Assembly: GCF_004777465.1 (NCBI RefSeq)
Contig: NZ_CP038462.1
Location: 3,162,001 to 3,226,000, forward strand
DNA length: 64,000 bases
Reading direction: 5' to 3'
DNA from: Nocardioides daphniae
Lineage (GTDB): Bacteria > Actinomycetota > Actinomycetes > Propionibacteriales > Nocardioidaceae
The position numbers and the translations under genes were made by a program. Below are positions 1 through 64,000 of the stretch, piece after piece. The notes below the pieces were generated by a model, which was given only the letters and a program-made list of their open reading frames with translations, searched no databases and was not told the origin of the DNA. Each line of letters begins with the position of its first letter. Position 1 is the stretch's first letter.

Positions 1-1397
1 CACCCAGACGCGGCGGGGACGGACGTACAGGGAGCCGACCAGGCCGAGCAGGGCGAGGACGACACCGGCCAGGGCGACGAACTTGCCGGGGGTCTGGCTG
101 ATCTGGATCTTGTTCCAGCGCTCGACGCGCTCGAAGGTGACGCTGCCCAGGTCGCCGGGCAGCTCGACGGTGTCGCCGGGGCGCATGTCGAGGCGGAACA
201 TCTCGCCGTCGTCGGTCACCTTGGTCATCTTCGCCTTGTCGAGCACGTAGACCGACTGCGAGCGGCCGTCGTCGAGGCCGAGGTCACCGGTCCACACCTC
301 CATCGAGACGAGCGGGTTGAGCAGGTCGCCGAAGGTCGACTGCGGACCGTTGTCGAAGACGTACGTCGGGTAGAACTCCCCCTCCAGCGCCAGCGGCGTC
401 TTCGCGTCGGTCGCCTTCACGACGCCGAAGGAGCGGAAGTTCTGGTCGGTCGGGAGGAAGGGCGTCGCTCCTGAGATTGCGATCTCCCCGTCGGCGTCCC
501 GCACCGTGATCACGGGGGCGTAGCCGTGGCCGATGAGGAAGATGTCGGTGCTCCCGATGGTGAGGGGGTGGTTGACCCGCAGGTCGTAGGTCTTCTCCTC
601 CGCACCCGGCTCCTCGGTGTAGCGCAGCTTGGAGACGAAGTTGCGGGCTTGGCCCATGCCGGCCCCGGAGGTCAGCCAGTCGAGCTCGAAGTCGGCGATG
701 TCGAAGGCGAAGGGCTCCATCCACTCCTGCTGGTAGAGCCCGCCCGGCACGAAGTCGTCGTACTGGGTGAGGTTGTTGGAGAAGCCGCCCCCGACGAGGA
801 TGATCGCCCCGCCCTGGTAGCCGAAGAGGCTGCCTGCCGCCACCCCCGCCATCACCACCAGGATCGAGAGGTGGAAGACCAGGTTGCCGGCCTCGCGCAG
901 GTAGCCGCGCTCGGCGGCGACGAAGCCGCCGTCGGTTCCCTCGTCGTGGCGGTCGCGGCGGAAGCGGCGCTTGCCGAGCACCTTCTCGGCCCGGGCGAGC
1001 ACCTCGTCGACCGACTCCTCGGTCTCGTACGACGCGCTCTCGCCCAACCGGGTCAGGTGGCGGGGCGCCCTCGGGGGACGCGCCCGCATGGCGCGGAAGT
1101 AGACCTTGGTGCGCGGGATGATGCAGCCCACCAGCGAGACGGTGAGCAGCAGGTAGATCGCGGCGAACCACGGCGAGGCGTAGACGTCGAAGAGGCCGAG
1201 CTTTTCGTAGATCGGGGTCAGCTTCGGTGGTTGTCCTGCCACTGCGACGCCTTCAACGCGTCGACGTCGGCCTGCGGGATCAACGACCCGGGCACGGCCG
1301 CCAGGGCCAGAAGGAGCAGCAGCACCAGCGCGGTGCGCATGGAGGTCAGCTGACGCCACGTCCAGCGCAGCAGCTCGACCAGGCTGAGGTCGTTCAC
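1..1397 (-). CDS. resB: Cytochrome c biogenesis protein ResB (partial, frameshifted)
   Basis: ResB is a membrane component of system II cytochrome c maturation that works with the haem-handling protein CcsA. The N-terminus has a hydrophobic segment (RTALVLLLLLALAAVPGSLI), then an extracytoplasmic region with FDVYASPWF and a second membrane span (FHLSILVVMAGVAAG). A further span (GKFVALAGVVLALLGLVGSLY) lies close to the window edge, so only a short C-terminal piece is missing. The GTG start overlaps the ccdA stop by 4 bp. The frame breaks near 1228 within QWQDNH/PKLTPIYEK: one C appears missing, giving an early TGA at 1218-1220. The remaining reading to position 1 is coherent, so this is probably a sequence error rather than a pseudogene. 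Confidence 0.9.
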
Positions 1398-2155
1398 ACA
1401 CTCACCTCGAAGTCGGAGACCAGGTGGACCTGGATCCAGGTCACCATCTCGAGCCACCAGCCGGTCACCATGAGCAGACCGACGGCGACCAGCATCAGGC
1501 CACCGACCCGCATGACGGCCACCTGGTGGCGCTTGAAGAAGGAGAAGGCGCCGAGCGCCTTGCGGTAGGCCAGCCCCGCCACGATGAACGGGATGCCCAG
1601 GCCCAGGGCGTACACGCCGGCGAGCAGGGCGCCGCGGCCTGCGGTGCCCTCGGTGTAGGCGAGGGTGAAGATCATCCCGAGCGTGGGGCCCAGGCAGGGC
1701 GTCCAGCCGAGGCCGAAGAGCACGCCGAGCAGCGGGGCGGCGCCCAGACCGACGGCCGGCACCTTGTGGATGCGCAGGTCACGTTGGAAGAGCGGCAGCC
1801 AGCCCGCGAAGGCGAGGCCCAGCACGATGGTCACGACGCCGAGCACGACGGTGATCTCGCGGGTCCAGGTCTGCAGCCACTCCCCCAGTGCGCCCGAGAG
1901 GGAGCCGAGCGCGACGAAGACGGCGGCGAAGCCCAGCACGAAGAGCACCGAGCCGAGCAGCATCCGGCCGCGGCGGCGCTCGGCCTCACCGGCGGCGAGG
2001 TCGGCCCCGGAGAGACCGGTCGCGTAGGAGAGGTAGCCGGGCAGCAGCGGGATCACGCACGGCGAGAAGAAGGAGACCAGCCCGGCCAGCATCGCCACCG
2101 GGATCGCCACGAGCAGTGAGCCCGATGCGGCGATCTCCCTGAACGCGTCACCCAT
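1394..2155 (-). CDS. ccdA: Cytochrome c biogenesis protein CcdA
   Basis: CcdA is a polytopic membrane protein that passes electrons from cytoplasmic thioredoxin to extracytoplasmic thiol oxidoreductases, keeping apocytochrome c haem-binding cysteines reduced. About six membrane spans are visible. The two redox cysteines sit in SFFSPCVIPLLPG near the N-terminus and GLGWTPCLGP in the middle, the usual CcdA pair. I chose the ATG at 2155, which overlaps the end of the upstream tlpA-like gene by 8 bp; an in-frame start 20 codons earlier would lie deep inside that gene. The order tlpA-ccdA-resB is the classic system II maturation operon. Confidence 0.95.
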   Translation of the reverse strand: MGDAFREIAASGSLLVAIPVAMLAGLVSFFSPCVIPLLPGYLSYATGLSGADLAAGEAERRRGRMLLGSVLFVLGFAAVFVALGSLSGALGEWLQTWTREITVVLGVVTIVLGLAFAGWLPLFQRDLRIHKVPAVGLGAAPLLGVLFGLGWTPCLGPTLGMIFTLAYTEGTAGRGALLAGVYALGLGIPFIVAGLAYRKALGAFSFFKRHQVAVMRVGGLMLVAVGLLMVTGWWLEMVTWIQVHLVSDFEVSV

Positions 2156-2768
2156 CGACGGGCTCGTCGTCAGGTTGTTCCGTCGGGACCTTCGTGCCGG
2201 CGACGTCCTCGACAACGCCGACCAGGGTGGCCGCTGAAGGCAGGATCCCGATGATGGCTGCGGCTACCCGCCCCTCCGCGTCCAGCACGACCGTCGAAGG
2301 GATGGCTCGCGGCGGGATCGTGTCGTGGAAGGCCAGCAGGGCCTTCCCGTCGGGCGAGTAGAACGAGGGGTACTTGACCCCGAACCTTCGGACGAAGCTC
2401 TTGGCCTGACCGGTGGAGCCGTCACGGATGTTGATGCCGACGAAGCGGGCGATCCCCTCGGTCTCCTCGGCGGCCTCGAGCAGGTCCGGCATCTCCACGC
2501 GACACTGCGCGCACCACGCGCCCCAGACGTTGACGACGGTGACGTCACCGCGAAAATCTGCGAGGTCGATCGGGTCACCGTCGAGGTCGGTGCCGGTCAG
2601 CTCGACAGCCTTCTCGCGCTCGTCCGCCGGGACCATCTGCACGGCTCCGTCGGCCGTCACGTACCCCTTGCTTCCGGTGCCCTCAATGGAGGAGCAACCC
2701 GTCAGCGTCAGGACTGCGGCAGCGAGCGCTGCGGCCAAGCGGCTGCTCGGCGAGATGGAGAGGAGCAT
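2148..2768 (-). CDS. TlpA/ResA-like thioredoxin-fold lipoprotein
   Basis: Secreted thiol-disulfide oxidoreductase of 206 residues. It starts with a lipoprotein signal ending in the lipobox LTGC (Cys about residue 25), so it should be anchored to the outer face of the membrane. The thioredoxin fold includes VVNVWGAWCAQCRVEMP, with active-site motif CAQC rather than the CxPC common in this family, and a downstream cis-proline stretch (IPSTVVLD). It is cotranscribed with ccdA and resB, which fits reduction of apocytochrome c. It follows the phosphatase gene by only 2 bp. Confidence 0.9.
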   Translation of the reverse strand: MLLSISPSSRLAAALAAAVLTLTGCSSIEGTGSKGYVTADGAVQMVPADEREKAVELTGTDLDGDPIDLADFRGDVTVVNVWGAWCAQCRVEMPDLLEAAEETEGIARFVGINIRDGSTGQAKSFVRRFGVKYPSFYSPDGKALLAFHDTIPPRAIPSTVVLDAEGRVAAAIIGILPSAATLVGVVEDVAGTKVPTEQPDDEPVDG

Positions 2769-2770
2769 GG

Positions 2771-3445
2771 TCAGGGACGCTTCTCTTCCGGCGCGCCGCC
2801 CGCGGAGAAGGGCGCGTTCTTGTCCTTGGCCGGGATGAGGTCACCGGCCGGCTCGGAGTAGAGCACCTGCGTGAGGCGGTCGTCCTCGAAGTGCAGGGTG
2901 GTCAGCGAGCAGAGCGTGCACTCGCGCTTGCGCGGGTCGTGCAGGAACGACTTGCCCTCGGCGAACAGGCGCAGCGTCCAGATCGGCAGCTGGTGGGAGA
3001 CCACCACGGCCTCGTGGCCCCGCGCCGCGTCGCGGGCGTCGTGCACGGCGGCCAGCATCCGGGCCGCCATTTCCTCGTAGGGCTCGCCCCACGACGGCTT
3101 GAACGGGTTGTAGAGGTGGCGCCACAGGTGCGGGCGCTTCACCAGGGTCATCGGGCCCTCGCCGAAGTTGATGCCCTCGAACTTGTTGGTCGACTCGATG
3201 ACGCGCGGGTCGATCTCGGGCGTGAGGCCGAGTCGCTCGGCCAACGGCGCGGCGGTCTCCTGCGCGCGCTCGAGCGGGGACGTACGCATGTGCACGATGT
3301 CGCGGTCGCCGATCGACTCCGCGATCCGCTCGGCCATCTTCACGCCGCGCTCGGAGAGGTGGAAGCCAGGGCGGCGGCCGTAGAGGATCCCCTGCGGGTT
3401 GTGCACCTCACCGTGGCGCAGGACGTGGACGAGCGTGGTGGTCAT
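2771..3445 (-). CDS. Histidine phosphatase (phosphoglycerate-mutase-like) family protein
   Basis: A 224-residue member of the branch-1 histidine phosphatase superfamily. The catalytic LRHGE motif is at about residues 8-12 ([13 protein letters not shown]). Further conserved parts are the second arginine region ([13 protein letters not shown]) and the second catalytic histidine in [10 protein letters not shown]. The substrate cannot be told from sequence. The ATG overlaps the hemL stop by 4 bp (ATGA), so it is translationally coupled to hemL. A gene of this family lies between hemL and the cytochrome c maturation genes in other actinobacteria as well. Confidence 0.88.
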
Positions 3446-4758
3446 GCGTTCTCTCCTGCGGCTGCGGCGGCCCGGGCTGCCCCGGGCAGGGCGTCGAGCA
3501 CGGCCTGGACCGCGCGGTCGTCGTGGGCGGCGGACACGAACCAGCACTCGTACGCTCGGGGGCAGGTAGACCCCGGCGTCGAGCATGGCGTGGAAGAGCG
3601 CGGCGTACGCCTTCTCGTCCTGCGCGCTGGCGTCGGCGAAGTTGCGCACCTCGCCCTCGCGGAGGAAGACCGAGAACATCGTGCCGGCCGACTGGATGCG
3701 GTGCGGCAGCCCGGCGGCGGTGAACGCCTCGGTGATGCCGACCTTGATGGCGTCGCCGGCGGCGGTGAGGTGGGCGTACACCTCGTCGGTCGCACGGCGC
3801 AGCGTCGCGAGTCCGGCGGTGGTCGCGATCGGTTCCCGGAGAGGGTGCCGGCCTGGTAGACGTTGCCCTCGGGCGAGAGGTGACCCATCACGTCGGCGCG
3901 ACCGCCGAAGGCCGCGGCCGGGAAGCCACCGCCCATCACCTTGCCGAAGGTCATCAGGTCAGGGGTCCAACCCTCGTGGACGCCGTCGAGGCCCCAGCCG
4001 CCGAGCTTGCTGGCGCGGAAGCCGGTCATCACCTCGTCGGAGATGAAGAGGGCGCCCGTGCTGCGGCAGGTCTCGGCGAGGAAGGCGTTGAAGCCGGGCT
4101 CCGGCGGGACGATGCCCATGTTGCCGGGGGTGGCCTCGACGATCAGCGCGGCGATCCGGTCACCGTGCTCCGCGAAGGCGGCGGTGACGGCGGCGCGGTC
4201 GTTGTAGGGCAGCACCAGGGTCAGGTCGGTGGCCGAGGTCGGCACGCCCGGGGTGCCGGGCACGGCGAAGGTGGCCAGCCCGGAGCCGGCCTGGGCCAGC
4301 AGCGCGTCGACGTGGCCGTGGTAGTTGCCGGCGAACTTCACGATCACGTCGCGACCGGTGAAGCCGCGCGCCAGCCGGATCGCCGACATGGTCGCCTCGG
4401 TGCCCGAGGAAACGAAGCGGACCCGCTCCACGGGTGTACGGACGACGATCTCCTCCGCGAGCTCGACCTCGGGCTCGGTGGGGGTGCCGTACGACGTGCC
4501 GCGCGCGACCGCGGCGTTGACCTCGGCCATCACCTCGGGGTGCGCGTGGCCCAGGAGCATCGGGCCCCACGAGCAGATCAGGTCGACGTAGTCGTTGCCG
4601 TCGACGTCGGTCAGCCAGGCGCCCTGCGCGGAGCGGATGAAGCGTGGCGTCCCGCCGACGGCGTTGAAGGCACGGACGGGGGAGTTCACTCCCCCGGGGG
4701 TCACGGCTCGGGCGCGCTCGAACAGCGCGCCGCTGCCGGCGTGGGGGCGTGGAGTCAC
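3442..4758 (-). CDS. hemL: Glutamate-1-semialdehyde 2,1-aminomutase (two compensating indels)
   Basis: PLP enzyme converting glutamate-1-semialdehyde to 5-aminolevulinate, the second step of the C5 haem pathway. The start is GTG. Family landmarks are [12 protein letters not shown] at the N-terminus, [26 protein letters not shown] and the PLP lysine in [10 protein letters not shown]. The frame is lost after AGTLSGN near 3832 (one C missing). It is regained near 3556 in the PPS/AYECWF region (two bases missing or one gained). Between these points the correct protein lies in another frame ([15 protein letters not shown] to DAGVYLPPS). The shifts cancel, so the family C-terminus is present. Two exactly compensating lesions in an essential gene point to sequence error. 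Confidence 0.93.
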
Positions 4759-4794
4759 CTGACCATTGTGGCCCAGTGGGCAAATGGGGTCACC

Positions 4795-4829
4795 ATCGCG
4801 GAGGGGTGAGGTTGCCTACGCTCCGCGAT
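4795..4829. terminator. Hairpin between hemB and hemL
   Basis: A perfect 9-bp inverted repeat (ATCGCGGAG / CTCCGCGAT) with a 17-nt loop lies in the 90-bp gap between hemB and hemL. It is followed by a tandem 10-bp direct repeat (GAGCGTGGTC twice, 4831-4850) that runs into the hemB stop codon. There is no T-run, so it could be a processing or attenuation hairpin rather than a true terminator. Confidence 0.35.
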
Positions 4830-4848
4830 CGAGCGTGGTCGAGCGTGG

Positions 4849-5844
4849 TCAGGCCCGCAGCAGCCGCGCGGCCTCGCTCGCCCAGTAGGTCAGGACCACG
4901 TCGGCGCCGGCCCGCCGGATCGAGGTCAGCGTCTCCAGGATCGCGGCCTCGCGGTCGATCCAGCCGTGGGCGGCCGCATCCTCGACCATCGAGTACTCCC
5001 CCGAGATGTTGTACGCAGCCACCGGCACGTCGACCGCATCGCGCACCTGCCGCAGCACGTCGAGGTAGGCCAGCGCCGGCTTCACCATGACGATGTCGGC
5101 GCCCTCCTCGACGTCGAGCAGCGCCTCGCGTACGCCCTCGAGCGCGTTGGCGGGGTCCTGCTGGTAGGTCCGGCGGTCGCCCGACAGCGACGAGTCGACG
5201 GCCTCGCGGAAGGGGCCGTAGAAGGCGGAGGCGTACTTCGCCGAGTAGGCCAGGATCGAGACGTCGGTGTGGCCCTCGGCGTCGAGCGCGTCACGGATGA
5301 CGGCGACCTGGCCGTCCATCATCCCGCTGGGGCCGACCATGTGGACCCCGGCCGCGGCCTGGGCCTGGGCCATCTCGGCGTAGATCCGCAGGGTCGCGTC
5401 GTTGTCGACCCGTCCGTCGCCGCTCAGCACGCCGCAGTGGCCGTGGTCGGTGAACTCGTCCAGGCAGAGGTCGCTCATCACGGTGAGCGCGTCGCCGACC
5501 TCGGCGACGACGTCGGCGATCGCGACGTTGAGGATGCCGTCGGCCTCCAGCGCGCCCGAGCCGACCGCGTCCTTGGTCTCGGGGATGCCGAAGAGCATCA
5601 CGCCGCCCAGCCCCAGCTCGGCCGCCTCGGCGACCGCGGCCTTGAGGCTGTCGCGGGTGTGCTGCACGACGCCGGGCATCGAGGAGATGTCGACCGGGGC
5701 GTCGATGCCCTCCCGCACGAAGACCGGCAGGACCAACTGGCGCGGCTCAACCGTCGTCTCGGCCACCATGCGTCGCAGCGCCGGGGTGGCGCGCAGGCGT
5801 CGGGGGCGGATCGCCGGGCCGGTCAGGTCGTCGAAGGAAGCCAT
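4849..5844 (-). CDS. hemB: Delta-aminolevulinic acid dehydratase (porphobilinogen synthase)
   Basis: Condenses two 5-aminolevulinate molecules to porphobilinogen. The protein is 331 residues, full length for the family. The Schiff-base lysines are in [15 protein letters not shown] (about residue 205) and [12 protein letters not shown] (about 257). The metal-site segment reads [14 protein letters not shown]: the first and third positions of the zinc cysteine triad are Cys but the middle one is Asp, a mixed site between the animal/E. coli zinc type and the magnesium type. It sits downstream of hemA-hemC-cobA/hemD, separated from hemD by a hairpin. Confidence 0.96.
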
Positions 5845-5878
5845 GGGGTCGATCCTCTCACTGAGGTTCCAACGCAGA

Positions 5879-5928
5879 CTGTGGAGTTGATGACGTCGAC
5901 ACCGGGGTGTCGCGCATCAACTCCACAG
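5879..5928. terminator. Long perfect inverted repeat between hemD and hemB
   Basis: The outer arms CTGTGGAGTTGATG (5879-5892) and CATCAACTCCACAG (5915-5928) are perfect 14-bp complements. Inside them lies a second 7-bp perfect stem (CGACACC / GGTGTCG, 5897-5903 and 5906-5912) with a 2-nt loop. The outer arm is less GC-rich than its surroundings. It may act as a terminator or processing site within the haem operon. Its length and symmetry would also fit a dispersed palindromic repeat. Confidence 0.55.
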
Positions 5929-5969
5929 TTGCGGCTCAGGTGGCTCGTGGCCACCCAGCGGGCGTACGA

Positions 5970-7660
5970 CTACTTCGCGGCGGCCTTGCGGCGGCCCGAG
6001 GCCTTGCGGTCCGACGGCTTCGTGACCGGCTGGCCGGCCTCGACCAGCGCGGCACGACGCGCGGCGCCGAAGTCGGCGAGCGCGTCGACCAGCAGGTCGA
6101 CGTCGGGCTTGGGAGCCATCACGTCGACGCGCAGGCCGTGCTCCTCGGCCGTCTTGGCCGTGGCCGGACCGATGACCGCGATGATCGTCGAGGGGTGCGG
6201 CTTGCCGGCGATGCCGACGAGGTTGCGCACGGTGGACGACGAGGTGAAGACCACCGCGTCGAACTTGCCCGTCTTGATCGCGTCGCGGGTCGGCGCCGGC
6301 GGCGGGGCCGCACGCACGGTGCGGTAGGCCGTCACGTCGTCGCACTCCCAGCCGAGCTCGCCCAGGCCGGTCACGAGGACCTCCGTGGCGATGTCGGCAC
6401 GCGGCAGGAAGACGCGGTTGATCGGGTCGAGCACGTCGTCGTAGGGCGGCCACTCCTCGACCAGCCCGCGGGCGGACTGCTCACCGGTCGGCACCAGGTC
6501 GGCACGCAGGCCCCAGGCGGCGATCGCCTCGGCGGTCTTGTCGCCGACCGCGGCGATCTTCAGGCCCGAGAAGGAGCGGGCGTCGAGGCCGTACTCCTCG
6601 AACTTCTCGCGCACCGCCTTGACCGCGTTGACCGAGGTGAAGGCGATCCACTCGTAGCGGCCCTCGACCAGGCCGCGCACGGCCTTGTCCATCTGCAGCG
6701 GGTTGCGGGGCGGCTCGACCGAGATGGTCGGGACCTCCTCCGGCACGCCCCCGAAGTCGCGCAGGCGGGAGGAGAGCGAGCCGGCCTGCTCCTTCGTACG
6801 CGGCACGAGGACGCGCCAGCCGAAGAGCGGCTTGGTCTCGAACCACGACAGCGTCTCGCGCAGGTTGACCACGTCGCCGATCACGATGATCGCCGCGGGG
6901 CCACCCGGGCGGCGCGCACGTCGGCGGCCACGTCGGCCAGCGTCGAGGTCAGCGTCGACTGCTCGGTGGTGGTGCCCACCCGGGTCACGGCGACGGGGGT
7001 CTGCGGCGAGCGGCCGGCCTCCATCAGCGACCGGGCGGCCTCGCCGATGGCGCCGACGCCGGACAGCAGCACCAGGGTGCGGTTGTCGGCGTACTGCCGC
7101 CAGTCGATGGTGCCGCCGCAGGTCACGACGGCGACCTCGCGGTGGTTCTTGTCGGTGAGCGGGATGCCGGCGTACGCAGGCACCGCGGCGACCGCGGAGA
7201 CGCCCGGGACGATCTCGAAGCCGATGCCCGCCTTGACGCAGGCCTGCGCCTCCTCGGGACCCGAGGCGTACATGAACGGGTCACCGGTCATCAGGCGGAC
7301 CACCCGCGACTTCTTGCCGTGCTTCACCACCAGGCGGCCACGCGCGGCGTTGGTCAGCGGCTGACCGTCGTCACCGAAGCCACCGTCGACGAAGAGCGGG
7401 CCGACCGGGGCCTCCGGCTCGGCGCCCTCGGCGGGCTCCACGGGGGCGGGCAGGCCGAGGACGGCACGCACCATCGCCTCGTGCTCGGGCGCCTCGGTCA
7501 CCACCACCTCGGCGGAACGCAACAACTCGACGGCACGCACGGTCAGCAGGCCGGGGTCGCCGGGACCACCGCCCACGAACGACACCCACCCGGTGGGCGA
7601 CGGCTTGTCAGGGGTCTTGCCAGAAGTCATGGACTGCTGCTTCCTCACTGGTGTTTCCAT
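5970..7660 (-). CDS. cobA-hemD: Bifunctional uroporphyrinogen-III C-methyltransferase / uroporphyrinogen-III synthase (CobA-HemD fusion, frameshifted)
   Basis: The N-terminal domain (7660 to about 6895) is a SUMT-type SAM methyltransferase with the family motifs VGGGPGDPGLLTVRA, RLMTGDPF and VPGVSAVAAVPAYAGIPLT. The C-terminal domain (about 6850-5970) is uroporphyrinogen-III synthase (GWRVLVPRTKEQAG, IAFTSVNAVKAV, VVFTSSSTV). The frame breaks near 6895: one G/C is missing in GTGGCCCC-GCGGCG. Restored, the text reads VAPAAIIVIGDVVNLRETLSWFE, the linker expected in the fused enzyme. The two parts overlap by 4 bp only because of the shift. A GGAGG ribosome site precedes the ATG at 7660, which overlaps the hemC stop; 7630 is an alternative start. 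Confidence 0.9.
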
Positions 7661-8583
7661 CAGGCTGGTTCCTCCATCAGTTCGGCTGCGCCCGCCGCGA
7701 GCATCTCGCTCCCCAGTCGGGTGCCGATGCCAACGGCATCACCGGGCAGGCCGGAGGCGCTCATGCGCACCGTGCGACTACCGTCCCCGGACAGGGCCAC
7801 GGCCCTGATCCAGAGTTCCTCCCCTTCGTCTCCTTCGACCACCTCGGCCAGCGCGCCCAGCGGGGCGCTGCATCCAGCCTCCAAGGTGGCCAGCACCTGC
7901 CGCTCGCAGACCACAGCGGCCCGCGTGGCGGCGTCGTCGAGTGCGGAGAGCAGCTCGACGAGCTCGGTGTCGTCAGTGCGGCACTCGATCGCCAGCGCGC
8001 CCTGGCCGGGGGCCGGGAGCATCTGCAGCGGGTCGAGCGACTCGGTGGCCTCGTCGGCCCGGTCGAGACGGTTGAGGCCGGCCCCGGCGAGCACCACGGC
8101 GTCGAGCTCACCGGAGGTGACCTTGCCGATCCGGGTGCCGACGTTGCCGCGGATCGCCACGACGTCCAGGCCGAGGCCGAGCGCGTGGAGCTGGGCGGCG
8201 CGACGCGGCGAGCCGGTGCCGACGCGGCTGCCGACCGGCAGCTCGCCCAGCGTCAGGCCGTCGCGGGCCACCAGGACGTCGCGCGAGTCCTCGCGTCTCG
8301 GGATCGCCGGCAGGGCGATGCCGTCGGCGGGCGTGGTCGGCAGGTCCTTGAGCGAGTGCACGGCGAAGTCGACACGACCCTCGAGCAGCGCGTCACGCAG
8401 CGCGGAGACGAAGACCCCGGTGCCGCCCATCTGGGCCAGCGGTCCGCGGTTGACGTCGCCCTCGGTGCTCACGTGCACCAGCTCGACCTCGTGGCCCAGC
8501 GCGCGCACCATCTCGGCGACCATGCCGGACTGGGTGGTGGCCAGGGCGGAGGCGCGGGTGCCCAGGCGCAGGACGCGGCTCAT
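7660..8583 (-). CDS. hemC: Hydroxymethylbilane synthase (porphobilinogen deaminase)
   Basis: Polymerises four porphobilinogens into hydroxymethylbilane. The protein is 307 residues, normal length. The N-terminus RLGTRASALATTQS, the substrate-binding stretch VHSLKDLPT and GSRVGTGSPRRAAQL are diagnostic. The dipyrromethane-cofactor cysteine is in LEAGCSAPLGAL in the C-terminal third. The ATG overlaps the hemA stop by 4 bp, and the stop overlaps the cobA/hemD start by 1 bp, so these genes are translationally coupled. Confidence 0.97.
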   Translation of the reverse strand: MSRVLRLGTRASALATTQSGMVAEMVRALGHEVELVHVSTEGDVNRGPLAQMGGTGVFVSALRDALLEGRVDFAVHSLKDLPTTPADGIALPAIPRREDSRDVLVARDGLTLGELPVGSRVGTGSPRRAAQLHALGLGLDVVAIRGNVGTRIGKVTSGELDAVVLAGAGLNRLDRADEATESLDPLQMLPAPGQGALAIECRTDDTELVELLSALDDAATRAAVVCERQVLATLEAGCSAPLGALAEVVEGDEGEELWIRAVALSGDGSRTVRMSASGLPGDAVGIGTRLGSEMLAAGAAELMEEPA

Positions 8584-9886
8584 GCGTTGCCTCCCTCGAC
8601 GATGTCGCTGCGGGTGACCGCCTGCACGGCGTCGGGGTCGAGCGCGAAGAGCTCGGCCAGGGCGGTCGCGTAGGAGACCGCGCCGTCCTCGTCGGCGAGT
8701 TCGCGCACCCGGACGGTGGGCTGGTGGAGCAGCTTCTCGGCGACCCGGTGGACCGTGCGGCGGACCTCCGCGATCACCTCGGGATCGGCGTCACCCAGGC
8801 GCGCCTCGAGGCGCTCCAGCTCCGACTCCACGACGCCGGTGGCCATCGTGCGCAGCGCCACCACGGTCGGGGTGACCGACGCCTGGCGACGGGCGAGAGG
8901 AAGGCCTGGACCTCCTCGGCGACGATCTCGCGTACGCCGTCGACGCTGCGGACGGCCTCGTGGTCGCGGCCCAGGCGGTCGGCCAGGTCGGCCAGGCCGA
9001 GCACCTCGACGCCGGGCAGCTCGGCGGCCGCGGGGTCGACGTCGTGGGGCAGCGCGAGGTCGAGCACGGTGAGGGGCTGCGTACGCCCGTCGCGCGCCTC
9101 GGCGACCTCGGCCGCGGTGAGCACGACGCCGGAGGCGCCGGTGCAGGTGATCAGCACGTCGGCGGTGCCGAGCTCGTCGGAGAGCTCGTCCATCGGCACG
9201 GCCCGCACGCCGTACTCGGCGGCCAGGCGCTCGGCGTTGGCGAGCGAGCGGTTGGCCACCACGACCTGGCGGGCGCCCTGGCGGGTCAGCGTGGCGACGG
9301 CGAGCGAGGCCATCGAGCCGGCGCCGAGCACGAGGGCGGAGACACCGCGTACGCCGTCGTCGCCCAGCGCCTCGCCCAGCGCGGCGGAGACCATCGAGGG
9401 GGCGGCGCTGTCGACGTCGGTCTCGGCGTGGGTGCGCTTGCCGACGCGCAGCGCCTGCTGGAAGAGCGAGTTGAGGGCGGGGCCGACGGTGCCGAGCTCC
9501 TGCCCGACCCGCAGGGCCTCACGGGCCTGGCCGAGGATCTGGCCCTCGCCGAGCACCATCGAGTCCATGCCGGCGGCCACGTGGAAGAGGTGCGAGACGG
9601 CACCGTCCTCGTAGTGCACGTAGAGGTGCGGGACCATCGTCTCGGGCGCGGCGCCGGAGCGGGCGACCAGGAGGCGGGAGAGGTCCTCGACCGAGCCGTG
9701 GAACCGCTCGACGTCGGCGTAAATCTCGAGGCGGTTGCAGGTGGAGATGACCGCCACCTCGCCGACGTGGTCGGCCTCGACCGCGTCGAGCACCAGCTTG
9801 CGGGCGCCGTCGGCGTCGAGCGCGAGGCTCTCCAGGACCGAGACGGGGGCCGACTTGTGGGAGATCCCCACGACCAGGACGCTCAT
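8580..9886 (-). CDS. hemA: Glutamyl-tRNA reductase (frameshifted)
   Basis: NADPH-dependent reduction of glutamyl-tRNA to glutamate-1-semialdehyde, the committed step of haem synthesis. The N-terminus is MSVLVVGISHKSAPVS; the catalytic cysteine is in VISTCNRLEIY (about residue 50); the NADPH domain has VLGAGSMASLAV. The frame breaks near 8896: one base is missing in CTCTC-GCCCGTCGCC. Restored, the join reads FLSARRQASVTPTVVALR, exactly the family C-terminal dimerisation segment, and continues to 8580. The ATG overlaps the rex stop by 4 bp. Since the gene is essential, the lesion is most likely a sequence error. Confidence 0.93.
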
Positions 9887-10608
9887 GAGACACCCTCCGG
9901 GGACAGGGCGGCAGCGCTCGAGCCGACGGCGCCCTGGGGGACGGAGCCCGGGTCGACGGCCGCCTTGCGCTGCTCGTGGTAGGCGAGGATCTGGAGCTCG
10001 ATCGACAGGTCGACCTTGCGCACGTCGACGCCGGCCGGGACGGTCAGCACGCTGGGCGCGAAGTTGAGGATGCTGGTGATGCCGGAGGCGACCATCCGGT
10101 CGGCCACCGACTGGGCCGCGGCGGCCGGGGTGGCGATGACGCCGATCGCGACGGCGTTGTCGGCGACGATCTGCTCGAGCTCGTCGAAGGGGCGCACCGC
10201 GATCCCGGCGACCTCCTGCCCGGCGCGCTCGAGGTCGGCGTCGAGGAGGGCGACGACCCGGAAGCCGCGGCTGCGGAAGCCGGAGTAGTTGGCGAGCGCG
10301 TGGCCCAGGTTTCCGATGCCGACGATGACGACCGGCCAGTCCTGGGTGACGCCGATCTCGCGGGCGATCTGGTAGGTCAGGTACTCGACGTCGTAGCCGA
10401 CGCCGCGGGTCCCGTAGGAGCCGAGGTAGGAGAGGTCCTTGCGCAGCTTGGCGCTGTTGACGCCCGCCGCGGTCGCGAGCTCCTCGCTGGAGCAGGTCGC
10501 GATGCCGCTCTCGGTGAGGCCGGTGAGGGCCCGGAGGTAGACGGGAAGTCGGGCGATGGTCGCTTCAGGGATCTCGCGCGCACTCTCTGCAGAGGACCGT
10601 GAACTCAC
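9883..10608 (-). CDS. rex: Redox-sensing transcriptional repressor Rex
   Basis: Rex senses the NADH/NAD+ ratio and represses respiratory and redox genes when NADH is low. The N-terminal winged helix is recognisable (IPEATIARLPVYLRAL, VNSAKLRKDLSYLGSYGTRGVGY). The Rossmann NAD(H) domain has VVIVGIGNLGHALANY. I take the GTG at 10608 as the start, giving 241 residues. A longer frame opens at an ATG at 10710, but those 34 extra codons run straight across the Rex-like operator and have no family resemblance. As in Streptomyces, rex heads a hemACD operon, so haem synthesis is tied to redox state. Confidence 0.92.
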   Translation of the reverse strand: MSSRSSAESAREIPEATIARLPVYLRALTGLTESGIATCSSEELATAAGVNSAKLRKDLSYLGSYGTRGVGYDVEYLTYQIAREIGVTQDWPVVIVGIGNLGHALANYSGFRSRGFRVVALLDADLERAGQEVAGIAVRPFDELEQIVADNAVAIGVIATPAAAAQSVADRMVASGITSILNFAPSVLTVPAGVDVRKVDLSIELQILAYHEQRKAAVDPGSVPQGAVGSSAAALSPEGVS

Positions 10609-10686
10609 TGGGACTTCTCTTTCCAGCCGGGCGATCCACCGGGGGCTCCGGGGGCGGGAATCGTTCGGCCCGTCCACTTTATGAGT

Positions 10687-10704
10687 TTGTGAACGCGGGA
10701 ACAA
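10687..10704. promoter_or_regulatory. Candidate Rex operator (ROP) upstream of rex-hemA
   Basis: TTGTGAA-CGCG-GGAACAA: the left half matches the Rex half-site TTGTGAA 7 of 7; the right half matches TTCACAA only 4 of 7. It lies 79-96 bp upstream of the chosen rex GTG, and on the minus strand it is followed by a possible -10 (CATAAAGT). The placement fits rex autoregulation. Confidence 0.55.
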
Positions 10705-10802
10705 AATCATCCCGCCCTGCGGCTAGCACAGGTGAGATGCGCCACAGCAGGCGGGGCGGCGGTTTTCCGAGGCCCCGGGAGCGCGGGCTCCGTGCGCGCA
10801 GG

Positions 10803-11054
10803 TCAGCGGGCCAGCGCGGCGCGCAGCCGGGACTCGTCGACACGCCAGAAGTCGTGCTGGCGGCCGTCGACGAAGGTCACCGGGATCTCCTCGCCGAAGC
10901 GGTCCAGGAGGTCCTCGTCGGAGTCGATGTCGACCTCCACGAACGACTCCCCCAGGTCGGCGCAGACGCGCTCGACGACGGCGCGCGCGTCGTCGCACAG
11001 GTGGCAACCGGGGCGCCCGTAGAGGGTGATGCGGGGCACGGCTGGGTCGGGCAT
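10803..11054 (-). CDS. Glutaredoxin-like protein (DUF836 type)
   Basis: Small thioredoxin-fold protein of 83 residues. The redox motif CHLC sits in ITLYGRPGCHLCDDA near the N-terminus, and a cis-proline stretch follows (IPVTFVDG). The family is called glutaredoxin-like or DUF836; its substrate is unknown. It lies between rex-hemA and the acyl-CoA ligase, the position of a similar small gene near hemA in mycobacteria as I remember it. Confidence 0.85.
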   Translation of the reverse strand: MPDPAVPRITLYGRPGCHLCDDARAVVERVCADLGESFVEVDIDSDEDLLDRFGEEIPVTFVDGRQHDFWRVDESRLRAALAR

Positions 11055-11091
11055 GCACCCATTCTCCCAGCCAGGTCCAGAGTCGTCGCGA

Positions 11092-12708
11092 CTACTCCAG
11101 CAGGCCCAGCGCGCGGCGGCGCTCGATGCCGCGCAGCCGCCCCTTCTCCACGCGGCCGGTGACCGTGGTCGGCAGGGCGTCGACGACCTCGATGCGCGAC
11201 GGACGCTTGAAGCGGGCCAGGCGCGTCTCCACGTGCGTACGCACGGCGGCGGCGACCTCGTCGGCGTCCCGGTCGGTGCCGTCGGGGACGACGTACGCCA
11301 CCACGGCCTGCCCGGTGGTCGAGTCCTCGACGCCGATCACGGCGGCGCTGCTGACGCCCTCGACCTCGGCGATCACGTCCTCCACCTCGGAGGGGTAGAC
11401 GTTGAAGCCGGAGACCACGAGCATGTCGCGCACCCGGTCGACGAGGAAGAGGTCACCGCTGGCGTCGTGGTAGCCGACGTCACCGGTGGACCACCAGCCG
11501 TCCTCGCCGGGGGCGTCGGCGCCGTCGGGCCAGTAGCCGCTGAAGAGGTTGGCGCCGCGCACCTGGATCTCGCCGGGGTCGTCGCCCTCGAGGTGGCCGG
11601 TGTGCTCGTCGACCAGCCGGACCTCGACGCCCGTCAGGGGGCGCCCGACCGAGCCCGGCACCGACGGGGCGCCCCGCATCGTGGTGGTGACCACGGGGGC
11701 CGCCTCGGTGAGGCCGTAGCCCTGGTGCACCTCGAGGCCGGTCTCGGCGGTGAACCGCTCCATCACCTCACCAGCCAGCACCGCGGAGCCCGAGAGCACC
11801 AGGCGCACCGGGCCGAGGCGCTCCTTGAGCTGGTCGCGGCCGACCCAGTGGCCGAAGACCGCGGGCGCGACCGGCACCACCGAGATCGCCTCGTCGTCGA
11901 TCAGGTCGAGGGTGCCCTCGGGGTCGAAGTGGTCGACCAGGACCAGCTTGGCGCGGTGGCGCAGCACGCTGCCCAGCACGGCGTTGAGGCCGTAGACGTG
12001 GAAGAGCGGCAGCACGCCGAGGACCACGTCGTCGCCGTGCATCATCGGCGGGTCGGTGTCGGCGACCTGCTCGATGTTGGCCAGGAGCGCGCGGTGGGTG
12101 AGCATCGCGGCGCGCGGGCGGCCGCTGGTGCCGGCGGTGTAGAGCAGCACCGCGAGGCGCTCGGGGTCCGCGATCGGCGCGAAGGCCTGGGGCGGCCCGG
12201 AGACCAGGTCGGCGTACGTCGTCTCGCCGTCGGCGCCCTCGCCGACCACCACGACGTGCGGGTCCTTGGCCCGGGCGAGGAGCTCGGGCTCGAGCTCGCG
12301 TGCGCCTGGGACCGGGCTGCCGGCCAGGGCGGCCTGCACCATCGCGACCGCCTCACGGGCGCTGGCGACGGTGGTGGCGTCGGCGACGATGAGGCGCGAG
12401 CCGGAGTCGGCGATCATCCGGGCCAGGTCGTAGGGCTCGGTACGCGGGTTGACCGGCACGGAGACGGCGTGGGCGCGCAACGTGCCCAGGTAGGTGGTGA
12501 CGAACTCGAGGCGGTTGCCCAGCACCAGCATCACCCGGTGGCCGCCGACGACGTGCAGCCGGTTGAGGCCGTGGGCCACCCGGGCGACCTCGTCCTCGAG
12601 GCGCTCCCACGTCAGGCTGCGGCCTCCCACCTCCACCAGGGCGAGGCGGTCCGGGCTCTCCGCAGCAGCGGAGGCCACGAGGTCGGAGACGTCAGTGGGA
12701 CTCGGCAT
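11092..12708 (-). CDS. AMP-dependent acyl-CoA synthetase/ligase
   Basis: ANL-superfamily enzyme of 538 residues that would activate a carboxylic acid, probably a fatty acid, to its CoA thioester through an acyl-adenylate. The ATP-binding loop is LLYTAGTSGRPRAAMLTH, which has PRAA where most members have PKG. Other motifs are QGYGLTEAAPV, YHDASGDLFLVDRVRDM and a C-terminal TGRVEKGRLR with the catalytic lysine. The start is the ATG at 12708 (MPSPTDVSDL); an upstream in-frame start would overlap the divergent HAD gene. Substrate chain length cannot be inferred. Confidence 0.88.
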   Translation of the reverse strand: MPSPTDVSDLVASAAAESPDRLALVEVGGRSLTWERLEDEVARVAHGLNRLHVVGGHRVMLVLGNRLEFVTTYLGTLRAHAVSVPVNPRTEPYDLARMIADSGSRLIVADATTVASAREAVAMVQAALAGSPVPGARELEPELLARAKDPHVVVVGEGADGETTYADLVSGPPQAFAPIADPERLAVLLYTAGTSGRPRAAMLTHRALLANIEQVADTDPPMMHGDDVVLGVLPLFHVYGLNAVLGSVLRHRAKLVLVDHFDPEGTLDLIDDEAISVVPVAPAVFGHWVGRDQLKERLGPVRLVLSGSAVLAGEVMERFTAETGLEVHQGYGLTEAAPVVTTTMRGAPSVPGSVGRPLTGVEVRLVDEHTGHLEGDDPGEIQVRGANLFSGYWPDGADAPGEDGWWSTGDVGYHDASGDLFLVDRVRDMLVVSGFNVYPSEVEDVIAEVEGVSSAAVIGVEDSTTGQAVVAYVVPDGTDRDADEVAAAVRTHVETRLARFKRPSRIEVVDALPTTVTGRVEKGRLRGIERRRALGLLE

Positions 12709-12758
12709 GCTGGTGATACTGGCACATCCGACCACCCCCTCTCGCCTAGTCTGGACAC

Positions 12759-13652
12759 GTGACCCAGTCGGAGAAGCACCGGCCGCCCGCTCGGCCACAG
12801 GACCTGCGCCGCCGCTCGACGCTGGCCGGGGAGGCCGCCGCGGCCACCGCCGAGGTGGAGAACGCCCTCTCCCTGCCCCAGGACGACCGCGCCGCGGCCT
12901 TCTTCGACGTGGACAACACCGTGATGCAGGGCGCGAGCATCTACCACCTGGCCAAGGGCCTCTACAAGCGCCACTTCTTCTCCACCAAGGACATCGTCGG
13001 CGCCGTCTACAAGCAGGCCTACTTCCGCTTCGTCGGGGTCGAGGACCCCAGCCACATCGCGGAGACCCGCGAGTCGGCCCTCGGCTTCATCAAGGGCCAC
13101 ACCGTCGCCGAGCTCGAGGAGCTGGGCGAGGACATCTTCGACGAGGCGATGGCGCACCGGATCTGGCCCGGCACCCGGGCGCTGGCCCAGATGCACCTCG
13201 ACCAGGGTCAGCGGGTCTGGCTGGTGACGGCGGCCCCGATCGAGATCGCCTCGACCATCGCGCGCCGCCTCGGCCTGACGGGGGCCATGGGCACCGTGGC
13301 CGAGCGCGAGGACGGCGTCTACACCGGCCGTCTGGTCGGCGACCTGCTCCACGGCCCGGCCAAGCGCGAGGCGATCCTGGCTCTCGCCGAGCGGGAGGGG
13401 CTCGACCTGGCCCGTTGCTCGGCCTACTCCGACTCCTCCAACGACCTGCCGATGCTCGAGCTGGTCGGCCACCCGGTCGCCATCAACCCCGACTCCGAGC
13501 TGCGCGCGCACGCCCGGGCCCACGGCTGGGAGATCCGCGACTACCGCACGGGACGCAAGGCGGCCCGGCTCGGCCTGCTGGCCGGTGCCGTCGGTGGCGT
13601 CGTCGCGGGTGGCGTCGCCGCCGGGCTCGCGGCCCGCGGCCGCCACCGCTGA
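12759..13652 (+). CDS. HAD-IB family phosphatase (SerB/CicA-like)
   Basis: HAD-superfamily hydrolase of 297 residues with a GTG start, divergent from the acyl-CoA ligase with only 50 bp between. Motif I is [11 protein letters not shown] (nucleophile Asp and acid/base Asp), motif [10 protein letters not shown], motif III the GPAKREAI lysine, motif [16 protein letters not shown]. The C-terminus has a glycine/alanine-rich membrane segment ([20 protein letters not shown]), so it is likely membrane-tethered. Such proteins are often encoded next to or fused with PlsC acyltransferases, and the convergent neighbour is one. The annotation SerB1 exists for relatives, but a phosphoserine substrate is not proven. 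Confidence 0.87.
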
Positions 13653-13667
13653 GCGTCAGCCGAAGAC

Positions 13668-14892
13668 TCAGCCGAAGACGGAGTCGCGCTCGAGCAGCAG
13701 CGAGAAGAGGGTCTGCTGGATCGTCTCGCGCACCTGGTCGGTGAGGTTGAAGACCAGCATCGGGTCCTCGGCCTCGGCCTCCGTAGGCGTCGGTGCGGAT
13801 CGGCTCCCCGAACTCCAGCAGCCACTTCGACGGCAGCGGCACCAGGCCGAGCGGACCGAGCAGCGGGAAGAACGGCGTGATCGGGACGTACGGCAGGTTG
13901 AGCATCCGCGCGAGCGTGGGCAGGTTGCCGACGATCGGGTAGATCTCCTCGGCGCGACGACCGAGAGAGGCACGATCGGGACGCCCGTACGCAGCGCTGC
14001 CGACACGAAGCCGCCGCGGCCGAAGCGCTGCAGCTTGTAGCGCTCGGTGAAGGGCTTGCCGATCCCCTTGAACCCCTCGGGCCAGACACCGACCAGCTCG
14101 CCGCTGGTCAGCATCCGCTCCGCGTCGGCCTGGCAGGCGAGCGTCGCGCCGAGGCGACGGGCCATGCCAGCCACGACGGGGAGGCGGAAGACCAGGTCGG
14201 CGCCGAGCGGGCGCAGAAAGCGGTCGGTCTGGTCGTGCACCGTGACCATGGTCATCAGCGCGTCGATCGGGACCGTGCCGGAGTGGTTGGAGACGACCAG
14301 GGCACCGCCCTCGTCGGGGATGTTGTCGATGCCGCGCACCTCGATGCGGAACCACTTCTCCGCCAGCGGGCGCAGCATGGCCAGCAGCAGCCGCTCGGTG
14401 AGCTCGGCGTCGAAGCCGAAGTCGTCGATCTCGTAGTTGCCCTCGAGGCGGCGGGGTGAACGACATCAGCTCCGCCAGGCGTCGCTCCCACTGGCCGCCG
14501 AGGACCTCGCGGGCGCCGGACTCGATGGCGTGCTTCCAGTCGGCGAGCGGGATGCCGGGGATCGCGCCACGGTCGTGGGTGGTGGTGGAGGAGGAGGTCG
14601 CGGTCTGCTCGCCGGCCTTCTTCGGCGTCGGTGCGGGCTCCTGCTCGGCGGCGGGTGCGGGCGCGACCTGCTCTGCGGCGTGCTCTGCCGCCTGCTGGGC
14701 CTCCGCCTGCTTCGCTGCCTCGGCAGCGGCCTTGGCGCCGCGCGAGGCGGCGGGGGGACGCGGCGTACGCCGTTCCCCTGCGGCCCCGGACCCGCCGGCG
14801 AGACCGCGGGCGGCGGCGGAGGGCTTCGTACGCCCACTGCCACGACCGGGAGGGCCGTTGGTGCCGATCGGGATGATCTCTGCCTCAGGCAC
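13668..14892 (-). CDS. 1-acyl-sn-glycerol-3-phosphate acyltransferase-like protein (PlsC superfamily; three indels)
   Basis: Membrane-associated acyltransferase of the lysophospholipid type. The first 120-130 residues are low-complexity, Ala/Glu/Gln-rich and probably disordered. The catalytic core follows, with VVSNHSGTVPIDA (acyltransferase histidine/aspartate motif) and VWPEGFKGIGKPF. The start is GTG, overlapping the SDR stop. The frame breaks three times: near 14456 (one extra C; restored FTRRLEGNYEIDDFG), near 13957 (one G missing; restored LSVVGAEEIYPIVGN) and near 13785 (two bases missing; restored IRTDAYGEAEAEDPM). The shifts return it to the frame ending at 13668. Three lesions in one otherwise conserved gene imply sequence error. 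Confidence 0.85.
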
Positions 14893-15871
14893 GCCGCGCT
14901 CCTGCCGTTGCCGGGGTGGACTCAGCCTCCAGACTCTCGGCGAAGTCCGCAAGGGCGTCCCTGGTCGTCCACTGCGGGCTGAAGCCCAGGACGGTGCGCA
15001 TGCAGGTGGTGTCCACACCACGACCGTAGGTCAGGAAGGCCAGCTGCTCGCGGGAGAAGTCCGTCAGGCGGGCGGAGCGCAGAGCGCTGGCGGTGCGTCC
15101 GATCGCGAAGGCAGGCATCGGGACGTTGGCCTTGCCGAGGTGGCGGATGACCTGCGAGAGCAGCAGCATCCCGTCACCGGCGATGTTGAAGGTGCCGCCC
15201 ACGTCGGTGGTGGCGGCATGGCGCAGGACCGCGAAGAGGTCGGTCTCGTGCAGGAACTGCACGCGCGGGTCGTAGCCGAGGACGGTCGGCACGAACGGCA
15301 TGCGCAGGTAGTTGGTCAGCGGGCTGACGACGTGCGGGCCGATGACGTTGGCGCAGCGCAGCGTGGTGACGCGGACGTCGGGGCGGCGGCGGGCGAAGCC
15401 GCGGACGTAGCCCTCGATCTCGTAGACGTCCTGGGCGTAGCCGGAACGCGGGACCGACTTGGGCCCCATGTCCTCGGTGAACATCGCGGGGTCGCGGCTG
15501 CTGGCGCCGTAGACCGTGGTCGTCGACTTCACGACCAGGTGCTTGACCGTCTCGACCTTCTGGCAGGCAGCGAGGAGCTGCATCGTGCCGATGACGTTGA
15601 GCTCCTTCATGGCGTTGCGACCGCCGGACCTGCCGGGGGTCGCGATGACGCTCATGTGGACGACGGTGTCGACCTGCTCACGCGCGATGACCTTAGCGAT
15701 GACGGGGTTGCGGATGTCCGCACGGACGAACGAGACGTCGCCGATGTCCCCGCGGGGCGGGACGACGTCCACCCCGATGACACGGTCGATGGAGGGGTCG
15801 GCTGCTGCGTGGCGCGCAAAACGGCGCCCGATGTCCCGGGATATCCCGGTGACCAGCACGACCCTCCCCAT
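14885..15871 (-). CDS. NAD-dependent epimerase/dehydratase family protein
   Basis: Extended short-chain dehydrogenase of 328 residues. The N-terminal nucleotide loop is VLVTGISRDIGRRFARH, a variant of GxxGxxG with an added residue. The middle has KSTTTVYGASS and a YxxxxY-type region (SGYAQDVYEIEGY) where SDRs have YxxxK, so the catalytic lysine position is uncertain. Related mycobacterial genes near hemA are called galE2, but a UDP-galactose role is not supported by the sequence alone. It is probably cotranscribed with the acyltransferase downstream and bS22 upstream. Confidence 0.85.
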   Translation of the reverse strand: MGRVVLVTGISRDIGRRFARHAAADPSIDRVIGVDVVPPRGDIGDVSFVRADIRNPVIAKVIAREQVDTVVHMSVIATPGRSGGRNAMKELNVIGTMQLLAACQKVETVKHLVVKSTTTVYGASSRDPAMFTEDMGPKSVPRSGYAQDVYEIEGYVRGFARRRPDVRVTTLRCANVIGPHVVSPLTNYLRMPFVPTVLGYDPRVQFLHETDLFAVLRHAATTDVGGTFNIAGDGMLLLSQVIRHLGKANVPMPAFAIGRTASALRSARLTDFSREQLAFLTYGRGVDTTCMRTVLGFSPQWTTRDALADFAESLEAESTPATAGARRA

Positions 15872-15883
15872 GGCCGCGAAGTC

Positions 15884-15985
15884 TTACTTGCCGAGCTTGC
15901 GACGCTGCACGCGCGTCTTCTTCAGCAGCTTGCGGTGCTTCTTCTTCGACATACGCTTGCGGCGCTTCTTGATGACAGATCCCAT
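15884..15985 (-). CDS. 30S ribosomal protein bS22 (AURKAIP1/COX24 domain)
   Basis: A 33-residue, extremely basic protein beginning [20 protein letters not shown] and ending QRRKLGK. It matches the small actinobacterial ribosomal protein bS22 seen on the 30S subunit of mycobacteria. A good ribosome site (AAAGGTGG) lies 5 bp before the ATG. The longer frame upstream has no support. A possible -10 (TACCCT) sits about 60 bp upstream on the minus strand. Confidence 0.93.
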
Positions 15986-16119
15986 GGGACCACCTTTCAC
16001 ACGTACAACGGGCCGAGCGAGCCGGTCGACCCGTCGAGCCTGACAAGGGTAACGGCCCGGCCGCCCCGAGCCGAAACTGGTTCGACAGGTGGGGAGGCCG
16101 GGCCGCCGCTCCTCCAGGG

Positions 16120-16320
16120 TCAGCCCGCGTTGAAGAAGCTCTTGCGCAGGTAGTCGTTGACGTCGTCCTCGGTGACCCGGAACGAACGACCCACGCGCAC
16201 CGCCGGGAGCTCGCCCGAGTGGACGAGGCGGTAGACGGTCATCTTGGAGACACGCATCACTGCGGCGACCTCGGCGATCGTCAGGAACTTGATGTCCGAC
16301 ATGTCCGACGGATTCACCAT
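16120..16320 (-). CDS. Excisionase/MerR-type helix-turn-helix DNA-binding protein
   Basis: A 66-residue single-domain DNA-binding protein with a winged helix-turn-helix: [20 protein letters not shown] then [15 protein letters not shown] and [11 protein letters not shown]. This is the excisionase-like fold shared with BldC. Its conserved position between proC and bS22 (as I recall for Rv0500A) suggests a chromosomal regulator rather than a phage excisionase. A ribosome site (AGAAGGA) lies about 10 bp before the ATG at 16320. Its targets are unknown. Confidence 0.88.
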
Positions 16321-16534
16321 GGCACACCGATCCTTCTTGGCCGCACGGCACCGGCTTCCCCACCGGTGTCACAGAACGTGTGGCGCGTGAGGTGAGAATA
16401 GAACTTATGTGACTGGTGAGGAAGAAGAATCCTCAGCAAAATCACGCGAACCCGGCGTGTCGCGTTGATTTAACCCAAATTGGGGCACTCGGGTCGAGTT
16501 GCAGCCGTGTGGTTCTGGGTTGCTTGGCGCAGCC

Positions 16535-17720
16535 TCAGGGCAGCGGGTCCATGCCGTGCAGGGGGAAGACCTCCATCCGCGTGGCGTGGATCGCGCGGTC
16601 GAGCCAGGTCTCCGGGTCGTAGCCGTCACGCCAGTCGCGGTAGGCCGGCACCCGGCCGTCGGTCATCCGGAAGGGCACGCTCTCGCCGAGCTTCGAGGCG
16701 ACGTAGTCGCGCCAGGTCGCGGGGGTGGCGGCGTGCGGGTCGATGGGTTGGCCGGACAGGATCGCCAGCAGGTGGGTCCAGGCGCGGGGGACGACCGACG
16801 AGATGGAGTAGCCGCCGCCACCAGTCGCCACCCACTTGCCCTCGGTGAGCTCGTGGGCGAGGTCGTGCAACGCCTCGTACGCCGCTCGTTGGCCGTCGAC
16901 GCTGAGCATGAGGTGGGTGAGCGGGTCCTCCATGTGCGAGTCGCAGCCGTGCTGGGTGACCAGGACCTGCGGCTGGAACTCGCGCAGCAACGGCGGTACG
17001 ACGGCGTGGAAGGCCCGGAGCCAGCCGCGTCGGCGGTGCCCGGCGGGAGGGCGACGTTGACCGCGCTGCCCTCGGCGCCCGGACCGCCGGTGTCGGAGGG
17101 GAAGCCGGTGCCGGGGAAGAGCATCTGCCCGGTCTCGTGCAGGGAGATGGTGAGGACGCGCGGGTCGTCCCAGAAGACCTTCTCGACCCCGTCGCCGTGG
17201 TGGGCGTCGACGTCGACGTAGGCGATGCGCTCGACGCCCTGCTCCAGCAGCCAGGTGATGCCGACGGCGACGTCGTTGTAGATGCAGAAGCCGCTGGCGC
17301 GGTCGGGCATGGCGTGGTGGAGGCCGCCGGCGATGTTGGCGCTGTGCAACGACTCGCCGCTGTGCACCTGGCGGAAGGCCTCGACGCTCGCGCCGACCAC
17401 GTGGGCGGAGGCGTGGTGCATGTCGAGGAAGACCGGGTTGTCGTCGGTGCCGAGGCCGTGGCGGGGTCGGTCAGGCCGTGGCCGGTGCCGACGCGCTGGA
17501 CCGCCTCGATGAGCGACTCGGAGTGGACCTTCGCGATCAGCTCGAGGTCGGCCATCGGGGCGGGCACCAGCTGGAGGCCGCCGTCGACCAGGCCGAACTC
17601 CTCGGCCAGTCGCATGGTGAGGTCGACCCGGATGGGCGCCATCGGGTGCTCAGGACCGAAGTTGTACTCCGTCAGCGACGTGTCGTAGACGACAGTCGCC
17701 GGGCCGTGACACTCCACCAT
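16535..17720 (-). CDS. acuC: Acetoin utilization protein AcuC / histone-deacetylase-family hydrolase (two indels)
   Basis: Zinc-dependent amidohydrolase of the class I HDAC fold; bacterial members deacetylate acetyl-CoA synthetase or other small-molecule or protein acetyl groups. Landmarks in order: EYNFGPEHPMAPIR, DMHHASAHVVGAS, GLHHAMPDRASGFCIYND, the zinc-site VDVDAHHGDGVE, SLHETG with FPGTG, VTQHGCDSHMEDPL and GGGGY. The frame breaks near 17462 (one C missing; restored DPAHGLGTDDNPVFLDM) and near 17023 (one base missing; restored GTADAAWLRAFHAVVPPLL). The start is the ATG at 17720. It separates proC from the HTH gene, which are neighbours in mycobacteria. Confidence 0.88.
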
Positions 17721-17806
17721 GGGTGGGACGGTACTCGCTGGATGTGCTCTCCATCTCACCGTCCTCCGATTCGGTCACTGGGCGGTGGGCACGGTGCGGC
17801 GAGCGG

Positions 17807-18607
17807 TCAGGAGCCGGCGAGCTCCACCGAGCGGTCGCGCGCCGCGGCGGTAGCTGCGACGAAGGCGGCGCGGAGGCCGTGCTGCTCGAGCTGGCCGAGC
17901 GCGGCGGCGGTGGTGCCGCCGGGCGAGGTGACCTGCTCGCGCAGGAGCGTCGGGTGGGTGCCGGTCTCGCTCAGCATGGTGGCGGAGCCGAGGAGGGTCT
18001 GCACGGCCAGCTCGGTGGCGACGTCGCGCGGCAGCCCGAGGTGGACGCCGGACTCGATGAGCGCCTCGGCGACGAGGAAGACGTAGGCGGGGCCGGAGCC
18101 GGAGATCGCGGTGACCGCGTCGATCTGCTTCTCGGGCAGGGTGAGGACGCGGCCGCAGGCGCTGAGCAGCGACTCGGCCTCGGCGAGCGCGTCGTCGGTG
18201 GCGGCGGAGCCGGGCGACATGACCGACATGCCCGCACCGACCAGGGCGGGGGTGTTGGGCATGACGCGGATGACCACGACGCCGGCGGGGACGAGGCCCT
18301 CGAGGGTGGCGATGGTGACGCCGGCGGCGAGCGAGATGACGATCTGGCCGGGGCGCAGCGAGTCGGCGACCTCGGTGAGGACGGCGGCGACGACCTGGGG
18401 CTTGACCGCGACGACGAGGGTGTCGGCCTGCTGCGCGGCGGTGACGTTGTCGACGACTGCGATGCCGTGCTTCTCGGTGAGCTCGCGGGCGCGCGCCTCG
18501 CGCTTCTCCCCCACCAGGAGGGAGTCGAGCGGGCGGCCGGCACGGATCAGTCCGGCGAGCACGCTCTCGCCCATGGCGCCGGCACCCAGGATCGCGGTCT
18601 TCGTCAT
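17807..18607 (-). CDS. proC: Pyrroline-5-carboxylate reductase
   Basis: Last step of proline synthesis, reducing P5C with NAD(P)H. It is 266 residues, normal for the family. The N-terminal Rossmann loop is AILGAGAMGESVLAGL. The signature is in the C-terminal domain: AISGSGPAYVFLVAEALIE and LLREQVTSPGGTTAAAL. I took the ATG at 18607 (MTKTAILGAG); an ATG three codons upstream is equally possible. It is followed by an 86-bp gap to acuC. Confidence 0.96.
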   Translation of the reverse strand: MTKTAILGAGAMGESVLAGLIRAGRPLDSLLVGEKREARARELTEKHGIAVVDNVTAAQQADTLVVAVKPQVVAAVLTEVADSLRPGQIVISLAAGVTIATLEGLVPAGVVVIRVMPNTPALVGAGMSVMSPGSAATDDALAEAESLLSACGRVLTLPEKQIDAVTAISGSGPAYVFLVAEALIESGVHLGLPRDVATELAVQTLLGSATMLSETGTHPTLLREQVTSPGGTTAAALGQLEQHGLRAAFVAATAAARDRSVELAGS

Positions 18608-18679
18608 GCGGGCCATTCTGCCCGTACCCGCCGACAGCCGTGGGCGGACGTCACCCGAACTGGGGAACTCTCCGCGCGC

Positions 18680-18699
18680 CCACGCCTGCTCAGGCGTGG
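18680..18699. promoter_or_regulatory. 9-bp inverted repeat in the proC / lipoprotein divergent gap
   Basis: CCACGCCTG-CT-CAGGCGTGG is a perfect 9-bp palindrome with a 2-nt centre. It lies 73 bp upstream of proC and 86 bp upstream of the first lipoprotein gene. It could be an operator for either gene or a small hairpin. No known regulator motif is recognised. Confidence 0.35.
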
Positions 18700-18784
18700 T
18701 TCTCCACAACCAGCCGTGGACGCGGGCCCATCCCGGTGCTGATTTCCCTACGCTCCCGAACAGTCACCTCGGGAAAGGCCCTCC

Positions 18785-19290
18785 ATGCGTCGACGTACGT
18801 CCACCCTCCGCCCCCTCCTGTCCGCCGGGCTCCTCTCGCTCGCCCTCCTGTTGACGGGGTGTGCCAAGGACGAGCCGAAGCCGAAGTTCGAGGAGCCTGC
18901 GGCCTCGCCGACGCCGACTCCGGTCGAGGAGACGGCTGAGGAGTTTCTCGAGCGCTGGGCACGCCTCGACAGGGAGATGCAGAACACCGGGGAGACGGAG
19001 GAGTACCGGGCGATCACGCCGGGCTGCAAGGCATGCATCGCTTATGCCGATCGCGTCGACAAGATCTACGCAGCGGGCGGCGAAATCGTTGCTGAGGGCA
19101 AGACGATCCAAGGATCGAGCGCTCTCGGCACAAGCCAAGTACTCGTTTCAGCTCGGATCGGACCACCCAGTACCGAGAAAGCTCCGGATCCCCAACCAGG
19201 TCCATGAAGGGAGGGGAGAGCCGGTACGTCGTGACGCTCGAGAAGCGGCGGCAGGGCTTCGTCCTCACCGACATCAAGGAACAAGGATGA
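18785..19290 (+). CDS. Lipoprotein, copy 1 of duplicated cassette (DUF6318-like; frameshifted)
   Basis: Begins with a twin-arginine-rich lipoprotein signal (MRRRTSTLRPLLSAGLLS, then LLLTGC), so it is exported and lipid-anchored at about residue 26. A Pro/Thr/Glu-rich linker follows, then a globular part with EEFLERWARLDREMQNTG, ITPGCKACIAYADRV (CxxC pair) and IYAAGG. I think this resembles DUF6318, an uncharacterised actinobacterial lipoprotein family. The frame breaks near 19158 (one base missing after VLVSA). The restored tail (RTTQYRESSGSP, RYVVTLEKRRQGFVLTDI) aligns with copy 2 and ends at 19290, overlapping the next gene by ATGA. The function is unknown. Confidence 0.75.
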
Positions 19291-20162
19291 ACCGCTGGGC
19301 TTTCGTCATCTGCGTGCTGCTTCTCGGGGTCCTCAGCGTTGCTGGCCCAGCGTCAGCTGCCGCCCCTCCCCCGTGCGCGGACGACACAGGCCTCGATGAG
19401 GCAGAAATGTCCTGCGAGAAGCCGGTGACGCCAGAAGAAGCGCGTCAGTACATCGAAGAACACGGGAGCGGCCCCCAGGCCACTCACGTCTACAGGACCG
19501 TCGCCCAATGCACACCCACCAGTTCCGACAGCGGGGGTGGTTGCACAGTGCTGCAGTGCCCCAACGGCGAGCCCGGCTCGCTCTACTCGCTTGAAGAGTC
19601 CCCCATCCAGGCCGACCCACGGATCTGGACGCACATCGCGTTCGTCTGCCTCGAATCCGCCGACGAGCTCCAGACCATCTCCGCCGCCGACGTCGCCCGC
19701 GAGTTCAAACGACTCACCTGGCCCGCCGCCCGCATGACCATCCAGCCACCCGACGGCGAAACCCTGGTCAACCTGCCCACCATCTTCTTCACCAACGACA
19801 CCAGCACACAGACCCAGACCGTCACCCTGCTCGGCCAGACCGTCGAGATCGAAGCCACCCCCGCCGAATGGACCTGGCACTGGGCCACCCCCGGCGACGA
19901 CGGCACCCCCGACGACCGACAACCCTTCACCACCGCCGACCCCGGCTCACCCCACCCCAACGCCACCGTCACCCACGCCTACACCCGCGCCGACGCCACC
20001 GTCAGACACGACTCGACGTCACCTACACCGGACAGTTCCGCGTCAACAACGGCCCCTGGGAAGACATCCCGAGACCCACACCGTCAACGGCGACCCCCAG
20101 AACCTCCGCGTCCTCGAAGCACGCCCACCCTCGTTCGTGACACCCCAACCAGCTCGCCATGA
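19287..20162 (+). CDS. Secreted protein with PKD-like C-terminal region, copy 1 (three one-base losses)
   Basis: Signal peptide MNRWAFVICVLLLGVLSVAG with cleavage near PASA/A, then a region with six cysteines that are also present in copy 2, then a beta-rich C-terminal part (EWTWHWATPGDDG, PHPNATVTHAYTRADATV, LDVTYTGQFRVNNGPW) resembling PKD or Ig-like sandwiches. Compared with copy 2 it lacks one C at about 20009 (AGACACG), 20072 (ATCCCGAG) and 20130 (CGCCCACC). The three losses add to a full codon, so the original stop frame is regained and the protein ends TLVRDTPTSSP. It is translationally coupled to the lipoprotein upstream. The function is unknown. Confidence 0.72.
   Translation: MNRWAFVICVLLLGVLSVAGPASAAAPPPCADDTGLDEAEMSCEKPVTPEEARQYIEEHGSGPQATHVYRTVAQCTPTSSDSGGGCTVLQCPNGEPGSLYSLEESPIQADPRIWTHIAFVCLESADELQTISAADVAREFKRLTWPAARMTIQPPDGETLVNLPTIFFTNDTSTQTQTVTLLGQTVEIEATPAEWTWHWATPGDDGTPDDRQPFTTADPGSPHPNATVTHAYTRADATVRHDSTSPTPDSSASTTAPGKTSRDPHRQRRPPEPPRPRSTPTLVRDTPTSSP
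19625..20141 (+). repeat. Near-identical 0.5-kb segment, copy 1
   Basis: Matches 21022-21530. Five substitutions occur in the first 90 bp. From about 19712 to 20135 I see no substitutions, only indels (three single C losses here, a 2-bp loss and a GGC difference in the other copy). It encodes the C-terminal two thirds of the secreted protein. Confidence 0.88.
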
Positions 20163-20183
20163 AGACATCTCGAAAGGCCTTTC

Positions 20184-20693
20184 ATGCGTCGACGAAACGC
20201 CACGCTCCGTCCCCTGCTCTGTGCCGGGCTCCTCTCGCTCACCCTGCTGTTGACGGGGTGCGCCGAGGACGAGCCGAAGCCGAAGTTCGAGGAGCCTGCA
20301 GCCTCCCCGACGCCTAGTCCGGTCGAGGAGACGGGAGGAGTTCATTCAAGCGGTGGGCGCTTCTCGAGAAGGAGATGCAGAACACCGGGAGACCGAGGAG
20401 TACCGGGCGATCCCACGCCGGGTTGCAAGGCGTGCGTCACGTTGGCCGATCGCGTGGATGCGATCTATGGAGCGGGCGGCTACATCAAGGCGGGAGGCCG
20501 CACGGTGGTCTCGACCCAGCCGAGCGGCGCGAATGAGCACCACGTCATCGTGACCATCAAACCCACGACCTATGTGGAAACCACCGGTGGCCCGGAACAG
20601 TCCATGGCAGGAGGAACGAGCGAGTACTTGGTCACGTTGAAGGAACGAGAGTCCGGATATGTCCTAACTGACTACGTCAAGATCGCATCATGA
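20184..20693 (+). CDS. Lipoprotein, copy 2 of duplicated cassette (DUF6318-like; scrambled middle)
   Basis: Same signal as copy 1 (MRRRNATLRPLLCAGLLS, LLLTGC lipobox) and the same Pro/Glu-rich linker. Between about 20330 and 20430 the frame wanders. Aligned with copy 1, bases are lost after GAGACGG (about 20333), an off-frame change occurs near 20348, a G is missing in ACCGGGAG (about 20390) and the frame is off by two or one at ATCCCACG (about 20412). Restored, it would read about EEFIQRWALLEKEMQNTGETEEYRAI. The frame then continues correctly with TPGCKACVTLADRVDAIYGAGG to SGYVLTDYVKIAS. The 3' part is visibly less GC-rich than the neighbourhood. The function is unknown. Confidence 0.7.
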   Translation: MRRRNATLRPLLCAGLLSLTLLLTGCAEDEPKPKFEEPAASPTPSPVEETGGVHSSGGRFSRRRCRTPGDRGVPGDPTPGCKACVTLADRVDAIYGAGGYIKAGGRTVVSTQPSGANEHHVIVTIKPTTYVETTGGPEQSMAGGTSEYLVTLKERESGYVLTDYVKIAS

Positions 20694-21536
20694 CGCGCCT
20701 GATCGGTGCGGGTCTCATGCTGCTATTCGCTTTCGTTGCCATCCCTGGCACCGCTCGGGCAGACAACCCATGCCCTGTTGCCGGAGACCTGGGCGAGGTT
20801 GGCGCCGATTGCGAGACCCCCATCTCTAAAGCCGAGGCACGGGCACGCATTAGCCAGAAGGGAAGTGGTCCTGCCGCGACCCACGTGTACAGAGCCGTGC
20901 CTCAGTGCAACCCGACAACGATCCGCGAGGACGGCAGTTGCTCGTTCATTCCTTGCACGGGTGCCGAGCCTGGGTTTCGGCACTCCTTGGAGGAATCCCC
21001 CATCAACGCTGACCCGAGGGTCTGGACGCGCATCGCGTTCGTCTGCCTCGAATCCGCCGACGAGCTGCAAACCATCTCCGCCGCCGACGTAGCCCGCGAG
21101 TTCAAACGCCTCACCTGGCCCGCCGCCCGCATGACCATCCAGCCACCCGACGGCGAAACCCTGGTCAACCTGCCCACCATCTTCTTCACCAACGACACCA
21201 GCACACAGACCCAGACCGTCACCCTGCTCGGCCAGACCGTCGAGATCGAAGCCACCCCCGCCGAATGGACCTGGCACTGGGCCACCCCCGGCGACGACGG
21301 CACCCCCGACGACCGACAACCCTTCACCACCGCCGACCCCGGCTCACCCCACCCCAACGCCACCGTCCCACGCCTACACCCGCGCCGACGCCACCGTCAG
21401 ACCACGACTCGACGTCACCTACACCGGACAGTTCCGCGTCAACAACCCCTGGGAAGACATCCCCGAGACCCACACCGTCAACGGCGACCCCCAGAACCTC
21501 CGCGTCCTCGAAGCACGCCCCACCCTCGTGCGCTGA
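20690..21536 (+). CDS. Secreted protein with PKD-like C-terminal region, copy 2 (two-base loss)
   Basis: Signal peptide MTRLIGAGLMLLFAFVAIPG, cleavage near ARA/D, then six cysteines matching those of copy 1 (NPC, DC, QC, SC, PC, VC). Shared anchors are KGSGPAATHVYRAVPQC and SLEESPINADPRVW. After IAFVCLESADELQ it is almost identical to copy 1. The frame breaks at about 21366, where copy 1 has GTCACCCACGCC and this copy GTCCCACGCC (AC lost). In the restored frame it ends EARPTLVR at the TGA at 21534-21536. The ATG overlaps the lipoprotein stop (ATGA). Without correction the frame runs on to 21634 with meaningless Arg/Pro-rich sequence. Confidence 0.72.
21022..21530 (+). repeat. Near-identical 0.5-kb segment, copy 2
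   Basis: Matches 19625-20141, offset by about 1397 bp. The identity ends just before the stop: copy 1 reads CTCGTTCGTGAC and this copy CTCGTGCGCTGA. Confidence 0.88.
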
Positions 21537-21560
21537 TGCGGGCAGGGAGGCAGGCAGGGG

Positions 21561-22931
21561 TCAGGCGCAGGGGTCAGGCGCGGGGGGTGAGCCGTACGGG
21601 AGCGCGCCGACCTCGACGGTCCTGCCACCGCTGACCAGGAAGAGCTGGCCGTGGGGTCCGGTCCACAGGTGGTCGGGCGAATGGCTGGGCCTGACCCCCG
21701 GTCCGGCCGCCGGGTCGGGCACGACGTCGTACCGCCAACGGCCGTCGGTCTTGGCCCGGTGGTGTCGTCGGCACAACGGCGCGAGGTTGTCGGGCGTGGT
21801 GCCCGGACCTGACGGATCGTCGGGATCCCAGGGCACGACGTGGTCGAGGTCGCCGGACCGCGCATCACGACCGCAGAACGGGAAGACGCAACCGCGGTGC
21901 CGCAGCACCACCTGCCGACGCATCCGTGGCGGCGGATCGTGCCGCGGACTCCACGACGCATCGGCGAGGTCGACCACCGGAGTCACCGTCACCCGCGTGA
22001 CGCCCAGCCATGCCTTCAACATTTCAGTCGTGACCGGGCCGAACCGCTCGACCTCAGCGATCGCCGCGTCGTCCGACCCGCCACCCGCGGCCAGCGTCGC
22101 CAGGTCCGCCAGCGAGGCGTGGACGTACAGCTTGAGTGCCTGCCTCGGTCCGCCGCCGGTCTTGGACGCGGCAGCGCCCTCCGCCGCGAACCCGAACGCG
22201 AGCTGGTCAGCACCTTCGCGGGCCAGCGACACCAATGCCTTCACCCGCCGCGCCCCGACCGCGTCGTCGTCGCCCGCCGCGGCCAGGGCGTCGGCGTCGG
22301 TGTTGATCCGGTCCATCACCTCACCCAGAGCGACGGTGTCACCGACCGCCCGCAGTTCGGAGGTCCCCGCCCAGCCCCGTGGATGGGTCAGCTGCACGTC
22401 CCACCGCGCACGCTCAGCGGCTTCTTTCTCCTTCTGGCCCGCCGGATCCACCCGCGCCACCGCGAGCGCGATCAGCCGGTCCAACGCCGCCGCCCCGATC
22501 GAGCCAGCAGCGCCGATCAGCTGCCGGTCGACCCATCGCGCCGATTCCGGCGACAACGACCGCGTCGCGGTGGCGATCCGCCGCGCCTTCCACACCGCGA
22601 CGTCGAGGGCCCGCACCTGGTCCCACAACCGCGGCAACCGGTGCGCCAGGTCCAGCACGTCAGCGAGCATCGTCTGCGCCGACGCCGGCGAGACCCGCAA
22701 TGCACCCGCCAGCGGCTCGGCCGTGAAGGCCGCGACCCCTGGCGTACCGTCGCCGCCGGGGAACTCGTCAGCCGAGAGCACCCCGCCCTCACCCACCGCA
22801 GGGTGGGCGTAGGCCCACCGCAGCACCCACTCCAGCTGCTGCACCTCGACCAGCGCGACCAGGTCGCGGTGCTCGGCGACGGCCGCGAGCATCGAGCGCT
22901 CGTCGAGGTCGTCTGCGGTGGTGGCTTCCAT
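21561..22931 (-). CDS. DUF222 / HNH endonuclease domain protein (13E12-repeat type)
   Basis: A 456-residue protein of the actinobacterial DUF222-HNH family, multi-copy in many genomes and related to the mycobacterial 13E12 repeat proteins. The helical DUF222 region covers roughly residues 1-330. The C-terminal HNH nuclease has CVFPFCGRDARSGDLDHVVPWD, then TPDNLAPLCRRHHRAKT, with two CxxC-like zinc ligands and the catalytic histidine. The biological role is not established; members are thought to move or convert between loci. It lies convergent with the duplicated cassette (25-bp gap) and divergent from the S66 peptidase. Confidence 0.9.
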   Translation of the reverse strand: MEATTADDLDERSMLAAVAEHRDLVALVEVQQLEWVLRWAYAHPAVGEGGVLSADEFPGGDGTPGVAAFTAEPLAGALRVSPASAQTMLADVLDLAHRLPRLWDQVRALDVAVWKARRIATATRSLSPESARWVDRQLIGAAGSIGAAALDRLIALAVARVDPAGQKEKEAAERARWDVQLTHPRGWAGTSELRAVGDTVALGEVMDRINTDADALAAAGDDDAVGARRVKALVSLAREGADQLAFGFAAEGAAASKTGGGPRQALKLYVHASLADLATLAAGGGSDDAAIAEVERFGPVTTEMLKAWLGVTRVTVTPVVDLADASWSPRHDPPPRMRRQVVLRHRGCVFPFCGRDARSGDLDHVVPWDPDDPSGPGTTPDNLAPLCRRHHRAKTDGRWRYDVVPDPAAGPGVRPSHSPDHLWTGPHGQLFLVSGGRTVEVGALPYGSPPAPDPCA

Positions 22932-23008
22932 GGATCAACCCAACCAGGGGGCGCCGACAGTTTCGAAAGGCGGTTTTCAGGCTGGCGACAAGACGGCACG
23001 ATGGGCGC

Positions 23009-24018
23009 ATGCTCCGCTTCCCCGCACCCCTCGAGCCCGGCGACACCATCGGCGTGACCGCTCCCTCCGCAGGCGCGTCCGGCCCGGGCATGGACCGCCT
23101 GAGGTTCTGCATGGACTGGCTCCGCGACAAGGGGTACGAGGTCGTCGTCGGCGACTGCCTCGAGGGCGGCGGCGTCACCTCCGCCCCGTCGAGCAGCGGG
23201 CCGCCGAGCTCACCTCCATGCTGGCCGACCCGGCAATCCGCTGCGTCCTGCCGCCGTGGGGCGGGGAGACCGCGATCGACCTCGTCGACCTGCTCGACTG
23301 GGACACCCTCACCGCCGCCGAACCGACCTGGATGGTCGGCTTCTCCGACCTCTCCACGCTGCTGCTGCCGATCACCACCCGCCTCGGCTGGGCCACTGTC
23401 CACGGCGACAACCTCGCCGACACCCCCTACCGCCAACCCGACGGACTCCTCTCCTGGCTCGAGCTCGCCTCGTCTCCCGGACCGCACGTCCAGCGCGACT
23501 CCGGACTCATCACCACCTGGGGCGACTTCGCCGAGGAGCCGCGCGGCACCGAGTGGAAGCCAGTCGGCGAGGGCAGCTGGCGCCTGCACGGTGCCGACCG
23601 GCTCACCGCCACCGGCCGCCTCGTCGGAGGCTGCGTCGAGACGGTCGGCCACCTCGCGGGCACCGCGTACGGCGACGTCGCCTCCTTCGGTCGCGAACAC
23701 GCCGACGACGGCCTCATCGTCTACCTCGAGGCCTGCGAGGACCCGGCGTACTCGATCTGCCGCCACCTGCACACGATGCGACTGGCCGGCTGGTTCGACC
23801 ACGCCACCGCGATCCTCATCGGTCGCACCCGAGCCCCGACCAGCGACGGGCTGACGCAGGACGAGGCCGTGCTCGACGCCCTCGGCCGCCTCGACCTGCC
23901 GATCGTGCTCGACCTCGAGATCGGCCACGTCGGCCCTCACCTGCCGCTGGTCAACGGCGCGCTCGCGACCGTCACCGTCGACGGCGACACCCGTACGATC
24001 ACGCAGGAGCTGCGCTGA
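23009..24018 (+). CDS. S66-family peptidase (LD-carboxypeptidase / MccF-like; frameshifted)
   Basis: Serine peptidase of the LD-carboxypeptidase/microcin-C-immunity fold. Members cut murein tetrapeptides or detoxify aminoacyl nucleotides such as processed microcin C. Motifs: the N-terminal GDTIGVTAPSAGAS, the nucleophile in WMVGFSDLSTLLLPI, and later EACEDP and IGHVGPHLPLVNGA with the catalytic Glu and His. The frame breaks near 23192 where one C is missing (GCCCC-GTCGAG); restored it reads VTSAPVEQRAAELTSMLADP. The nearby sequence (GFSDLS, EEPRGTEWKPVGEGSW) resembles the MccF side of the family more than murein LdcA, but this is a weak inference. Confidence 0.85.
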
Positions 24019-24045
24019 CGGCTCGGCGCTGGCTCAGCTCTGGGC

Positions 24046-24854
24046 TCAGCCCTGGGTGGTCGTCTGACCGAGGTGCGTACGCGCGAACTCCAGCGACTCG
24101 CGCAGGTCGGCGACCCGCTCCTCCTTGCTGGAGCAGCGGCGGGTGTTGATCTCCAGCACCACCGCGCCGTCGAAGCCCGTCTCGACGATGTGCTGCAGGA
24201 ACTTGTCCGCCCCCATGGTCCCGCGGCGGGCACCAGGTGCTCGTCCTTGGCGCTGCCGGTGCCGTCGGTGAGGTGCACGTGCTGCAGCCGTGACCCCATC
24301 CGCTGGGCCATCTCGATGACGTCGTCGCCTGCGATCGCGGCGTGGGAGATGTCGATGGTGGTGTGCGCGAAGCTGCCGGACGAGGGGTCCCAGTGCGGCA
24401 GGTACATCCCGCCCGCGGTGACGCCCCGCTTGCCGGCGGTCGCGCGCCACGGATACATGTTCTCGACCGCGAAGTGCAGCCCGGTCGACTCCTCCAGGCC
24501 CGCGATGCCCTCCTCGAAGCGCGCCGCGTACTCCTTCTGCCAGCGGAACGGCGGGTGCACGACGACGGTCGGGGCGCCCAGCGCGTGCGCCAGCGCCGCC
24601 GAGCGGTGGAGCTTGCCCCACGGCTCGGTGCCCCAGACCCGCTGCGTCCACAGCAGGCACGGCGCGTGCACGGCGCAGACCGGCATCTCGTGGTGGTCGG
24701 AGAGCTGCTTGAGCGCCGCCGTCTGCTGGGCGACGCCGTCCATCCCGACCATCACCTCGACGGCGTCGTAGCCGACCTGCGCCGCGTAGGCGAAGCCCGC
24801 GGCCGTCGACTCGGGATAGATCGAGACCGTGGAGAGACCCACCGTGATCGCCAT
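24046..24854 (-). CDS. Sugar phosphate isomerase/epimerase family TIM-barrel protein (frameshifted)
   Basis: Xylose-isomerase-like TIM barrel with VGYDAVEVMVGMDG, VCAVHAPCLLW, VVVHPPFRWQKEY, FAVENMYPWR, TTIDISHAAIAGDD and HVHLTDGTGSAKDEHLVP, carrying the usual metal-binding His, Glu and Asp. One base is missing near 24224 (CCCG-CCGCGGG). Restored it reads LVPGRGTMGADKFLQHIVETG and continues to EFARTHLGQTTTQG at 24046. It is next to ppx; in M. tuberculosis a similar gene (Rv0498, as I recall) lies between ppx and proC. The substrate is unknown. Confidence 0.85.
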
Positions 24855-24866
24855 GTCAGCCCGCGC

Positions 24867-25802
24867 TCAGTCGAGGATGGAGATCTGGTCGAAGCGCTCG
24901 AGAATGACTCCCTCGCGCAGCGCCCACGGGCAGATCTCGAGCTCGGACAGGTCGAAGATGTCCATCACCCCTTGGGCGACCAGGGCACCGGGCAGCATCT
25001 GGTGCGCACGGCTCGGGGAGACCCCGGGCAGGTCGGCCATCTTCTCCGGCGGGGTGGCGATCAGCGTCGGCAGCCAGGCCTCCAGGTCGTCGCGGCGCAG
25101 CGTACGGGGCACGAGGTGGCCCTCCGACGACGGCGCGGCGCCGCAGATGCGGGCCAGGGAGCGGAAGGTCTTGGAGGTGGCGGCCGCTCGGTGCGGGGCG
25201 CCGTGGCGCAGCAGGTGGCCGGCGTCGCGGGCGATCTCGGAGCGGATCCGGCGACGCAGCTCGCGCAGGGTGACCTCGTCGGGCTCGGCCCCGCCGAAGA
25301 AGTCGCGGGCCAGGCGCGCGGCTCCCAGCGGGATCGACCAGGCGACGTCGGGCGACTCGTCGGGCCCGCCGGCGATCTCGAGCGAGCCGCCGCCGATGTC
25401 GAAGACGGCCAGGCGTCCGGCCGACCAGCCGAACCACCGGCGTACGGCCAGGAAGGTCAGCCGCGCCTCGTCCTCCCCCGACAGCACCTCGATGCGGGTG
25501 CCGGTCTTCTCCGCGACGTGGTCGAGCACCTGGTCGGTGTTGTCGGCCTCGCGCACGGCCGAGGTGGCGAAGGCCAGCATCTCCTCGCAGCCCCTGTCCT
25601 CGGCGACCTCCATCGCGGCGGCCGTGAAGTCGGTCAGCGCGTCGATCCCGGCCTGCGACAACGACCCGTCGGCGGTGAGGTGCTCGGCGAGGCGGAGCGG
25701 CTCCTTGTAGGAGAAGGCGGGCAGCGGCGCAGCGCCTCCGTGGGCGTCCACGACGAGCAGGTGGCCCGTGTTGGAACCGATGTCGAGGACTCCCAGCCGC
25801 AT
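24867..25802 (-). CDS. Ppx/GppA family exopolyphosphatase
   Basis: ASKHA-fold phosphatase of 311 residues acting on polyphosphate and/or (p)ppGpp precursors. The N-terminal nucleotide-binding loop is [22 protein letters not shown]; the second phosphate loop is [15 protein letters not shown]. Other conserved parts are [11 protein letters not shown] and [17 protein letters not shown] start at the ATG at 25802 ([10 protein letters not shown]). It lacks the long C-terminal HD-like domain of E. coli GppA, as is usual for the short actinobacterial forms. Confidence 0.9.
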
Positions 25803-25867
25803 GGCCACCAACCTACCCGGCCGATCGTTCGGACAGGCAGCAGTCGCCCAGAACCTAGAATCGGCAG

Positions 25868-26638
25868 GTGCCCGAAGTCGACCTCGTTTTTCCCCGCGCC
25901 CACGTCGAGTTCGCCGACCCCGCCGACGCCGACCAGGTCTTCCGCTGCGACCTGACCTGGCTCACCTCCGCCTGGACCTGCATCTTCGGCCAGGGCTGCC
26001 CGGGCATCTACGACACCTCCCCCGACGTCGGCTGCTGCACCCTCGGCGCGCACTTCTCCGACGCCGAGGACGAGCAGCGGGTGGCGGGCTTCGTGGCCCA
26101 GCTGACGCCTGCGCAGTGGCAGCAGCACCCCGGCCGTGAGGTCGAGGAGGGCGACTGGATCGCACTGGACGACGACGGCGAGCGCAAGACCCGGGTCACC
26201 ACGGTCGACGACCAGCCGGCCTGCGTCTTCGCCAACCGCCCCGGCTTCGCGGGCGGCGAGGGGTGCGCGCTGCACGGCCTGGCGCTGCAGGTCGGCCGCG
26301 ACCCGCTCGAGACCAAGCCCGACGTCTGCTGGCAGCTGCCGATCCGGCGCACCTACCGCACCGTCGAGCTGCCCGACGACACGTCGTACCTCGAGATCTC
26401 CATCGGCGAGTACGACCGTCGTGGCTGGGGCCCGGGCGGGCACGACCTGGACTGGTACTGCTCGGGCAACACCGAGGCGCACGTCGCCGTCGAGCCCGTC
26501 TACGTGTCGTACGCAGCCGAGCTCACCGAGCTCATGGGCGCACCGGCGTACGCAGCCCTGGTCGCGCACTGCGAGGCGCACGTTCGGTCGCGCTCCGCAC
26601 TGGCGATACACCCTGCCACCCGCGCTGCGCAAGGGTGA
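25868..26638 (+). CDS. Conserved cysteine-rich protein of unknown function
   Basis: A 256-residue protein not confidently assigned to a characterised family. It starts at a GTG, without signal peptide or membrane segment, so it is probably cytoplasmic. It has ten cysteines at about residues 27, 38, 44, 56, 57, 119, 133, 154, 198 and 235. They occur in motifs such as [23 protein letters not shown] and [12 protein letters not shown]. The spacing resembles zinc- or iron-sulfur-binding cysteine clusters (YkgJ or DUF3109-like), which is inference. It is divergent from ppx, with 65 bp between. Confidence 0.75.
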
Positions 26639-26723
26639 CGCCGCTCCTGACCAACACCCTCGACGTCAAGAGACCTTGACCCCGGTTTAGGTCTGACATC
26701 TGGGGTGTGGGAACAATCTCAGC

Positions 26724-27362
26724 ATGCGCCTCGACCACCTCAGCTACGCCGCTGGCCCTGACGGACTCGCAGGGACCGCCGCGCGTCTCGGCGAACTGCT
26801 CGGCGCCGAGTTCGTGGACGGTGGGGTCCACCCCCGGTTCGGCACCCGCAACCGCACGCTCGCGCTGGCGAACGACACGTACCTCGAGATCGTCGAGGTT
26901 CTGGACCACCCCGCCTCCGACAAGGCCCCCTTCGGGCAGGCCGTGCGCGCCCGCTCCGCCCTCGGCGGCGGCTGGCTCGGCTGGGTCGTCAAGGTCCGCG
27001 ACATCTCGCACGCCGAGCGTCGCCTCGGCCGTGAGGCCGTGCAGGGCAACCGCCACCGCCCCGACGGCACCGAGCTCCGTTGGAAGCAGGTCGGCGTCAA
27101 CGGCCTGATCTCCGACCCGCAGCTGCCCTTCTTCGTGCAGTGGCAGACCAGCAAGGAGCTCCACCCGAGCGCCGGCGCCGACGGCTCGCTCGCGCTGGAG
27201 CGCCTGGAGATCGCCGGTGACCCGCAGCGCGTCAGCGAGTGGCTCGGCCAGTCCGTCGAGGCTCCCCTCGAGGACATCGACGTCGAGTGGGTCGCGCCCA
27301 ACGGCACCCCCGGCATCATGGCCGTCCAGTTCCGCACCCCGAACGGCCTGGTCCGGATCTGA
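26724..27362 (+). CDS. VOC-superfamily (glyoxalase-like) protein
   Basis: A 212-residue protein with the paired beta-alpha-beta folds of the vicinal-oxygen-chelate family: RLDHLSYAAGPDGLAGTA at the start, HPRFGTRNRTLALANDTYLE, LPFFVQWQTSKELHP and an ending GIMAVQFRTPNGLVRI. It fits the glyoxalase-like-domain group, whose substrates are mostly unknown. A -35-like TTGACC lies about 55 bp upstream. The stop is followed closely by the methyltransferase, suggesting cotranscription. Confidence 0.85.
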   Translation: MRLDHLSYAAGPDGLAGTAARLGELLGAEFVDGGVHPRFGTRNRTLALANDTYLEIVEVLDHPASDKAPFGQAVRARSALGGGWLGWVVKVRDISHAERRLGREAVQGNRHRPDGTELRWKQVGVNGLISDPQLPFFVQWQTSKELHPSAGADGSLALERLEIAGDPQRVSEWLGQSVEAPLEDIDVEWVAPNGTPGIMAVQFRTPNGLVRI

Positions 27363-27391
27363 CCGCGTGGCGAGGACTCGCGCCGCACGGC

Positions 27392-28092
27392 GTGCGGCCG
27401 AGCCCCAACATCTGGCACCACACCGCGACGTACGAGGTCGAGAACCGCGCCGTCGACCCTGACGGCCACCTGGTCGCGGCGATGCGCGAGGTCGCGTCGT
27501 GGCGAGCCCGGACCGTGCTCGACCTCGGCTGCGGCACCGGCTTCCACCTGCCTTTCTTCGCCGAGGAGGCCGCGCAGGTGATCGGCGTCGAGCCGCACCC
27601 GCCGCTGGTGCAGCTCGCGCGGCGGCGCACGAAGTCGCTCCCGCACGTCTCGGTCCTGGGCGGCACCGCCCAGCAGGTGCCGCTGCCCGACGCGTCGGTC
27701 GACGTCGTGCACGCGCGCTGGGCCTACTTCTTCGGCCCCGGCAGCGAGCCCGGGCTGGCGGAGCTGGACCGCGTCGTACGCCGCGGGGGCACCGCGATGG
27801 TGATCGACAACGACGCGACCCGCTCGACCTTCGGGCCTGGTTCCGCCGCGGCTACCCGATGGTCGACCCGGACGCCGTCGAACGGTTCTGGTCCTCGCAC
27901 GGGTGGCAGCGGCGCAGCGTCGACATGGGGTGGCGCTTCGACACCTGGGCGGACCTCGAGGCCGTGCTCCGCATCGAGTTCGACCCGGCCACCGCGGAGG
28001 CCGCGATCGCCGAGCACCGCGAGCGCCACGGGGCCGCGCTGTCGGGGCTGTCGGTCGACTACGCGGTCAACCTGTGGTGGAAGAGCTACTGA
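27392..28092 (+). CDS. Class I SAM-dependent methyltransferase (frameshifted)
   Basis: Rossmann methyltransferase with motif I VLDLGCGTGFHLPFF, the acidic end of beta2 GVEPHPPLVQLA, and VDVVHARWAYFFGPG. The frame breaks near 27833, where TTCGGG-CCTGG lacks a G; restored it reads STFGAWFRRGYPMVDPDAVERFW and ends with VNLWWKSY. The start is uncertain; I use the GTG at 27392 (VRPSPNIWHH). Left uncorrected, the N-terminal frame stays open into radA and produces a false 700-plus-residue fusion. The substrate is unknown. Confidence 0.82.
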
Positions 28093-28147
28093 GCGGCCTC
28101 CGGGGCGGGGCAACGGAGTTGTCGGCGCCCTCCCCTACCGTGCTCGC

Positions 28148-29545
28148 ATGACCAAGTCGACGCGCACCCGTGCCACCTACCGCTGCTCGGAGTGCGGCTG
28201 GGAGACCGCCAAGTGGGTGGGCCGCTGCGGCGAGTGCCAGGCCTGGGGCTCGGTCGCCGAGGCCGCTGCCACCGCGCCGTCGGGGCGCACCGCACCGAGC
28301 GCGGTCACCTCGCCCGCCGTCCCGATCGGTCAGGTGCCGGTCGAGGACTCCGCCTTCCGCACCAGCGGCATCCCCGAGCTCGACCGCGTACTGGGTGGCG
28401 GACTCGTGCCCGGCGCCGCGATCCTGCTGGCCGGTGAGCCCGGCGTCGGCAAGTCGACGCTGCTCCTGGAGGTGGCCGCGCAGACGGCCCGCATGCGGCA
28501 CCGCACGCTCTACGTCACCGGTGAGGAGTCCGCCTCGCAGGTCCGGCTGCGCGCCGACCGCACCCAGGCCATCCACGACGAGCTCTACCTCGCTGCCGAG
28601 ACCGACCTGGGTGCGGTGCTCAGCCACATCGAGGAGGTCCGCCCCACCCTCCTGGTCATCGACTCCGTGCAGACCATCGGCGCCTCGGGCGTCGAGGGCG
28701 TGCCCGGCGGCGTGACCCAGGTGCGTGAGGTGGCCGCCGCCCTGGTCCGGATGGCCAAGACCCGCAACATCACCACGGTCCTGGTCGGCCACGTCACCAA
28801 GGACGGCTCGATCGCCGGCCCGCGCGTGCTCGAGCACGTCGTCGACGTCGTCCTGCACTTCGAGGGCGACCGCAACTCCCGCTTCCGGATGGTCCGGGCG
28901 ATGAAGAACCGCTTCGGTCCGGTCGACGAGGTCGGCTGCTTCGACCTGGGCGCCGACGGCATCACCGCCGTCACCGACCCGACCGGGCTCTTCGTCGAGC
29001 ACCACTCCACCCAGGTCCCGGGCACCTGCGTCGCCGTCACCATGGAGGGCCGGCGTCCACTGCTCGCCGAGGTGCAGGCCCTGGTGACACCGACCGCGTC
29101 GGAGCGCCCACGGCGTACGACGTCGGGCATCGACTCCTCCCGCCTCTCCATGGTCCTCGCGGTCTTGCAGCAGCACTGCGGGATCCGGCTGCACAACCAC
29201 GACGTCTTCGTCTCCACGGTCGGCGGCGCCAAGCTCGTCGACCCGGCGAGCGACCTGGCGATCGCGGTCGCGGTGGCTGGCGCCTGCTTCGACGTGGCCG
29301 CACCCACCGGGGTCGTGGCGATGGGCGAGATCGGCCTGGCCGGCGAGCTGCGGCGGGTCCGCGACCTCCCGCAGCGCCTCGGCGAGGCGAGTCGTCTGGG
29401 CTTCCGGGTGGCCGTCGTCCCGGGCGAGCGGGGCCCGGCGAAGAGCCGGACACCGGAGTCGTGGACCGTCGACGGGATGCGCGTCCTGGACGTGCAGGAC
29501 GTCGCCTCCGCGCTGCGCCTGCTGCGCCTGACAAGGGGCGACTGA
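28148..29545 (+). CDS. radA: DNA repair protein RadA (Sms)
   Basis: Branch-migration ATPase of recombinational repair, 465 residues. The N-terminal C4 zinc finger is YRCSECGWETAKWVGRCGEC. The RecA-like core has Walker A in LLAGEPGVGKSTLLLE, Walker B in LLVIDSVQTI and the RadA-specific KNRFG in RAMKNRFGPVDEVG. A Lon-like C-terminal domain follows (SDLAIAVAVAGACF, MGEIGLAGELRRV). It is directly upstream of disA, the conserved actinobacterial and firmicute order; RadA is known to modulate DisA in Bacillus. Confidence 0.97.
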   Translation: MTKSTRTRATYRCSECGWETAKWVGRCGECQAWGSVAEAAATAPSGRTAPSAVTSPAVPIGQVPVEDSAFRTSGIPELDRVLGGGLVPGAAILLAGEPGVGKSTLLLEVAAQTARMRHRTLYVTGEESASQVRLRADRTQAIHDELYLAAETDLGAVLSHIEEVRPTLLVIDSVQTIGASGVEGVPGGVTQVREVAAALVRMAKTRNITTVLVGHVTKDGSIAGPRVLEHVVDVVLHFEGDRNSRFRMVRAMKNRFGPVDEVGCFDLGADGITAVTDPTGLFVEHHSTQVPGTCVAVTMEGRRPLLAEVQALVTPTASERPRRTTSGIDSSRLSMVLAVLQQHCGIRLHNHDVFVSTVGGAKLVDPASDLAIAVAVAGACFDVAAPTGVVAMGEIGLAGELRRVRDLPQRLGEASRLGFRVAVVPGERGPAKSRTPESWTVDGMRVLDVQDVASALRLLRLTRGD

Positions 29546-29656
29546 CGACGCGCGGGCGCAGCGTGACCGCAGGCGGCGGGAGCCGGTGGACCGGCCGCTA
29601 CACTGACGCTGACCTGAGGGCTGGGCGTCCTGGGCGCCGACGGACGGAGGGACCAC

Positions 29657-30742
29657 GTGGTCAACATCGAGCGCAGCGAGGAACTCCTGCGCCTACGGGC
29701 CACGCTCGCCTCGATCGCCCCCGGCACCACCCTGCGTGACGGCCTCGAACGCATCCTGCGCGGCCGCACCGGCGCCCTGATCGTGCTCGGCCACGACAAG
29801 CTGGTCGAGTCGATCTGCACCGGCGGCTTCACCCTCGACGTCCCCTTCACCGCCACCGGGCTGCGCGAGCTGGCCAAGATGGACGGCGCGATCATCCTGG
29901 ACAAGGACGTCTCGCGCATCCACCGTGCCGCGGTGCACCTGATGCCCGACCACACGATCCACTCCGACGAGACCGGCACCCGTCACCGCACCGCCGACCG
30001 GGTGGCCCGCCAGACCGGCTTCCCCGTCGTCTCGGTCTCGCAGTCGATGCAGATCATCGCGATCTACGTCGGCGAGACCCGCCACGTCCTCGAGGACGCC
30101 GGCCAGATCCTGTCCCGCGCCAACCAGGCCCTGGCGACGCTGGAGCGCTACAAGCTGCGCCTCGACGAGGTCTCCTCCACGCTGTCGGCGCTGGAGATCG
30201 AGGACCTCGTCACCGTCCGCGACGTCGCCGTCGTGGCCCAGCGCCTCGAGATGGTCAGCCGGATCTCCGCCGAGATCGAGGACTACGTCCTGGAGCTCGG
30301 CACCGACGGCCGACTGCTCTCCCTGCAGCTGGAGGAGCTCATCACCGGCGTCGACGCCGACCGCGAGCTGGTCATCCGCGACTACCTGCCGGCGAGCAAG
30401 AAGCAGAAGTCACCCGCCGAGGTGCTGGCCGCCCTGGGTGCGCTCTCCCCCACCGAGCTCGTCGACCCCGCCGCCGTCGCCAAGGCGCTGGACCTCACCA
30501 CGGGTGACCACCTCGACGGCGCCGTCGCCCCGCGCGGCTTCCGCCTCCTGGCCAAGGTGCCGCGCCTCCCCGCCACGGTGGTGGAGCGCCTGGTCGAGAA
30601 CTTCGGCGGGCTGCAGCAGCTGCTCTCCGCCGGCATCGACGACCTGCAGACCGTGGAGGGCGTCGGCGAGCTGCGCGCCCGCTCGGTCCGCGAGGGGCTC
30701 TCCCGCCTGGCGGAGTCGAGCATCCTCGAGCGCTACGTCTGA
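29657..30742 (+). CDS. disA: Diadenylate cyclase / DNA integrity scanning protein DisA
   Basis: Makes cyclic di-AMP from two ATP while scanning DNA, 361 residues. The DAC domain has the catalytic DGA in AKMDGAIILDKD and the ATP-binding RHRTA in GTRHRTADRVARQTG. A helical linker follows, and a C-terminal helix-hairpin-helix DNA-binding domain ends in LQTVEGVGELRARSVREGLSRL. GTG start with GGAGGGA ribosome site 5 bp upstream. A -10-like TACACT is at 29599-29604, so it may have its own promoter apart from radA. Confidence 0.97.
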   Translation: MVNIERSEELLRLRATLASIAPGTTLRDGLERILRGRTGALIVLGHDKLVESICTGGFTLDVPFTATGLRELAKMDGAIILDKDVSRIHRAAVHLMPDHTIHSDETGTRHRTADRVARQTGFPVVSVSQSMQIIAIYVGETRHVLEDAGQILSRANQALATLERYKLRLDEVSSTLSALEIEDLVTVRDVAVVAQRLEMVSRISAEIEDYVLELGTDGRLLSLQLEELITGVDADRELVIRDYLPASKKQKSPAEVLAALGALSPTELVDPAAVAKALDLTTGDHLDGAVAPRGFRLLAKVPRLPATVVERLVENFGGLQQLLSAGIDDLQTVEGVGELRARSVREGLSRLAESSILERYV

Positions 30743-30780
30743 CCCACCAGCCCTGAGGCAGCCGCCCCGAGCGAGCAGGA

Positions 30781-31551
30781 TCAGCCGTTCGGCTCGACGG
30801 CGCCCGACGGCTTCGGCGACGAGGACGGCTTCTTCTTCGCCTTCTTCGGCTTGGGGTCGACCGTCTTCGTCACGGTGACTGCCGAGGGCCGGGTGAGCTT
30901 GAACTGCACCGAGGTCGGCTCACCGGCATATGCGGCCGCGTTGACGTGGTACCAGCCGGCGCGCGCCCAGTCGGTGAGGTTGGAGCACTCGTCGTCGGAG
31001 CGGCGACCGCTCCACGTCATCTCGACCTTGGTCTCGTGGTCGCGGTAGACGGTGACGTCCTTCGTCGGGATCGCCTGCGGGCAGTGCCGGCTGTGCCAGA
31101 TCTCGTCGGGGTCCTTGCGCGGACCGGAGTCGATCTTGACCGTCACGCTGCGCGAGGAGACCTGCCAGGTGCACGCCTCGGCCGTCTGCGTGGTCAGCAC
31201 CAGGGTGATCGGCAGCTTGGCCGTCGACCGCTTGCTCGGCACGTCGGGGGTGACCACGACGTCCTCGTTGGAGCAGACGCCCTCCGGCGCGGGAAGCGGC
31301 GGCTTGGTCGGCTTCGCGCTCGGCGACGCCGAGGCGGTGGCCGTGGGGGTCGCGGTCGCCTCGGGCGCCTCGACCACCTCCGTGCTGACCGTCGTCGCGG
31401 CGTCCTCGCCGCCGGACGAGGCGTCACTGCTGCTGGTGAGCAGGCGGGCGGCGCCGAAGACCACCAGGAAGACCGTGCCGAGCACCAGGGCACGGCGGAA
31501 CCAGTAGACGCGGGGCGGCAACGGACCCTTGGGGGAGGTCAGCGCGGACAT
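30781..31551 (-). CDS. Membrane-anchored protein of unknown function
   Basis: 256 residues. One N-terminal membrane segment (ALVLGTVFLVVFGAARLL) follows a short basic cytoplasmic tail. Next come a Ser/Thr/Ala/Pro-rich linker, then an extracytoplasmic domain of about 130 residues with four cysteines (GVCSNEDV, EACTWQV, SRHCPQA, DECSNLT), and a Lys/Pro/Ser-rich tail. It lies convergent with disA and divergent from mutY. A membrane protein occupies the same place in M. tuberculosis (Rv3587c, from memory). No catalytic motif is visible. Confidence 0.8.
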   Translation of the reverse strand: MSALTSPKGPLPPRVYWFRRALVLGTVFLVVFGAARLLTSSSDASSGGEDAATTVSTEVVEAPEATATPTATASASPSAKPTKPPLPAPEGVCSNEDVVVTPDVPSKRSTAKLPITLVLTTQTAEACTWQVSSRSVTVKIDSGPRKDPDEIWHSRHCPQAIPTKDVTVYRDHETKVEMTWSGRRSDDECSNLTDWARAGWYHVNAAAYAGEPTSVQFKLTRPSAVTVTKTVDPKPKKAKKKPSSSPKPSGAVEPNG

Positions 31552-31644
31552 GCCCGAAACGTTAGCCACCGGCGGCGCCCGGACCGGGGAGGCTCTCCGA
31601 GGCCGCGCGAGTTGTTCGCGGTCACCGTGGCTACGATCGCGGCG

Positions 31645-32511
31645 ATGAGCACGCTGCACGCCCCGATCCTCGACTGGTACGCCGCCCACCAGCGCGACCT
31701 GCCGTGGCGCCGCCCCGAGGCCTCGCCCTGGTCGGTCATGGTCAGCGAGTTCATGCTCCAGCAGACCCCGGTCGCGCGGGTGCTCGGACCCCACGAGGCC
31801 TGGCTGACCCGCTGGCCGACCCCCGCGGCACTGGCGGCCGAGCCGACGGGCGAGGCCGTACGCGCGTGGGGACGCCTCGGCTACCCCCGCCGCGCGCTGC
31901 GGCTGCACGCCGCAGCCACCGCCATCGTGGAGCGGCACGACGGGGAGGTGCCGGCGGCGTACGAGGACCTCGTCGCGCTGCCCGGCGTCGGTGACTACAC
32001 CGCCTCGGCCATCGCCAGCTTCGCCTTCGGCCGCCGCCACGTCGTCCTCGACACCAACGTGCGTCGGGTCCTCGCCCGCGCCGTGAGCGGCGTCGAGTTC
32101 CCCACCACCGCCCCGACCCGCGCCGAGCGCGACCTGGCGACCGGGTTGCTGCCCGACGAGGCACCCGTCGCCGCCGAGTGGGCGGTCGCCGTGATGGAGC
32201 TGGGCGCGCTCGTCTGCACCGCGAAGTCACCCGACTGCGGCGCCTGCCCGGTGCGCGACCAGTGCGCGTGGCTGCTGGCCGGGCGACCGGCGTACGACGG
32301 CCCGCCGCGCCGCGGCCAGGCCTGGGACGGCACCGACCGCCAGTGCCGTGGTCGGTTGATGGCCGTGCTGCGTGAGGCGCACGGCCCGGTGCACGTCAGC
32401 AGCCTGGTCGCGGCGTGGCCCGACCACGTGCAGCGCGAGCGCTGCCTGGCCTCGCTGCTCGCCGACCAGCTGATGGTGCAGGTCGGGGACGAGACGTACG
32501 CCCTCCCCTGA
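31645..32511 (+). CDS. mutY: A/G-specific adenine glycosylase MutY
   Basis: Removes adenine mispaired with 8-oxoguanine, 288 residues. The helix-hairpin-helix GPD motif is ALPGVGDYTASAIASFAFG, with the catalytic Asp in HVVLDTNVRRVLAR and the catalytic Glu in VSEFMLQQTPV. The iron-sulfur cluster loop CTAKSPDCGACPVRDQC has the C-x6-C-x2-C-x5-C spacing. The C-terminal NUDIX-like 8-oxoG recognition domain is missing or very short: after the cluster only about 80 residues remain, as in other short actinobacterial MutY proteins. Confidence 0.94.
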   Translation: MSTLHAPILDWYAAHQRDLPWRRPEASPWSVMVSEFMLQQTPVARVLGPHEAWLTRWPTPAALAAEPTGEAVRAWGRLGYPRRALRLHAAATAIVERHDGEVPAAYEDLVALPGVGDYTASAIASFAFGRRHVVLDTNVRRVLARAVSGVEFPTTAPTRAERDLATGLLPDEAPVAAEWAVAVMELGALVCTAKSPDCGACPVRDQCAWLLAGRPAYDGPPRRGQAWDGTDRQCRGRLMAVLREAHGPVHVSSLVAAWPDHVQRERCLASLLADQLMVQVGDETYALP

Positions 32512-32542
32512 CGCGCGGCTGGCAGCCGGGGAGGCGGAATGG

Positions 32543-32587
32543 CGACGGCCCGGCTGCCACCGCTCTCGCGGGGCAGCCGGGCCGTCG
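32543..32587. terminator. Bidirectional terminator between mutY and clpC
   Basis: A perfect 16-bp stem (CGACGGCCCGGCTGCC / GGCAGCCGGGCCGTCG) with a 13-nt loop, placed between the convergent ends of mutY and clpC. No long T-run, as is usual for high-GC actinobacteria. Confidence 0.8.
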
Positions 32588-32605
32588 TCAGTCAGACCTG
32601 GAAGG

Positions 32606-35181
32606 TCACTCGCCCTCGGCACGGGGGACGTCGACCGGGCCGGCCGAGTCGTCGGGGCCCTCGGTGGGGGCACCCTCGACGTCGATCGTCTCCAGCGGCG
32701 GCATGTCCGGCACGGTCGAGTTCTTCTGGCCGGTGAAGGTGAAGGTCGCGGTCGGACCCTCGCCCTCGGCGTCCACGAGCACGATCTGGCCGGGACCGAC
32801 CTCGCCGTAGAGCATCTTCTCGGCCAGCACGTCCTCGATCTCGCGCTGCACGGTCCGGCGCAGCGGGCGGGCGCCCAGCACCGGGTCGTAACCGCGCTCG
32901 GCGAGCACCTTCTTGGCCGCGTCGGTGACCTCGATGGTCATGTCGCGGTCGCGCAGGCGCTTGTCGACGGAGGCGATCATGTTGTCGACCATCGCCACGA
33001 TCTGCTCCTGCGTCAGCGGCGGGAAGACGATGATCTCGTCGACACGGTTGAGGAACTCGGGGCGGAAGTGCTGCTTGAGCTCCTCCGACACCTTGGCCTT
33101 CATCCGGTCGTACGTGCCCTGGGTGTCGGACGCGTTGCCGAAGCCCAGGCTCACGCCCTTGGCGATGTCGCGGGAACCGAGGTTCGTGGTCATGATGATG
33201 ACGGTGTTCTTGAAGTCGACCACGCGGCCCTGCGAGTCGGTCAGGCGACCTTCCTCGAGGATCTGCAGCAGCGAGTTGAAGATGTCCGGGTGGGCCTTCT
33301 CGACCTCGTCGAAGAGGACGACCGAGAACGGCTTGCGGCGCACCTTCTCCGTCAGCTGGCCACCCTCCTCGTAGCCCACGTAGCCGGGGGGCGAGCCGAA
33401 GAGGCGCGAGACCGTGTGCTTCTCGGCGAACTCGGACATGTCGAGCTGGATGAGCGCGTCCTCGTCACCGAAGAGGAACTCGGCCAGCGTCTTCGACAGC
33501 CACGTCTTACCGACACCGGACGGACCGGCGAAGATGAACGAACCGCCGGGGCGCTTCGGGTCCTTCAGGCCGGCACGGGTGCGGCGGATGGCCCGCGAGA
33601 TCGCCTTGACGGCGTCCTCCTGACCGATGACGCGCTTGTGGAGCTCGTCCTCCATCTTGAGCAGACGGGTGGACTCCTCCTCCGACAGCTTGACGATCGG
33701 GATGCCGGTCGCGACGGCGAGCACCTCGGCGATGATCTCCTCGTCGACCTCGGCGATCTCGTCCAGGTCGTTGGAGCGCCACTGCTTCTCGCGGTCGGCC
33801 TTGGCGGCGATCAGCTGCTTCTCCTCGTCACGCAGGCGCGCGGCCGCCTCGAAGTCCTGGCCGTCGATCGCGGCCTCCTTGCGCTGGCGCACGTCGGTGA
33901 TCTTGTCGTCGTACTCGCGCAGGTCGGCGGGAGCGGTCATGCGGCGGATGCGCAGGCGGGAACCGGCCTCGTCGATCAGGTCGATGGCCTTGTCCGGCAG
34001 GAACCGGTCGGAGATGTAGCGGTCGGCCAGGGTCGCCGCCGAGACCAGGGCCTCGTCGGTGATGGTGACGCGGTGGTGCGCCTCGTAGCGGTCACGCAGG
34101 CCCTTGAGCATCTCGATCGTGTGAGCGATCGACGGCTCGGCGACCTGGATCGGCTGGAAGCGGCGCTCGAGCGCGGCGTCCTTCTCGAGGTGCTTGCGGT
34201 ATTCGTCCAGGGTGGTCGCACCGATGGTCTGCAGCTCACCGCGGGCCAGCATCGGCTTGAGGATGCTGGCGGCGTCGATCGCGCCCTCGGCGGCACCCGC
34301 ACCCACCAGGGTGTGGATCTCGTCGATGAAGAGGACGATGTCGCCGCGGGTCTTGATCTCCTTGAGCACCTTCTTGAGGCGCTCCTCGAAGTCACCGCGG
34401 TAGCGCGAGCCGGCGACCAGGGCACCCAGGTCGAGGGTGTAGATCTGCTTGTCGCGCAGCGTCTCGGGGACGTTGCCCTTGACGATGTCCTGCGCGAGGC
34501 CCTCGACGACGGTGGTCTTGCCGACGCCGGGCTCACCGATCAGGACCGGGTTGTTCTTCGTGCGGCGCGAGAGGATCTGCATGACCCGCTCGATCTCCTG
34601 CTCACGGCCGATCACCGGGTCGAGCTTGCCCTCACGGGCGGCCTGGGTGAGGTTGCGGCCGAACTGGTCGAGGACCAGCGACGACTGCGGGGTCTCGCCC
34701 TGCGAGGAGCTGGCGCCGGTGCTGGCACCGGCGGTCTCCTTGCCCTGGAAGCCGGAGAGCAGCTGGATGACCTGCTGGCGGACGCGGTTGAGGTCGGCGC
34801 CGAGCTTCTGCAGGACCTGGGCGGCGACGCCCTCGCCCTCGCGGATCAGCCCGAGCAGGATGTGCTCGGTGCCGAGTAGGAGTGGCCGAGCTGCAGCGCC
34901 TCGCGCAGGGACAGCTCGAGCACCTTCTTGGCGCGGGGGGTGAAGGGGATGTGGCCCGAGGGAGCCTGCTGACCCTGGCCGATGATCTCCTCGACCTGGG
35001 CGCGCACGGCCTCCAACGAGATGTCGAGGGACTCGAGCGCCTTGGCGGCCACACCCTCGCCCTCGTGGATGAGGCCGAGCAGGATGTGCTCGGTACCGAT
35101 GTAGTTGTGCGAGAGCATGCGGGCCTCTTCCTGGGCCAGCACCACCACTCGTCGGGCTCGGTCGGTGAACCGCTCGAACAT
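32606..35181 (-). CDS. clpC: ATP-dependent Clp protease ATPase subunit ClpC (frameshifted)
   Basis: Hsp100 unfoldase that feeds ClpP. The N-terminal domain ([20 protein letters not shown]) has two Clp-N repeats with [11 protein letters not shown]1 has Walker [16 protein letters not shown]. The middle domain contains a UVR-like motif ([19 protein letters not shown]). D2 has Walker [20 protein letters not shown] and [13 protein letters not shown]. One C is missing near 34878 at codon about 102: restored it reads [22 protein letters not shown]. The start is the ATG at 35181. In actinobacteria ClpC is essential, so the break is almost certainly a sequence error. Confidence 0.95.
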
Positions 35182-35249
35182 CTGCGCTCCTAACGTTTCT
35201 GGTCCCCGGCCGCGCACGGTGCACGCACAGGCGTGGAGACACTGGGCTC

Positions 35250-35277
35250 AACGCCCGGGACCAGCCTACGTGTTCCC
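35250..35277 (-). promoter_or_regulatory. Sigma-R/sigma-H-like promoter upstream of clpC
   Basis: On the minus strand GGGAAC (35277-35272), a 19-nt spacer, then GTT (35252-35250), close to the thiol-oxidative-stress consensus GGAAT-N18-GTT. The element ends about 70 bp before the clpC start. clpC is a known member of the sigma-R/sigma-H regulon in Streptomyces and corynebacteria. Found by eye only. Confidence 0.4.
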
Positions 35278-35297
35278 ACCGACAGGACCAGCCCGTC

Positions 35298-35308
35298 CGC
35301 TGCCAGCG
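35298..35308. promoter_or_regulatory. ClgR-like box upstream of clpC
   Basis: CGCTGCCAGCG is palindromic apart from its centre and matches the ClgR core CGCYNANRGCG at 10 of 11 positions. It lies just upstream of the sigma-R-like element. ClgR activates clpC in corynebacteria and Streptomyces. Confidence 0.4.
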
Positions 35309-35335
35309 AACACCCCGGCCCGGCGCGCCGCAGGA

Positions 35336-37072
35336 TCACCGGCGCTGGCGCACCAGCAACGACACCCTCTTCGGCGCCGCGGCCCTCACGTAGGCGGTCC
35401 CGACGTGCTGCACGCGCAGCTGGTGACGGCCCGGACGCATCCTCGGCAGCATCAGTCGCGCCCACCCGTCCCTGCCGACCGTCGCGTGGAGCACGCGGCG
35501 ACCCACGACGACGCGCACCGTCCCCTGGGGAGCGGCCGCACCCTTGACGTACGTCTCGGAGCCCGGCAGCGTGCGCACCCGCACCCGCAGGGTCACCCTG
35601 GCCGCGCCGACGCGCAGCCGCGCCGGAGCCAGGAGGCGGGCCAGGTCGGGCTTGACCTTGTAGCCCCGCGACGTGGCCACGCCCACCGGGAGGCCGGGCA
35701 CCCGCAGGCGCTCGCGGACCTTGATCTCGCGGCCGAGGTCGGCGGCGGTGATCTCGTACGTCAGCCCCGTCGCCCCGCGGATCGGGCGGCCGTTGCGCAG
35801 CCACTGCCGCTCCACGCGGGAGGTGCGCAGCGGCTCCCACACGGCCGGGTCGACGCGCAGCACGTAGCCGCGGCCGCGGGCGGGCGTCGACGCCCGCTGG
35901 ACGAGCGGATTCCACATGGCGTTGGGCGCGCCCACCTCGGACGGACGGTCCACGTCGACGACCCAGACGGCGCCGTCACCGACGTGCACGACGTGCGCGC
36001 CGTCGGTGGAGAGGTCGTGCCCCGCGGACGGGTCGACACCCCGCGCCAGGACGCGCGTCGTACCGAGGTCGACGTCGCGCTCGACCAGCTCGGTGCCCTC
36101 GGCGCCGGCGAGCGCGAAGAGGACCGACCCTCCGTCACGGTCGAGCACCGGCGCGGCGGAGTCGCCGCGCAGCGGCCAGCCCTTGTCCTCGACGTCGGCC
36201 TGGACCTCGCTGCCGGTGGCGAGCGTACGCACGTAGGTCGCGCTCCGCACCACGCCGCCGGGCTGGCTCTGGGTCCGGACGAGCGCCAGGCTCGACCCGT
36301 CGGCGCTGAGCGCCGGGGCGCTGCCGACGGCGACCTCGGCGAGCGACGCAGGACCACCGGCCGCGCGGTCGGCGAGCACGATCCGGCTCCCGCCGACGCT
36401 GCTGCGGGTGAAGGCGATCCGGTCGGCGTCGGCGTCGACCGTGGGCTCGGAGAAGTCGACCCCGGCCTCCTCGGCCGAGACCAGCCGCGGCTGGGACGGC
36501 CCCTGGGCCCCCAGCGACGCCACCACGACGTCGCTGCCGGGAGCAGCGGCGTACGGCCCCTCGACGACGTCGGTGGCCCGGGTGGTGAAGACGACGTGGC
36601 TGCCGTCGTCGGAGACCTGCGGCTGCGCAGAGCCCTCGTTGCCGGCGCTGCCGTCGACGCGGTCGCCGGAGACCAGCCACGTGGTGCCGGCCTCGGCGTC
36701 GGTGACGTAGACCTGCGAGGACGGGTCCCAGCCCTGGCCGCGCGCCGCGGTGCGGCGGGCCCAGGCGATGAAGCGGCCGTCGCCGCTGATGGAGGTCTCC
36801 GCCACCACCGCGCCGTCGACGCTCGCGAGTCGCCACGCCTGGCCGGACACCGGGTCGTAGCGGTAGAGGCCGCTGCTGCCGCCCTCGTCGCCGGCGAAGG
36901 CGATCCACCGCCCGTCCGCGGAGACCGAGAGGTCGCTGGGCCCCGACGGCACCTCGACGGGCGTGCCGGCGGCGTGCGCCGCTCCGGCACCCGCCGCGGC
37001 CAGGCCCGGCAGGACGGTCACCACCAGCGCCGTGGTCACGGCGCAGGTCAGTCTGCCGACGCATGCGTTCAC
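35336..37072 (-). CDS. Secreted beta-propeller (PD40/TolB-like) protein with Ig-like C-terminus, paralogue 1
   Basis: 578 residues from a GTG start. A signal peptide (RLTCAVTTALVVTVLPGLAAAG to AHAA) precedes repeated PD40 blades of the type LSVSADGRWIAFAGDEGG, SISGDGRFIAWARR, QVSDDGSHVVFTTRATD and DLSTDGAHVVHVGDG, as in TolB and WD40-like propellers. Next comes an Ig-like module (ERQWLRNGRPIRGATGLTYEI, TAADLGREIKVRER) and a basic C-terminal beta domain. The same architecture recurs in the gene at 37811-39570, with lsr2 in between. No enzymatic motif is seen; an extracellular binding or wall-associated role is inferred. Confidence 0.8.
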   Translation of the reverse strand: MNACVGRLTCAVTTALVVTVLPGLAAAGAGAAHAAGTPVEVPSGPSDLSVSADGRWIAFAGDEGGSSGLYRYDPVSGQAWRLASVDGAVVAETSISGDGRFIAWARRTAARGQGWDPSSQVYVTDAEAGTTWLVSGDRVDGSAGNEGSAQPQVSDDGSHVVFTTRATDVVEGPYAAAPGSDVVVASLGAQGPSQPRLVSAEEAGVDFSEPTVDADADRIAFTRSSVGGSRIVLADRAAGGPASLAEVAVGSAPALSADGSSLALVRTQSQPGGVVRSATYVRTLATGSEVQADVEDKGWPLRGDSAAPVLDRDGGSVLFALAGAEGTELVERDVDLGTTRVLARGVDPSAGHDLSTDGAHVVHVGDGAVWVVDVDRPSEVGAPNAMWNPLVQRASTPARGRGYVLRVDPAVWEPLRTSRVERQWLRNGRPIRGATGLTYEITAADLGREIKVRERLRVPGLPVGVATSRGYKVKPDLARLLAPARLRVGAARVTLRVRVRTLPGSETYVKGAAAPQGTVRVVVGRRVLHATVGRDGWARLMLPRMRPGRHQLRVQHVGTAYVRAAAPKRVSLLVRQRR

Positions 37073-37141
37073 TTCCCCCGATGAATGAACCCGGCTGGTC
37101 CACACCGGGCCCACAGGATCCCCCGGGAGGCGCATCGGATC

Positions 37142-37160
37142 GACCCCCATATTGGGGGTC
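37142..37160. promoter_or_regulatory. 8-bp inverted repeat upstream of propeller gene 1
   Basis: GACCCCCA-TAT-TGGGGGTC, a perfect 8-bp palindrome with an AT centre, 70 bp upstream of the GTG of the propeller gene and downstream of lsr2. It could be an operator or a second terminator hairpin. Confidence 0.35.
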
Positions 37161-37173
37161 ACGGACGCGACGA

Positions 37174-37208
37174 GGCCCGGCGTCCCTCCGCTCGGGGGGC
37201 GCCGGGCC
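37174..37208 (-). terminator. Terminator hairpin downstream of lsr2
   Basis: GGCCCGGCG / CGCCGGGCC, a 9-bp perfect stem extended by a partly paired CCCTCC/GGGGGG interior. It begins 26 bp after the lsr2 stop in the direction of transcription. Confidence 0.65.
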
Positions 37209-37233
37209 CGGTGGAGCGAGGCGTCCGCACGCC

Positions 37234-37578
37234 TCACTCGATCACGTCAGTTGCGGCCTCGTAGGCCGCGATGACGCTGGCGGGGACGCGTCCGCGCTCG
37301 GAGACCTCGTGGCCGTTGGCCCGGGCCCACTCGCGCACGGCCTTGGTGTCGGGGCCTCCGGCAGCGCTGCCCGAGTTCTTGCGGGCGGAGCCGCGCTTCG
37401 ACCCGGTGACCTTGCGGGCGTGGCCCACGTAGCCGGAGAGCGCGTCGCGCAGCTTCTGGGCGTTCGCGTCGGTGAGGTCGATCTCGTACGTCGATCCGTC
37501 GAGGCCGAACGTGACGGTCTCGTCGGCAGGACTTCCGTCGAGATCGTCGATGAGGACGATGCTTACCTTCTGGGCCAT
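37234..37578 (-). CDS. lsr2: Nucleoid-associated protein Lsr2
   Basis: The actinobacterial H-NS counterpart: binds AT-rich DNA and silences foreign genes. It is 114 residues. The N-terminal oligomerisation domain begins [20 protein letters not shown] and has [15 protein letters not shown]. The C-terminal DNA-binding domain has [19 protein letters not shown] with the AT-hook-like RGR. Its closeness to clpC matches the mycobacterial order, but here it sits between two secreted propeller paralogues and lysS is not adjacent. Confidence 0.97.
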
Positions 37579-37716
37579 GAATGACTACCTCTGCACGTGG
37601 GGGGTGAATATCGAATGTGACCGTACGCCCTTTTCCACTCACAGCAAAAGGGCAAACCGATGACGGGGACCTTTCTACACTCTGCAGAACTGCTCCTTGA
37701 GGAGAAAAGGCCGAAA

Positions 37717-37738
37717 GCCCCGGGAAATGTCCCGGGGC
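37717..37738 (-). terminator. Rho-independent-type terminator after propeller gene 2
   Basis: A 9-bp perfect stem (GCCCCGGGA / TCCCGGGGC) with loop AATG. On the minus strand it is followed by CTTTCGGCCTTTTCTCC, a fairly T-rich tail for this genome. It lies between the end of the propeller gene (37811) and lsr2 (start 37578). Confidence 0.75.
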
Positions 37739-37810
37739 CCTCGGTCAATTCATTCAGCCGGACACGGTCCACGAAAGTGGAGCGCTATTCCATTTCCCGG
37801 CCATTCGCAT

Positions 37811-39570
37811 TCAGCGGCGCCAGACGCGCACCTTCACCTTCACCACCGGGGCCGCCTTCACGAAGGGCGTCGGGAGAACGAGACGCGCACCGTGTGACGC
37901 CCGGAGCGCAGGCCGCGCACGCGCAGCGTCATCCGGCCGTCGGCATCGACCCGGACCCCGCGGGAGCGCTTGCCCCACCGGACCACGACCTTGCCCTGCG
38001 GGCGGACGCCGAGGCCGTGGGTCACCCGCACGCGCAGCACCACGGGGCGACCCACCTTCGTGGGCGCTGCCGTGGCCCGGAGCTGGCTGCTGGCCCTGGT
38101 CACCCGGGTCGCGGTCGAGGTGGCCTGCTCCGGCTCGCCCCAGGCGCGGCCGACGGTCTCGCGCACCGCGATCCGCCGGCCGAGGTCGGCGCGCCGCACG
38201 ACGTACGAGGTGCCGGTCGCACCGGCGATCGGACGCCCGTCGCGCAGCCACTGGTGGCTGGTGGTGACGCCCGCGGCGTCGCTCCACGTGCCGGGGCGCA
38301 CGGTGAGGGCGTACGACGGCCCCTTCGGTGCGCGGCCGCGCGACACGGCCGGCAGGGTGGTGTTGCGGGGTGCCGCAACAGCGGTGGGCTCTCCGAGGTC
38401 GGCGACCCACCGCCTGGTCCCGTCGGTGGCGAACGAGCTGTAGGCGACGAAGCGTCCGTCACCGCTGATCGCGCTGCCCGCAATGTAGAAGGCGCCCGGC
38501 TGCGAGGCGGTGGAGACCCAGTGCGTGGTGCCGAGGCCGAGGTCACGGACGAACGTCTCGATCGCGTGCTTCCCCCTGCCGAGGGCGACGGCCGTGAAGA
38601 GCACGAAGCGGCCGTCGTGGCTCAGCACCGGCGCGACGCCGGGGCTGCGCAGGACGCCGTCGACGTCGACGCCCGCGCGCTCCGTGGCCCCGCTCTCCAG
38701 CCGCGTGACGTGGATGCCGGAGTGGACCAGCTCGGGCGAGCTGCCCTCCGCGACCAGGTGGGCCACCGAGCCGCCGTCGGCGCTGATCGCGGGCGCGGTG
38801 GCGTTGGCCGTGCCCGCACCGGCGGAGACGAGGGCCAGGGTGTCGGTGCTGCGGGTGCGGACCGCGACGTCGAGGGAGGTGTCGTCGTCGCCGGGCACGG
38901 CGGCGTCGGTCACGAAGGCGACCCGGTCGCCGTCGCCGCTGATCGTCGGGGCCCATGCGCCGGCGGTGGCTCCCCCGGCGGAGACCAGCTCGCTGGCCCC
39001 GCTGCCGACCTCGCGCACCACCACGTCGCTGCCGGGGCCCGAGGTGCCGCTCACCAGGTTGGTCGCCCGGGAGGTGAAGGCGACGGCCGACCCGTCGTCG
39101 CTGATCTGCGGCTCGTAGGACACGCCGTTGCCGGCCGCCCCACCCGGCGTCGCGGAGACCAGGGTGTCGGTGCCGGCGGTGCGGTCGAGCAGGCGGACCT
39201 GCGCGTCACCGTCGTACGCCGCCCCCACGTCCCCCAGGACGTAGGCGATGCGCCTGCCGTCGGCGCTGACCGAGAGCTGGCCCACCGGCGTGCCGCCGGA
39301 GAGCACGGGCGAGGAGCTGCCAGTGGTGCGGTCGACGAGGTGGATCCCGTACGCCGCCCCCTTGCGCCCGGTGTGGACGACCCACCGGCCGTCGGCGCTC
39401 AGGTCGAAGCCCGCGGGTGTGCCGCCGAGATCGACGCCGTCGGGTGGGACGACCTCGACCGGCGCGGGGTCGTCGGCGTGCGCCGACCCCGTGGCGACGA
39501 GGGGCGACGCGAGCAGCGCCCCCACGACCACGATCGACCTGGCACGTGCACGACGACTGGAAATCTGCAT
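37811..39570 (-). CDS. Secreted beta-propeller (PD40/TolB-like) protein with Ig-like C-terminus, paralogue 2 (frameshifted)
   Basis: Signal peptide (SIVVVGALLASPLVATGSAHAD), then PD40 blades such as FDLSADGRWVVHTGRKG, LSVSADGRRIAYVLGD, QISDDGSAVAFTSRATN and AISGDGRFVAYSSFATD. The Ig-like module has SHQWLRDGRPIAGATGTSYVV and RADLGRRIAVRETV. A basic tail ends VKVKVRVWRR. Near 37882 one base is missing; restored the tail reads RVSFSPTPFVKAAPVVKVKV to the stop at 37811, and uncorrected it stops at 37858. It clearly shares architecture with the gene at 35336-37072, suggesting an old duplication around lsr2. The function is unknown. Confidence 0.78.
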
Positions 39571-39654
39571 GGCTGAGAGCCCCTCCCCCTGGACGCGCGC
39601 CCCCTCCGGGCGCGAGTCACAGCATGGCGTGAACCAGGTCACACTGCCAGAGGT

Positions 39655-40431
<777 letters not shown>

Positions 40432-40441
40432 GGGGCGGCCC

Positions 40442-41365
40442 TCAGTCCTCGTCCAGGTCCAGACCCAGGTCGAAGACCTTCACCGAGTGGGTCAGGGCGC
40501 CCACCGAGATGAAATCGACGCCGGTCTCGCCGACCTCGCGGGCGCGCTCCAGGGTGAGGCCACCGGAGGCCTCCAGCAGGGCACGACCGGCGGTGAGGCG
40601 CACCGCCTCGGCCATCGTCTCGTTGCTCATGTTGTCGAGCAGGATGCGGTCGCAGCCGACCTCCAGGAGCTCACGCAGCTGGTCGAGGTCGGTCACCTCG
40701 ACCTCCACGGGCAGACCGGGGAACTGCGCGCGGATGGCCTCCAGCGCCGGCACGACGCCACCGGCGGCGATGACGTGGTTGTCCTTGACCATGGCCATGT
40801 CGTTGAGGCCGAAGCGGTGGTTGACGCCGCCGCCCATGCGCACCGCGTACTTCTGCAGCGCACGCCAGCCCGGCAGCGTCTTGCGGGTGTCGAGGACCTG
40901 GGCGCCGGTGCCCTCGAGCGCGTCGACCCAGTGCATGGTCGCGGTCGAGACGCCCGAGAGGTGCGAGGCGAAGTTGAGGGCGGTGCGCTCGGCAGTGAGC
41001 AGGCCGCGGGCAGGCCCGGAGACCCGCATGACGACGTCGCCGGCCACGACCCGGGTGCCGTCGGGCACGCGGTCGGTGATCTCGACGGTGTCGCCCATGA
41101 CGGCGTGGAAGACGAGGGCGGCCACGCCGAGGCCGGAGACGATGCCGGCCTCACGGGCACCGAAGACCCCCGACGCCGTGGCTTCGTCGGCGATCGTCGC
41201 GGCGCTGGTGGTGTCGGTCTCGCCCGGCGGCACGTCCTCGAGCAGGGCCAGCGTCAGGTGCTGCCACAGCGCCTCGACGTCGAGGCCGGCGTCGGTCAGC
41301 TCGGTGACCAGCCCGGCGGGGACCTGGCCCAACGTGATGGTGGGCAACGTGGGGGTCAGGGCCAT
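40442..41365 (-). CDS. nadC: Nicotinate-nucleotide pyrophosphorylase (quinolinate phosphoribosyltransferase)
   Basis: Converts quinolinate and PRPP to nicotinate mononucleotide in de novo NAD synthesis, 307 residues. Diagnostic parts: LLEDVPPGETDTTSAATI, ERTALNFASHLSGVST, VLDTRKTLPGWRALQKYAV, GGGVNHRFGLNDMAMVKDNH and VEVTDLDQL. It follows nadB after a single base and precedes coaX by 10 bp. Confidence 0.97.
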   Translation of the reverse strand: MALTPTLPTITLGQVPAGLVTELTDAGLDVEALWQHLTLALLEDVPPGETDTTSAATIADEATASGVFGAREAGIVSGLGVAALVFHAVMGDTVEITDRVPDGTRVVAGDVVMRVSGPARGLLTAERTALNFASHLSGVSTATMHWVDALEGTGAQVLDTRKTLPGWRALQKYAVRMGGGVNHRFGLNDMAMVKDNHVIAAGGVVPALEAIRAQFPGLPVEVEVTDLDQLRELLEVGCDRILLDNMSNETMAEAVRLTAGRALLEASGGLTLERAREVGETGVDFISVGALTHSVKVFDLGLDLDED

Positions 41366-41366
41366 C

Positions 41367-43043
41367 TCAGGCTCCCTTCACGACGGACGGATCGGTGGCC
41401 GGGGCGGGGACGAAGGTGGTGGTGGCGTGGCCGTGGACGACGCGCACGTCGACGTGGCCGCCGCCGAAACGTACGTCGTCGCGCTCGGGGAAGTCGTCGC
41501 GCCAGTGCGAGCCGCGGGTCTCCTCGCGCAGCAGCGCCGCGAGGGCGAGCGTGGTGCTGACCGCGAGCAGGTTGGTGGTCTCCCAGGCCGCGGTCGCGGG
41601 GGTGGCCGCACTGCGCTGGCCGATCTCGGCCAGCGCCTTGCCGGCGCCGGTGAGGCCGTCCGCGGAGCGCAGCACGCCGACCAGGTCGGTCATGACGCCC
41701 TGGAGGTCGCGGCGGGCCTCGGGGTCGACGAGGCCGGGCTCGCGGTGGTCCTCGACGGCGGGCGCCCAGGGTCGCAGCTCGCCGGGCAGCACCTCGGCGA
41801 TGCGCCGGGAGAAGACCAGCCCCTCGAGCAGCGAGTTGGAGGCCAGGCGGTTGGCGCCGTGCACGCCGGAGCAGGCGACCTCGCCGGTGGCGTAGAGGCC
41901 GGGGACGGACGTACGCCCCCACAGGTCGGTGGCGACGCCGCCGGAGGCGAAGTGGTGGGCCGGGGCGACCGGGATCAGGTCGGTGGTCGGGTCGACGCCG
42001 TGGCTGCGGCAGGTGGCCAGGATCGTCGGGAAGCGCTGCTCCCAGAAGTCGGCGCCGAGGTGGCGGGCGTCGAGCCACATGTGCGGGCGCCCGGTCTCCA
42101 TCATCCGGCGGGTGATCGCCTTGGCCACCACGTCGCGCGGCGCCAGGTCGGCCAGCGGGTGCACGCCGGCCATCAGCCGGTTGCCCTCGAAGTCGACCAG
42201 GAAGGCGCCCTCGCCGCGCACCGCCTCGGAGATCAGCGGCTGCTGACCCGTCGAGTCGGGGCCGAGGTACATCACCGTCGGGTGGAACTGGACGAACTCC
42301 AGGTCGCGCAGCACCGCACCGGCACGCAGGGCCAGCGCCATGCCGTCGCCGGTGGAGACGCTCGGGTTGGTGGAGGCGGAGAAGACCTGCCCGAAGCCGC
42401 CCGCGGCCAGGACCACCGCCCGGCAGCGGACCGCACCGACCCCGTCGTGCTGCCCCTCGCCCATGACGTGCAGGGTCACGCCGGCCACCCCGCCGTCGGC
42501 GGCGAGCTGCAGGTCGAGCGCCAGCGCGTGCTGGATGACCTCGATCTCCGGCGCCGCGGCGACCGCGGCGATCAGCGCGCGCTGGATCTCCGCGCCCGTG
42601 GCGTCGCCACCGGCGTGCGCGATCCGGTCACGGTGGTGGCCGCCCTCGCGGGTCAGCGACAGCTCCCCGTCGTGGTGGTCGAAGTTGGTGCCGAGCGAGA
42701 TCAGCTCGCGCACCGCGTCCGGGCCCTCGGTGACCAGGATGCGTACGGCCTCGACGTCGCACGCCCCGGCCCCCGCGACCAGGGTGTCGACCTCGTGCTC
42801 GGCCGGGGTGTCCCCCGGGCCGAGCGCCGCGGCGATGCCGCCCTGGGCCCACTGGGTCGAGCCCGCGGCCAGCACGTCCTTGGTGACGAGCAGGACCTTG
42901 CCGACCCCGTCGCGCAGCCGCAGCGCGGCGGTGAGCCCGGCGATGCCCGAGCCGACCACCACCACGTCGGCCTCGATGGTCCACCCCGGCTCGGGGGCGG
43001 CGAGACGTCCGGGCAGCGCCGGTCCGGGGTCAGGGGCGTTCAT
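41367..43043 (-). CDS. nadB: L-aspartate oxidase
   Basis: FAD enzyme oxidising L-aspartate to iminoaspartate for quinolinate synthesis, 558 residues. The FAD Rossmann loop is ADVVVVGSGIAGLTAALRL, then STQWAQGGIAAALGP, HFASGGVATDLWGRTS and LYATGEVACSGVHGANRLASNSLLEG. The partner quinolinate synthase nadA, often next to nadB, is not in this window, so the pathway must be completed elsewhere. Confidence 0.97.
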   Translation of the reverse strand: MNAPDPGPALPGRLAAPEPGWTIEADVVVVGSGIAGLTAALRLRDGVGKVLLVTKDVLAAGSTQWAQGGIAAALGPGDTPAEHEVDTLVAGAGACDVEAVRILVTEGPDAVRELISLGTNFDHHDGELSLTREGGHHRDRIAHAGGDATGAEIQRALIAAVAAAPEIEVIQHALALDLQLAADGGVAGVTLHVMGEGQHDGVGAVRCRAVVLAAGGFGQVFSASTNPSVSTGDGMALALRAGAVLRDLEFVQFHPTVMYLGPDSTGQQPLISEAVRGEGAFLVDFEGNRLMAGVHPLADLAPRDVVAKAITRRMMETGRPHMWLDARHLGADFWEQRFPTILATCRSHGVDPTTDLIPVAPAHHFASGGVATDLWGRTSVPGLYATGEVACSGVHGANRLASNSLLEGLVFSRRIAEVLPGELRPWAPAVEDHREPGLVDPEARRDLQGVMTDLVGVLRSADGLTGAGKALAEIGQRSAATPATAAWETTNLLAVSTTLALAALLREETRGSHWRDDFPERDDVRFGGGHVDVRVVHGHATTTFVPAPATDPSVVKGA

Positions 43044-43065
43044 CGCGGGGCGGGGACGCTCGACG

Positions 43066-43482
43066 TCAGTTCGCGACGAGGTCGCCGCGGACCAGGTCGT
43101 CGGCGCCGAAGGTGTCGGCCGGGTCGGCCGAGGTGCCCATGATCTTGTTGTCCTTGTCGACGAAGACGACCTTCGGCTCGAAGGCCTTGGCCTCGGCGGT
43201 CTCCATCTGGCCGTAGGCGATCAGGATCACCAGGTCGCCGGGGTGCACGAGGCGGGCCGCGGCGCCGTTGATGCCGATCACGCCCGAGCCGCGCTCGCCG
43301 GCGATGGTGTACGTCTCGAGTCGCGCGCCGTTGTCGATGTCGACGATGTGCACGAGCTCACCGGGGAGGATGTCGGAGGCCTCGAGGAGGTCCTCGTCGA
43401 CGGTCACCGACCCGACGTAGTGCAGGTCCGCCTGGGTCACGGTGGCCCGGTGGATCTTGGACTTCATCATGGTGCGCAGCAT
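43066..43482 (-). CDS. panD: Aspartate 1-decarboxylase
   Basis: Makes beta-alanine for pantothenate, 138 residues. The pyruvoyl self-cleavage site is the Gly-Ser in [16 protein letters not shown] (about residues 27-28 from the first Met). Other landmarks are [30 protein letters not shown] and VILIAYGQM. The start overlaps the panC stop by 1 bp; another possible ATG lies four codons later. Confidence 0.97.
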
Positions 43483-44426
43483 CAGCTGTCTCCTTCAGTT
43501 GCGGCGGAAGCTGCGGCACGGGCGAGGTGGCGCGGGACTCCCAGGACCAGGGGCAGGTTGTCGATGAGTCGGGTGGTGCCGAGGCGGGCGGCAATGAGCA
43601 CGCGCGCCTCGGTCTCCTCGGTGATCTCCGCCGGCAGCGGCGAGAGGTCGGGACGACGGAACTCGAGGTAGTCGAGGTCCACGCCGTGGGCCTGGCGCAG
43701 CTCGGCGCGCGCGGCCTCGACCGCGACGTCGAGCCCGTACCGGGCTGCCTCCTGGGCGGCCCGCAGGGTCTGGCTGAGCATCGCCGCGCGGCGACGCTGC
43801 TCGGGGTCGAGGTAACGGTTGCGGCTGCTCAGGGCCAGGCCGTCGGGCTCGCGGACCGTCTCGGCGCCGACCACCTCGACGCCCGTGCAGAGGTTCTCGG
43901 CCATCTGCCGGACCAGCACCAGCTGCTGGTAGTCCTTCTGGCCGAAGACCGCGACGTCGGGGCGTACGAGGCCGAAGAGCTTGGCGACCACGGTGAGCAC
44001 GCCACGGAAGTGGGTCGGGCGGCTGACGCCCTCCAGCTCGGCGGCCAGCGGGCCCGGGTCGACGGTGACGGTCTCGTCGGTCTCGCCGGCGCGGACGCCG
44101 CCGGGGTAGACCTCGTCGGCGTCGGGGGCGAAGACCACGTCGACCCCCTCGGCCGCGCAGATCTCCAGGTCGGCGTCGAGCGTGCGCGGGTAGCGGTCGA
44201 GGTCTTCGCCGGGCGCGAACTGCAGCGGGTTGACGAAGATGCTCACGACGACGCGGCCGGCGTCGCCGACCTGCGCCCGGGCCTCGCGCACCAGGCTGGC
44301 GTGGCCCTCGTGGAGCGCGCCCATCGTGGGCACGTAGGCCACGCGCGCGCCGTCACGGCGGGCGTCGGCGAGCAGGCTGGTGAGCTCGGCGCGGCTGCGG
44401 GCCAGCGCCGGGGTGGGGTGGGTCAT
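43482..44426 (-). CDS. panC: Pantothenate synthetase
   Basis: ATP-dependent condensation of pantoate and beta-alanine, 314 residues. The HIGH-like motif is [49 protein letters not shown] and [10 protein letters not shown] are family signatures. The ATG overlaps the stop of the DUF2520 gene by 4 bp. Confidence 0.97.
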
Positions 44427-45364
44427 CGGATCTCCTGGTGCGGCGTACGACCCTGGTCGCTGCGCCCGTCGGCGGGCCCGTCACTGCGCCCGCTCGCGGC
44501 CCGGTCCAGCGCCGCGGCGATGCGGGAGGCGCGGATGGGCAGGAGGCGGCCGTCGGTGACGACGCGGGCGAGCGTGGCGCGAGCCAGGGCGACGTACGAG
44601 GCGAGGGTCTGCGGCGCGTGCGCCGTGATGTCGGTCAGGTGGGCGGAGACGGTCTCGACGTCGCCGCGGACGATCGGGCCGGTGAGGGCCGAGTCGCCGG
44701 CGCGCAGCGAGTTGTCGAGCGCCGCCTCCAGGAGCGGGCGGAGCGTGCCCGCGGGGTCGTCGGCACCGGCGGCGCGCAGCATCTCCATCGCCTCGGTCAC
44801 CACGGTGACGAGGTGGTTGGCGCCGTGGGCCAGGCCTGCGTGGTAGAGCGTGCGGTGCTCCTCGGCGACCCACATCGGGGTGCCGCCTAGGTCGGCGACG
44901 AGGCGTTCGGTGAGCTCGCGCTCGGCCGCGGGGGCGGTGACGCCGAAGACGCAGCCGGCCAGGCGCGGCAGGTCGACGTGGGTGCCGGTGAAGGTCATCG
45001 CCGGGTGCAGCGCGACGACGCGGGCGCCGACCTCGGCCGCGGGGGCGAGCACGGCGAGGCCGTGGCGGCCCGAGGTGTGGGCGACGACCTGGCCCTCGTG
45101 GATCGCTCCGGCGGCGGCGAGCACGGTGACGACGTTGGCGAGCATGTCGTCGGGCACGGTGAGCAGCAGCAGGTCAGCGGCGCGCGCGACCTCGCTGGGC
45201 TTGGCCACCGGTACGCCCGGGAGCAGGGCACTGATGCGTCGACGCGAGGCGTCGGACTCGCCCGCGGCCGCGACGACGTCGTGGCCTGCGGAGCGCAGGG
45301 CGGCGGACAGGACGGCACCGACACGACCGGCGCCGACCACGCCCACCTTCATGGTGGTGCTCAT
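44423..45364 (-). CDS. Rossmann-like / DUF2520 domain protein
   Basis: A 313-residue NAD(P)-binding-fold protein, with VGVVGAGRVGAVLSAAL at the N-terminus and a C-terminal DUF2520 domain (VVALHPAMTFTGT, LYHAGLAHGANHLV). It resembles ProC- or 6-phosphogluconate-dehydrogenase-like folds. It is constantly found upstream of panC in actinobacteria; a ketopantoate-reductase-like role has been considered for such proteins but I cannot confirm it. The stop is coupled to panC by ATGA. Confidence 0.85.
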   Translation of the reverse strand: MSTTMKVGVVGAGRVGAVLSAALRSAGHDVVAAAGESDASRRRISALLPGVPVAKPSEVARAADLLLLTVPDDMLANVVTVLAAAGAIHEGQVVAHTSGRHGLAVLAPAAEVGARVVALHPAMTFTGTHVDLPRLAGCVFGVTAPAAERELTERLVADLGGTPMWVAEEHRTLYHAGLAHGANHLVTVVTEAMEMLRAAGADDPAGTLRPLLEAALDNSLRAGDSALTGPIVRGDVETVSAHLTDITAHAPQTLASYVALARATLARVVTDGRLLPIRASRIAAALDRAASGRSDGPADGRSDQGRTPHQEIR

Positions 45365-45524
45365 TCAAGGCCTCACGTTTCAGTCCCTCCGACCATCCCC
45401 GAGGGGACCGGTGTGGGTACCAGACGATGTGCTCTGACGTAGTGGTCAACGTGAGCGTACGCCGCGTTCTTCCACCGCGGGAATCGAACTGGCCTGTGAC
45501 CTGTGCCTCAGTCGGGCGCGTGGG

Positions 45525-46463
45525 TCAGGGCGTACGCCGGTGGCGCGGGTCGTCGACGCGGAAGGGGCGCGGCGCCCGCGGCATCCACTCGCCGGTCACG
45601 TGGTCGACGACGTGCACGCCCTCGGGCGCGTCGACCTGCACCACACCGGTCGGGACGCGGCCGTCGCGCAGCGCGTGGAAGACCTCCCACTCGCGGCGCT
45701 TGCGGTGGTTGCGCTCGCTCGTCGCGAACGACTCCGGGTCGCTCCAGTGGGCGAACTCGTCGCCGTCGAGCCACTTCAGCTCGACGCACAGGCCCTGGGG
45801 CAGCTCCAGCTCGCGGTAGCTCTCGGGCGTGGTCCGAATCTCCCACTCCGGCGCCTTCGTGTAGACGAAGTCGGGGCCGATCGGGAAGCCCCACTCCTCG
45901 GCGTTGCGCAGGCCGAGGTCGAGGTAGGCCCGCTGGGGGGACTCGACGTACAGGCTGTGGCGCGGCAGCCGGACGACCGCCTGCGCCGAGCCGACCTGCC
46001 ACGACAGGGAGCCCAGCGACAGCTCGCCCTCGCGGGTGAGGACCATGTCGCCGTCCCACTTCCACGAGTAGCGGGTGGTGACCTGGGCGAAGCACCAGTT
46101 GTAGAAGTACGCCAGCGAGTGCACCGAGCGCTCGGGGGCGGCGCGGTGCTCGGCGCCGGCGCGGGCCACGTCGAAGGGGTAGTGCGCGACGGTCAGCTTC
46201 GCCGCGTGGCCCTCGGCCTCCGCGACGCGCAGCGCCTCCTCGGCCGTGCCGTCGGTGGAGTTGTTGTCGACGACCAGCACCTGGTCGACCGCCCGCAGCA
46301 GCGGCGGCAGGGCGTAGGCCAGGTTGCGCGCCTCGTCCTTGACCCGCAGCACGGCGGTGGCCCCGCGGCGCAGCGGCTCGTCCCGACGCCACGGCCAGGT
46401 CACGTCGAAGTCGGTGTGGCCCTCGAGGTTGCGGAGGCCGTCGCCGGTGGCGAGGGGGTTCAT
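45525..46463 (-). CDS. Glycosyltransferase family 2-like protein
   Basis: 312 residues from the ATG at 46463. The GT-A nucleotide-sugar fold is indicated by TAVLRVKDEARNLAYALPPL, QVLVVDNNSTDGTAEEAL and WKWDGDMVLTREGEL, where DGD is the likely DxD metal site. The C-terminal half (SYRELELPQGLCVELKWL, HVVDHVTGEWMPRAP) is not recognisable to me. No membrane segment. It follows the sulfotransferase gene by 7 bp and is probably in an operon with it. Confidence 0.78.
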   Translation of the reverse strand: MNPLATGDGLRNLEGHTDFDVTWPWRRDEPLRRGATAVLRVKDEARNLAYALPPLLRAVDQVLVVDNNSTDGTAEEALRVAEAEGHAAKLTVAHYPFDVARAGAEHRAAPERSVHSLAYFYNWCFAQVTTRYSWKWDGDMVLTREGELSLGSLSWQVGSAQAVVRLPRHSLYVESPQRAYLDLGLRNAEEWGFPIGPDFVYTKAPEWEIRTTPESYRELELPQGLCVELKWLDGDEFAHWSDPESFATSERNHRKRREWEVFHALRDGRVPTGVVQVDAPEGVHVVDHVTGEWMPRAPRPFRVDDPRHRRTP

Positions 46464-46470
46464 CGGGGCG

Positions 46471-47592
46471 TCACTGCCCGCCGGGCTGGGAGCCCTGCGC
46501 ACCGCGCTCGCGCCCGAGTGCCTTGCGCACCCCACGGCGTACGCCGGCCGGGATCTTCGCGCGGACGTCGTGCGGCACGAGGTCGGCCAGGGCGGAGCTC
46601 GCGGCGGGTGCGGGGGCCGGGGCGACCGCAGCCTTGGCCCGGATCTTGCGGGCCTCGTCGAAGCGGGCGGCCACGGCGGTGGAGCGCGAGATCGCCTCGG
46701 ACTCCTCGTAGAGGTCGGTGTAGGCCTCGCGCAGCTGGTCCATCACCGCGTGGACGGCGGGGGTGTCCTCGGCGGGGTCGGTCAGCAGGTTGAGCTGGTC
46801 CCAGGTCTCCTGGGTGAGCTCGTGCAGGCGCTTGGGCAGGCCGAGGTCGGCCAGGGTGACGGTGACCCGGCGCAGGTTGGGGTCGACGAAGCGGTGGACC
46901 TCGCGGATGTTCTCCGAGTCGGCGTGCAGCACGGCCTGCAGCTGCAGGTGCTCGGCCATGTCGGTGGTGGTGCGGACCCAGTCGGTGAGCAGGTCGGCGT
47001 AGCGCACGAACGTCCGACCCTGGCCGGGAGCGGCGCCGCTGCCCGTGGCGTCGCCGCGGGTGGCGCGCTCGGTGTGGAGCAGCATGTTGACCCAGCCGGC
47101 GGCCAGGTGGGCCGAGCCGAGCTTGTTGGCGTAGTACTTCTGCTTGGAGCCGACCACCTCGGCCGGCGGGCGCAGCATCGTGGCGAAGACCGGCTCGGCG
47201 CCGACGCGGAGCGCGCCGACCCGCCACAGGCCGAGGAACCAGCTCAGGCGCGGGTCCTTGACGACGAGCTCGGGAGCGACCTGGAAGTGGCTCTCCAGCC
47301 AGTCGGCGACCTTGATCCGGGCGGGCTCACGGGCCTCGACCTGACCGGTCTCGAGCCACGCCGAGGGGCGGGCGTCGCTGACCTGGACGTTGACCTCGGC
47401 CAGCCAGCGGTCGTGCTGCTCGACGCACCACTGCGGCTCTCCGAACCCCTTGGGGTTGGACTCGTCGGCGACGACCTCGGGCTGCGGGACGTGCATGCCG
47501 AGGATCGAGACGATGCCGGCGAGCGTGCTGGTGCCGCTGCGCCCGGCGCCAGCCACGAAGAGGGCCTTGCGGGAAGTGGGAGCCTGCGTCAC
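46471..47592 (-). CDS. Sulfotransferase-family protein
   Basis: 373 residues with the N-terminal PAPS-type loop ALFVAGAGRSGTSTLAGIVS and downstream ELVVKDPRLSWFLGLW, which corresponds to the 3'-phosphate-binding region of bacterial sulfotransferases, and MLRPPAEVVGSKQKYYANK. The C-terminal 100 residues are Ala-rich and charged. A glycan or lipid acceptor is inferred only from the neighbouring glycosyltransferases. It is divergent from the gene at 47634 with a 41-bp gap. Confidence 0.8.
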   Translation of the reverse strand: MTQAPTSRKALFVAGAGRSGTSTLAGIVSILGMHVPQPEVVADESNPKGFGEPQWCVEQHDRWLAEVNVQVSDARPSAWLETGQVEAREPARIKVADWLESHFQVAPELVVKDPRLSWFLGLWRVGALRVGAEPVFATMLRPPAEVVGSKQKYYANKLGSAHLAAGWVNMLLHTERATRGDATGSGAAPGQGRTFVRYADLLTDWVRTTTDMAEHLQLQAVLHADSENIREVHRFVDPNLRRVTVTLADLGLPKRLHELTQETWDQLNLLTDPAEDTPAVHAVMDQLREAYTDLYEESEAISRSTAVAARFDEARKIRAKAAVAPAPAPAASSALADLVPHDVRAKIPAGVRRGVRKALGRERGAQGSQPGGQ

Positions 47593-47633
47593 AGTCGGCG
47601 AGCCTACTGCATGGCACCCCTAGACTCGCCGCC

Positions 47634-48749
47634 ATGAAGTGGCCACGGAAGCGACGCCCGACGGTCGGGGTCGTCGTCCCCGCGTGGGGCGTCGAGCGGT
47701 GGCTGCCGGCCACCCTCGACAGCCTGCTGGCCCAGAGCCACCGGGCGTGGCGCGCGGTGGTCGTCGACGACGGCTCGCCCGACCGCTCCGGCGAGATCGC
47801 CGAGGCGTACGCCGCCCGCGACCCCCGGATCACCGTGCTGCACACCGACAACGGCGGGCTCGGCGCGGCGCGCAACCGCGGCACCGCGGTGGTCGAGGGT
47901 GACTACCTGGCCTTCGTCGACTCCGACGACGTGCTGCCGCCCGACTCGTTCGCGACCTCCGTGGCGACGCTCGAGGCGTCGGGGTCGGACTTCCTGGCTG
48001 CCTGCCTGCTGCGCGTCGAGGCCGAGCCGCCGGCGGGTCGTGGGGTGGCGGTGCCGCCGTGGATGGCGCGGATGCACTCCCCCGCGCTGACCGGCGCCCG
48101 CATCGAGGACCGGCCCGAGATCCTCGGCGACGTCTTCGCCCACAACAAGATGTTCCGCCGCTCCTTCTGGGACCGTGAGCAGCTCGCGTGGCCCGAGGGC
48201 GTGCGCTATGAGGACCAGCCGACCACGACGCGTGCCTTCCTGGCCGGGCGCTTCGACGTCACCCCGCAGGTCGTCTACCACTGGCAGATCCGCACCGACG
48301 GCACCTCCATCACCCAGCAGCGCTCGTCCCTCACCGACCTGGCCGACCGCTGGGCGACCAAGCGGATGGCGCTCGACTCCGTCACCGCCCACGGCGACGC
48401 CACCGTGACCCGGGTCTTCCGGACCAAGGTGCTGCCCGGGGACCTCTGGGTCTACCTGCACGCCGTGCCGGACTGCTCGCAGGAATGGTGGACCGTGCTG
48501 CGCGAGGGGATCCTGGAATTCTGGGGCCCCGACGGCCTGCGCGAGTCGATCCTGTCGCCGGCGATGCGGCTGGCAGCGTGGTTGGTCACCCAGGACCGGC
48601 GCTCCGACGCCGAGCGGTTCGTGACGTACGTCCGCAGCCTCGACGGGCGACCGGTCCCCCGGACGCCGGACGGCAGCGCCCTGGACGTGCCGGCCGACGT
48701 GCTCCCGGTCGGGTCCGTGCCGCCCGAGCGCCTGGTGCTGGCCGGCTGA
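47634..48749 (+). CDS. Glycosyltransferase family 2 protein
   Basis: 371 residues. GT2 motifs: VGVVVPAWGVERWLPATLDS, WRAVVVDDGSPDRSGEIAE, NGGLGAARNRG and LAFVDSDDVLPPDS with the SDD metal motif. The acceptor region has VRYEDQPTTTRAFLAGRFDV. It is a polymer-type transferase of cell-wall or teichoic-acid glycan style, with no membrane segment. It is divergent from the sulfotransferase/glycosyltransferase pair, forming a small glycan locus with it. Confidence 0.85.
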   Translation: MKWPRKRRPTVGVVVPAWGVERWLPATLDSLLAQSHRAWRAVVVDDGSPDRSGEIAEAYAARDPRITVLHTDNGGLGAARNRGTAVVEGDYLAFVDSDDVLPPDSFATSVATLEASGSDFLAACLLRVEAEPPAGRGVAVPPWMARMHSPALTGARIEDRPEILGDVFAHNKMFRRSFWDREQLAWPEGVRYEDQPTTTRAFLAGRFDVTPQVVYHWQIRTDGTSITQQRSSLTDLADRWATKRMALDSVTAHGDATVTRVFRTKVLPGDLWVYLHAVPDCSQEWWTVLREGILEFWGPDGLRESILSPAMRLAAWLVTQDRRSDAERFVTYVRSLDGRPVPRTPDGSALDVPADVLPVGSVPPERLVLAG

Positions 48750-48822
48750 CGCGCCCCTCCCCGCCGGGCGGTCGTGGAATGAACGGCCGTTCGATCATTT
48801 CTGTGGACCCCCGGGAACGCGA

Positions 48823-48855
48823 CGACGCCCCCGGAGCTGGGCTCCGGGGGCGTCG
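48823..48855. terminator. Bidirectional terminator, 15-bp perfect stem
   Basis: CGACGCCCCCGGAGC-TGG-GCTCCGGGGGCGTCG between the convergent glycosyltransferase (48749) and membrane/coiled-coil gene (48866). Very strong hairpin without a T-run. Confidence 0.85.
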
Positions 48856-48865
48856 CGACGACTTC

Positions 48866-49465
48866 TCAGGCGCGCTTGCGCAGGTCCTTCGCGGCCTCGA
48901 TCTTCCAGGCGTCGAGCTCGGCGCGCAGGGCGTCGAGCTCGACCTCGAGCTCGGCGACGGCGACGATCGCGTCGGCGGCGCGGCTCTCGCTCTCCTCGAG
49001 GGAGGTGGTGAGGCGGGCGACGGTCGACTCGGCGAGGTCGGCACGGCGGGCCTCGCCGTTCATCTTCAGCGTCGAGGTGGCGGCACGCTCGAGGGCCTTG
49101 CTGAGCTCGACCTCGAGGTGGCCGATGACTTCCTCGCGCTCGGCGATGCGGGCGCGCATCGACTGGGCGAAGGCCACGTTCTCGGCGGTACGACGCGCAG
49201 TGATGTCGCGGTAGGCCTCGGCCTGATGAGCGCGGTCGGCCGCAGCGTCCCGGCGGGTCTGGGCCAGCTCCGACCAGGTGATCCGCGTCGAGGCAGCGCC
49301 CAGGGCGACGGCCGCGAGGGCCGACAGGAGGACCAGCGTGAACTGGCCGGTGGCGGTCGCACCCAGGACGAGGGCGGCCGCGAGCACGAGCAGGCCGACG
49401 GCGACGGTGATGCGCGTGGAGCGCTGTCGGCGGCGGGCGCTGGAACGGGGAGACGGGGAAGTCAT
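48866..49465 (-). CDS. Membrane-anchored coiled-coil protein of unknown function
   Basis: 199 residues from the ATG at 49465. A basic Ser/Arg-rich N-terminus is followed by two adjacent hydrophobic stretches (ITVAVGLLVLAAALVLGATA and LVLLSALAAVALGAAS). Then comes a long charged helical region of about 120 residues with heptad-like patterns (IAEREEVIGHLEVELSKAL, AVAELEVELDALRAELD) that should form a coiled coil. No known domain is recognised. It lies 10 bp downstream of the DUF3180 gene, so probably cotranscribed with the folate operon. Confidence 0.75.
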   Translation of the reverse strand: MTSPSPRSSARRRQRSTRITVAVGLLVLAAALVLGATATGQFTLVLLSALAAVALGAASTRITWSELAQTRRDAAADRAHQAEAYRDITARRTAENVAFAQSMRARIAEREEVIGHLEVELSKALERAATSTLKMNGEARRADLAESTVARLTTSLEESESRAADAIVAVAELEVELDALRAELDAWKIEAAKDLRKRA

Positions 49466-49475
49466 GACCCTCAGG

Positions 49476-49994
49476 TTAGAGATGAGGGTCTGACTTGGGT
49501 ACTCGACACGCCCATTCGAGGAACTTGCCTGCAATGAGAACCGCCCCTCCTCCGAGCGCTGCGGCCACCGCGACCCCGACCCGTCCGAGGAGCAGGTCGG
49601 GGTGGGAGTCGAGCCAGGTCAGTCCGTAGCCCGCGTAGCCGCCGGCCAGGAGGGCACCGACCAGCGTCGCGGCCCGCGCCAGGACGAGCCGGTTGACCAT
49701 CCGCTCGGGGTCGAGGGTGGCACCGTGACCGCGTACCGCACGGCGCGTCTGGACCGCGACGCCGCCGAGCACGGCGGCGAGGAAGGCGAGCGCCGCGACC
49801 TGGAGCCAGGAGACCGGCGCCGCGTCGTCGAGCGCGTCCGCGAGGTCGCGGAAGGCCCAGCCGAGGACCGCACCGGCCACCGCGGTGGCGGCCAGCGGCC
49901 CGGGCCCCAGCGGGGTCAGGTGCCGCGGCGACAGGTCGGGGCGCTCCTCCTCACCGTCCGGCGGAGGATCGAGCGGGTGGCGGTCCCGACTCAC
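49476..49994 (-). CDS. DUF3180 membrane protein
   Basis: 172 residues with a GTG start overlapping the folK stop (GTGA). It has about four membrane spans: PLAATAVAGAVLGWAFRDLA, LQVAALAFLAAVLGGVAV, LARAATLVGALLAGGYAGYG and VGVAVAAALGGGAVLIAG. DUF3180 genes sit next to folK in many actinobacteria, but no function is known. The frame continues far upstream inside folK without family similarity, so the short form is chosen. Confidence 0.82.
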   Translation of the reverse strand: MSRDRHPLDPPPDGEEERPDLSPRHLTPLGPGPLAATAVAGAVLGWAFRDLADALDDAAPVSWLQVAALAFLAAVLGGVAVQTRRAVRGHGATLDPERMVNRLVLARAATLVGALLAGGYAGYGLTWLDSHPDLLLGRVGVAVAAALGGGAVLIAGKFLEWACRVPKSDPHL

Positions 49995-50560
49995 GGGAGT
50001 TCGAGGGAGATGTCCTCGCGCTTGACGACGCCGTCCGTGCCGACCTTCTCGAGCAGCTCGGCGACGGGGCCGTGGTCGAGGAGCACGGCGTCGGACTCGA
50101 GCTCGTGCCACGGGGCGAGGACGAAGCCACGCTCGGCCGCACGCGGGTGCGGGAGGACGAGGGTGTCGTCGTTGGCGCGGCGGTCGCCGACCTGGATCAG
50201 GTCGATGTCGAGCGTGCGCGGCGCGTTGCGCACCTCGGTGCGCTCGCGGTCGAAGGCCTGCTCGACGGTCAGCGCGCGCTCCATCAGGCGGTGCGCCGGC
50301 AGCGTGGTGTCGAGCAGGAGCACGGCGTTGAGGTAGTTCTTGGAGCCTTCGGGGGCGTCCACGGGCTCGGTCTCGTAGACCGAGGAGACGCTGGTCAGCC
50401 AGACGTCAGGGGTGTCGGCGAGCGCGTTGACGGCGCCCTGCAGCGCGTCCAGGCGGTCGCCGAGGTTGGAGCCGATGGAGACCACGACTCGGCGGATGGG
50501 GTGCATCTCTCCGGTGAGGGCGTCAGCGTCGATGATGTGGGGATTCGGCGTCTCAGTCAC
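49991..50560 (-). CDS. folK: 2-amino-4-hydroxy-6-hydroxymethyldihydropteridine diphosphokinase
   Basis: Pyrophosphorylates the dihydropterin before DHPS, 189 residues. Motifs: RRVVVSIGSNLGDRLDAL, SSVYETEPVDAPEGSKNYLN and the signature NAPRTLDIDLIQVG, then LVLPHPRAAERGFVLAPW. The N-terminal 20 residues before RRVVVSIGS are an extension not needed for the fold. The ATG overlaps folB by 4 bp. Confidence 0.96.
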   Translation of the reverse strand: MTETPNPHIIDADALTGEMHPIRRVVVSIGSNLGDRLDALQGAVNALADTPDVWLTSVSSVYETEPVDAPEGSKNYLNAVLLLDTTLPAHRLMERALTVEQAFDRERTEVRNAPRTLDIDLIQVGDRRANDDTLVLPHPRAAERGFVLAPWHELESDAVLLDHGPVAELLEKVGTDGVVKREDISLELP

Positions 50561-50928
50561 GTCTGTGTCCTCTTGTGTCTCGTGATGCTCAGGGTCACGT
50601 CCTTGAACGTGGCTTCAATCGGCGCATCCGGTTTGTGCACGGTCACTCGCGCCCATTCAACACGTTCGCCGGTGAGGGCGACATCGGCGATCCTCTGGGC
50701 GAGGGTCTCGATGAGGTCCACCGGGTCGGTCTCGACCGCCTCCTTGACGCGGTCGACAAGAAGACCGTAATGCTCGGTGTCGGCGAGGTCGTCACTGGCC
50801 GCGGCCGGGCGGGTGTCGATGCCGAGCGTCAGGTCGATGACGAAGACCTGGCCCTCGCGGCGCTCGAAGTCGAAGACGCCGTGGTGGCCGAAGCACTCGA
50901 TGCCGGTGACGGTCAGCTCGTCGGTCAT
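50557..50928 (-). CDS. folB: Dihydroneopterin aldolase
   Basis: Cleaves dihydroneopterin to the hydroxymethyl pterin and glycolaldehyde, 123 residues. Motifs: GIECFGHHGVFDFERREGQ at the N-terminus, VIDLTLGIDT, HYGLLVDRVKEAV and DLIETLAQRIADV with the catalytic acidic residues. The start is the ATG at 50928; it is coupled by 4-bp overlaps to folP before it and folK after it. Confidence 0.95.
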   Translation of the reverse strand: MTDELTVTGIECFGHHGVFDFERREGQVFVIDLTLGIDTRPAAASDDLADTEHYGLLVDRVKEAVETDPVDLIETLAQRIADVALTGERVEWARVTVHKPDAPIEATFKDVTLSITRHKRTQT

Positions 50929-51788
50929 GCGTCCTCCTCGGGCGCGGTCGGGGCGAGACGGCGCCACACCGCCAGGGCGTCGGTGGTCGCGCGTACGTCG
51001 TGGACGCGCACGCTCCACACCCCGCGCTGGGCCAGCAGCGAGAGCGCGACGCCGGCGTGCTCGCGCTCCGCGATCGGCCGGGGCGTCCCGTCGGGCGCGG
51101 CCAGCAGCGACCCCAGAAAGCTCTTGCGTGAGGCGCCCACCAGCACCGGGAAGCCGAGCGACTCCACGGCGTCGAGGCCGGCGGTCAGCTCCCAGTTCTG
51201 GTCGGCGGTCTTGGCGAAGCCCAAGCCGGGGTCGAGCACGAGCTGCTCCTCGCGCACGCCGGCGGCCAGCGCCGCCTCGACGCGCGCGGCGAGCTCACGT
51301 CGTACGCCCACGACGACGCCCTCGGGGTAGTGCGTGAACTCCTGCATCCGCTCGGAGTGGGCCCGCCAGTGCATCGCGACGTAGACCGCACCGGTCTGCG
51401 CCACCACGTCGAGGATCTCGGGGTCGGAGAGGCCGCCGGAGACGTCGTTGACGACCACCGCACCGGCTGCGACCGCGGCGGCGGCCACCTCGGCCCGCAT
51501 GGTGTCGACGGAGACCGCGACCCCGCGCCGGGCCAGCTCGGTGATCACCGGGACCACCCGGTCGAGCTCCTCGGCCGGCACCGGACGGGTGGCGCCGGGG
51601 CGGGTGGACTCCCCGCCCACGTCGAGCAGGTCGGCGCCGTCGGCCAGCAGCGTGGTGGCGTGCTCGAGCGCCAGGTCGGTGCTCGCCCATCGGCCCCCGT
51701 CGGAGAACGAGTCGGGGGTGACGTTGACGATGCCCATCACGACCGGGCCGGGCCGGCTCGGTCGGGGCAGCGCGAAGGGCTGCGTCAC
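50925..51788 (-). CDS. folP: Dihydropteroate synthase
   Basis: Joins the dihydropterin pyrophosphate and p-aminobenzoate; the sulfonamide target. It is 287 residues, GTG start overlapping the folE stop by 4 bp. Motifs: [61 protein letters not shown] and [14 protein letters not shown] full-length active-type enzyme rather than the FolP2 variant, by these intact motifs. Confidence 0.96.
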
Positions 51789-52398
51789 CGCGTCCCGGAC
51801 CGGATCAGCGCCATCGCCTCCGACCGGGTGGCCGCGTCGCGCATCTGGCCGCGCACGGCGGAGGTGATGGTGCGGGCGCCGGCCTTGCGGACGCCGCGCA
51901 TCGTCATGCACAGGTGCTCGGCCTCGATCACCACGATGACGCCGCGCGCCTCGAGGATGTCGGTCATCGCGTCGGCGATCTGCGTGGTCAGGCGCTCCTG
52001 CACCTGCGGGCGCTTGGAGTAGACGTCGACCAGGCGGGCCATCTTGGAGAGGCCGGTGATCTTGCCGGAGGTCGAGGGGATGTAGCCGACGTGGGCGACG
52101 CCGGTGAAGGGCACCAGGTGGTGCTCACACATCGACCACAGCTCGATGTCGCGGACCAGGACCATCTCGTCGTGGCCCAGGTCGAAGGTGGTCGTGAGGA
52201 CGTCCTCGGGGCGCTGGTGCAGCCCGACGGTGAGCTCGGCGTACGCCCGTGCCACCCGCGCCGGGGTGTCGCGCAGCCCCTCGCGCTCGACGTCCTCGCC
52301 CATCGCGGCGAGGAGCTCACGCACGGCCGCCTCGGCGCGGGCGTGGTCGAAGGCAGGGACGTCGGCGGGGTCGCGCTCGGGGGCGACGATGGAGTCGG

Positions 52399-52402
<4 letters not shown>
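51785..52402 (-). CDS. folE: GTP cyclohydrolase I
   Basis: First step of folate synthesis, GTP to dihydroneopterin triphosphate, 205 residues. Zinc and catalytic residues are in [20 protein letters not shown]; also [20 protein letters not shown] and [20 protein letters not shown]. It begins within a 4-bp overlap of the ftsH stop, so ftsH-folE-folP-folB-folK form one coupled cluster. Confidence 0.97.
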
Positions 52403-54477
<2,075 letters not shown>

Positions 54478-54606
54478 AGGCTTCTTTCCACTCTCACGTC
54501 GACCGACCAGCAGACGCCGCCGACGCTACACGCCGGGACCCACAGGCAACCGGACGCAGTCAGCACTCGCCGCCGCGCGGTCATTCTCGCAGGCGAGGCG
54601 AAACCG

Positions 54607-55158
54607 TCAGGAGTAGACGTGCGGCGCGAGCGTGCCGATGTCGCGCAGGTTGCGGTACTTCTCCTTGTAGTCGAGGCCGTAGCCGACCACGAACTCGTTG
54701 GGGATGTCCCAGCCGACGTACTTCGGCTCGACCGGCATCGACAGCGCCTCGGGCTTGCGCAGCAGCGTGGCGATCTCGATCGAGGCCGGGCCGCGGGTGC
54801 TGAGGCTGTTGACCAGCCACGACAGGGTGAGGCCGGTGTCGATGATCTCGTCGACGATCAGCACGTGACGCCCCGAGATGTCGGTGTCGAGGTCCTTGAG
54901 GATGCGCACGACGCCGGACGACTTGGTGCCGGAGCCGTAGGAGGAGATGGCCATCCAGTCCATCTCGACGTGGCGCGGGAGCTCCCGGGCCAGGTCGGCC
55001 ATCACCATGACGGCGCCGCGGAGGACGCCGACCATGAGCACGTCACGGCCCGCGTAGTCCTCGTCGATCTGGGCTGCCATCTCGGCCAGTCGCTGCTGGA
55101 TCTGCTCCTCGGTGAAGAGGATGTTGACCAGATCGTTCTCAACGTGGGAGGACTCCAT
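54607..55158 (-). CDS. hpt: Hypoxanthine phosphoribosyltransferase
   Basis: Purine salvage, 183 residues. The PRPP motif is VLIVDEIIDTGLTLSWLVN; the flexible-loop region is ISSYGSGTKSSGVVRILKDL; the C-terminal base-binding part is YVGWDIPNEFVVGYGLDY. It is downstream of tilS and separated from ftsH by a 129-bp gap that should hold the ftsH promoter. Confidence 0.96.
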   Translation of the reverse strand: MESSHVENDLVNILFTEEQIQQRLAEMAAQIDEDYAGRDVLMVGVLRGAVMVMADLARELPRHVEMDWMAISSYGSGTKSSGVVRILKDLDTDISGRHVLIVDEIIDTGLTLSWLVNSLSTRGPASIEIATLLRKPEALSMPVEPKYVGWDIPNEFVVGYGLDYKEKYRNLRDIGTLAPHVYS

Positions 55159-55229
55159 GGGCGAGACGATACATGCCGCGACGGGGCCGGTTTCGAGGGT
55201 GGGACACCCTCACGACCCACCGCCTCGGG

Positions 55230-56204
55230 TCACCCCGCGGCGGGCTCGAAGACGATCTCGCCGTCGCGTCGCCGGGCCCGCAGGTGGCCCGGCAGGTCGA
55301 TCCACTTCTGGCCCCGCCACGCGGTCACCAGCTCCTCGACGGCGAGCACGTGGGCGTGGAAGAGCTCGGCGTCGATCGCGCCGGCCCGCACGGCCGCGGC
55401 GCGCAGGACGCGACGGCGTACGGCGGTGGGCAGGCCGCCCAGCGCGGTGACCTGCAGGGCGTCGGGGCGTGCCGACCACTCCGCCGCGAGCTCGTCGAGC
55501 GCCTCCATGTCGACGCGGAGGCTGTCGGCCGTGCGGGCCAGGGTCTCCGCCACCCCGGGACCGAGCTGCTGCTCCAGCACCGGCAGCACGTCCATCCGCA
55601 CCCGCGACCGCAGGAAGCGGGGGTCGGCGTTGTGCGGGTCGGACCAGAAGGCGATGCCCTCCGCGACGCAGGCGGCCTCCGTCTGCGACCGACGTACGTC
55701 GAGCAACGGGCGGCGGTAACGGTCGAACTCGCGACGCATCCCCGCGACCGAACGGCCCCCGCTGCCCCGGGTCAGACCCAGGAGGACGGTCTCGGCCTGG
55801 TCGTCGAGGGTGTGGCCCAGCAGCACGGCCGCGGCGCCGACCCGGTCGGCCACCTGGTCGAGCACGGCGTAGCGGGCCTGCCGGGCCGCCGCCTCGGGGC
55901 CCTGCCCGTCGCCGGAGACCGTCACGGTCACCGCGTAGGTCTCGTCGGCGCCGAGCGCGCTCATCTGGCTGACGGTGTGGCGGGCCTGGTCGGCCGAGCC
56001 CTCCTGGAGGCCGTGGTCGACGGTGACGCCGACGACCCGGTCGCCGGAGCTGCGCGCCTCGAAGACGGTCGCCGAGAGCAGGGCCAGGGAGTCGGCTCCC
56101 CCGCTGCAGGCCACCAGCACGACGCGGCGGTCGGCCGGGGGCAGCGCCGCGAGGACCCGGCGCACGCCCAGGCGTACGGCCGCGACCGCCGGGTGCAGGG
56201 TCAC
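55230..56204 (-). CDS. tilS: tRNA(Ile)-lysidine synthetase
   Basis: Modifies the CAU-anticodon tRNA-Ile wobble base to lysidine, 324 residues. N-type PP-loop VVLVACSGGADSLALLSA, then GVTVDHGLQEGS, LLGHTLDDQAETVLLGL and RPLLDVRRSQTEAAC. The C-terminal region is shorter than in E. coli, as in other actinobacteria. The ATG overlaps the metalloprotease stop by 4 bp. Confidence 0.95.
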   Translation of the reverse strand: MTLHPAVAAVRLGVRRVLAALPPADRRVVLVACSGGADSLALLSATVFEARSSGDRVVGVTVDHGLQEGSADQARHTVSQMSALGADETYAVTVTVSGDGQGPEAAARQARYAVLDQVADRVGAAAVLLGHTLDDQAETVLLGLTRGSGGRSVAGMRREFDRYRRPLLDVRRSQTEAACVAEGIAFWSDPHNADPRFLRSRVRMDVLPVLEQQLGPGVAETLARTADSLRVDMEALDELAAEWSARPDALQVTALGGLPTAVRRRVLRAAAVRAGAIDAELFHAHVLAVEELVTAWRGQKWIDLPGHLRARRRDGEIVFEPAAG

Positions 56205-57298
56205 GCGTGCACGCGGGCGACCCAGGCCGCCGGGTCATGGATCTCCGCCTTGGTGGGCAGGTGCTCGGGGCCCTCCCACACGGCGTTGAAGCCCTCCATG
56301 CCGACGGTCTCGACGACCTCGCGCACGAAGATCGCGCCGTCGCGGTACTGCGCCATCTTGGCCTCCAGGCCGAGCAGGCGACGGACCAGGCGGTCCAGCG
56401 AGCCGGCCCCACCGCGGCGTTGGGTGAACTTGCGGCGGATCTCGGCGACGGTCGGGATGACCGACGGGCCGACGCCGTCCATCACCACGTCGGCGTGGCC
56501 CTCCAGCAGCGACATGACGGCGGTGACCCGCTCCAGCAGCTCGCGCTGCTCGGGGCTGCTCAGCACCTCGACCAGGCTGCCACCACCCTGGCCGCGGGCG
56601 ACCTCGGCAGCCCGCTTGACGACGTCGCCGACGACGAGCTGGGGGTCGACGGTGCCGGTGACCTCGCCGATCAGGCTGCGCAGGTGGTCACGCATCCACG
56701 GCACGGCGGTGAACTGGACCCGGTGGGTCTCCTCGTGCAGGCAGACCCAGAGGCGGAAGTCGGTGGGGTCGACCTCGAGCTCGCGCTCGATGTGCACGAC
56801 GTTGGGGGCGACCAGCAGCAGCCGCCCTGCCGGGCCGTGGAAGGGGTCGAACTGGCCCAGCACCTTGGAGGAGAGGAAGCCGAGCACCGCGCCGACCTCG
56901 GCGCCGGTGACCCGGGAGCCCACCGCGTGGGTGAGGCTGCCGGGGCGCGGGGCGCCGCGCCGGTCGGTGAGCTTGGCGACGACGGGGTCCATGAGGGTCG
57001 CGAACGACTCGGTGTTGGCGGTGATCCAGCCGTCGCGGTCGACCACGAGCACGGGGGCCCGGTCATCCAGCGCCTCCAGGCCGGTGAAGCCACGGACCAG
57101 GTCGGTGGAGCGGGCGGCCCCGGCGCGCAGCTCGGCGACCACCGCGGCGGCCTCGGCGGCGTCGACGACCGGGGGCGCGGGGGCGGTGCGTGAGCCCACC
57201 CGGGCCGCGAACGTCCAGTCGATCATCTGGCCGGAGCTGGCCGCGTCACGGGCCTGGCCGTCGCTCTGCCCCTCGCCGTGCCCCTCGCTCTGCGTCAT
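56201..57298 (-). CDS. Zinc-dependent metalloprotease (DUF2342 / coenzyme-F420-type family)
   Basis: 365 residues. A predicted metalloprotease of the actinobacterial DUF2342 family with the zinc motif HEETH in LWVCLHEETHRVQFTAVPW (about residue 197) and a third-ligand region LLEGHADVVMDGVG. Other family parts are QFDPFHGPAGRLLLVAPN and QYRDGAIFVREVVETVG. The physiological substrate is not known. It is coupled to tilS, the same order as around the mycobacterial homologue (Rv3626c from memory). Confidence 0.87.
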   Translation of the reverse strand: MTQSEGHGEGQSDGQARDAASSGQMIDWTFAARVGSRTAPAPPVVDAAEAAAVVAELRAGAARSTDLVRGFTGLEALDDRAPVLVVDRDGWITANTESFATLMDPVVAKLTDRRGAPRPGSLTHAVGSRVTGAEVGAVLGFLSSKVLGQFDPFHGPAGRLLLVAPNVVHIERELEVDPTDFRLWVCLHEETHRVQFTAVPWMRDHLRSLIGEVTGTVDPQLVVGDVVKRAAEVARGQGGGSLVEVLSSPEQRELLERVTAVMSLLEGHADVVMDGVGPSVIPTVAEIRRKFTQRRGGAGSLDRLVRRLLGLEAKMAQYRDGAIFVREVVETVGMEGFNAVWEGPEHLPTKAEIHDPAAWVARVHA

Positions 57299-57346
57299 GG
57301 CGCGACACTAGCCGGAACGCGGTTGGGGCCAGCCCCGGTCGGAGCC

Positions 57347-58816
57347 TCAGCTGCCGGAGCCCACCCCGCAGGAGCAGGAGGCGAGCGCGGCGGCCGCGCC
57401 GTCCAGCGCCGAGCGGGCGTCGAGGCTCTTGGCGGGCGAGACCTTGTCGGCGGCCACCACGAAGATCATCGGGACGCCGTCGGCGCCGGTGACGATGCCG
57501 GCCAGCGCGTGCACCCCGGTGAGGGTGCCGGTCTTGGCGCGCACCCGGCCCAGGCCGTCGCGCTGGTCGTCGAAGCGGGAGGTCAGCGAGCCGGTGAAGC
57601 CGGCCACCGGGAGCCCCTCGACGACGGCCCGCAGGTCGGGGTTGTCGGGCGAGGAGGCGATCCGCAGCACGTCGACGAGCGTGCGCGCCGCGAACCGGTT
57701 GTCGCGCGACAGCCCGGAGCCGTCGTACTGCTTCCAGCCGGTCAGGTCGACCGCGAGGTTGCTGAGCACCTCGCCGACGGCCCTGGTGCCCGCGGCGCTG
57801 CTCGCCTCGCCGAGGGCGACGCGGCCGACGTGGCGCAGCATCACCTCGGTGGTCTCGTTGTCGGAGACGTCGAGCAACCGTTGGACGATCTGGTCGACCG
57901 GCGGTGAGGTCACGTCGGCGACCTCCTCCGCACGCTCCGGCGCGGTGCCCGGCGCGACGCCGGTGACCTTCACGCCGGCGCGGCGCAGGGCCTTGGCGAA
58001 GACCACCGCGGCGGCGCGGGCCGGGTCCTCGACGCGTCCCCAGCCGCTCGGGTCGTGGCCGGAGTCGGCCCACAGGGCGGTGATCGGGGAGACCACCTGG
58101 TCGGGGACGTAGGAGGGCTCCCAGTGCGGGTTGACGGCCGGGCCGGTGAAGAGGGAGGCGTCGTAGGAGAGCTTGACGCGGGCGAGGCCGCGCTGGCGCA
58201 GGCCGTCGGCGGTGCGCTCGGCGAGCGTACGCAGGTCGGCGCGGACCGGCCACGCGTCCGGGTCGGGCTCGCTGGCCAGGAGCGGGTCGCCGCCGCCGAC
58301 GAGCACGATCTCGCCGAGGCCGCCCTCGACCACGGTCGTGTCGAAGGTGGCGCCGGGGCCGAGCGTGCGCAGCGCGGCCACCGCGGTCAGCAGCTTCGTC
58401 GTGGAGGCGGGGAGCAGGGGGTCCTTGCCGCGGGCGAAGACCGGTTCGGTGCCGTCGAGCGCAGCCACCGCGGCCACGACGTGCGGCCCGAGGTCGTCGT
58501 CGCCCAGGCGCGGGGCGAGGGCACGGCGTACGGCGTCGGGGTCGAGCGGCGTCACGGGCGCGGCCTCGGCGACCTCGTCGGGCTCCTCGACGCGAGGCAG
58601 GTCGAGCCCGCCGGGCAGCGCGACGGCGGCCGGGTCCTTGCCGGGGTCGCCGCCCTTCCAGCCGAGGTGGGTGGGGCCCCAGCGGTACTCGTCGGCGGCG
58701 ACCGCGCCACCCACCAGCCCGGCGACCAGCAGCACGGGCAGCGCCAGCGCGACCCGTCCCGGACCGCGGCGTCGCGCGCGCTTGCGCGTAGGGTGGTCTG
58801 CGTCACGTCGCGCCAC
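57347..58816 (-). CDS. dacB: D-alanyl-D-alanine carboxypeptidase/endopeptidase (PBP4/DacB type)
   Basis: Class C penicillin-binding protein trimming peptidoglycan outside the membrane, 489 residues. GTG start with a strong GGGAGGGA ribosome site 6 bp upstream. N-terminal membrane anchor/signal ([21 protein letters not shown]). The three active-site motifs are SxxK in LPASTTKLL (about residue 138), SxN in [12 protein letters not shown] and KTG in [14 protein letters not shown]. It ends with three cysteines close together ([11 protein letters not shown] has two), which is unusual but not clearly functional. Divergent from ppa. Confidence 0.94.
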
Positions 58817-58980
58817 TGATGGTCCCTCCCGAATGTGTGTGCGGGCCCATTGTGCGCGACACTGACCGGCGGCAGTACCTCGGTGGCGTCCGACGACGCC
58901 CCCGGTCTGCACGGGGGACGACCGCGGACACGTGGCCCCGACAAGTCTTTCAGGCAACACACGATGACGAGGTGAATGCG

Positions 58981-59475
58981 GTGCTGGAGTTCGACGTGCT
59001 GGTCGAGATCCCCAAGGGTGAGCGCAACAAGTACGAGGTCGACCACGAGTCCGGGCGCCTGCGCCTCGACCGGATGCTGTTCACCTCGACGGCCTACCCG
59101 ACCGACTACGGCTACATCGAGAACACCCTCGGCCTCGACGGCGACCCGCTCGACGCGATGGTCATCCTGCAGGCGCCCACGTTCCCCGGCTGCCTGATCA
59201 AGTGCCGCGCGATCGGCATGTTCCGCATGACCGACGAGGCCGGCGGCGACGACAAGGTCCTGGTCGTCCCCTCCTCCGACCCGCGCCTCGAGCACCTGCG
59301 CGACATCAACCACGTCTCCAAGTTCGACCGCCTGGAGATCCAGCACTTCTTCGAGGTCTACAAGGACCTCGAGCCCGGCAAGTCCGTCGAGGGCGCTGAC
59401 TGGGTCGGCCGCGCCGAGGCCGAGGCCGAGGTCCTGGCCTCCTTCGAGCGCTTCAAGGAGCAGGGCCACCACTGA
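58981..59475 (+). CDS. ppa: Inorganic pyrophosphatase
   Basis: Family I soluble pyrophosphatase, 164 residues, hydrolysing PPi. Motifs: [38 protein letters not shown] (metal-binding aspartates), [10 protein letters not shown] and [21 protein letters not shown] start at the GTG at 58981, where GAGGTG lies 6 bp upstream; the 54 in-frame codons before it lie in the divergent promoter gap. Confidence 0.96.
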
Positions 59476-59489
59476 GCCCTCCCGCGCCT

Positions 59490-59525
59490 CGACTGCCCCG
59501 TACGCCTCGGCGTACGGGGCAGTCG
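59490..59525. terminator. Bidirectional terminator after ppa
   Basis: A perfect 16-bp stem (CGACTGCCCCGTACGC / GCGTACGGGGCAGTCG) with a 4-nt CTCG loop, between the convergent ppa and sigma-factor genes, followed by CCATTTCGG. Confidence 0.85.
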
Positions 59526-59548
59526 CCATTTCGGGGACAGTCGCCGGC

Positions 59549-60442
59549 TCAGCGGGTCAGCCGCACCCCGGGCGGCACGGCGAGCTTCTCCGGGTTGCGC
59601 ACCACGAACATCTCCGCGACCACGAGCTGGCCGTCCGCGCCGCGCTCCAGGCGCGCGGTGGCCAGCGACTCGAGCACGCCGTCGACGCTGACCGCGAGGC
59701 CGGGGCCGCCGTTGACCTCGACGGCCTCGACACGCGCGCCCTGAGGCGTCACCGCCGCCAGGAAGCGCAGCACCTTCTCGACCCCGCGGATCGGGCGCAG
59801 CGCCGCCTGCACGAGCCCGCCGCCGTCGCTGTTCAGCACCACGTCGGGGCTGAGTACGTCGAGCAGCTGCTGGAGGTCGCCCTCGGTGATCGCCTTCTGG
59901 AAGCGCACCACCACCTCCTGCGCCTCGGCCGGCGCCACCACGACCCGGGGCCGACGGGCCTCGACGTGCGCCTTGGCCCGGCGGGCGACCTGGCGCACGT
60001 TGTCGGGCGTACGCCCCACGGCGGCGGCGATCTCGGCGTACGGCAGGTCGAAGACCTCCCGCAGCACGAAGACGGCCCGCTCGACCTCGCCGAGGGTCTC
60101 CAGGACGAGCAGCATGGCGGTGGAGACCGAGTCGGCGAGCGCGACGTCGTCGGCCACGTCCGGCGCGGTGAGCAGCGGCTCGGGCAGCCACGGGCCGACG
60201 TACGACTCCTTGCGCCGGGCCAGGGTCCGCACCCGGTTGAGGGCGAGGCGGGTGGTGATCCGCACGAGGTACGCCCGGGGCGAGTGAACCTCCTCGGCGT
60301 CCGGCCCGGCGGTGGCGCTGCTCCAGCGCAGCCAGGTCTCCTGGACGACGTCCTCGGCGTCGGCGGCCGAGCCGAGCATCTCGTAGGCGACGGTGAAGAG
60401 CAGCGAGCGGTGGGTCGTGAACTCCTCGAGCGGGTCGGTCAC
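59549..60442 (-). CDS. ECF41-type RNA polymerase sigma factor (SigJ-like)
   Basis: 297 residues. Sigma region 2 (FTVAYEMLGSAADAEDVVQE, TWLRW) and region 4 (ERAVFVLREVFDLPYAEIAA, VGRTPDNVRQVARRAKAHV) are followed by a C-terminal SnoaL-like domain of about 100 residues (VVVRFQKAITEGDLQQLLDV, DVVLNSDGGG), typical of ECF41 factors, where this domain replaces a separate anti-sigma protein. The ATG overlaps the stop of the carboxymuconolactone-decarboxylase gene (ATGA), the usual ECF41 partner. Confidence 0.92.
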   Translation of the reverse strand: MTDPLEEFTTHRSLLFTVAYEMLGSAADAEDVVQETWLRWSSATAGPDAEEVHSPRAYLVRITTRLALNRVRTLARRKESYVGPWLPEPLLTAPDVADDVALADSVSTAMLLVLETLGEVERAVFVLREVFDLPYAEIAAAVGRTPDNVRQVARRAKAHVEARRPRVVVAPAEAQEVVVRFQKAITEGDLQQLLDVLSPDVVLNSDGGGLVQAALRPIRGVEKVLRFLAAVTPQGARVEAVEVNGGPGLAVSVDGVLESLATARLERGADGQLVVAEMFVVRNPEKLAVPPGVRLTR

Positions 60443-61044
60443 CGCGGCTCCCCGACGGCGCTCGCGCCAGCGGAGGGAGCGGGCGCGGCGAGCGGCAGGG
60501 CGCAGACGTCGCTGAACCCCTGGCTGGCCAGCCCGGCGGCGTGGTTGAAGCGTGAGCGTTGGTTCTCCACGGCGACCATCATGGTCAGCTCGACGAGCGC
60601 GCGCTCGCCCAACGCAGAACGCAGTGCGGCGACCTGCTCGTCGGTGACGGTGGGTGGCGTCGCGGTCATCGCCTCGGCGTAGGCCATCACCTCACGCTCC
60701 AGCGGGGTGAAGACGTCGCTCTCGCGCCAGCGCGGCACCTCGCGCACCTTGGCCTCGTCGAGCCCGGCGTCGTGGGCCAGGTAGTAGCCGAAGTCGAGGC
60801 ACCAGGTGCAGCCGATCGGGGCGGCGGCCGCCATCACCGCGAAGGACGACAGGTGCGGGTCGAGCGCCGACCATCGGGCGATGCGTCGCTCGTGGGCCAG
60901 CGTGGCGCGCAGCAGCGGGCGGTGGTGCCACATCACCGGAACGATGTCGGGGACCTGCCCGTACGTCCGTCGTGCGACGGCGCGGACGACGCGGGCAAGG
61001 GGCCCCTCCATGGGCGCGGCGGGGATGCGGAACGTGCTGGGCAT
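60439..61044 (-). CDS. Carboxymuconolactone decarboxylase / AhpD-like protein
   Basis: 201 residues of the alkylhydroperoxidase-D fold, with CxxC in APIGCTWCLDFGYYLAH followed by the conserved His region, and TMMVAVENQRSRFNHAAGL. AhpD-like proteins are peroxidases or disulfide reductases. It is translationally coupled to the ECF41 sigma factor and preceded by a promoter-like element of the ECF41 type, so it is probably the sigma factor's main target. The physiological substrate is unknown. Confidence 0.9.
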   Translation of the reverse strand: MPSTFRIPAAPMEGPLARVVRAVARRTYGQVPDIVPVMWHHRPLLRATLAHERRIARWSALDPHLSSFAVMAAAAPIGCTWCLDFGYYLAHDAGLDEAKVREVPRWRESDVFTPLEREVMAYAEAMTATPPTVTDEQVAALRSALGERALVELTMMVAVENQRSRFNHAAGLASQGFSDVCALPLAAPAPSAGASAVGEPR

Positions 61045-61090
61045 GGGTGCCTCCTGGGCTGGGACCTCGGACGAGGTCGGTCAGCATGAA

Positions 61091-61117
61091 GACACCGGCC
61101 GGGCCGGTTCCGTGACA
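61091..61117 (-). promoter_or_regulatory. Candidate ECF41 promoter upstream of the CMD-sigma operon
   Basis: On the minus strand TGTCACG (61117-61111), 16-nt spacer, TGTC (61094-61091), close to the ECF41/SigJ consensus TGTCAC-N16-CGTC with one mismatch in the -10. It lies about 47 bp upstream of the CMD start. Confidence 0.6.
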
Positions 61118-61144
61118 GGTGGGCGTGGATTGAGTGGGAGCCGC

Positions 61145-63163
61145 TCAGCCGATCAGGTCCTCGGCGCGGAGCAGCTCGTCGGGCACGCCGAAGGCGTCGA
61201 CCAGCTCGACGGCGATCGGGCGGACCTTGCGGCAGAGCGCGTTGACCTCGGTGGTGATCGCCTTGGATCGCTGCACGGTCAGGCGGCCGTGCTCCATGAA
61301 CCAGGCCCGGTCGGCCTCGATGGTCGAGAGCGCGTAGAGGTCGCAGAGCAGGTTGAGCGCGACCTTCTCGTCGCTCTCCTCCATCGTCTCCATCTTGTCG
61401 ACGAAGGCCTCCAGCACCAGGCGCTCGACGTGCGCGCGAGCCGTGGCGATCACGTGGTCCTGGACGGTCGAGAAGACCTCGCCGGGGTTGCCGCCGCGGT
61501 CGACGCCGCCCTTGATCCGGCGCGCGACGCCGCCGATCATGTGCTCCTCGCGGAAGCGCAGCATGGCCAGCTGGTAGTTCGGGTCGAGCAGGCCGGCCTC
61601 CTGGTCCCACTCGTCCTCGCGGCCACCCGGCAGCACGTCGCGGATCCGCTCCAGCACCTTGTGGACGTTGGTCTTCTCGAGCACCGTGTCGACGGCCAGC
61701 CCGGCGACGAAGCGGACCATCCCGAACTGGTCCATGTCGGCGAAGCCCGACGAGTAGTCGGTGAGCAGCCCCTTGGCCACCAGCTGGAGCAGGACGTGGT
61801 TGTCGCCCTCGAAGGTGGTGAAGACGTCGGTGTCGGCCTTGAGCGCGGCGAAGCGGTTCTCAGCCAGGTAGCCGGCGCCGCCGCACGCCTCGCGGCACTC
61901 CTGGATGACCCGGGTCGCGTGCCACGTGCCGAGGGCCTTGGTGCCGGCCGCGCGCGACTCCAGCAGCTTGCGCGCCTTCTCGTCGGCCGCGTCGGGGGCC
62001 GAGAAGACCTCGTGCAGCTGCCCGGCGACGACCTCCTGGGCGAAGTGCAGGGCGTAGGTCCGCGCCAGCAGCGGCAGCAGGCGGCGCTGGTGCATGCCGT
62101 AGTCGAGGAGCAGCTGCTCGGTGCCCTCCTCGCCGGCCTCGAACTGGCGGCGACGGTCGGCGTACTTCACCGCGATCGCCATCGCGACCTTGGCGGCGTT
62201 GATGCCGGCGCCGCCGACGCTGACCCGGCCCTGGACGAGAGTGCCGAGCATGGTGAAGAAGCGACGGCCCTGCGACTCGATGTCGCTGGTGTAGACGCCC
62301 TCGGGGCTGACGGAGGCGAAGCGGTCGAGCAGGTTCTCCCGCGGGACCCGGACGCCGTCGAAGTACAGCCGCCCGTTGTCGACGCCGTTGAGTCCGAGCT
62401 TGGTGCCACAGTCCTCGATGCGTACGCCGGGCGCCGGCTCCCCGTCGACCCGGATCGGGGTGACCAGGGCGTGGACGCCGTGGTGCTCACCGGCCACCTC
62501 GAGCTGCGCGAAGACGACGGCGAGCTCACCGTGGCGGGCGGCGTTGCCGATGTAGTCCTTGCGGGCCCCGGCGTGCGGGGTGGTGAGCACGAACTCCTGG
62601 GTCTCGGGGTCGTAGACCGCGGTGGTCTCGATGTCGGCGACGTTGGAGCCGTGGCCGCTCTCGGTCATCGCGAAGCAGCCGAGCAGGCGGCCGGCAGCGA
62701 TGTCGGCCATCCACCGGTCGTGGTGCGACTTCGTGCCGAGCTGCAGGATCGCGCCGCCGAAGAGGCCGAACTGCACGCCCACCTTGGTCAGCACCGACAG
62801 GTCGCCGAAGGCCAGCGTCTCGAAGGCGGCGATCGAGGCGCCGATGTCGCCACCACCGCCGTACTCCTTCGGCAGGCCCATGGCGGTGGCACCGGTGCCG
62901 GCCATGTCGACGACGACGTCGCGCACCCGGTCGCGGTAGTCGTCCTTGGGCAGGTCGTCGGCCTCCGCCAGCAGCCCGGCGTGCTCGACCAGCCGCTCCC
63001 GGACCTCCTGACGCACCTCGGCGTAGTGACCGTCGAGGAACGCGGTGATCGTGGGGACGTCGAGGGAGAGCTGGCGCGGCTCGACCTGTACGTCGGGCGC
63101 CGGCTCGCGCACGGGGTCGCGGGGGGCGTCGGACGCGATCTGGGCAGGGGTGTCGGCCGTCAT
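61145..63163 (-). CDS. Acyl-CoA dehydrogenase / acyl-CoA oxidase family protein
   Basis: 672 residues from the ATG at 63163, longer than ordinary acyl-CoA dehydrogenases (about 380-400) and closer to acyl-CoA oxidases. FAD-binding parts: LLGCFAMTESGHGSNVADIET, IGNAARHGELAVVFAQLEV, then MLGTLVQGRVSVGGAGINA, ECREACGGAGYLAENRFAAL and DTDVFTTFEGDNHVLLQLV, followed by an extra C-terminal helical domain (HMIGGVARRIKGG, EAFVDKMETMEE). It would oxidise an acyl-CoA to the enoyl-CoA; whether O2 or ETF is the acceptor cannot be told. Confidence 0.88.
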   Translation of the reverse strand: MTADTPAQIASDAPRDPVREPAPDVQVEPRQLSLDVPTITAFLDGHYAEVRQEVRERLVEHAGLLAEADDLPKDDYRDRVRDVVVDMAGTGATAMGLPKEYGGGGDIGASIAAFETLAFGDLSVLTKVGVQFGLFGGAILQLGTKSHHDRWMADIAAGRLLGCFAMTESGHGSNVADIETTAVYDPETQEFVLTTPHAGARKDYIGNAARHGELAVVFAQLEVAGEHHGVHALVTPIRVDGEPAPGVRIEDCGTKLGLNGVDNGRLYFDGVRVPRENLLDRFASVSPEGVYTSDIESQGRRFFTMLGTLVQGRVSVGGAGINAAKVAMAIAVKYADRRRQFEAGEEGTEQLLLDYGMHQRRLLPLLARTYALHFAQEVVAGQLHEVFSAPDAADEKARKLLESRAAGTKALGTWHATRVIQECREACGGAGYLAENRFAALKADTDVFTTFEGDNHVLLQLVAKGLLTDYSSGFADMDQFGMVRFVAGLAVDTVLEKTNVHKVLERIRDVLPGGREDEWDQEAGLLDPNYQLAMLRFREEHMIGGVARRIKGGVDRGGNPGEVFSTVQDHVIATARAHVERLVLEAFVDKMETMEESDEKVALNLLCDLYALSTIEADRAWFMEHGRLTVQRSKAITTEVNALCRKVRPIAVELVDAFGVPDELLRAEDLIG

Positions 63164-63216
63164 GCCGAGAGGGTACCGGCGGGGTCCTCGGCTCAAACCC
63201 GGCTCGCGCGAGGCAC

Positions 63217-63882
63217 TCAGGCGAGCTCGCTGAAGCGTTCCACCTTCTCCTGGGGGCCCGAGACGATGATGATGTCCCCGGCCTCGACCACGGTCGTCTC
63301 CGTGGCGTGCGTGAAGTCGCGGCCGCCTCGCTTGACCCCCACGATCGTGACGCCGTACCGCGTACGCACCCCGGACTGGGCCAGGGTGACCCCGAGGACG
63401 CACCGCGGTGGGGTGGTCTTGACGATGGCGTATCCGTCGTCGAACTCGATGTAGTCCAGCATCCGCCCGCGCACGAGGTGGGCGACGCGCTTGCCCATGT
63501 CGTGCTCGGGACGCACCACGTGGTGGACGCCGATCTGGGTGAGGATGCGGGCGTGGGCGAGGCTGATCGCCTTGGCCCACACGTTGGGCACGCCCAGGTT
63601 CATCACGACGGACGCGGAGACCAGGCTTGCCTCGAGGTCGTTGCCCACGCCGATGACGGCCCGGTCGAACTCGTGCACGGAGAGCTGACGCATGGCCTCC
63701 TCGTTCGTCGAGTCGGCCTCGACGACGTGGGTGAGGCGCCCGGCAAGCGACTGGACGATCTTCCGGTCGCTGTCGATGCCGAGGACCTCGGTGCCCTCCT
63801 TCACCAGCTCGAGGGCCAGGGACTTCCCGAAGCGGCCCAGCCCGATGACGACGACTCCGTCGGTGCGCGTTGACCTAGCCAA
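63217..63882 (-). CDS. TrkA/KtrA-type potassium uptake regulatory subunit
   Basis: 221 residues. The RCK_N Rossmann domain is VVVIGLGRFGKSLALELVKEG with EVLGIDSDRK and ADSTNEEAM. A C-terminal RCK_C part ends RYGVTIVGVKRGG and GDIIIVSGPQEKVERF. It gates the KtrB/TrkH pore protein in response to nucleotides, and RCK_C of some KtrA proteins binds c-di-AMP, the product of DisA in this window; whether this one does is unknown. A TTG start (63882) overlaps the TrkH gene end by 8 bp. Confidence 0.9.
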   Translation of the reverse strand: MARSTRTDGVVVIGLGRFGKSLALELVKEGTEVLGIDSDRKIVQSLAGRLTHVVEADSTNEEAMRQLSVHEFDRAVIGVGNDLEASLVSASVVMNLGVPNVWAKAISLAHARILTQIGVHHVVRPEHDMGKRVAHLVRGRMLDYIEFDDGYAIVKTTPPRCVLGVTLAQSGVRTRYGVTIVGVKRGGRDFTHATETTVVEAGDIIIVSGPQEKVERFSELA

Positions 63883-64000
63883 TGATCGGCCGCCCTTCTG
63901 GTAGTTCGTAGAGACGTTGCCGCTCGTGCAGCGCGAGCGCCGAGACCAAGGTGATCGGACCCAGTCTGCCGAGGAACATCAGCGCGGTCAGGACGAGGTG
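63875..64000 (-). CDS. TrkH/KtrB-type potassium transporter, C-terminal fragment
   Basis: Only the last 41 codons are in the window, reading ...HLVLTALMFLGRLGPITLVSALAL, HERQRLYELPEGRPIIG and stop at 63875. The MFLGRLGPITL stretch is characteristic of the end of the KtrB/TrkH pore. The rest lies beyond 64000. Confidence 0.85.
   Translation of the reverse strand, partial: HLVLTALMFLGRLGPITLVSALALHERQRLYELPEGRPIIG

Follow-up and report, generated by a model that had tools for sequence, protein, structure and literature searches.

Two head-to-tail copies of a coupled gene pair lie at positions 18785-21536 of the window, i.e. the whole analysed stretch of 64,000 nucleotides of a Nocardioides daphniae contig, as read from its sequence and reading frames. 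Each unit encodes a CxxC lipoprotein, referred to as LP, and a secreted protein, Sec, encoded by the coupled downstream gene. The best explanation, with a rough probability of 0.4, is that this bicistronic and translationally coupled cassette encodes a cognate pair of polymorphic proteins acting at the cell surface, Sec being likely an effector or ligand and LP its tethered antidote or receptor. The preliminary description had claimed two adjacent units and a duplication of the whole pair with its coupling kept. Both claims are borne out, LP1 and Sec1 overlapping by ATGA at 19287-19290 and LP2 and Sec2 at 20690-20693. Both window LPs carry the lipobox LLLTGC and the motif GCKAC. The search for further copies proposed at that stage was run, and the only Sec copies of this genome are the two of the window. 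The features of the locus are the following:

18703-18754, + strand: promoter region of unit 1, with TCCACA at 18703-18708 (a DnaA-box-like core) and TACGCT at 18749-18754, 46 nt from start to start
18768-18778, + strand: CTCGGGAAAGG, leader or likely ribosome-binding site of LP1; the leader motif is close to the LP start in 104 of 138 upstream stretches
18785-19290, + strand: LP1 lipoprotein gene, with a frame break towards its end; signal and linker at about 18785-18935
19025-19027 and 19034-19036, + strand: cysteines of the LP1 GCKAC motif, from the sequence
19066-19605, + strand: variable core of unit 1, i.e. most of the LP1 domain, the Sec1 signal peptide and the Sec1 N-domain; 47-58% identity to unit 2
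19287-20140, + strand: Sec1 secreted protein gene, with the ATGA overlap with LP1 and a frame break in its C-half
from about 19606, + strand: conserved C-half of Sec1 (PKD fold predicted on the relative P0003)
20184-20693, + strand: LP2 lipoprotein gene, with an internal frame break
20465-21002, + strand: variable core of unit 2, corresponding to 19066-19605 of unit 1 when shifted by the repeat spacing
20690-21536, + strand: Sec2 secreted protein gene, with the ATGA overlap with LP2, a frame break in its C-half and its stop at 21534-21536

Frame breaks hit all four of these genes. The deacetylase-like neighbour gene (16535-17759) is broken too, so the breaks are taken as probable indel errors of the assembly, whose window contig is a single contig of 3,558,816 bases. 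Compared in 60-nt windows, the two units are 75-93% identical over 18766-19065, 47-58% over 19066-19605 and 88-100% over 19606-20145, and the direct repeats between them have a spacing of 1393-1399. The shared 3' half reported earlier is therefore real (19606-20145) but is only half of a mosaic whose shared 5' end had been missed. The divergence is real as well, but the divergent block runs across the gene junction and is made of adjacent domains of both products rather than belonging to one gene. Frame shifts were considered as the cause of this pattern and excluded, as intact relatives show it too.

The pairing of LP with Sec is very regular. Sec relatives (query P0003) were found in 133 of 147 same-genus genomes. 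The 137 usable same-genus regions around Sec matches carry 143 Sec genes, and an LP lies directly upstream of every one of them. At the 143 junctions, the 4-base overlap occurs 121 times and an offset of -1 ten times, the other 12 being at +1 (5), -8 (3), -28 (2), 0 (1) and +20 (1). An LP match with an E-value of 1.7e-24 or better is present in 131 of the 133 Sec-positive genomes, and in the two exceptions (G069 and G075) Sec sits at contig ends. Among the 14 Sec-negative genomes, 13 have no LP match better than 3.9e-8 and the fourteenth, G100, has an LP at a contig end. At the family level, Sec was found in 94 of 120 genomes and 22 of 26 genera, and an LP adjoins it in all of the 20 best loci (L185-L204, six from the same genus and 14 from other genera). 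In named genomes, LP is directly upstream in 43 of 46 Sec matches; of the exceptions, one is truncated where its contig begins, and in two LP and Sec share one reading frame. Pairs are also found in Kribbella, Oerskovia, Arthrobacter, Luteimicrobium and an Actinomyces, and Sec adjoins the DUF6318 gene in 26 of the 30 best class-wide DUF6318 loci. Matches to Sec further include an Arthrobacter plasmid and a faecal contig, unannotated and labelled 'Bacteriophage sp.'. The preliminary description had held that a Sec occurring widely without LP, or a match of either protein to a characterised family of unrelated role, would speak against a joint system. Neither was encountered, the first in the genus, the best family loci and the named genomes, the second for LP or Sec.

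A phylum-wide search gave Sec matches in just 23 of 396 genomes. Among its 24 best loci (L205-L225 and L227-L229), LP is beside Sec in 10 but was not found there in the other 14. A contig start truncates at least three of these (L207, L215, L223), fragments of LP occur farther upstream in L217, and in most of the 14 the similarity is confined to the PKD part. The more distant PKD proteins, those beyond the class, are mostly without LP. A scan of genome contigs with a single sequence found no relative whereas an alignment query of the same kind did, and the lipoprotein homologue search returned two matches, one of them the window's own protein.

LP is predicted to adopt an NTF2-like, alpha+beta cone fold, the cone being found in the model of the close relative P0122 rather than of a window LP. 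It had been described as DUF6318-like, which holds for many relatives: 79 of the 115 LP sequences of the alignment match DUF6318 (PF19843) at E <= 0.01. Window LP1 scores 16.4 bits, below the gathering cut-off of 23.8 (the LP2 reading is not listed), and no DUF6318 match in its own genome is over the cut-off. The window LP is therefore regarded as DUF6318-related and is not called a member. NCBIfam gave no consistent family for the LPs, the best being LppK in 7 of 115.

Sec combines a short N-domain that contains cysteines with a conserved C-terminal half predicted to be a PKD domain. The PKD-like C-terminal region of the preliminary description is supported by the fold predicted on the close relative P0003, in which the PKD fold was found, and 81 of 123 Sec relatives match Pfam PKD at E <= 0.01, but the window Sec readings have no Pfam PKD match (PF00801/PF18911) at E <= 1. 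Foldseek gave no match for Sec at E <= 0.001. No toxin or known effector domain was found in Sec by Pfam, NCBIfam and PADLOC scans, and a second NCBIfam scan yielded two single matches and no consistent family.

The mosaic of the window is a general property of the cassette. In 28 within-genome pairs, mean protein identity is 0.67 for the LP signal, 0.53 for the LP linker, 0.31 for the LP domain, 0.28 for the Sec signal, 0.25 for Sec N and 0.76 for Sec C; between genomes the values are 0.37, 0.32, 0.23, 0.24, 0.17 and 0.47, respectively. Synonymous sites share the contrast. In 14 paralogue pairs picked from the 28, chiefly for the high similarity of their Sec C, the ends are identical at 0.80-0.90 of fourfold sites (LP signal 223/247, LP linker 218/274, Sec C 1129/1262) and the core at 0.33-0.42 (LP domain 135/341, Sec signal 23/70, Sec N 91/219). 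Amino-acid selection alone therefore does not produce the mosaic. In 221 syntenic between-species pairs, whose flanks align on both sides, 145 had less than 20% of the core aligned, 62 had 20-80% and 14 reached 80% or more. For the opening 170 nt of LP, 80% or more was aligned in 191 of the same pairs, and for the Sec C end in 131. Nine pairs were viewed closely: in eight, similarity is lost some +178 to +310 from the LP start and regained at roughly +633 to +931, and in the ninth the core is common to both. These alignments show, as far as sequence comparison goes, that conserved ends flank a contiguous variable core composed of the LP domain, the Sec signal and the Sec N-domain, and that the core is replaced at the same chromosomal loci. 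The paralogue and syntenic pairs share genomes and are not independent, the nine pairs were picked from close pairs, and L085, which has an over-long start, was excluded from the identity, mosaic, co-variation, dN/dS and syntenic analyses.

The two parts of the core also vary together. After removal of Sec C, the distances of the LP domain and Sec N correlate with a partial r of 0.53 (0 of 300 permutations), the other partial r being 0.31 for LP domain and Sec C and 0.11 for Sec N and Sec C. Nearest-neighbour agreement gives weaker support than the partial correlation: the nearest unit is the same for the LP domain and Sec N in 50 of 137 units and for Sec N and Sec C in 44 of 137. In 100 units with differing LP-domain and Sec-C neighbours, Sec N sides with the LP domain in 24 and with Sec C in 18; among the 44 of them with an LP-domain identity of at least 0.5, the counts are 19 and 5. 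Linkage alone could explain this co-variation.

In the preferred reading of a cognate effector or ligand with its tethered partner, the first gene would supply a membrane-tethered NTF2-like lipoprotein and the second a secreted protein, and the products would contact each other, the LP domain binding the N-domain of its own Sec in matched alleles. Recombination in the conserved ends would swap the core as one piece, so the interacting halves must sit side by side across the gene junction. Sec would act as a secreted antagonistic effector or a recognition ligand and use its PKD half for delivery or attachment; LP would be the antidote or receptor held at the membrane, and the toxin step may be wrong. 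Against this explanation, the scans recognised no toxin or known effector domain in Sec, and the co-variation of the LP domain and Sec N is imperfect. Moreover, in contrast to most polymorphic toxins, the LP alleles keep one fold family with CxxC in 138 of 138, and Sec N keeps recurring cysteines, so the allelic forms all represent a single kind of domain.

Unpaired LPs bear on the roles of the two proteins. There is no Sec without LP in the genus set, yet LPs can stand alone. Nine unpaired LP matches of at least 50 bits were found in the 137 same-genus regions, eight directly downstream of a Sec (one of them truncated) and one upstream of a pair, and LP is without Sec in 4 of the 30 best class-wide DUF6318 loci. 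The domain of the extra LP in L075 is 68% identical to that of the paired LP of another species, L153. The extra LPs behind some pairs resemble orphan immunity genes. In the Vibrio cholerae effector-immunity loci, orphan immunity genes are kept when effectors are displaced (PMC5361080), and NTF2-fold immunity proteins as well as one lipoprotein immunity family are known (PMC3482391). These precedents, together with the unpaired LPs, favour the effector-or-ligand reading over its rivals. A fuller version, doubtful as a whole, would be a self/non-self system new to science, present in Nocardioidaceae and a number of further Actinomycetes, in which the N-domain of a secreted PKD effector is allele-matched to the upstream NTF2-like LP, the halves are exchanged as a cassette through recombination in the conserved ends, displaced LPs act as orphan protection and a DnaA-box-like element controls expression.

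In ten chosen close pairs, dN/dS is 0.07-0.26 for the LP domain, 0.04-0.27 for Sec N and 0.08-0.43 for Sec C. The core is thus constrained and under purifying selection, and its values look like old allelic polymorphism with recombination. The dS of the same pairs, uncorrected for codon bias, is 0.71-3.28 in the core versus 0.33-0.76 in Sec C, and we read the core alleles as old and kept by balancing selection while the ends are homogenised by recombination. The low dN/dS of the core gives no sign of a rapid residue-level arms race and counts against surface antigen diversification, in which LP and Sec, instead of being antagonists, would form one exposed complex (an adhesin or envelope structure) with a core varied to escape phages or predators. 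Surface location, discrete alleles, conserved ends and tandem copies would all fit such a complex; the extra LPs without Sec are left unexplained, and the idea is rather unlikely.

The cysteines suggest another possibility. CxxC follows the lipobox start in all of the 138 LPs, out of 143, for which this start was set (L171 and L124 at contig ends, the second copy of L041, L131 and L135 were left out), and in P0122 it occupies residues 82-85, before or at the start of helix 83-97. The six conserved cysteines given for Sec in the preliminary description are present in both window N-regions, but this is a local count: the range across the genus is 2 to 8, with exactly six in 40 of 138. LP could be a dedicated foldase or anchor that folds, oxidises or tethers its own client Sec, co-divergence arising from the need to fit, and the invariant CxxC at a helix start, the cysteine-bearing Sec and its constant association with LP in the genus agree with this. 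The 20 of 138 Sec with just two cysteines still have an LP, nonetheless, and neither the old divergent core alleles at syntenic loci nor the lone LPs are accounted for, making a foldase or anchor improbable.

Signalling or kin recognition of the agr or comQXP type, with the core setting the specificity group, Sec N as signal and LP as surface receptor or processor, would have the same genetic layout. The agr hypervariable region extends from agrB to agrC (PMC6834553), and in comQXP a hypervariable core runs across gene junctions between conserved ends (PMC4408185). Such signalling is quite improbable here, since neither a kinase nor a response regulator is recurrent in the 22 largest clusters of neighbour genes at the 137 loci, judged by eye from sequence starts. 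The commonest clusters, named by eye, are LysM-like, LexA-like, NrdR-like and ribonucleotide-reductase-like, each in 25-28 of 137 loci, and the neighbour genes give no functional clue. An ordinary duplicated pair with a middle evolving faster under weak constraint is highly improbable: the tandem duplication is real and core residues are poorly conserved across the genus, but weak protein constraint does not make synonymous identity 0.4 versus 0.9 within the same genes, nor does it account for the dS contrast (codon bias uncorrected) or the abrupt alignment breaks at syntenic loci.

A promoter element precedes most cassettes. TCCACA is found within -150..-31 of LP in 122 of 136 units, 64 of them as TTNTCCACA, versus one unit within -300..-181; the background is 491 of 18,586 windows, and the motif occurs before 45 of 730 other genes of the same loci. 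It lies 44-47 nt from a TAnnnT box in 107 of the 108 units with both (a raw count, without shuffled control). Unit 1 of the window fits this element (18703, 18749) and unit 2 is without it. PMC4285127 lists TTGTCCACA as the DnaA box with high affinity in Streptomyces coelicolor and Mycobacterium tuberculosis, and the element may be a candidate site through which DnaA acts on the LP promoter.

The pair is present in 133 of 147 genomes of a large soil genus, and its old, discrete alleles are exchanged at corresponding loci. This points to balancing selection, which would come from something that cells do to, or recognise in, one another. LP-Sec offers a two-protein system for testing strain recognition or competition in Gram-positive bacteria, and the pairing is the first genetic context for DUF6318. 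In the open-access literature searched, with subscription journals mostly outside, DUF6318 is in no paper, and no paper joins Nocardioides with lipoprotein and PKD domain, or with contact-dependent, immunity protein and lipoprotein; those joining Nocardioides, hypervariable and lipoprotein concern other subjects, judged by listing.

Several known systems and families resemble parts of the cassette. The ARC6-PDV2 interaction involves binding of the partner's C-terminal glycine. Binding of the C-terminal glycine of Sec by LP was modelled on it and dropped, as the last residue varies (R 36, Y 35 and G 22 of 137) and no supporting paper was found. The ARC6/PARC6 intermembrane-space domain belongs to plastid division proteins with 9-12% identity, and the shared fold shows no function. 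The likeness of LP to DUF6318 extends to the Arthrobacter plasmid copy, annotated as such; LP1 differs by its score below the cut-off, and Pfam gives the family no function. Sec differs from the PKD family by the missing Pfam match in the window and by an N-domain lying outside PKD. With agr and comQXP, the cassette shares a hypervariable core over gene junctions, conserved flanks and discrete groups (PMC6834553; PMC4408185), but it has no kinase or regulator gene and both its products are exported. The closest parallels come from polymorphic toxin systems and effector-immunity modules. These likewise have a variable domain adjoining the presumed partner's gene, with the rest of the long protein conserved, replacement of whole modules, surplus partner genes next to complete pairs and immunity proteins of NTF2 fold (PMC3482391; PMC5361080). 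In contrast, the alleles of the cassette are confined to a single fold family, the domain scans recognised no toxin domain in Sec, and the partner is a lipoprotein, which PMC3482391 treats as exceptional among immunity proteins. Toxins of those systems carry the variable domain at the C-terminus with the immunity gene downstream, whereas the variable domain of Sec is N-terminal, hence the partner gene upstream. This mirror image suggests that polymorphic cassettes may also be built with their variable domain at the N-terminus.

Most units of the genus, compared over the same-genus regions L034-L171, carry 5' of the lipoprotein gene a DnaA-box-like TCCACAG motif followed at a fixed spacing of 44-47 nt by a TAnnnT box. 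The copy of the window is located as follows:

18703-18754, TCCACAG/TAnnnT element, upstream of the lipoprotein gene

On the other side of the pair, an HNH/DUF222-like gene, identified by eye, lies directly 3' (window 21561-22931). Genes resembling it recur near other pairs, where they form clusters of 14 and 9 loci among the 137 loci counted.

In Nocardioides sp. B-3 (L273:2305-3780) and Nocardioides sp. TF02-7 (L280:1855-3426), a single open frame spans both the lipoprotein and the secreted-protein genes, which could reflect either a natural fusion or an indel. The minus strand of the window carries a deacetylase-like gene (16535-17759) that is disrupted across several frames, in line with indel errors in the assembly. 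A 5.5-kb contig of Nocardioides sp. RYN_194 (L278) holds three pairs. The secreted-protein gene is found near the start or end of several draft contigs (genomes G058, G040, G081, G050, G075 and G135), as if assembly had perhaps been broken by the near-identical ends of the copies. Copy numbers may be underestimates.

An additional DUF6318-like match was observed in the window's own genome (L001, G000:C1:796948-797202); it is weak and under the cut-off (E 0.0061), and no copy of the secreted-protein gene was found at that place. In Arthrobacter sp., a DUF6318 gene followed by a gene resembling that of the secreted protein is carried by a plasmid (L306, NZ_AP024658.1). Since this copy is plasmid-borne, cassettes of this type may travel.
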